Shown here piece after piece: positions 1-20,505 of a DNA stretch of 20,505 nucleotides. Position numbers and translations under genes: made by a program. The notes below the pieces were generated by a model. It did no database searches and was not told the origin of the DNA. It saw nothing but the letters and a program-made list of their open reading frames with translations. Source of the stretch: a virus; the IMG/VR virus record IMGVR_UViG_3300021356_001676, positions 1 to 20,505 of that record. One strand, 5' to 3'. Positions within the stretch are counted from its first letter, which is position 1, and every line of letters begins with the position of its first letter.

Positions 1-45
1 TCCTCTATTCGTTTTTTTTCTTTCTTCCTCAGTTTCTTTTTTCAT
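1..45 (-). CDS. Start of a further gene, cut by the window edge
   Basis: Only the first 15 codons lie in the window, beginning MKKETEEERKK, very rich in Lys and Glu. The ATG at 45 follows a good Shine-Dalgarno (GAGG, five bases upstream) and starts one base after the stop of the 27-residue ORF at 47-130, so it looks translationally coupled to the PTOX gene group. The function cannot be judged from 15 residues. The charged N-terminus suggests a soluble protein. Confidence 0.6.
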   Translation of the reverse strand, partial: MKKETEEERKKTNRG

Positions 46-46
46 A

Positions 47-130
47 TCAACCTCGGTATCTCCCTGGCCATGTTAATTGCATACCAGATACTAACAAGGA
101 AATGAAAAGAATTATGAAAAATGTTGTCAT
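47..130 (-). CDS. 27-residue hydrophobic microprotein coupled to PTOX
   Basis: A short ORF that begins MTTFFIILFI and ends WPGRYRG. Its ATG overlaps the PTOX stop codon in an ATGA arrangement, and a near-perfect Shine-Dalgarno, GAGGAGG, sits seven bases upstream inside the last PTOX codons. The stop is followed after one base by the ATG of the next gene. Residues about 4-17 form one hydrophobic segment, followed by a short basic tail, so the product would be a single-pass membrane peptide. Size and layout recall the very small subunits of thylakoid complexes, but I see no sequence match to any of them. The strong ribosome site and the fit between both neighbours are the main support. It could instead be a spacer that merely keeps ribosomes coupled. 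Confidence 0.55.
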   Translation of the reverse strand: MTTFFIILFISLLVSGMQLTWPGRYRG

Positions 131-720
131 TTCATAACCTCCTCTTTTACTACTATGTCGCTTACGTCTGGTGGAAATGGTTCACGATCCTTTTCTCTTA
201 CAGTTAAGTGATCAGGATCAAGAATTCTCATCGCTTCTGCAAGTTCTTGGAAATGTTGGATCTCATCATTCATGATTCTCCAAATATCCTTATCATTATA
301 ATCTTCATATGCAAGATACTTTGCATATGTTTCAGCAGCGTGCATCTCTATTTCGTATGACAAATGGTATGCAGACATAGGAGCCAACCAATAATAAACC
401 ACATTGATCCAATAATAGACAAGTACGAGGTGTCTGGCGACAAAGCGATCCACCCAATAAGCACTACCGCCCCGACTTTCCATGAATTCAAGATGTTCGG
501 TTTCATTTACTGATTGCTCGAAGTGCTCTTTCATTAAGTATACATGCCACTGACCACGCAAACCTAGAGATTCTCTTAAATGTAAGACACTCAAAAACGC
601 AAAATAGGGTGCTCGAGCTATTTCTTCGAGCACCCAAAAACGTTGAAAGTGTCTACCTCTATAGAGATAGTCTATGATCGCAATAGTAACTGACAGTACG
701 AACGTGTTAACCTTTTTCAT
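127..720 (-). CDS. PTOX: Plastoquinol terminal oxidase (PTOX / alternative oxidase family)
   Basis: A di-iron carboxylate oxidase of 197 residues that passes electrons from plastoquinol to oxygen at the thylakoid membrane, making water and relieving an over-reduced photosynthetic chain. All ligands expected in the alternative oxidase family are visible: E32 in LEEIAR, E73 and H76 in NETEH, E125 in EIEMHAAETY, and E153 with H156 in NDEIQH. The EMHAAETY form is PTOX-like rather than mitochondrial. It lacks the long N-terminal extension of plant proteins. The ATG at 720 lies just after a GGGGG Shine-Dalgarno that is partly held in a hairpin (722-738). Its stop overlaps a 27-residue ORF. PTOX is a known auxiliary metabolic gene of marine cyanophages, thought to sustain electron flow during infection. 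Confidence 0.93.
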   Translation of the reverse strand: MKKVNTFVLSVTIAIIDYLYRGRHFQRFWVLEEIARAPYFAFLSVLHLRESLGLRGQWHVYLMKEHFEQSVNETEHLEFMESRGGSAYWVDRFVARHLVLVYYWINVVYYWLAPMSAYHLSYEIEMHAAETYAKYLAYEDYNDKDIWRIMNDEIQHFQELAEAMRILDPDHLTVREKDREPFPPDVSDIVVKEEVMK

Positions 721-721
721 G

Positions 722-738
722 ATAACCCCCTGGGTTAT
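722..738 (-). promoter_or_regulatory. Hairpin hiding the PTOX ribosome site
   Basis: A perfect inverted repeat, ATAACCC, three-base loop, GGGTTAT. On the minus-strand RNA it pairs the region around the stop codon of the upstream gene (735-737) with the G-run that serves as the Shine-Dalgarno of PTOX. A ribosome finishing the upstream gene would melt it. That layout fits translational coupling; the function is inferred. Confidence 0.5.
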
Positions 739-1064
739 TGTTTTGGTTTATCCTTTGGTTCGATAGCAGATTGAACTGGAGGGGCAGTGTCTTCCTGTTT
801 TTTCGCTGCGGTCTTTCCGTTTCCATTTCCACCTGCCTTAGCAGGAGAAAGTCCGAAAGCCGCCAACGAGCCGGAGAACACTGATGCAATGAAGGTAGGG
901 TCAAAATCAAGAATTTTTTGACCGTTTGGAAGTCTGACGTAGCTAAACGTGAGAAGAGATGCGGACCAAATAAGTACGACTACTTTCACCAGATTACCAA
1001 GAACTTCACTCTTATCTTCATCATGGTCCTTATCTTCTACCTTAGCTGGTTTTGAACCACCCAT
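735..1064 (-). CDS. Small membrane protein with charged ends, holin-like in layout
   Basis: A 109-residue protein I cannot assign. The N-terminus (1-20) is highly charged (KVEDKDHDEDK). Then come a hydrophobic stretch at about 24-43 (VVVLIWSASLL), a loop, a second mildly hydrophobic stretch at about 54-72 (FIASVFSGSLAAFGL), a Gly/Asn linker and a Lys/Pro-rich tail. Two possible membrane spans plus a charged tail in a small phage protein resemble holins in general form, but there is no diagnostic motif and no endolysin next door. No clear Shine-Dalgarno precedes the ATG at 1064. A late-promoter-like TCTAAATA lies 21 bases upstream. Its stop is 14 bases from the PTOX start, so the two are probably co-transcribed. 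Confidence 0.7.
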   Translation of the reverse strand: MGGSKPAKVEDKDHDEDKSEVLGNLVKVVVLIWSASLLTFSYVRLPNGQKILDFDPTFIASVFSGSLAAFGLSPAKAGGNGNGKTAAKKQEDTAPPVQSAIEPKDKPKQ

Positions 1065-1085
1065 ATGATAGAAACAAGGCAGCTG

Positions 1086-1093
1086 TATTTAGA
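1086..1093 (-). promoter_or_regulatory. Late-promoter-like TCTAAATA
   Basis: Minus strand TCTAAATA, one base off the T4 late consensus TATAAATA, located 21 bases upstream of the ATG at 1064 and between two genes. It may drive the small membrane protein, PTOX and the following genes. Confidence 0.4.
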
Positions 1094-1132
1094 GAAGTGT
1101 GTAGTTATATATCCCTATTATATCTGGGATTA

Positions 1133-1696
1133 CTAATAAGGTTCTACTTCTGGATATTCAAAGTTTGGTATAATATTGGAGAAATAATTAAAGTTTATTA
1201 CAATTCTATATTTTTGATTTGTATGTGTACTTCCGCAGTGTTTAATTCTTCCGTCAAATATAACTAATCTATTTCCTACGGACTCTACTATTTCACCTGT
1301 TTCAAATTTAGTGTATCCGTCATTTGAATTAACATAATAAATTGCAGTTTTATATCCTGTAACATCTCCGAAATCGATATGCATTTTTGTTTCTAAAGGT
1401 ACATGAGTAGCCATAGTCATATTTGCTTTTACTCTTAAATATGCACTTGCTTCTAGTCTATTTCTAATACCTTTAGTTAAATCCCAATGTTTACTAGCTA
1501 TAGTATCCTGTGCATGAAAATGATGACAAAGTTGACAATTATGTGGATGGTCATTAGGTAATTGATTTTTAAGATTATCACCCACATAATGTCTGACTTT
1601 GGTGACTGCAAAGAACCACGCAAAGTCATCACTGATCATGGTGGTCCACAATCTTTCATAATCTTCTTCAGATAAAACGTTATCAATTATCTCCAT
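1133..1696 (-). CDS. 2-oxoglutarate/Fe(II)-dependent oxygenase family protein
   Basis: A 187-residue protein with the facial triad of the 2-oxoglutarate/Fe(II) oxygenases: H106-x-D108 in MHIDFGD, distal H153 in FDGRIKHCG, and R164 in KYRIVINFNY as the likely 2-oxoglutarate anchor. The preceding LRVKANM and following YYVNSNDGYTKF blocks match the form of this class as found in cyanophages. The substrate is unknown; family members hydroxylate proteins, nucleic acids or small molecules. The ATG at 1696 overlaps the upstream gene by 14 bases and has no clear Shine-Dalgarno, so translation is probably coupled. The gene is AT-rich: bases 1201-1260 are 30% G+C by direct count, unlike the nearby phosphate cassette. 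The family call is firm, the biological role open. Confidence 0.82.
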   Translation of the reverse strand: MEIIDNVLSEEDYERLWTTMISDDFAWFFAVTKVRHYVGDNLKNQLPNDHPHNCQLCHHFHAQDTIASKHWDLTKGIRNRLEASAYLRVKANMTMATHVPLETKMHIDFGDVTGYKTAIYYVNSNDGYTKFETGEIVESVGNRLVIFDGRIKHCGSTHTNQKYRIVINFNYFSNIIPNFEYPEVEPY

Positions 1697-1979
1697 ACTT
1701 AATTGACAATTGGCATTTATATTCTTTAGATGTCATTTTATATCGAGTCAAATATTTCTCGACATGTTCTTGGCATTGGAACCAACAGGTTTTTCCTTCT
1801 TTACGATCATCAAGTCGCCAGGGAAAGGTAGGTGCATGAGGAAAGAGTGCATCATCTTTAGACTTAGTAAAGACAAACTTAAAGTCTTCTTTCTTGGTCT
1901 TGCGAGGTTTCTTAGTAGTCGTAGTCTTCTTGTTCAGAGTCTTGACGTTTTTTTCGAGAGCCTTTTGAGTCCGTACCAT
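1683..1979 (-). CDS. Conserved-type phage protein with a basic N-terminus
   Basis: A 98-residue protein of unknown function. Residues 1-32 are basic and Thr/Lys-rich and look disordered. The rest is compact and contains FPHAPTFPWRL, then CWFQCQEHVEKYL with two Cys three apart, and a third Cys near the C-terminus (YKCQLSIKYGDN). The C-x-x-x-C-x-x-H arrangement might bind a metal, but the spacing does not match a standard zinc finger. The ATG at 1979 overlaps the stop of the upstream metallopeptidase-like gene (TGATG), and its own end overlaps the next gene by 14 bases, so it sits in a tightly coupled run. The sequence style resembles small hypothetical proteins of other cyanomyoviruses. Confidence 0.75.
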   Translation of the reverse strand: MVRTQKALEKNVKTLNKKTTTTKKPRKTKKEDFKFVFTKSKDDALFPHAPTFPWRLDDRKEGKTCWFQCQEHVEKYLTRYKMTSKEYKCQLSIKYGDN

Positions 1980-2665
1980 CAGTTGACGAAGTTGTTTTCA
2001 CGTAACCATTCTAACGTTAGAGGGGTGGGTTTGTAAACCTCCCACATAGAACCGGCTGCACATGCTTCCAGGGCAGTCTGTGTCATACCTTCAGTCTTAC
2101 CTGCCCAGGTTGCCTCTTTCTCCCAGGGTTGTGCGTGAGGTGGGTATGTACGTTTGACCATCTCTTGCCAGATCATAGGAACTTCGTCCTCTGGTTTGAT
2201 GATGGCAATCATAGAGTTCTCGATAGAACCTGCCATACAATCTTGTGCGGCATGCCAACCCTCATGACGAGTGACACTCATAAGAACATGAGGTCGATGC
2301 ATGAAAGCACGATTAAGAAAGAAATTATTGGAAACCGTGTGATAGACACCTCGGTGTCCAACAGGGAACCACTTTTCGTCGGCTAGAAAGACACCAACTC
2401 CGACCTTATTAAGTGACTTGACGATTCTATCGAACTCCACACTAATACGACTAAAATCAGTATCAGGATAGAAAGTCCGTAGATCGCTGCTAGATTTGAT
2501 TTCGTAAACACCGTCTGTACATTCGCGAAGTAACATACAGCCCATCGAGTCGTAAGTATTAAACCCTTTTATCTTTTCATCAGCTAAGACACTAGTCCCG
2601 CTCAGGAGCGTAGTACTTAGAATAATCGAGGTCAAAGCACTTTTCAAGGGTGTAGACAGTTTCAC
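1979..2665 (-). CDS. Secreted putative zinc metallopeptidase (HEGWH motif)
   Basis: A 228-residue protein starting at a GTG (2665), chosen because a GGAGA Shine-Dalgarno lies just upstream and the N-terminus forms a clear signal peptide: basic start, hydrophobic core at about 8-27, and a likely cut after VLA-29. The centre carries HEGWH (134-138), an exact HExxH zinc-binding motif, in VTRHEGWHAAQD. E184 in WEKEATWAG is a plausible third ligand of the gluzincin type, followed by EGMTQTALEACAAG. Four Cys in the mature part (43, 49, 143, 202) would suit periplasmic disulfides. The protein would act outside the cytoplasm, perhaps on cell-wall or envelope proteins. I do not recognise a named family, so the peptidase call rests on motif and topology. 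Its first 74 bases overlap the upstream gene. Confidence 0.72.
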   Translation of the reverse strand: MKLSTPLKSALTSIILSTTLLSGTSVLADEKIKGFNTYDSMGCMLLRECTDGVYEIKSSSDLRTFYPDTDFSRISVEFDRIVKSLNKVGVGVFLADEKWFPVGHRGVYHTVSNNFFLNRAFMHRPHVLMSVTRHEGWHAAQDCMAGSIENSMIAIIKPEDEVPMIWQEMVKRTYPPHAQPWEKEATWAGKTEGMTQTALEACAAGSMWEVYKPTPLTLEWLRENNFVN

Positions 2666-2864
2666 GTTTGGTCTCCTTCAAATAATTCTGAAAATGTTGT
2701 TCAATGTTGTTGGTATGATTGTTACCTTGACTTACCCAGTCATGGCAAAATTCATAGACAGAACGGCAATGTTCTTCTAGATGATGACTTAAAGCACGAA
2801 AGACCGCAGCACGCATCTGCATACGGTCATCGGCATAACGCCAGTCTTTTGGAAACTCGGACAT
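2592..2864 (-). CDS. Small conserved-type phage protein
   Basis: A 90-residue soluble protein of unknown function, beginning MSEFPKDWRYADDRMQMR and containing SHHLEEHCRSVYEFCHDWV. Most of it appears helical. The style matches short hypothetical proteins seen in cyanomyoviruses. The last 74 bases run on into the signal-peptide region of the next gene in another frame, which is a long overlap. The homologous core probably ends near residue 65, so the tail may be unconstrained. No Shine-Dalgarno is visible before the ATG at 2864, but a sigma70-like promoter lies immediately upstream, giving a very short leader. Confidence 0.65.
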   Translation of the reverse strand: MSEFPKDWRYADDRMQMRAAVFRALSHHLEEHCRSVYEFCHDWVSQGNNHTNNIEQHFQNYLKETKRETVYTLEKCFDLDYSKYYAPERD

Positions 2865-2887
2865 TATAAAGAGGTGGGTCTGATACT

Positions 2888-2915
2888 ATTATATATGATC
2901 CTAGTCAGATCGCAA
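2888..2915 (-). promoter_or_regulatory. Sigma70-like promoter, TTGCGA-N16-TATAAT
   Basis: On the minus strand TTGCGA (2915-2910) is followed after 16 bases by a perfect -10 TATAAT (2893-2888). Transcription would start close to 2881, giving a leader of about 17 bases before the ATG at 2864. It overlaps the 3' end of the upstream coding region. Confidence 0.4.
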
Positions 2916-3116
2916 GTCATGTTCATGATTCTCCAACTTTCCTTCAAGATGGGCAATCCGAACTATGAGTTGCATGTGTTCACTCTCCATGTCTTCAAGT
3001 CGATATTGGAGTTTCTCCACAAGATCGTAGAGACTTTTACACTCGGAAATATTTTGTTCACCCCTATCAGAATCCTGATAGAACCATTCTAACATCTTTT
3101 GTACTTTCTTTTTCAT
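2901..3116 (-). CDS. Small coiled-coil protein
   Basis: A 71-residue, highly charged protein. The region from about 22 to 65 (CKSLYDLVEKLQYRLEDME, IVRIAHLEGKLENHEHD) shows heptad spacing of hydrophobic residues and is probably a coiled coil. No enzymatic motif is seen. The ATG at 3116 abuts the T-run of the terminator behind pstS and has no ribosome site, so initiation may instead be at the ATG at 3095 (MLEWFYQD). Expression would need read-through of that terminator or an unseen promoter. Function unknown; a small assembly or scaffold role is only a guess. Confidence 0.55.
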   Translation of the reverse strand: MKKKVQKMLEWFYQDSDRGEQNISECKSLYDLVEKLQYRLEDMESEHMQLIVRIAHLEGKLENHEHDLRSD

Positions 3117-3140
3117 AAAAAAAGGGGAACAATGTTCCCC
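3117..3140 (-). terminator. Intrinsic terminator behind pstS
   Basis: The minus-strand RNA has GGGGAAC, a three-base loop ATT, GTTCCCC, then seven U (3123-3117). The stem is perfect over seven base pairs and begins 12 bases after the pstS stop. This is a standard Rho-independent terminator. Confidence 0.9.
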
Positions 3141-3152
3141 ATTATACTACTA

Positions 3153-4121
3153 TTAGTTGATAGAGTCTACAGCAGCAAGAGCCTTTTGTCGAAGATCCTC
3201 TGGGAGAGGTACATACCCCAAAGCATCAGACTTTGCCTGCGACTTTTCACTCAACATATAACGAAGGGTTTCCTTGACTCCAGGAGCAGACTCTGGATAG
3301 GCAAGAATCCAGGTAAGAGATACGATAGGATACGCATTCTCACCAGCAGGGTTAGCATCAGCACCACGAAGTTGATCGTCCAGGACAATCTGTGATAGAC
3401 CTGCTGCAGATGTTTCAGCAGATGCTTTGACATAATTACCTGCCTTGTTTTGTAGAGAAACCTGTTGGAAGTCACTGTTTACAACATAACCATAGTTCAG
3501 GTAACCGATAGCGCCAGGTTGATTCTTGATAGTGGCAGCAACACCAGAGTTACCTTTACCACCAACACCAACTGGCCAAGCAACTGCCTTACCAGTTCCT
3601 ACATTCTTCTTCCACTCAGGAGAGAATGCAGACAGAGAGTTGGTGAAACCTTTGGTAGTACCAGAACCATCAGAACGCCATACAGTGACGATATTCTTAT
3701 CGGCACATCCAAACTCAGACCAATTAGTGATCTTACCAAGGAAGACATCAGCAAGTTGTGTCTGAGTCATCTTTGCTTCGCAACCAGGATAGTTGTAAGC
3801 AGGAACAATCGCACCACCAGTCATGGGGACATGCACCATGGGCAGTTTCTGTTTGGCATCGCTCACAGCACCATCACTGGCACCGAAGTCAACAGTCTTA
3901 GCAGTATATTGACGGACACCAGAACCACTACCAACTGCTTGATAGTTGACTTGGTTACCCGTCTCCTTGGCCATATCTTGGAACCAGGAGTTGTATAGAG
4001 GGGCAGGGAAGGTAGCACCTGCTCCATTTAGTTTAAACGTTTCTGCTTTCTCTGTGGAAGAACCACAGGCAACCATGAGAGGGGTGGCAGCAATAACTGC
4101 TGCGAGTGCTTTGAGTTTCAT
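3153..4121 (-). CDS. pstS: Phosphate-binding lipoprotein PstS
   Basis: The periplasmic phosphate-binding subunit of the Pst ABC transporter, 322 residues, close to the usual length. It has a lipoprotein signal peptide with lipobox LMVAC (C19). Phosphate-site blocks are visible: GAGATFPAPLYNSW near the mature N-terminus, GSGSGVRQYTAKTVDFGASD, and WRSDGSGTTKGF, followed by GAIGYLNYGY. It would be lipid-anchored and deliver phosphate to the host PstCAB permease, which this window does not encode. The start follows a good TAGGAAA ribosome site and lies ten bases after the small barrel gene, so the two form one operon ended by a strong terminator. Base composition is higher in G+C than in most of the window (50% at 3541-3600 by count), consistent with acquisition from a host. 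pstS is a known cyanophage auxiliary gene. Confidence 0.96.
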   Translation of the reverse strand: MKLKALAAVIAATPLMVACGSSTEKAETFKLNGAGATFPAPLYNSWFQDMAKETGNQVNYQAVGSGSGVRQYTAKTVDFGASDGAVSDAKQKLPMVHVPMTGGAIVPAYNYPGCEAKMTQTQLADVFLGKITNWSEFGCADKNIVTVWRSDGSGTTKGFTNSLSAFSPEWKKNVGTGKAVAWPVGVGGKGNSGVAATIKNQPGAIGYLNYGYVVNSDFQQVSLQNKAGNYVKASAETSAAGLSQIVLDDQLRGADANPAGENAYPIVSLTWILAYPESAPGVKETLRYMLSEKSQAKSDALGYVPLPEDLRQKALAAVDSIN

Positions 4122-4131
4122 TTATTTCCTA

Positions 4132-4500
4132 TCAGAACTTGTACTTGGTGCCGACTTCAAACTTCCAATCGCGGGCTTCATCCTCACCCCACTTGTGTTC
4201 AAACTTTGCCTTTGCAGAAAGTTTTTCAGTAATGGGGATTGATGCACCGACTTCAGCAACAGTGAAGGTATCACCATCGAAGACTTCTACACCATCAGCA
4301 GCGGAAAGACCACCACCAACTTCAACGTATGGTTTGATGCCACTTTCAAGTTTCCATCCATAACCCAGGCGTCCCTGATGAACTGTTTTGGCATACCCTT
4401 CCTCGTCACCCTTGAATTCGGACTTGGTGGATACGTATGGACCTGCCATTGCGGGGGCGGTAACCGCCAAACCGAGCAGGGCAACTGCGAATGCTTTCAT
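4132..4500 (-). CDS. Small outer-membrane beta-barrel-like protein upstream of pstS
   Basis: A 122-residue exported protein. The signal peptide ends AMA before GPYVSTKSEF. The mature part is built of alternating hydrophobic/polar strands and ends in an aromatic residue (GTKYKF), the usual signature of outer-membrane barrel insertion. It is related to the 126-residue protein at 4669-5049: both start GPYV after the signal, share GASIPITEKLSA versus GVGIPVTDALSA, and end KYKF versus KYNF. About 100 mature residues would make a small barrel of perhaps eight strands, or part of an oligomer. It is co-transcribed with pstS ten bases downstream, suggesting a role under phosphate limitation such as altered outer-membrane permeability. 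That role is inferred. Confidence 0.78.
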   Translation of the reverse strand: MKAFAVALLGLAVTAPAMAGPYVSTKSEFKGDEEGYAKTVHQGRLGYGWKLESGIKPYVEVGGGLSAADGVEVFDGDTFTVAEVGASIPITEKLSAKAKFEHKWGEDEARDWKFEVGTKYKF

Positions 4501-4533
4501 TTGTTTGTACCTTTGTGTTTTGTACTTGAATAT

Positions 4534-4618
4534 CTTAACTTAACCTGAAGTCTATGTCCACTAAGAAGTAGTTAAGAAAGACCTCCTAATATATTGGCAA
4601 GGTTAATCCAAATTTAAC
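4534..4618 (-). promoter_or_regulatory. Pho-box-like control region before the barrel-pstS operon
   Basis: The cyanobacterial Pho box is described as direct repeats of CTTAACCT spaced by three bases. On the minus strand GTTAAATT-TGG-ATTAACCT (4618-4600) gives two such units, matching 5 of 8 and 7 of 8, followed after six bases by TATATT (4593-4588) as a possible -10. Farther down, CTTAACTA-CTT-CTTAGTGG (4576-4558) is a weaker pair. A perfect CTTAACCT lies on the plus strand at 4539-4546, next to CTTAACTT (4534-4541). The host PhoB-type regulator could act here. The pattern is visible; binding is inferred. Confidence 0.5.
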
Positions 4619-4621
4619 CAT

Positions 4622-4645
4622 AAAAAAACCTCCCCTTAGGGAGGT
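4622..4645 (-). terminator. Intrinsic terminator behind the second barrel gene
   Basis: The minus-strand RNA forms ACCTCCC, loop TAAG, GGGAGGT, followed by a run of U (4628-4622). The stem is perfect over seven pairs. It ends the transcript of the 126-residue barrel gene, 23 bases after its stop, and isolates it from the barrel-pstS operon. Confidence 0.9.
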
Positions 4646-4668
4646 CGTTAGGATATCCTGATTTAATA

Positions 4669-5049
4669 TCAGAAGTTGTACTTGACGCCGAGCTTACCAC
4701 CGACTCCCAGATCATCCAGGAACTCGTCTTCTGCCGTGATGAAGCTGACCTCACCATATGCACTCAGTGCATCGGTGACGGGGATACCAACGCCTGCCTT
4801 ACCAGACACACGGGTGGAAAGTTCTTCGCCATCTACGGATACGATAGCGGGGCCACCTTGGACATAGAAGGATGCACCAGAGTCACCCAGAGCACCTTCG
4901 TAGCCCACATGAGCGTCGGTAGTTGCTCCAGTGTAGTCGTCTCCAGCCCAACCAGCATTGGTTTCTACATTAACGTAGGGGCCGGCTAGGGCTGCAGCGG
5001 GTGCAAAGGCGATTGCAGCGGCGGCTGCAGCGATAGTCGTTTTGAACAT
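4669..5049 (-). CDS. Second small outer-membrane beta-barrel-like protein
   Basis: A 126-residue exported protein with an Ala-rich signal peptide ending ALA, then GPYVNVETNAGW. The mature part is Gly-rich with alternating strands (YVQGGPAIVSVDG, AGVGIPVTDALSAYGEVSF) and ends KYNF, typical of outer-membrane barrels. It is a diverged paralogue of the 122-residue protein next to pstS. The ATG at 5049 has a good AGAGG ribosome site eight bases upstream. It is a single-gene transcript: its own stacked promoters at 5153-5186, a 5' palindrome, and a terminator at 4622-4645. G+C is high (57% in both 4741-4800 and 4861-4920 by count) compared with about 30-40% in most flanking phage genes, suggesting a fairly recent origin from a higher-G+C host. 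Function unknown. Confidence 0.78.
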   Translation of the reverse strand: MFKTTIAAAAAAIAFAPAAALAGPYVNVETNAGWAGDDYTGATTDAHVGYEGALGDSGASFYVQGGPAIVSVDGEELSTRVSGKAGVGIPVTDALSAYGEVSFITAEDEFLDDLGVGGKLGVKYNF

Positions 5050-5126
5050 TTTTGTTACCTCTTAAGTATATCTCGCAGAGTCGAACCTGCGGATGAAAGA
5101 AGACTCGACATGTCTTCGTATGTAAA

Positions 5127-5148
5127 GAATTGTCACATGTGACAATTC
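5127..5148. repeat. 22-base perfect palindrome at the transcript start
   Basis: GAATTGTCACA followed directly by its exact complement TGTGACAATTC. It begins where transcripts from the overlapping late and sigma70 promoters would start and lies about 80 bases before the ATG at 5049. It could be an operator for a dimeric regulator or, in RNA, a 5'-terminal hairpin that protects the message. Confidence 0.7.
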
Positions 5149-5152
5149 GATG

Positions 5153-5160
5153 TATTTATA
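5153..5160 (-). promoter_or_regulatory. T4-type late promoter TATAAATA
   Basis: An exact match to the T4 late promoter on the minus strand, in non-coding DNA 103 bases upstream of the barrel gene start at 5049. It overlaps the -10 of the sigma70-like promoter at 5158-5186. Confidence 0.75.
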
Positions 5161-5186
5161 CTACCTTAATACCTATGGTTTGTCAA
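5158..5186 (-). promoter_or_regulatory. Sigma70-like promoter, TTGACA-N17-TAGTAT
   Basis: A perfect -35 TTGACA (5186-5181), ideal 17-base spacing and a 4-of-6 -10 TAGTAT (5163-5158), directed at the barrel gene. A short inverted repeat, TTCGGG-AA-CCCGAA (5191-5204), lies just upstream of the -35. The host polymerase could read this before the phage late factors appear. Confidence 0.6.
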
Positions 5187-5205
5187 GTGGTTCGGGAACC
5201 CGAAT

Positions 5206-5769
5206 CTAGGATCTATTACCCCATTGGATCTCGGGGAAAGCATCCGATACGTTTTTCTTACTGATTTTATACTTGGTCTGTAGATTATGATCTTTTGTAA
5301 GCAAAAGAAGTTCTGCCTCTAGAGGATGAAGACCTTCCAGGATATTGATAAACATAGTCTCCCTCTTCATAGAGGAAAGTCCATCATTACCACCTTTGAT
5401 AAAATTGTAAAAATATTTGTATTCTTTTCTAATAGAAGTCTGCCCTTGATCCTGGGAACCCAATGATTGAGAACCCAGTTCATTCATCATGTTTACTGCA
5501 GTTTCAATCTTCTCACCCAATGTTCCAGAGTAAGAAGTTTGTTCTTTAGTACTAGCGTAAGGCGCAACACCTTCAGGAAGAAGAGAGATTACACTCTCAT
5601 CAAAGTTCCAAATCAGTACAGTCTGCAAAGAAGGATCACCATATGTTCTCAATACTTGAGCCTTCTTTGCATTACTTTTTTGTTTTGATGCAAGATTTAG
5701 AACTTCAAAAGCGAATGGATTCGCTGGCAGTTTCTCGATAGTCTCGGAAACTTTAATCGAAGTAGCCAT
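5206..5769 (-). CDS. Conserved cyanomyovirus protein of unknown function
   Basis: A 187-residue soluble protein beginning MATSIKVSETIEKLPANPFAFEVL. It contains QKSNAKKAQVLRTYGD, IWNFDESVISLLPEG and a C-terminal helical part (FINILEGLHPLEAELLLLTKDHNL). These blocks agree with a conserved T4-like phage family I recall as DUF6433; the name is from memory. No catalytic motif is recognised. It lies at the end of the structural block, 22 bases behind the 74-residue gene, with an ACTAAATA late-like element just upstream and no strong ribosome site before the ATG at 5769. Transcription toward the barrel gene continues through a non-coding gap that contains no good terminator. Confidence 0.8.
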   Translation of the reverse strand: MATSIKVSETIEKLPANPFAFEVLNLASKQKSNAKKAQVLRTYGDPSLQTVLIWNFDESVISLLPEGVAPYASTKEQTSYSGTLGEKIETAVNMMNELGSQSLGSQDQGQTSIRKEYKYFYNFIKGGNDGLSSMKRETMFINILEGLHPLEAELLLLTKDHNLQTKYKISKKNVSDAFPEIQWGNRS

Positions 5770-5788
5770 AATTTAAATCAGTTTCTTT

Positions 5789-5796
5789 TATTTAGT
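5789..5796 (-). promoter_or_regulatory. Late-promoter-like ACTAAATA
   Basis: ACTAAATA on the minus strand, 19 bases upstream of the ATG at 5769 and overlapping the preceding stop codon. One base off TATAAATA. The same octamer also occurs inside the primase gene (16376-16383), so chance is possible. Confidence 0.4.
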
Positions 5797-6016
5797 GGTC
5801 AAATCGTGGGTATAATTGTCCTCTGTGTGGTCTATCTGGTTCATAAGCAGGAACTGCAGATCCAATCGAACCCATTTTTAAATTTATAATTTCACCAGGG
5901 GAAATAGTTCCATTGGTTGTTTCAAAAGTTGCAGATTCGACTGATGAACCAAACTCCGCAGCATCTGGAGTACCATCTACTGCGGTTGTTAAGTTGTTGA
6001 GTGAATAATCAGCCAT
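5792..6016 (-). CDS. Small structural-type protein
   Basis: A 74-residue protein starting MADYSLNNLTTAVDG at the ATG at 6016, whose A is also the last base of the preceding stop (TGATG). An in-frame TTG one codon earlier is a less likely start. It is low in Lys and rich in Thr, Ser, Glu and Gly, with the segment FETTNGTISPGEIINLKMGSI resembling a short beta-structured virion piece. The end YEPDRPHRGQLYPRFDH is Pro/Arg-rich. Its place directly behind two large virion proteins, with translational coupling, suggests a minor structural or attachment component. No family recognised. Confidence 0.75.
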   Translation of the reverse strand: MADYSLNNLTTAVDGTPDAAEFGSSVESATFETTNGTISPGEIINLKMGSIGSAVPAYEPDRPHRGQLYPRFDH

Positions 6017-7980
6017 CAAACTACCCTCGCACAGAATAGAATACCCTTGGTTCTACTTTGGTCATTAGTATCATATGAACCAGTAATCACTTCATAAACC
6101 TCAGATCCACTGATAGTAACTGTGTCACCGTTCTGAATATTAGTAGATATTGCATTATAATCAAATTGGATTAATACAAAATCATCTGGTATATAATAAG
6201 GACAAGGTAACATTCTACTGGATAAAGGTAGTCCTTTAATTACGTTATTAGAAGATGCACTAGAGGGTATATCATTCGCAATATAAGTGGCATTATTGGA
6301 AGTCATGCGATCGGCATATCTTTCATCACTTGAATCTGGTCTGTAATATAATCTTGAAGCATAAATATCTGCACTTTCAGTATGAGGACTTGGCTCATAC
6401 TGGTCAAAAGTATACCAATCCTGATTTCCAGCATAACCTCTCATAGCACTTCTCTTACCAGCATTAGGATCAAGATTTATAAGATAAGTATAAAACTGTA
6501 GATAAGGAGAGTCATTATCAGAAGAGAAGTTTCCTGAATTATATGCATCTACTCTAGTAATAGTTCCCAAATTATAATGATCCAAATCAATTACACTTGA
6601 TGTAAAGTTGTGGAAGAAGAAACAACCTCCAAGGTTATCATTAATGTCTGAGGAAGATAACGTTGGAGACTTCCATATAAAAACAACAAAGTTTGGATCG
6701 ATTGTAGATTTGTATATCTTTAAATTCAATTCATAAGAGGTATAACTTGTTGGAATGTCACACAATTTTTGATAATTGACATGTCTCATTCCATAAGAAC
6801 TACTATCCATATAATAATTATCCAGCATACTTTCATGGTTGTTCATGATATCACTATAATCACTACCGTCTAATAAGTATGATCCAGCCCATCTTTTCCC
6901 ATACCCATGGCCACCCAAATAATCTTTATGAATCATACCATCTTGATAATATCCAGGATATCTTGTTTTAGTATCGATAGGCATCCAACCAGTATATCCA
7001 TTGGTATATAACGCACTACCATCAGCATGCCAGATCATATGATAGGTTGTTCCAAATTCTTTACTAGTGTCTACATCTAGTTTAAGTACCCTACCAGCAG
7101 AATTAGTATCTGCTTCTGGATTTTGATCGAACCAACCAGTAGTAGATCCATAACTTACAGAAGTAATAGCTTCAGGAGCAGCAGGTTCTACAATAATTGT
7201 AGTATAATCTTCATCCTCACAATATCGTCTAACAAAGAAATAAGTTCCGGCTTCCCCAGCGCTTGGAGTCCATGAACTAGTAACACCACTGGCAATGGTT
7301 TGTCCAAACGACCAGACGACTTCAGTATTCCCAATACTAACAATCTGAGATACCCCACCCCTATCGTCGATATATCTGGTTAGACCCATATAATCATAGG
7401 AACTAGACTCATTAGTAGTATCATTATGGAAAGATATAGTATCACCTTCAGTAAAGGTATATGTTCTATCAGTTCCAATAGACTGATACCCATTTTTATC
7501 ATAACCTCTAGATTGAATAGAAGTACCACCTGCGCCCGTAAAGGTTAGAGCATAACCAGATCCGCCACTAATATTTGCATCAATAACTAGTGTCAGTTCC
7601 ATATTACTGGCACCATTTATCGATCCACCAATATCTTCTGCACTTAAAGTTACTACCTCTCCTCCACTATACCCATAACCAGGGCGATTAACAGCAATTC
7701 CCTTAATATAATCATCTGATCCTCTAGTAATATAAAATGACGCACCTGTTCCTATTCCACTTGTAGAAATAGGTCTTACATCCTGATAATATATGTCACT
7801 TGCTTGAGAGACTTGACCTCCACCATTAAATGTAGAAACTCCAACTACGAGGCCGCTTAATGGTTCTCCGTGAAGTTGAGCAATACTTAATCCAATTCCC
7901 AACAGGTCTAGAGCTTCATCCCGAGTCCAAGTTCCTGCGTCTGCAGTATTGATGCCTACTGTGCTAATTGATACAGCCAT
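6016..7980 (-). CDS. Large virion structural / tail-fibre-type protein
   Basis: A 654-residue protein, probably part of the phage tail or fibre. The first 170 residues hold Gly-rich beta segments of the kind common in cyanophage virion proteins (RPGYGYSGGEVVTLS, ISGGSGYALTFTGAGG). The middle (about 270-530) is rich in Tyr, Trp, Asp and Ser, with many aromatic residues, as expected for a receptor- or glycan-binding surface. The C-terminal 70 residues (FVLIQFDYNAI, DTVTISGSEVYEVITGSY, GILFCARVV) form a compact domain seen in other T4-like phage structural proteins. The ATG at 7980 follows the 1415-residue gene by three bases, with GGAGG eleven bases upstream. The two are surely co-translated and may form adjoining parts of one fibre. 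Confidence 0.78.
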   Translation of the reverse strand: MAVSISTVGINTADAGTWTRDEALDLLGIGLSIAQLHGEPLSGLVVGVSTFNGGGQVSQASDIYYQDVRPISTSGIGTGASFYITRGSDDYIKGIAVNRPGYGYSGGEVVTLSAEDIGGSINGASNMELTLVIDANISGGSGYALTFTGAGGTSIQSRGYDKNGYQSIGTDRTYTFTEGDTISFHNDTTNESSSYDYMGLTRYIDDRGGVSQIVSIGNTEVVWSFGQTIASGVTSSWTPSAGEAGTYFFVRRYCEDEDYTTIIVEPAAPEAITSVSYGSTTGWFDQNPEADTNSAGRVLKLDVDTSKEFGTTYHMIWHADGSALYTNGYTGWMPIDTKTRYPGYYQDGMIHKDYLGGHGYGKRWAGSYLLDGSDYSDIMNNHESMLDNYYMDSSSYGMRHVNYQKLCDIPTSYTSYELNLKIYKSTIDPNFVVFIWKSPTLSSSDINDNLGGCFFFHNFTSSVIDLDHYNLGTITRVDAYNSGNFSSDNDSPYLQFYTYLINLDPNAGKRSAMRGYAGNQDWYTFDQYEPSPHTESADIYASRLYYRPDSSDERYADRMTSNNATYIANDIPSSASSNNVIKGLPLSSRMLPCPYYIPDDFVLIQFDYNAISTNIQNGDTVTISGSEVYEVITGSYDTNDQSRTKGILFCARVV

Positions 7981-7983
7981 TTC

Positions 7984-10900
7984 TTATTGAGCCTCCAGTT
8001 GAAGAATAGTGAGGTTTGCGGTAATTGTTTGCGTTGAACCAGAAAGGTTTTTGATTGCCAAGTAAATAACATTACTAACGGGATCGTCCATATTTCCACC
8101 CATAGCAAAAGGAGTAATCATTTGTTGCGTAGAAATTCCAGTGGTTACCACCTCTGCAATTACGCCACTTCCTGGTGATGGATCTTCTCCAACAGATCTA
8201 GAACTGTCATTAGCTCTAGATGTACTATCAGTATATATTCTAATCCAAGCTGCAGTCGATACACCTACCTTCATTAAGGTATATGATTTAAATCCTGCAG
8301 CAGTAGTAAACCCAACCGCATCATCTGCGATTGAAGTAGTTGATGCTGAAACGATGGTTCTACTTTGAAGTGAACCACCTGATGCAGTGACAGTAACAAC
8401 ACCAGCAGATACTGGTGATACTGTCAATCCATCTCCAAAGTTGACGGTTCCAGCAGAACCAACAACAGAGTCACTATCCTTGATTTCAATACCAGTACCA
8501 GAAGCAATAACTCCGATCAAATTAGAACCATCAATCGCAGGTAGTGATCCTGTAAGTTGTGCTGCAGGAATACTGGTTAGTCCCACAGCAGAACCGACGA
8601 ACTCATATGCACTTACAATACCAACAGGAGCATATACCAATTCTTCAGGGAAATAAATTCCTTTTTCGGTCGTTCTCAATCTTACTCCAGGATTTGTTCC
8701 TGCATAGAATAATTCTACAACACCCCCGGCTTGGAATTCTGCAAGTTCTTGACCAGTACCACCATTACCACCTACGATTTTTATTCTGTTAAACTCATCA
8801 GTAACTCTAAGTCTACCATCTCCATTAGTCCAACCAATTTCTCTAACTCCACTACTTCCATTGAAATAGAAATTACCAGTTCCCCAGTTTATATTTCCAG
8901 AACCATTATTACCAATACTACTATTATTAATTGTTAGACCAAGGACTCCAACAGAAAGAGAAGTTGCACTTAAATTTGAGGAAGATAGAGTTGCAATTGT
9001 TCCAACTCCAGATACATTTACCTGAGTTAATCCTAAATGAGGATCAACAGATATAGTTGAGATTCCAACACCAAAGTTTGCATTAATACCAGAACTAAAA
9101 TCAAATGTTCCAGCAACACCTAAAGTGTTCTGATTATTCAGAACGTTAACACCAGTACCACTTGCAGTAACGTTAATTAAGTTACTACCGTCGATGGTAG
9201 GCAATGCTCCAGTTAGTTGTCCTGCAGGAATATTTGTAAGTCCAGTAGCGGATCCATGGAAAGATGTTGCGGTCAAACTACCACCGACTGTTACATCTTC
9301 ATTTGAGAGAACGGTAGTATTAATACCAGTGCTCTTACTTCCGTTTGAGTAGAATCTGATGTCTCCCTGTCCATCAGAAATTACAACATTATTTGATGAA
9401 TTGATAATACCCAAATCAGTGGTATCACCATTGAATCCACCGAGAACTACGTTATAAGATCCAGTGTTTATTTTCTCACCCGCTCTGATACCAAGTCCAA
9501 CGTTGTATGCACCACTAGAAACATTTTTAAGTGCAAACTCACCCATACCAATGTTTCTACCAGAACCACCAGTCATGGACTGAAGAACTTGGTCACCGAT
9601 TGCAATATTTCTAACTACAGATCCAGATAGTGCGCCATTACCAAATCTGATATTTGCATCAGCATTTGATTGGATTCTTCCTAGACTGATTGTGGTTACC
9701 CCACTTACACTAAGTTGAGTTGCGGTTGCAATACCACCAGTCAAGTTATTTGCAGAATCAATAGATCCAGAGAATCCACCAGTTGCGGTAAGGATGCCAC
9801 TGACTAGTGCATTACCTCTTACGTCGAGAGCTTGAAGTGGATTTGTGGTTCCGATGCCTACACTCTGTTCTTTAAGAGCAAGAGGAACTAACTGATCATT
9901 CTCCGTGTTTAAGAATACTATTTCACCTTTATTGTTGTTGAAAAGAGCACCATCACCAGTTATTGGTTGTAGGTCACCAAATACAATATTTCTCCCATGG
10001 AAAATTCTTATTCTCTTTGTGTCATCATTATCATCTCTAAGATCCAAATGATCTGTGATTGTTGCTGCAGTAGAAACAATAGATGCAGTGTCCGCAGCAC
10101 CAACATTAACGGTTACAGTGACAATACCAGCGGATGCTGGAGATATATCCAAACCTGTACCAAAGTCAATAGTTCCTGCAGTTCCAACAACAGTTCCCGA
10201 ATCTTTGACTTCAATTCCTGTACCAGAAGCAGTAACCCCGATTAGTCCAGATCCATCACCAACGAATTTAGTTGCAGTGACTACACCAGTAACATCTATA
10301 CCACCAGTAGTTGTTTGTAATTTAAGATTACCTTCATTATACAAATATGCAATTCCACTTCTAAACCATGCAGCTCTTGCATCAGTATCATGATTTAGAA
10401 TCTCTACACCATTATCACCCATTAGAACTACTCTTCCACTAGTTCTATCATTTCTTAGAGTTAGATTATTTCCACCATAACTTAAGGATGAATTACTCGT
10501 TAAATTAAGAGTGGCAGTTGTAGCTGCATCTAGTCCAATTTGGAATGCTCCATCAACAATACCATCACCCTTTACTGTAAGAGTTGATGTAATAGTCGTA
10601 GTTCCAATACCGACAGAAGAAGATGTACTGATACCTGATGGATGATTAGACCATCTATTTCCCCCAAGAGCTCCACCAGAAATACTTACAGTAGATATTC
10701 CAGTGATTCTTCCATTAGAATCAACTGTTACTGTAGGTACTGTATATGGATCACCGAAAGTTCCTGCAGATGCTCCAGTAAGATTCGTTAGACTTGCACC
10801 ACTAATTGCAGGTAAAGCTCCAGTAAGATTTGATGCAGCAAGAGATCCATCAAAAGATCCTGCAGTAATAATACCACTGGTGTTTACACTAGAGTTTGAT

Positions 10901-12231
10901 TCTAAAGTATCAGAGAAATCTGATCTAGTTGCTCTTGGTGCAACAACCTGTTGAGAATAAGATAGGATTGAGTATGCATTGGTATCGATACCAACGATCC
11001 AGTCACCAGAATATACACTGGAAATACCAGGTCTAGAGTAAGTTGCAATACCAACTTCTGTTCCACCTACTGAAACGATATAATAATCACCAGTGTTAAT
11101 ACCAGATACTGCAAGTGTAGATCCAATAGAAATACCTCTTGCTTGTCCGACAAGAGTTAGTCCAGTTACAACACCAGCAACAGCATCATAGAATCCTACA
11201 ATGTTCAGATTAGTTCCAAGCGCATTAACTTCTGCTTGAACTCCTGCAAGTCCAACATCTGTAGCAATGCCAGTTAGTCCCGAACCGTTACCAACAAATG
11301 ATGTTGCAGTTACGATACCAGTTACATTAAGACCGTCCTCCGAGAAAGTAGAAACGCCTACACCACCATGAGTTATTTTAACTGATCCACTTGCGGTAGA
11401 ATCAATCTTTACACTATCACCACCACCAATAGCAAAATCAGTTCCATTATAAGTTATAGAGTGCCTTACAACACCACCAGCGTCATACCAATCAAGAGCA
11501 TTTGCTCCACCAGCTTCAAGTCCCCTGAACTCTAAAATCTCATCAAAGACTACTCTTCCCCCAAATGTTGAGTATCCAACAGCATTCAATTGATCTAAGA
11601 AAGTAGTTCCAGTAACTGTTGCACCACCACCAACTGATAATTTTCCAGTAATATCAATCTGACCAGAGATGTCAATATTACCAGTTCCGTTAATAGTTCT
11701 AGCATTGAGATCTAAATCACCACCAAGTTGTGGAGTAGTATCTCCAACAATATCTACAAGACCACCAGTAGATGTGACAATAAAATTGCCGGCAGGGGAT
11801 TCAAATACAGAAATTCCCGCACCGGCTTGAATATTTGTTATAAATCCTACTAAATTTCCAGCAGTTTGAAATCCTACTAGATCCCCATCCGTTGCATATC
11901 CTACAAGAGCAGTAGTAGTAATATAACCAGCACCATTGGTTAACTGATTAGTATTGGTTGGGATTGTTGGTAGGTTGTTTAGATTATTATAATTTAAGTA
12001 AAATGAAGCAGATTGCCCATTTAAATTTTGTGCATTCGTTGCAATTCCCGCAGTTTGTGCAAACCCTGCGGTAGTAGCAGTACCAATGGTTAATTCAGAT
12101 AAATTAAAACCATCACCAAAACTTTGATATATCTCGTTAAAGTTACTATTGATCTTCTGAGCGCCTTCTCTTAGGGAATCACCTGTTCCATCATTTGGCT
12201 GAGATCCGATATCAATTGTCTGCTTCGCCAT
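7984..12231 (-). CDS. 1415-residue modular fibre-like structural protein
   Basis: The N-terminus (MAKQTIDIGSQPNDGTGD, then QKINSNFNEIY) is the attachment-type start common in T4-like marine phage fibre proteins. The body is a chain of repeated modules: FVGNGSGLTGI-type units followed by SGTGIEVKDSGTVVG and VTV strand blocks, seen three times (roughly residues 660-705, 1022-1060 and 1244-1285). It also has TGALPAIDGSNLI linkers and GIGTTNPLQALDVRG units. Residues about 858-925 (NIAIGDQVL, NIGMGEFAL, NVGLG, NVVLGG) resemble the YadA-like head repeats of trimeric adhesins. The last 115 residues form a separate compact domain. It is probably a trimeric, elongated tail fibre or tail-associated protein that meets the host. 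A late-like promoter lies 33 bases upstream of the ATG, which lacks a clear ribosome site. Confidence 0.85.
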   Translation of the reverse strand: MAKQTIDIGSQPNDGTGDSLREGAQKINSNFNEIYQSFGDGFNLSELTIGTATTAGFAQTAGIATNAQNLNGQSASFYLNYNNLNNLPTIPTNTNQLTNGAGYITTTALVGYATDGDLVGFQTAGNLVGFITNIQAGAGISVFESPAGNFIVTSTGGLVDIVGDTTPQLGGDLDLNARTINGTGNIDISGQIDITGKLSVGGGATVTGTTFLDQLNAVGYSTFGGRVVFDEILEFRGLEAGGANALDWYDAGGVVRHSITYNGTDFAIGGGDSVKIDSTASGSVKITHGGVGVSTFSEDGLNVTGIVTATSFVGNGSGLTGIATDVGLAGVQAEVNALGTNLNIVGFYDAVAGVVTGLTLVGQARGISIGSTLAVSGINTGDYYIVSVGGTEVGIATYSRPGISSVYSGDWIVGIDTNAYSILSYSQQVVAPRATRSDFSDTLESNSSVNTSGIITAGSFDGSLAASNLTGALPAISGASLTNLTGASAGTFGDPYTVPTVTVDSNGRITGISTVSISGGALGGNRWSNHPSGISTSSSVGIGTTTITSTLTVKGDGIVDGAFQIGLDAATTATLNLTSNSSLSYGGNNLTLRNDRTSGRVVLMGDNGVEILNHDTDARAAWFRSGIAYLYNEGNLKLQTTTGGIDVTGVVTATKFVGDGSGLIGVTASGTGIEVKDSGTVVGTAGTIDFGTGLDISPASAGIVTVTVNVGAADTASIVSTAATITDHLDLRDDNDDTKRIRIFHGRNIVFGDLQPITGDGALFNNNKGEIVFLNTENDQLVPLALKEQSVGIGTTNPLQALDVRGNALVSGILTATGGFSGSIDSANNLTGGIATATQLSVSGVTTISLGRIQSNADANIRFGNGALSGSVVRNIAIGDQVLQSMTGGSGRNIGMGEFALKNVSSGAYNVGLGIRAGEKINTGSYNVVLGGFNGDTTDLGIINSSNNVVISDGQGDIRFYSNGSKSTGINTTVLSNEDVTVGGSLTATSFHGSATGLTNIPAGQLTGALPTIDGSNLINVTASGTGVNVLNNQNTLGVAGTFDFSSGINANFGVGISTISVDPHLGLTQVNVSGVGTIATLSSSNLSATSLSVGVLGLTINNSSIGNNGSGNINWGTGNFYFNGSSGVREIGWTNGDGRLRVTDEFNRIKIVGGNGGTGQELAEFQAGGVVELFYAGTNPGVRLRTTEKGIYFPEELVYAPVGIVSAYEFVGSAVGLTSIPAAQLTGSLPAIDGSNLIGVIASGTGIEIKDSDSVVGSAGTVNFGDGLTVSPVSAGVVTVTASGGSLQSRTIVSASTTSIADDAVGFTTAAGFKSYTLMKVGVSTAAWIRIYTDSTSRANDSSRSVGEDPSPGSGVIAEVVTTGISTQQMITPFAMGGNMDDPVSNVIYLAIKNLSGSTQTITANLTILQLEAQ
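8380..10260 (-). repeat. Protein-coding module repeats in the fibre gene
   Basis: Three diverged copies of a module of about 40 codons (around 8380-8500, 9050-9165 and 10110-10250), each with the core SGTG-(I/V)-(E/N)-V-x-(D/N). Two of them (8500-8660 and 9165-9245) are preceded by a GLT-(N/S)-IPA-(G/A)-QLTG linker. The DNA copies are recognisably alike and could recombine to swap or lose fibre segments. Confidence 0.65.
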
Positions 12232-12242
12232 TCTGGGTTACA

Positions 12243-12275
12243 GGGACTATACAACACTATAATGTATTTAGTCCC
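12243..12275 (-). promoter_or_regulatory. Late-like promoter ACTAAATA within an inverted repeat
   Basis: ACTAAATA (12272-12265) lies 33 bases upstream of the fibre gene ATG. It is enclosed by an inverted repeat, GGGACTA (12243-12249) with TAGTCCC (12269-12275), which extends by TACA/TGTA after a two-base bulge. RNA reading through from nrdB would fold here, while RNA started at the late promoter would lack one arm. A role in separating the nrd and fibre transcripts is inferred. Confidence 0.45.
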
Positions 12276-12282
12276 CGCAAAA

Positions 12283-13431
12283 TCAGAGTTGGAATCCAGC
12301 AAAGGTATCTTTTTTAACGTCCTGTTTGATGCCACCGACAACGTATGACTCAACTTCTGTCTCTTGAGGAGCGACTTGGAGACCCTTTGAAGAGATCCAA
12401 TGTTCAGTCCAAGGAAGAGGATTATTTTTAGCAGGAATATCATAAATGGGTTTCAAACCAATCGCCTTCATACGACGATTTGCAATCCACTCAACATACT
12501 GTGCGAGGAGTTTATCATTCAAACCGATCATAGATCCATCTTTGAACAGATACTCAGCCCATGCCTTTTCTTCTTCAACAGTTCTCTTGAACATATCGAT
12601 GATTACGGGTTCCTCTTCCTTAGCAATCTCTTCCATTTCTGGATCATCCCCTTCGCGCCATTTGTTGAGGATGTTTTGAGTAATGACAAGGTGCTGATTT
12701 TCGTCTCTTGCGATGAGAGAGATAATTTTAGCGGATCCTTCCATAAGTTTGAGTTCGCCAAACGCAAACGAGCAAGCGAACGAAACATAGAACCTGATGC
12801 CTTCGAGAATATTGACATTGGCGACAGCACGATAAAGTTTTCTCTTCAGTTCTTTTGATTCCCATTTAGCAGTAGGAGAATCCTTGAAGTCTCCTCTCCA
12901 CATATTACCAGTATCATACTGGTGTGCTGCTTCGACAAATTCATTGTATGCAGAAGTTACCGACTCTGCGCGGGCAACGATCTTATCGTCATCCAGAATG
13001 TGGTCAAAAACCTCACCAGGATCTGGATATACATTCTTGATGATATATGTATATGAACGGGAGTGGATCATCTCCATGAACTCCCATACGGTCATGCACG
13101 CCTCTAGTTCAGGGAGTGAGCAGTAAGGGATAAAAGCCATCCCAGGACCACGCCCTTGTACACTATCCAGCATGATCTGGTACTTAAGATTGCTGGTGAA
13201 GATGTGCTTCTGTTCTGGTGCAAGAGTCTGATAGTCACCGCGATCTTTCTGGAGAGAAACCTCTTCAGGTCTCCAGAAATAACCGAGTTGTTGTTGAGTG
13301 AGTTTATCAAAGACTGGATACTTGTACTGGTCATATCTCTGGATTCCCAGAGGAGCGCCAAAAAACATTGGTTGTTTCTTGGCGTTTACGTCTGTAGATG
13401 TGTTTAATACGGTCATACCTTCAACTGACAT
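12283..13431 (-). CDS. nrdB: Ribonucleotide reductase class Ia, beta subunit
   Basis: The radical-generating subunit of class I ribonucleotide reductase, 382 residues, close to E. coli (about 375) and T4. It assembles a di-iron centre and tyrosyl radical used by NrdA to reduce ribonucleoside diphosphates. All ligands are in place: D89 (IMLDSVQGR), E120 and H123 (FMEMIHSRSY), E210 (NILEGIRFY), E244 and H247 (ARDENQHL), with radical Tyr127 in HSRSY. Other conserved segments include FTSNLKYQ and FYVSFACSFAFGE. It is a standard class Ia protein, not a radical-lacking variant. The ATG at 13431 has a strong GAGGAA ribosome site and lies 21 bases after nrdA, so the two subunits are made from one message. 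It closes the replication gene run before the fibre genes. Confidence 0.97.
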   Translation of the reverse strand: MSVEGMTVLNTSTDVNAKKQPMFFGAPLGIQRYDQYKYPVFDKLTQQQLGYFWRPEEVSLQKDRGDYQTLAPEQKHIFTSNLKYQIMLDSVQGRGPGMAFIPYCSLPELEACMTVWEFMEMIHSRSYTYIIKNVYPDPGEVFDHILDDDKIVARAESVTSAYNEFVEAAHQYDTGNMWRGDFKDSPTAKWESKELKRKLYRAVANVNILEGIRFYVSFACSFAFGELKLMEGSAKIISLIARDENQHLVITQNILNKWREGDDPEMEEIAKEEEPVIIDMFKRTVEEEKAWAEYLFKDGSMIGLNDKLLAQYVEWIANRRMKAIGLKPIYDIPAKNNPLPWTEHWISSKGLQVAPQETEVESYVVGGIKQDVKKDTFAGFQL

Positions 13432-13452
13432 TTAATTCCTCGGTAGTTGTGT

Positions 13453-15762
13453 TTAGATCTTACAAGATTCGCAGTCATCATCACTCGTTTCCATAATCAA
13501 CTGTTCTAAAGCTTTAAGTTGATCTTCTTGTGTATCCTCTTTTATCTCATCTGTTTTGTTATCGTAGGTGTTCTGATAATAAGAAGTCTTCCATCCATAC
13601 TTGTAGGTCTTCAGGAAGTCTTGTGCCATTACTGAGACGGGTACTTCATTGTCGGGATAGTTTCCTGGATTATAACTCCAGTTTCCACTGATCGCCTGGT
13701 CAAAGAACTTTTGCATGACAGCAACAACATTGATATACCCAGTATTATCAGGCATGTCCCAGAGGAGAGTATAATTGCCTTTGTAGGTATTATACTGAGG
13801 AACGATCTGTTTGAGAGGTCCCTTCTTACTCTTCTTAATGGACAGGTATCCGCGAGGAGGTTCGATCCCGTTGGTAGCATTTGACACAACGGAACTGCTC
13901 TCTGAAGGCATTTGTGCGGACAGTGTTGAGTGCCGTAGACCGTGGGTGGCGATAGAATTTCTAAGACCTTCCCAATCATAGTTCAGTTCCTTAGAAGTAA
14001 TCTCATCAACATCACTCTTGTATGTATCAATCGGAAGTTTTCCATCAAAGTACTTCGTTCGATTGAAGTCGGTGCAAGGACCTTTTTGTTCTGCAAGTTT
14101 GCAAGAAGACTTAAGAAGATAGTATTGGAATGCTTCAGTTAGTTCATGAACTCGATCCCAGGCCTCTTGGGAATCATACTTAAGACCGTTCTTCGCAAGG
14201 AAGTGTGCAAGTCCAATGAAACCAATACCAAGAGAACGACGTGCCTTTGTTGCAATTTCTGCAGCAACTACAGGATAGTCTTGATAATCAATCAGTTCTT
14301 CTAGACCACGTACAGAAAGATCGCAGAGTTCTTCAAGTTCATCGAGATTCTTGAGTTTACCTACATTCACTGCGGAGAGAACACAGAGAGCAATCTCTCC
14401 AGATGCATCATCAATATGTCCGATAGGATCTGTGGGAAGAGTAATCTCTTGACACAGGTTAGACATATTCACCTTATCGATGAAAGAAGAGTGAGAGTTG
14501 CAGTGGTCGATGTTCATGATATACAAACGACCAGTCTCTGCACGTTCTTTCAGGATGTCCAGAATGAGTGCTTGAGCTTTGATAGTCTTCCTAGGAATGC
14601 GTCCATCAGATTCATAACGTGTATAGAGATCATCAAACTCGTCAGTGCCAAAAGCATCGTACAGACCTGGGACATCGTGAGGACTGAATAGGGTGATGTC
14701 TCCATCTTGGATGAATCGTTCGTAGAAGATCTTTGAGATTTGGATTGAGTAGTCGAGTTTTCGGACACGGTTATCCTCGGTTCCTTTGTTGTTCTTAAGG
14801 ACAATGATGTCTTCTATCTCTTGATGCCAGATAGGAAAGTGGACAGTCGCTGACCCACCTCGGATGCCGTTTTGTGTGCAGCATCGGACAGTTGATTCAA
14901 ACTTTTTGAGGAAGGGGACCACACCTGTGTGTTGAACCTCTCCGTCTCTGATTTTAGCGTTGATGCCGCGGATTCGACCTGCGTTGATACCGATACCCGC
15001 CCTTTGTGCAACGTATCTACCAATAGCCATATCAGAGCTAAAGATAGAATCGAGGGAGTCATCAACATCAACAAGAACACAGCTAGCAAATTGTCGAAGT
15101 GCAGTTCGCACTCCCGCCATGATAGGTGTGGGAATGTTGATTTTGTGTTTGGAGATGGCATTGTAGTATCTACGAACGTAGTCGAGTCTAGTATCTAGGG
15201 GGTATTTCTGAAAAATAGTTGCAGAAATTAACATGTACATATATTGTGGCGTTTCGTAAAGTTCGCCGCAACTTCTGTCTTGCACAAGGTACTTATCACA
15301 GACTTGACGTAGACCTGCATAAGTGAACAGGAAATCGCGCCCATGATCAATCCAAGAATTAATCTTGTCCCATTCTTCTGCAGTGTACGCATTGGCTAGA
15401 GTCTTATCGTAAATCTTCTTCTTAATACCACCCTTGACGTGATCAAGGATGTGGGGGAATCCTTGGTTCCACTCGGGACCAAAGACTTGTTTGTAGAGAC
15501 CGAACAAAAGTAGACGTGCTGCAACAAACTGATAGTTTGGGGATTCCAAATCAATCAGATCAGAGGCAGAACGTACAAGGATTTCTTGAATTTCGCCTGT
15601 AGTGATTCCATCATAGAACTGAATACCAGACTGGATCTCCACTTGAGATGCAGAAACACCTGCGAGATTCTCACAGGCGCTCTCCACCATCTTATGAATT
15701 TTATCAAGATCCAGACCCTCCGTTACACCGTTTCTCTTTACAACTTTCGTTCCGTTACTCAT
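13453..15762 (-). CDS. nrdA: Ribonucleotide reductase class Ia, alpha (catalytic) subunit
   Basis: The catalytic subunit that makes dNDPs from NDPs, 769 residues. I start it at the ATG at 15762, behind GGAAGA and overlapping the primase stop (ATGA), rather than at an in-frame TTG four codons earlier. The N-terminus is an ATP-cone-type domain (KVVKRNGVTEGLDLDKIHKMV). Active-site residues are complete: C228 (FASCVLVD), N435, C437 and E439 (NLCQEITLP), and C460 (GEIALCVLSAVN). Y728-Y729 (SYYQNT) continue the radical path, and the C-terminal C764/C767 (CESCKI) pair accepts electrons from glutaredoxin or thioredoxin. The whole is close in layout to E. coli NrdA. It is translated with primase upstream and nrdB downstream, placing dNTP supply and priming together. 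Confidence 0.97.
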   Translation of the reverse strand: MSNGTKVVKRNGVTEGLDLDKIHKMVESACENLAGVSASQVEIQSGIQFYDGITTGEIQEILVRSASDLIDLESPNYQFVAARLLLFGLYKQVFGPEWNQGFPHILDHVKGGIKKKIYDKTLANAYTAEEWDKINSWIDHGRDFLFTYAGLRQVCDKYLVQDRSCGELYETPQYMYMLISATIFQKYPLDTRLDYVRRYYNAISKHKINIPTPIMAGVRTALRQFASCVLVDVDDSLDSIFSSDMAIGRYVAQRAGIGINAGRIRGINAKIRDGEVQHTGVVPFLKKFESTVRCCTQNGIRGGSATVHFPIWHQEIEDIIVLKNNKGTEDNRVRKLDYSIQISKIFYERFIQDGDITLFSPHDVPGLYDAFGTDEFDDLYTRYESDGRIPRKTIKAQALILDILKERAETGRLYIMNIDHCNSHSSFIDKVNMSNLCQEITLPTDPIGHIDDASGEIALCVLSAVNVGKLKNLDELEELCDLSVRGLEELIDYQDYPVVAAEIATKARRSLGIGFIGLAHFLAKNGLKYDSQEAWDRVHELTEAFQYYLLKSSCKLAEQKGPCTDFNRTKYFDGKLPIDTYKSDVDEITSKELNYDWEGLRNSIATHGLRHSTLSAQMPSESSSVVSNATNGIEPPRGYLSIKKSKKGPLKQIVPQYNTYKGNYTLLWDMPDNTGYINVVAVMQKFFDQAISGNWSYNPGNYPDNEVPVSVMAQDFLKTYKYGWKTSYYQNTYDNKTDEIKEDTQEDQLKALEQLIMETSDDDCESCKI

Positions 15763-16754
15763 GTTTTCTTCCAACTAATAAGTTTTGTTTTTGCGTGTAA
15801 ACCACTATAGACATTAGATTGTACCACGTCCTGAACATTAAGTCCAGTCAAGAACATGTCATTGATGTCCTTCTGATCAACTTTATCTGGCCAAATTACT
15901 ACCTTGTGTCCTCTTTCAATTGTTGACGCAATCTTAGCAACGATCTCTCGGTTTCTCGGTTCGTTGTCGAAGACGTAGACCCGATCTCGATTAGATATAA
16001 TGCGGTCGTCAACATCGCTACCACACATAGCAATAGCATTGGTAAGGAAATAACTGTCGAATGGTCCTTCTGTGATGTAGATGGTTTGTTGTTCATCGAT
16101 TCTATCAAGTCCAAAAAGTTTCGGATGATCATCATCCAACATTACAGTGATATATCTAAGTTTCGATTTGGGACTAATAGACCTACCTTGAAACCCGAAG
16201 ATACCATTCTTATTTTTTAAGGGAATAATAATTCTCGGTTCATCTTTTTCTAGAGAATCAAAGGTTTTCTTCTGCGTATTGGTCCATTCTTTGAACCTAT
16301 CAGTGAAGTAAAGTTCACTGAGATATTGTTGCGGAATCTTCCGATTTTCTAGAAACTCTCTTGCGGGATGTGATTTATTTAGTTCTGAGATTTTTTTAAG
16401 ATCGAAGTCTCTTTTCTTAAAAACTGGTTTAGGGACAGTCAGTTTTTTAGGGGTGGGAGTATTCGATCCTTTACCCGTGGCACCCTCCTTATACCTCTCG
16501 AAGACGTACTGATCATGCAGAGCGGGATCATGATCCTTCAGGAAGTTTGTAAGGGATCTAGAGACGCCACAGTTGTGACACTTGAAATTATGATCGTTCT
16601 TATACTTGTAAATATATCCGCGAGTCTTATTCTTATGTTTCTGGGAATCACCACAATAAGGACATCGGAAGGTATAGAGACCGTCTTTCTTCCGACTGAA
16701 CTTTTGAAGTTTTACAGAAATCAGACCGATATATCGGCTGTCGATGAAACTCAT
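15759..16754 (-). CDS. 61: DNA primase, T4 gp61 family
   Basis: A 331-residue primase that would make short RNA primers for lagging-strand synthesis with the phage helicase (not in this window). The N-terminal zinc ribbon has C31-x-x-C34 (CPYCGD) and C59-x-x-C62 (CHNCG). The TOPRIM core is visible as YITEGPFDSYFL with catalytic E229, and VYVFDNEPRN with metal-binding D263. A Lys/Pro-rich linker (about 90-115) joins the two. Length is close to T4 gp61 (342). The ATG at 16754 overlaps the stop of the coiled-coil membrane gene (ATGA), and its stop overlaps nrdA in the same way. It belongs to the replication set. Confidence 0.92.
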   Translation of the reverse strand: MSFIDSRYIGLISVKLQKFSRKKDGLYTFRCPYCGDSQKHKNKTRGYIYKYKNDHNFKCHNCGVSRSLTNFLKDHDPALHDQYVFERYKEGATGKGSNTPTPKKLTVPKPVFKKRDFDLKKISELNKSHPAREFLENRKIPQQYLSELYFTDRFKEWTNTQKKTFDSLEKDEPRIIIPLKNKNGIFGFQGRSISPKSKLRYITVMLDDDHPKLFGLDRIDEQQTIYITEGPFDSYFLTNAIAMCGSDVDDRIISNRDRVYVFDNEPRNREIVAKIASTIERGHKVVIWPDKVDQKDINDMFLTGLNVQDVVQSNVYSGLHAKTKLISWKKT

Positions 16755-17179
16755 CCGAGGTGTTCTAAGTGCGTTCCTCCTATCATACTGGTGGACAGTT
16801 GTGGTGTCAATACTTTTAGGACAGGTGGTAGCACTTGTAAGACTGTCACAACAGTCGCCAGAACAGCACCAGCACCCACTACAAACTTGGCGTTAGAGTC
16901 TACCTTATTTTGTACAGTAGAAATTCTTTCGTGCAAGACTTCATTGTCTTTAGTCTGTTTTTCTTTCATCTCCTCAATCATTTTGATGATGAGTTGATTA
17001 GATTTATCTCCCTCGTCTAGACGAGTTTCATGGCGTTCCAAAATGATAGCAATCTTATTACTATTTTCAGAAATAGTTCCTACAGCTCGTTCTAATTTGT
17101 CGAGCATTTCTTTTGACAGGTCTTCATAAATATCGAGTTTGGATTCAAGGACCGCTAATTTACCTAGACCAAAAGCCAT
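16751..17179 (-). CDS. Coiled-coil protein with one membrane segment
   Basis: A 142-residue protein. Residues 8-95 are charged and helical with heptad-like spacing (LESKLDIYEDLSKEMLDKLE, KVDSNAK), and residues 99-122 are hydrophobic (VVGAGAVLATVVTVLQVLPP), a probable single membrane span near the C-terminus, followed by a short tail. Soluble coiled coil plus terminal span recalls the XhlA type of holin-associated protein, though I see no firm match, and its site next to primase gives no hint of lysis. It could equally anchor a complex at the membrane. The ATG at 17179 follows the upstream gene by one base, and its stop overlaps the primase start. Confidence 0.78.
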   Translation of the reverse strand: MAFGLGKLAVLESKLDIYEDLSKEMLDKLERAVGTISENSNKIAIILERHETRLDEGDKSNQLIIKMIEEMKEKQTKDNEVLHERISTVQNKVDSNAKFVVGAGAVLATVVTVLQVLPPVLKVLTPQLSTSMIGGTHLEHLG

Positions 17180-17180
17180 T

Positions 17181-17372
17181 TTACTTTGTTAGAGATGTCC
17201 ACCATTTACGCAAACCTTTCTGGTAGATATATTTCTTCTTTCTTCTTACTGGAGGATCATCTCCAGCTTCTCTAGTTCCTGCAATATTTCCACCACCAAC
17301 ACTATTCACAGGAGCCTCCTCATGAAGATCCCTGACCATATTAATATACTTATCAAGAATACGATCGTTCAT
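17181..17372 (-). CDS. Small conserved-type phage protein (GGGNIAGTREAGDDPPV)
   Basis: A 63-residue protein from the ATG at 17372, which overlaps the preceding stop (ATGA). A TTG eight codons earlier is less likely. Residues 1-20 form a helix (MNDRILDKYINMVRDLHEE). They are followed by VNSVGGGNIAGTREAGDDPP, a Gly/Pro turn-rich motif that I associate with small proteins of other T4-like cyanophages, and a basic tail (VRRKKKYIYQKGLRKWW). The basic end suggests contact with nucleic acid or another acidic partner. No known function. Confidence 0.72.
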   Translation of the reverse strand: MNDRILDKYINMVRDLHEEAPVNSVGGGNIAGTREAGDDPPVRRKKKYIYQKGLRKWWTSLTK

Positions 17373-17740
17373 ATTTGATCCAAGTCTTGTAAACAATTAT
17401 CATCCAAAGGGATATCATGTAATGTAGATTTTGGATATTCTGGCAATCTACCAAGATATACAACAAACGTCTTAACAACCGGCCACAACTCCCTATCAAT
17501 TTTAAAAAACAAAAGTGGAGTTGCAGCCTCTCCGAATACATTATACAAAATAATAAAATGGTTGATGAGAAGATGAGACTTTAAGACACCAGTTGTCTGA
17601 TACCTCTTGAGTAATCTCTTTATCCACTTAAACCGTTTCAAGTCCTCATAGAAGTCATCTTGTGTGACTGCGTGAGGATTTTCATAATGTTTAATGGCAA
17701 ACATTACATAATTGTCTTCGTTCAACTCATCAAATCGCAT
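17369..17740 (-). CDS. Conserved cyanomyovirus protein, about 120 residues
   Basis: A 123-residue helical protein beginning MRFDELNEDNYVMFAIKHYENP. Central blocks (DLKRFKWIKRLLKRYQTTG, LLINHFIILYNVFGEAATPLLFFKID) agree with a small protein family conserved in T4-like marine phages, which I recall as an uncharacterised DUF. No enzyme motif is seen. The ATG at 17740 lacks a clear ribosome site. It opens the overlapping run that leads to primase and nrdAB, which suggests a role in early or middle infection and DNA metabolism rather than virion structure. That is inferred from position only. Confidence 0.8.
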   Translation of the reverse strand: MRFDELNEDNYVMFAIKHYENPHAVTQDDFYEDLKRFKWIKRLLKRYQTTGVLKSHLLINHFIILYNVFGEAATPLLFFKIDRELWPVVKTFVVYLGRLPEYPKSTLHDIPLDDNCLQDLDQI

Positions 17741-17758
17741 ATTAAATCAAATCATTTA

Positions 17759-18250
17759 TCAGCTATCTGCTAGGATAGAATCGTCTGCTGCATCACCAGC
17801 GATAGAACTCATCGCAACTAGGACTTCAGTCTTAGTTCTGGTGTTTCCGTGTGTATCGGTATAGGTGGTAATACCAACCCAACCTGCATGAGTGTGTTCG
17901 TAAATTGTACCTGCAGCTGCACCAACCTCAGCAGCGTTTGAACCATAAACTTCATTGACGTTATGGTTGCTGTCTAGTGCAGTGGACTTAGGAGCTTCAC
18001 TAATGTTGAAAGCCTGAGTAAGTCCAGAACCTGCGGTCAAACCAGCAGCACTGTGAAGGGTCAGTTGAGTATCGGAATCAACTGACTTAATGACGCCGCC
18101 ACCCTTAGATCCGAGGGTAATCATCATTCCAGCCTCAACCAATCCAGAAGCGGAGAAGGTTGTGCCAGAACCAGTGATTACGCCACCAGTTGTAATTGTA
18201 GTGACATTACCTGTCGAGTAGACAGTATCTTTGTTACCCCATAGAGACAT
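17759..18250 (-). CDS. Small virion structural-type protein (MSLWGNKD family)
   Basis: A 163-residue protein that begins MSLWGNKDTVYSTGNVTTI, a start I recognise from structural proteins of T4-like marine phages. Gly/Thr-rich strands follow (GVITGSGTTFSASGLVEAG, GGGVIKSVDSDTQLTLHSAAG). The second half carries HTHAGWVGITTYTDTHGNTRTKTEVLVAMSS, a compact conserved-looking block with several His. It is probably a head- or tail-surface component. A perfect late promoter (18286-18293) lies 35 bases upstream of the ATG, and GAGGG provides a good ribosome site, matching late expression. There is a short 18-base gap to the replication run. Confidence 0.8.
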   Translation of the reverse strand: MSLWGNKDTVYSTGNVTTITTGGVITGSGTTFSASGLVEAGMMITLGSKGGGVIKSVDSDTQLTLHSAAGLTAGSGLTQAFNISEAPKSTALDSNHNVNEVYGSNAAEVGAAAGTIYEHTHAGWVGITTYTDTHGNTRTKTEVLVAMSSIAGDAADDSILADS

Positions 18251-18285
18251 GTTGATTCCCTCTAGTTTCTCGTTATGTATAAGAA

Positions 18286-18293
18286 TATTTATA
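18286..18293 (-). promoter_or_regulatory. T4-type late promoter TATAAATA
   Basis: Exact consensus on the minus strand, in the gap after the stop at 18296 and 35 bases before the ATG at 18250. It drives the structural-type gene at 17759-18250. Confidence 0.8.
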
Positions 18294-18295
18294 AC

Positions 18296-18490
18296 TCAAC
18301 GGGCTTCGATTGCAGATGCAACCTTTGCCAGTAGTTTGTCATCCATATCGGTCTTGGTCAACTTGACAGCTTTCTCAAGAATCAGAATACAAACTTTGAT
18401 CAACTGTTCTCCCAGTTCCTCGTTATCAGGAATCTTTGCTACCGCATCAGTGATGATTTTTGTTGCGATAGGAAGTAGAAATGCAAGCAT
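18296..18490 (-). CDS. Small hydrophobic/amphipathic helical protein
   Basis: A 64-residue protein beginning MLAFLLPIATKIITDAVAKIP. The first 20 residues could lie in or on a membrane, and the second helix (LIKVCILILEKAVKLTK) is strongly amphipathic. The tail MDDKLLAKVASAIEAR is a third helix. Size and pattern suit a membrane-associated peptide, possibly involved in lysis, but there is no diagnostic motif. The ATG at 18490 has GAGG eight bases upstream, and a GATAAATA late promoter lies 25 bases upstream, so it is probably made late, with or just before virion proteins. Confidence 0.72.
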   Translation of the reverse strand: MLAFLLPIATKIITDAVAKIPDNEELGEQLIKVCILILEKAVKLTKTDMDDKLLAKVASAIEAR

Positions 18491-18515
18491 CTTATGTGCC
18501 TCATAGTCAGCGATC

Positions 18516-18523
18516 TATTTATC
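18516..18523 (-). promoter_or_regulatory. Late promoter GATAAATA
   Basis: GATAAATA on the minus strand, differing only in the variable first base of the T4 late element, 25 bases upstream of the ATG at 18490. It overlaps the stop codon of the 478-residue gene. Confidence 0.65.
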
Positions 18524-19955
18524 TTCCTAACTCACGCAAACCTGGTCTAACTCTAAACATAATGTTAACCATCTTTCTGGTATACGGATTTCCTGTTCTA
18601 TCACCAGGAGAAACAGAATGATATGACGTTGGTGTAAATGGAAGTGTTATAGATCTATTTGAAATATAATCAACTTTTTTATCTACAACTCCTGGAAAAT
18701 AATTACCCCACTCATGACAATAATGTAATTGAAGATTTGCATCATTACACCTGTCTTCAGGATGTCGGAAATAAATCATTGACTGAAAAATCTTATCGTT
18801 CCTATCAACATGAACATGAAGACCATGTTGATTCATACATTCAAGGTCATGAGTAAATAGGAATTCATACATTATATCGGGAGATTCCGATTCTCCAGTA
18901 TCCTCTGCGGCATGCCAAGTACCGCGTTTGCTGGCCTCATATCCTATAGTATAGTCTCTAGAATAAATCTTTTCTTTTGGTTCTGGTCTCCAAGTTTTCC
19001 AAATGCCATCAAATTTTTCAAACATATATTGGAAATAAAATTTACTCGTATGATATTTCACAAATTTTTGCCAGATCGGACTCAACGCAACTTGTTCATT
19101 AAAAGCAGAAACGGATACGGAATCATACTTCCCAGTATTGCCATCAGGTGAATGTATCTGCAACACTTTTTCAAAAGAAGGAAAGTCTTTTTCAAGTTCA
19201 ACATAATGATCCCAATTCATATAATCATCAAACAAGTAAGTTCCCCATGGATCAAATATGCCCTCTCTTCTTATACCAAAATCTTCACCAACCTGTTCAT
19301 CTTTAGGTAGGATGCTTCTTTTTTGTTTAACTCTTTGACTACAAATTTTTGGATTTATTTCTTGTAACGAATCATCTACAATAAAACTTACCCTGACACT
19401 CTTTCCATCAAATTTTTTTATTCTCTGTCGATACCAAGATGAAGGAACAAATGGAAATATAATAGCAGTATTTTTTTCACACTCTATCTTTTCTAAGTTG
19501 ACATCATTACCTTCCATGTCCAACTCATGGATTTCAAAGTCAACAAAGTCGTCACCAAAAATAATTAGATCAAATATATTTTCTGGTTCTCTTACAGTAG
19601 GTTTTTTATCGAGGTAAGTTCTTAAATTATTAATACAATATTCGGCTTTGACTTTCACATCCTTACCAAACTCATAGTCGCCATCAATTACCTTTTTGAA
19701 TAACTTTGGTCTGACTTTTGAAAATAACTTAAACTCTTTTAGAACGGACTCAAAATATTTTTGATTGCAAAAAGAAACAAACAACTCATCTCCTTCAGGG
19801 AGATCCATAGTTGCTTGTCTAGCAAATATTTTATGTTCCGAGTTTTCCTTAATGGTTTCTCGGTTTGGGAATTCTATATTGTTGATATAGTTTTCATAGA
19901 CAAAAAGTGGATGGGGTCTTTTCAGACACCCATCGTATTCATTCAGTTGTTTCAT
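18519..19955 (-). CDS. Large protein with a C-terminal 2-oxoglutarate/Fe(II)-oxygenase-like domain
   Basis: A 478-residue protein. The C-terminal part has H382-x-D384 in HVHVDRNDKIFQSMIYF, a late His (H446, SYHSVSPGD) and R460 in TRKMVNIMFRVR. That order and spacing fit the iron triad plus 2-oxoglutarate arginine of this superfamily. The N-terminal half shows a similar but weaker pattern: H143-x-x-D146, then TAIIFPFVPSSWYRQRI and SVRVSFIVDD, as if a duplicated barrel had lost its iron site. The middle (FDPWGTYLFDDYMNWDHYVELEKDFP) is typical of the helical start of such domains. The substrate is unknown. The gene is AT-rich and follows the upstream gene by six bases with no visible ribosome site, so it is probably read by coupling. 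The family assignment of the C-terminus is likely; the duplication is tentative. Confidence 0.7.
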   Translation of the reverse strand: MKQLNEYDGCLKRPHPLFVYENYINNIEFPNRETIKENSEHKIFARQATMDLPEGDELFVSFCNQKYFESVLKEFKLFSKVRPKLFKKVIDGDYEFGKDVKVKAEYCINNLRTYLDKKPTVREPENIFDLIIFGDDFVDFEIHELDMEGNDVNLEKIECEKNTAIIFPFVPSSWYRQRIKKFDGKSVRVSFIVDDSLQEINPKICSQRVKQKRSILPKDEQVGEDFGIRREGIFDPWGTYLFDDYMNWDHYVELEKDFPSFEKVLQIHSPDGNTGKYDSVSVSAFNEQVALSPIWQKFVKYHTSKFYFQYMFEKFDGIWKTWRPEPKEKIYSRDYTIGYEASKRGTWHAAEDTGESESPDIMYEFLFTHDLECMNQHGLHVHVDRNDKIFQSMIYFRHPEDRCNDANLQLHYCHEWGNYFPGVVDKKVDYISNRSITLPFTPTSYHSVSPGDRTGNPYTRKMVNIMFRVRPGLRELGR

Positions 19956-19961
19956 AAATGA

Positions 19962-20505
19962 TCAGCAATTCCAACGACGACGTGCAGCCTTTCCTCTTTC
20001 ACCAGTCCAACCTTTAGAACGAGCACAGAAACTCTTTCTACGTTTTGCTGCCTTTGAATCTGGATCTAACTTGGAAGGTGGAGTAGTAACAGCAGTCTTT
20101 AAATTACCACCAGTGCGGCGGTTGTATTTAGCGACTCCCTTTGCGGTCATGCCGGCACCTTTATCTGTGGGGCGTTTGTCACCAGACTTTTGGGACATAC
20201 CACTCATGTCTTCTGAAACATTTGCTTCAGTAACAGGATTGAACTCAACTTGGTTCTTTCCTCTCATTACATCGATGACCTTTTTTTCTTTTTTGTCACC
20301 TCTCTTTTCTACTTCATGTAGAAACTCTTCTCTCCAATCACAGAAGACTTCTTCTTCATATGATTCTGTCTTAATTGGTCTCTTCAACAAAGGGTTGGGA
20401 GTCTTTGGTGCATTAGACATTGAGTTAGCTTTACCAAACCTTTCTGCAGCACCACCTGCTCTTGTTCCACCAGGTTTACTTCTTAGTTGATCATACTTCC
20501 TATTA
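19962..20505 (-). CDS. Basic marine-phage protein, start outside the window
   Basis: The C-terminal 180 residues of a gene that enters from beyond 20505. An ATG at 20420 (MSNAPKTPNP) could be taken as the start. However, the frame stays open for all 28 codons up to the edge (YDQLRSKPGGTRAGG, ERFGKANS), reads like protein, and no ribosome site precedes that ATG. The tail (MTAKGVAKYNRRTGGNLKTA, SKAAKRRKSFCARSKGWTG, ARRRWNC) matches a small basic domain widespread in marine phages that I recall as DUF6321. The many Arg/Lys suggest DNA or RNA contact. Function unknown. Confidence 0.8.
   Translation of the reverse strand, partial: NRKYDQLRSKPGGTRAGGAAERFGKANSMSNAPKTPNPLLKRPIKTESYEEEVFCDWREEFLHEVEKRGDKKEKKVIDVMRGKNQVEFNPVTEANVSEDMSGMSQKSGDKRPTDKGAGMTAKGVAKYNRRTGGNLKTAVTTPPSKLDPDSKAAKRRKSFCARSKGWTGERGKAARRRWNC

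Follow-up and report, generated by a model that had tools for sequence, protein, structure and literature searches.

The phosphate-binding protein PstS by itself cannot carry phosphate across the outer membrane. A link between the cyanophage pstS gene and a family of small barrel proteins, PhCOG173, was reportedly published by Kelly in 2013, and one member, P-SSM2 g247, may already have been reported as induced by P limitation. The family goes under several labels (PF24653 or Phage_OMP, phrog_417, T4-GC 241 and 'DUF680'/PhCOG173), and in P-SSM2 the proteins labelled T4-GC 241, gp246 and gp247, adjoin pstS. PMC6224464 and PMC9146016 are the basis for equating DUF680 with PhCOG173, and PMC3037559 lists DUF680 in 15 of 16 cyanophage genomes; PMC10976474 places the P-SSM2 pstS gene under PhoBR control.

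We analysed a 20,505-nucleotide stretch of a viral record (IMGVR_UViG_3300021356_001676; hereafter the window) which carries, on the minus strand at 3117-5205, two such barrel genes and pstS (Table 1). An earlier note on this DNA had described them as one terminator-bounded phosphate cassette, and the genes, the terminators and the Pho-box-like region that it listed are all present. The barrels are indeed paralogous (about 30% identity) and lie in two transcription units, each with a terminator-like hairpin (4646-4627 and 3140-3124), although they do not flank pstS as was supposed. Both are upstream of it: transcription runs through barrel 2 to a first terminator, then from the Pho-box-like promoter through barrel 1 and pstS to a second terminator. 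At the level of sequence, the supposed single cassette is two units, with barrel 2 in unit 1 and barrel 1 plus pstS in unit 2. The idea of a self-regulated module is not supported, since a phage late promoter motif precedes unit 1 and a putative host-type PhoB site precedes unit 2; whole phage records weaken it further, the distance between the late barrel and pstS exceeding 8 kb in 9 of 15. Terminator-like sites number eight between 2000 and 7000, versus 3.6 (sd 1.9) in shuffles. The contrast in G+C content is real (barrel 1, 49.6%; pstS, 47.0%; 31-47% in 18 other ORFs measured), but barrel 2 measures 55.9% rather than the 57% given previously.

Table 1. Features of the two barrel units, in order of transcription.
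Feature	Position	Strand	Description
T4-type late promoter motif TATAAATA	5153..5160	minus	ahead of barrel 2
22-nt perfect palindrome	5127..5148	minus	predicted 5'-terminal hairpin of barrel 2 transcript
Two-hairpin RNA leader (model R1)	5052..5129	minus	conserved, covarying
Barrel 2 (class B)	4669..5049	minus	126 aa; signal peptide; six predicted strands; C-terminal KYNF
Terminator-like hairpin, unit 1	4627..4646	minus	8 pairs + T-run
Pho-box-like direct repeat	4558..4576	minus	CTTAACTA-CTT-CTTAGTGG, 8-3-8; second half degenerate
-10 element TAAGAT, unit 2	4532..4537	minus	aligns with TATAAT of relatives
Barrel 1 (class A)	4132..4500	minus	122 aa; signal peptide; six predicted strands; C-terminal KYKF
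pstS, phosphate-binding protein	3153..4121	minus	322 aa; starts 10 nt past barrel 1 stop codon; phrog_5385
Terminator-like hairpin, unit 2	3124..3140	minus	7 pairs + T-run

The Pho-box-like promoter proposed for barrel 1 and pstS is supported by a candidate repeat and a -10 element, both with counterparts in relatives. The described rule calls for 8-bp direct repeats (CTTAACCT-type) with a 3-bp linker upstream of the -10, and for three repeats in the case of SphR (PMC1906773). Here the first repeat matches YTTAAYYW and the second is degenerate, an arrangement that is kept in relatives. Four of the ten YTTAAYYW half-sites on both strands of the whole window fall in the 168-nt gap 4501-4668 (binomial P 9e-7, calculated post hoc; two of these four overlap each other). 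A set of 42 class A leaders contains 63 half-sites against 16.9 expected, with the consensus TTAActT-gat-CTTAAaGACA followed by TATAAT. On the other side, only 20 of the 42 have the strict repeat YTTAA-N6-YTTAV, and half-sites are present in 20/51 class B leaders too (37/49 in class A).

The pstS product belongs to equivalog TIGR00975 (262.8 bits; cut-off 205) and falls below the cut-off of the separate equivalog NF008171 (205.4 against 339). Its tie to a barrel extends to other phages. Among the best 80 of 164 metagenomic pstS stretches, a sample which favours close relatives and has some redundancy (91 operon entries gave 57 distinct barrel proteins), 65 loci fetched by PstS alone had at least 450 nt upstream (14 shorter ones were excluded, and L020 is the same contig as L019). 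In 60 of these a same-strand barrel ends no more than 250 nt upstream of pstS (39 class A, 20 class B and one other), and five have no upstream barrel. The two-barrel layout recurs as well: where a class A locus has enough sequence, a second barrel lies within 500 nt upstream in 32 of 36. When loci were instead fetched by barrel 1, pstS is the next gene in 40 of the 48 that have at least 700 nt downstream; in the other eight metagenomic loci the class A barrel is without pstS, which counts against our preferred reading (below). So do isolate and single-cell records (18 examined in detail, partly picked as doubtful cases) in which pstS has no adjacent barrel (S-RIM12, P-SSM4, P-RSM4, P-RSM3 and S-TIM4), and podovirus P-SSP3, whose class A-type barrel is placed between hli and psbA. 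Class B barrels are also found near pstS in the metagenomic sample (again the best 80 of 164), 20 directly upstream and 31 immediately ahead of a class A barrel, and some dependence between the two units is therefore possible. The coupling of barrel lineages to PstS lineages is only weak (Mantel r 0.27, 47 operons), and adjacency is nonetheless kept: ten reshuffled pairs combine barrels at least 85% identical with PstS proteins at most 62% identical, as for the window and S-SSM4 (86% and 52%). This conserved unit qualifies a statement in PMC10976474 that pstS surroundings lack synteny.

The motif TATAAATA, which occurs twice in the window, agrees in sequence with the T4-type late gene motif, and stands within 200 nt upstream in 43/51 distinct class B leaders versus 0/49 class A leaders. 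At the level of this motif, barrel 2 appears to be made late, and we describe here two classes within the family, one late and RNA-led, the other of the Pho type. The leader consists of a first hairpin (stem 5117-5112/5104-5099, GUCGA loop), a CAUC spacer and a second hairpin (stem 5091-5086/5079-5074), and matches model R1, in which the window sequence is included, at 66.5 bits (E 6e-19). Pair cells are paired in 91.6% of cases versus 74.1% in shuffles and 40-60% in slid controls, and double-change cells number 103 versus 32.6 shuffled. Rfam searches gave no match at this element, either in the window (E<=5) or in 14 relatives (E<=1). Of 16 whole phage records, 15 have exactly one copy of the leader, each ending no more than 5 nt from a barrel start codon (class B in 14, unclassed in one). 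It marks a single gene in all 15 myovirus records examined, and is a direct handle on one gene in each. In viral contigs, 118 of 120 matches to the leader pattern precede a barrel ORF. A tRNA remnant at about 5072-5092, with a T-arm-like GGTTCGACTC, was considered and rejected, as the segment is leader hairpin 2 and the ARAGORN tRNA count in the window is zero. We also rejected the palindrome at 5127-5148 as a repressor operator, relatives often having other inverted repeats of different sequence there. The late promoter motif and the leader are missing from the earlier note.

The remaining two of the 120 matches, identical in sequence, precede a full-size SLH-OprB porin. The leader is present in 14/80 loci of that porin, all 14 with an MFKSA-type signal peptide similar to that of the leader-borne barrels, and the porin at one locus (L242) carries PF04966 and SLH domains. 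One leader-bearing porin contig, G301, is identified as phage by hits to tail tube, baseplate tube cap, gp32-type SSB and PhoH proteins (ten of its proteins were scanned); the others are presumed to be phage. A phrog_5 search, used as a capsid check, gave zero matches in 15 contigs, and Gp23 was found in one of eight porin contigs, G317, whose locus gave chance-level leader scores. A porin behind the same leader in other phages lends indirect support to an outer-membrane channel role, and makes the function of the common 'DUF680' gene testable.

Novelty of the family is not supported: both barrels match a described one, PF24653, along its full profile and score above its curated cut-off, 27 bits (barrel 2, 162.4 bits, positions 1-122; barrel 1, 114.3 bits, positions 2-122). 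The protein reads as conserved and exported, with a signal peptide, a C-terminal F signature, family-wide strand alternation and invariant residues. AlphaFold predicts six strands in each (mean pLDDT 80.7 for barrel 1 and 80.3 for barrel 2), and neither model has the eight membrane strands per chain of the OmpA/OmpX type. To our knowledge, the smallest natural barrels have eight strands. With six predicted strands per chain, an open pore would probably require oligomerisation. The barrel 1 model superposes on six strands of BrkA, TMB10_163 and KdgM (1.5-2.2 A over 88-93 residues), with no Foldseek match in the PDB at E<=0.001. The best superpositions of the barrel 2 model by Z are eight-stranded barrels, which leaves any closed or oligomeric form tentative; this class B model superposes on OprF, OmpA, NspA, Ail and OmpX. 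Sequence searches of the PDB with the barrels gave no significant match, and PF04966 and SLH domains are absent from both at E<=1, placing them outside the OprB/Som type. With a heuristic inward/outward assignment, and leaving out three unclassed barrels including the pstS-linked barrel of S-SM2, the net charge of the inward face averages +1.85 in class A (range 1 to 5, n=55) and -2.36 in class B (-4 to 0, n=61). Class A inward faces average 10.2 K/R yet also 8.3 D/E, and the mature proteins, taken whole, carry a net negative charge in either class; the contrast is weak support for an anion role of class A.

The barrels had also been called host-derived. A search of 300 picocyanobacterial-family genomes speaks against this: a barrel match was found in 43 and was above cut-off in 28, and the relatives are remote and mostly larger (frames of 200-440 aa, with two tandem barrel units in five host ORFs). 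Short host matches in four genomes (G067, G279, G300 and, with stops, G116) may be viral. A host origin of the leader was likewise rejected, 3/300 host genomes matching at E<=0.01 with just 23 bits, and stricter filters were used.

The two units, their promoter motifs, the leader covariation, the linkage, the family membership, the six-strand predictions and the porin with the leader are all results of sequence-level analysis. Our preferred reading, held with slightly less than even confidence, is that barrel 1 works with PstS as an outer-membrane permeability partner under PhoB control, and that barrel 2 is a late outer-membrane protein. Under phosphate starvation, the binding of host PhoB to the Pho-box-like repeats would jointly activate both genes of unit 2. 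Barrel 1 would be exported and inserted into the outer membrane, probably as an oligomer (two six-stranded half-barrels might close a 12-stranded channel), and would ease phosphate entry to the periplasm, perhaps with some anion preference, where phage PstS would pass phosphate to host PstCAB. If the barrels are channels, each of the two membrane steps is supplied by cyanophages during starvation. In the late phase of infection, polymerase modified by the phage would transcribe barrel 2 behind its dedicated structured leader, which may stabilise the mRNA or control translation. Barrel 2 would then be a common cyanomyovirus outer-membrane protein, in whose place some phages would put a complete porin. 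An apparently Pho-switched barrel beside a late leader-borne one suggests that the virus rebuilds the outer skin of its host during infection. More speculatively, and in our view doubtfully, T4-like cyanophages may have their own programme of outer-membrane remodelling, in which leader and signal peptide deliver a late channel whose body is interchangeable between a six-stranded half-barrel and a full SLH-OprB porin, while a paralogue under host PhoB with pstS supplies two identical half-barrels as a 12-stranded channel feeding PstS. If true, the building of a channel out of six-stranded chains would be an architecture new to outer-membrane channels.

Several other explanations account for part of these data. 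The least improbable, though we think it rather unlikely, is general repair or permeability of the outer membrane as it ages in infection, neither barrel being phosphate-specific; the porin behind the class B leader and the barrel without pstS in P-SSP3 would fit, but class A is tightly coupled to pstS and Pho-box-like sites. Lom of lambda, of the OmpX/Ail type, is an analogue for receptor masking or superinfection exclusion, with the class A link to pstS merely timing expression. The small size of the barrels, the structural superpositions of class B, its late promoter motif and its commonness (barrel 2 is matched by 454/50,697 phage records, 31 of them over at least 80% of its length) all suit such a role, which we nonetheless consider unlikely; it leaves unexplained the Pho-box-like control and pstS adjacency of class A, and the full porin behind the same leader.

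According to a proposal reportedly made in 2013, PhCOG173 acts in regulation from its place between the Pho box and pstS, and the protein is incidental. Barrel 1 does sit between promoter and pstS, and the family is also found near another host-like gene, psbA, but a conserved exported protein with all the traits described above makes this highly improbable. A late-made virion component is a less far-fetched role for barrel 2, yet still quite an unlikely one. The late promoter motif agrees with it, as does a 122-aa DUF680 protein in the S-SZBM1 virion LC-MS list (PMC9146016), although those peptides could stem from membrane carry-over. Barrel 2 moreover has a signal peptide and an outer-membrane-type C-terminus, and S-TIM4 ORF224 is termed nonstructural in PMC6224464. 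The same paper reports that S-TIM4 readily loses its class B barrel on Synechococcus WH8102, which counts against our preferred two-unit reading.

Among known systems, the closest is PF24653/phrog_417/T4-GC 241/PhCOG173 itself, of which both barrels are members and to which Pfam and PHROGs assign no function. The SLH-OprB porins of cyanobacteria and phage S-SRM01, which we take to be of the Som type, are candidates for working alike and, in certain contigs of T4-like cyanophages, follow the class B leader, but they are proteins of about 490 aa with an SLH domain, and the small barrels lie outside their family by sequence. Six strands of the 12-stranded barrels of KdgM and autotransporters fit the barrel 1 model at 2.0-2.2 A; those barrels are single-chain, whereas the phage chain has half the strands, and the PDB holds no significant sequence match. 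PhoE and OprP, phosphate-inducible porins that form 16-stranded trimers, are Pho-regulated outer-membrane proteins for phosphate entry and resemble barrel 1 by analogy alone. By analogy, too, the structured leader of barrel 2 recalls the 5' leader hairpins of E. coli ompA, which stabilise the mRNA of an outer-membrane protein.

The window, a complete virus record of 20,505 bases, appears, from its genes and relatives, to belong to a T4-like cyanophage. An earlier note had described here a terminator-bounded, G+C-rich phosphate cassette of two barrels and pstS, in two transcription units read as one self-regulated module. Both terminator-like hairpins are present and the second barrel gene is indeed G+C-rich (55.9%, against 31-47% in 18 other measured ORFs), but the genes form two separate units and not one module, with a late promoter motif on the leaders of one barrel class (B) and an enrichment of Pho-box-like half-sites on those of the other (A). 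What the note observed is real, recurrent and functionally coherent. Promoters and terminators around pstS were already reported for nine cyanophages in the available part of PMC3037559. Upstream of the barrel 2 unit lies a 654-aa ORF (6016-7980) that matched neither PHROGs nor Pfam at E ≤ 1.

Layout of the barrel and pstS genes in the window
Feature	Position	Strand	Remark
Barrel 2	4669-5049	minus	PF24653, phrog_417
Terminator-like hairpin after barrel 2	4646-4627	minus	
Gap with Pho-box-like repeats	between barrel 2 and barrel 1	minus	168 nt
Barrel 1	4132-4500	minus	PF24653, phrog_417
pstS	3153-4121	minus	passes TIGR00975
Terminator-like hairpin after pstS	3140-3124	minus	

By profile match, both barrels are members of Pfam PF24653 ('Phage_OMP') and phrog_417; they are about 30% identical, and PF24653 relatives in other phages are often annotated 'DUF680'. 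Short patterns define the classes: in class A, which includes barrel 1, the mature part begins PYV[SEM][TS]K and the end is KYKF, KYTF or KYRF, and class B, which includes barrel 2, carries PYVN. Among 51 distinct class B leaders, 43 contain the T4-type late motif TATAAATA at a distance of 200 nt or less, as against none of 49 class A leaders. Pho-box-like half-sites number 63 across 42 class A leaders, against 16.9 expected from mononucleotide shuffles, and are not class-exclusive, at least one occurring in 37/49 class A and 20/51 class B leaders. A conserved block, TTAActT-gat-CTTAAaGACA, precedes TATAAT in class A leaders. A strict repeat search was positive in just 20 of the 42, so one repeat half is often degenerate, as it is in the window (CTTAACTA-CTT-CTTAGTGG, 4576-4558). 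What PhoB and SphR require of such repeats was taken from the available part of PMC1906773; in that of PMC10976474, P-SSM2 pstS is controlled by host PhoBR, and WH7803 PhoB binds promoters of a different cyanophage. By eye, some class A leaders (e.g. L076, L073) also have a GGTTTGTC-like and GACAAACC-like inverted repeat around the Pho-box promoter.

The link between barrels and pstS that the earlier note drew from this locus recurs in many other phages. Loci were fetched by PstS alone (best 80 of 164; L020 was dropped, being on the same contig as L019), and 14 of these 79, with less than 450 nt upstream, were set aside. A same-strand barrel ends within 250 nt upstream of pstS in 60 of the 65 counted loci from this best 80 of 164 (39 class A, 20 class B, one other) and is absent there in five. 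Within the same best 80, 36 of the 39 class A loci extend far enough upstream, and 32 of them have a second barrel at most 500 nt further upstream (31 class B, one other), the same layout as in the window. Conversely, pstS comes next in 40 of 48 barrel-1-fetched loci with enough sequence. The PstS-fetched loci are partly redundant, 91 operon entries representing 57 distinct barrel proteins. One 45.8-kb contig, IMGVR_UViG_2619619257_000003 (L019, L020), has two equal-scoring pstS genes, through duplication or assembly artefact.

Among 18 isolate or single-cell records followed in detail, and partly picked as doubtful, 13 have a barrel at pstS and five do not (S-RIM12, P-SSM4, P-RSM4, P-RSM3, S-TIM4); in S-RIM12, P-RSM4 and S-TIM4 (L169, L193, L214) pstS directly follows hsp20. 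Two barrels and pstS occur together in P-SSM2 (gp246, gp247, pstS), S-SM2, SynMITS9220M01, S-SCSM2R and S-B05. Compared by hand, 15 whole records divide into six with the late barrel near pstS (these five and S-SKS1) and nine with more than 8 kb between the two. Neighbours vary: talC in P-SSM2, ferredoxin oxidoreductase in S-SSM4, hsp20 in Syn19 and P-SSM7, glycosyltransferases in S-SCSM2R. Barrel and PstS identities correlate weakly over 47 operons (Mantel r 0.27; 2/999 permutations as high), and S-SSM4 is 86% identical to the window in the barrel and 52% in PstS; thus the two genes recombine yet tend to remain adjacent.

Class A-type barrels also occur where pstS is absent. At eight such loci (L115, L116, L117, L119, L120, L122, L123, L125) the next ORF is a conserved one of about 70 aa (KKNL..CCA.SP.CH...), and several of these loci have gp32-like or ferredoxin/hli-like frames nearby (named by eye). 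In podovirus P-SSP3 (L171) hli and psbA enclose a class A-like barrel (3912-4271), and the 8-kb region around it has no annotated pstS.

Two hairpins make up the 5' leader of class B genes, in which a GUCGA loop and a CAUC spacer are conserved. We aligned 39 of 55 leaders, omitting L088, L049 and L072 (no motif) and 13 seemingly redundant ones. Standard pairs fill 91.6% of pair cells against 74.1% in shuffles, double-change cells number 103 against 32.6, and sliding the partner by 1-3 columns lowers pairing to 40-60%; two of five covariation measures are not clearly above shuffles (pairs with double change, 68/500; further pair types, 371/500). In the window, 5050-5150 folds at -27.2 kcal/mol (z -2.9), palindrome included. 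The covariance model of this leader, R1, has exactly one site in each of 15/16 whole phage records, nine of the 15 lying outside model building, though relatives of theirs were inside. Each site ends at most 5 nt from a PF24653 barrel start codon, 14 of class B and one, in P-SSM4, unclassed; none was found in P-SSP3, whose sole barrel is class A-like. Rfam has no match at the element, and 300 host genomes gave just three marginal 23-bit R1 matches. In phage Sf-CH11 (L221, 1200-1293), the leader and class B barrel are shortly preceded by a tRNA match and a wcaG RNA (RF01761, 88.6 bits).

Among the matches listed in a pattern scan of viral contigs, a barrel-family ORF came next in 118/120 stretches; the other two, identical in sequence, stand in front of a 490-aa protein that has SLH and OprB domains. 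Genes for tail tube, baseplate tube cap, gp32-type SSB and PhoH mark one contig with this porin (G301, 95.9 kb) as a T4-like cyanophage. In the best 80 of 136 viral-contig porin loci, R1 (at least 48.9 bits) ends at the porin start codon in 14, all beginning with an MFKSA-type, class B-like signal peptide, and scores at most 15.9 at the others. On two contigs the start of the porin frame matches PF24653 positions 1-30 and 1-31, under cut-off. Six porin contigs (30.9, 36.0, 22.1, 83.1, 115.3 and 95.9 kb) show no barrel over cut-off, though all are fragments, and isolate S-SRM01 has an annotated porin, 70.5% identical, with no R1. Most simply read, the protein body was swapped between barrel and porin and the leader and signal peptide were retained, which would argue that class B works as an outer-membrane channel protein.

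AlphaFold models (alignments of 38 and 37 rows) predict six strands in each barrel (mean pLDDT 80.7 for barrel 1 and 80.3 for barrel 2; pTM 0.65), a consistent count across both. Foldseek against the PDB gave nothing at E ≤ 0.001 for barrel 1, the best being an autotransporter at 0.058. With VIA-align this model superposes on strands of BrkA (Z 11.5, 2.0 A over 93), TMB10_163 (Z 9.9, 1.5 A over 88) and KdgM (Z 9.8, 2.2 A over 90), against 3.8-4.7 A over 94-103 residues on natural eight-stranded barrels and 3.5 A over 90 on the designed eight-stranded 6x9z. The barrel 2 model reaches its top Z on eight-stranded barrels (OprF, Z 10.2, 3.2 A over 100). Five picocyanobacterial host ORFs (L188, L201, L202, L203, L204; frames of 260-360 aa) match the phage profile twice, in two tandem units; in host His-rich proteins of about 330 aa the C-terminal half matches (hhalign 96%) and the N-terminal half does not (2%), the halves matching each other over only 55 columns (93%). 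These matches make a two-unit, 12-stranded barrel plausible in hosts and, in homodimer form, in phages. At L201, L203 and L188 the neighbour of the two-unit protein is of outer-membrane type and rich in His and Asp, which hints at metal handling.

Under a heuristic assignment of inward and outward residues, and excluding three unclassed barrels, inward net charge is +1.85 in class A (1 to 5, n=55) and -2.36 in class B (-4 to 0, n=61). Class A inward faces hold 10.2 bases yet also 8.3 acids, and mature proteins are net negative in both classes (-2.7 and -11.2), so that the heuristic charge can do no more than hint at a preference for anions.

Published data bear on these proteins, as far as the available texts go. 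S-TIM4 ORF224 (DUF680) acquired 13 different mutations, many disruptive, solely on Synechococcus WH8102, at a cumulative frequency near 100% (PMC6224464). Annotated at 171632-171991, it is exactly the R1-led class B barrel; class B is therefore dispensable on WH8102, and perhaps costly to the phage there. A DUF680 protein is listed in S-SZBM1 virions (PMC9146016), and the features listed as over-represented at BATS include PstS and one DUF680 cluster (PMC3686209).

The division of labour between A and B, the RNA leader, the leader-led porin and the half-barrel idea did not come up in full-text searches covering open-licence papers, nor in the portions of these that were available. The barrel-pstS operon and the barrel family are already known. 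In 2013 Kelly et al. reportedly found PhCOG173 in eight cyanomyoviruses, lying between Pho boxes and pstS. Since PhCOG173 is also identified as DUF680 and tied to phosphate in the available parts of PMC6224464 and PMC9146016, no novelty is claimed here for the linkage. The recurrent adjacency of barrel and pstS does qualify the statement, in the available part of PMC10976474, that there is no synteny around pstS.
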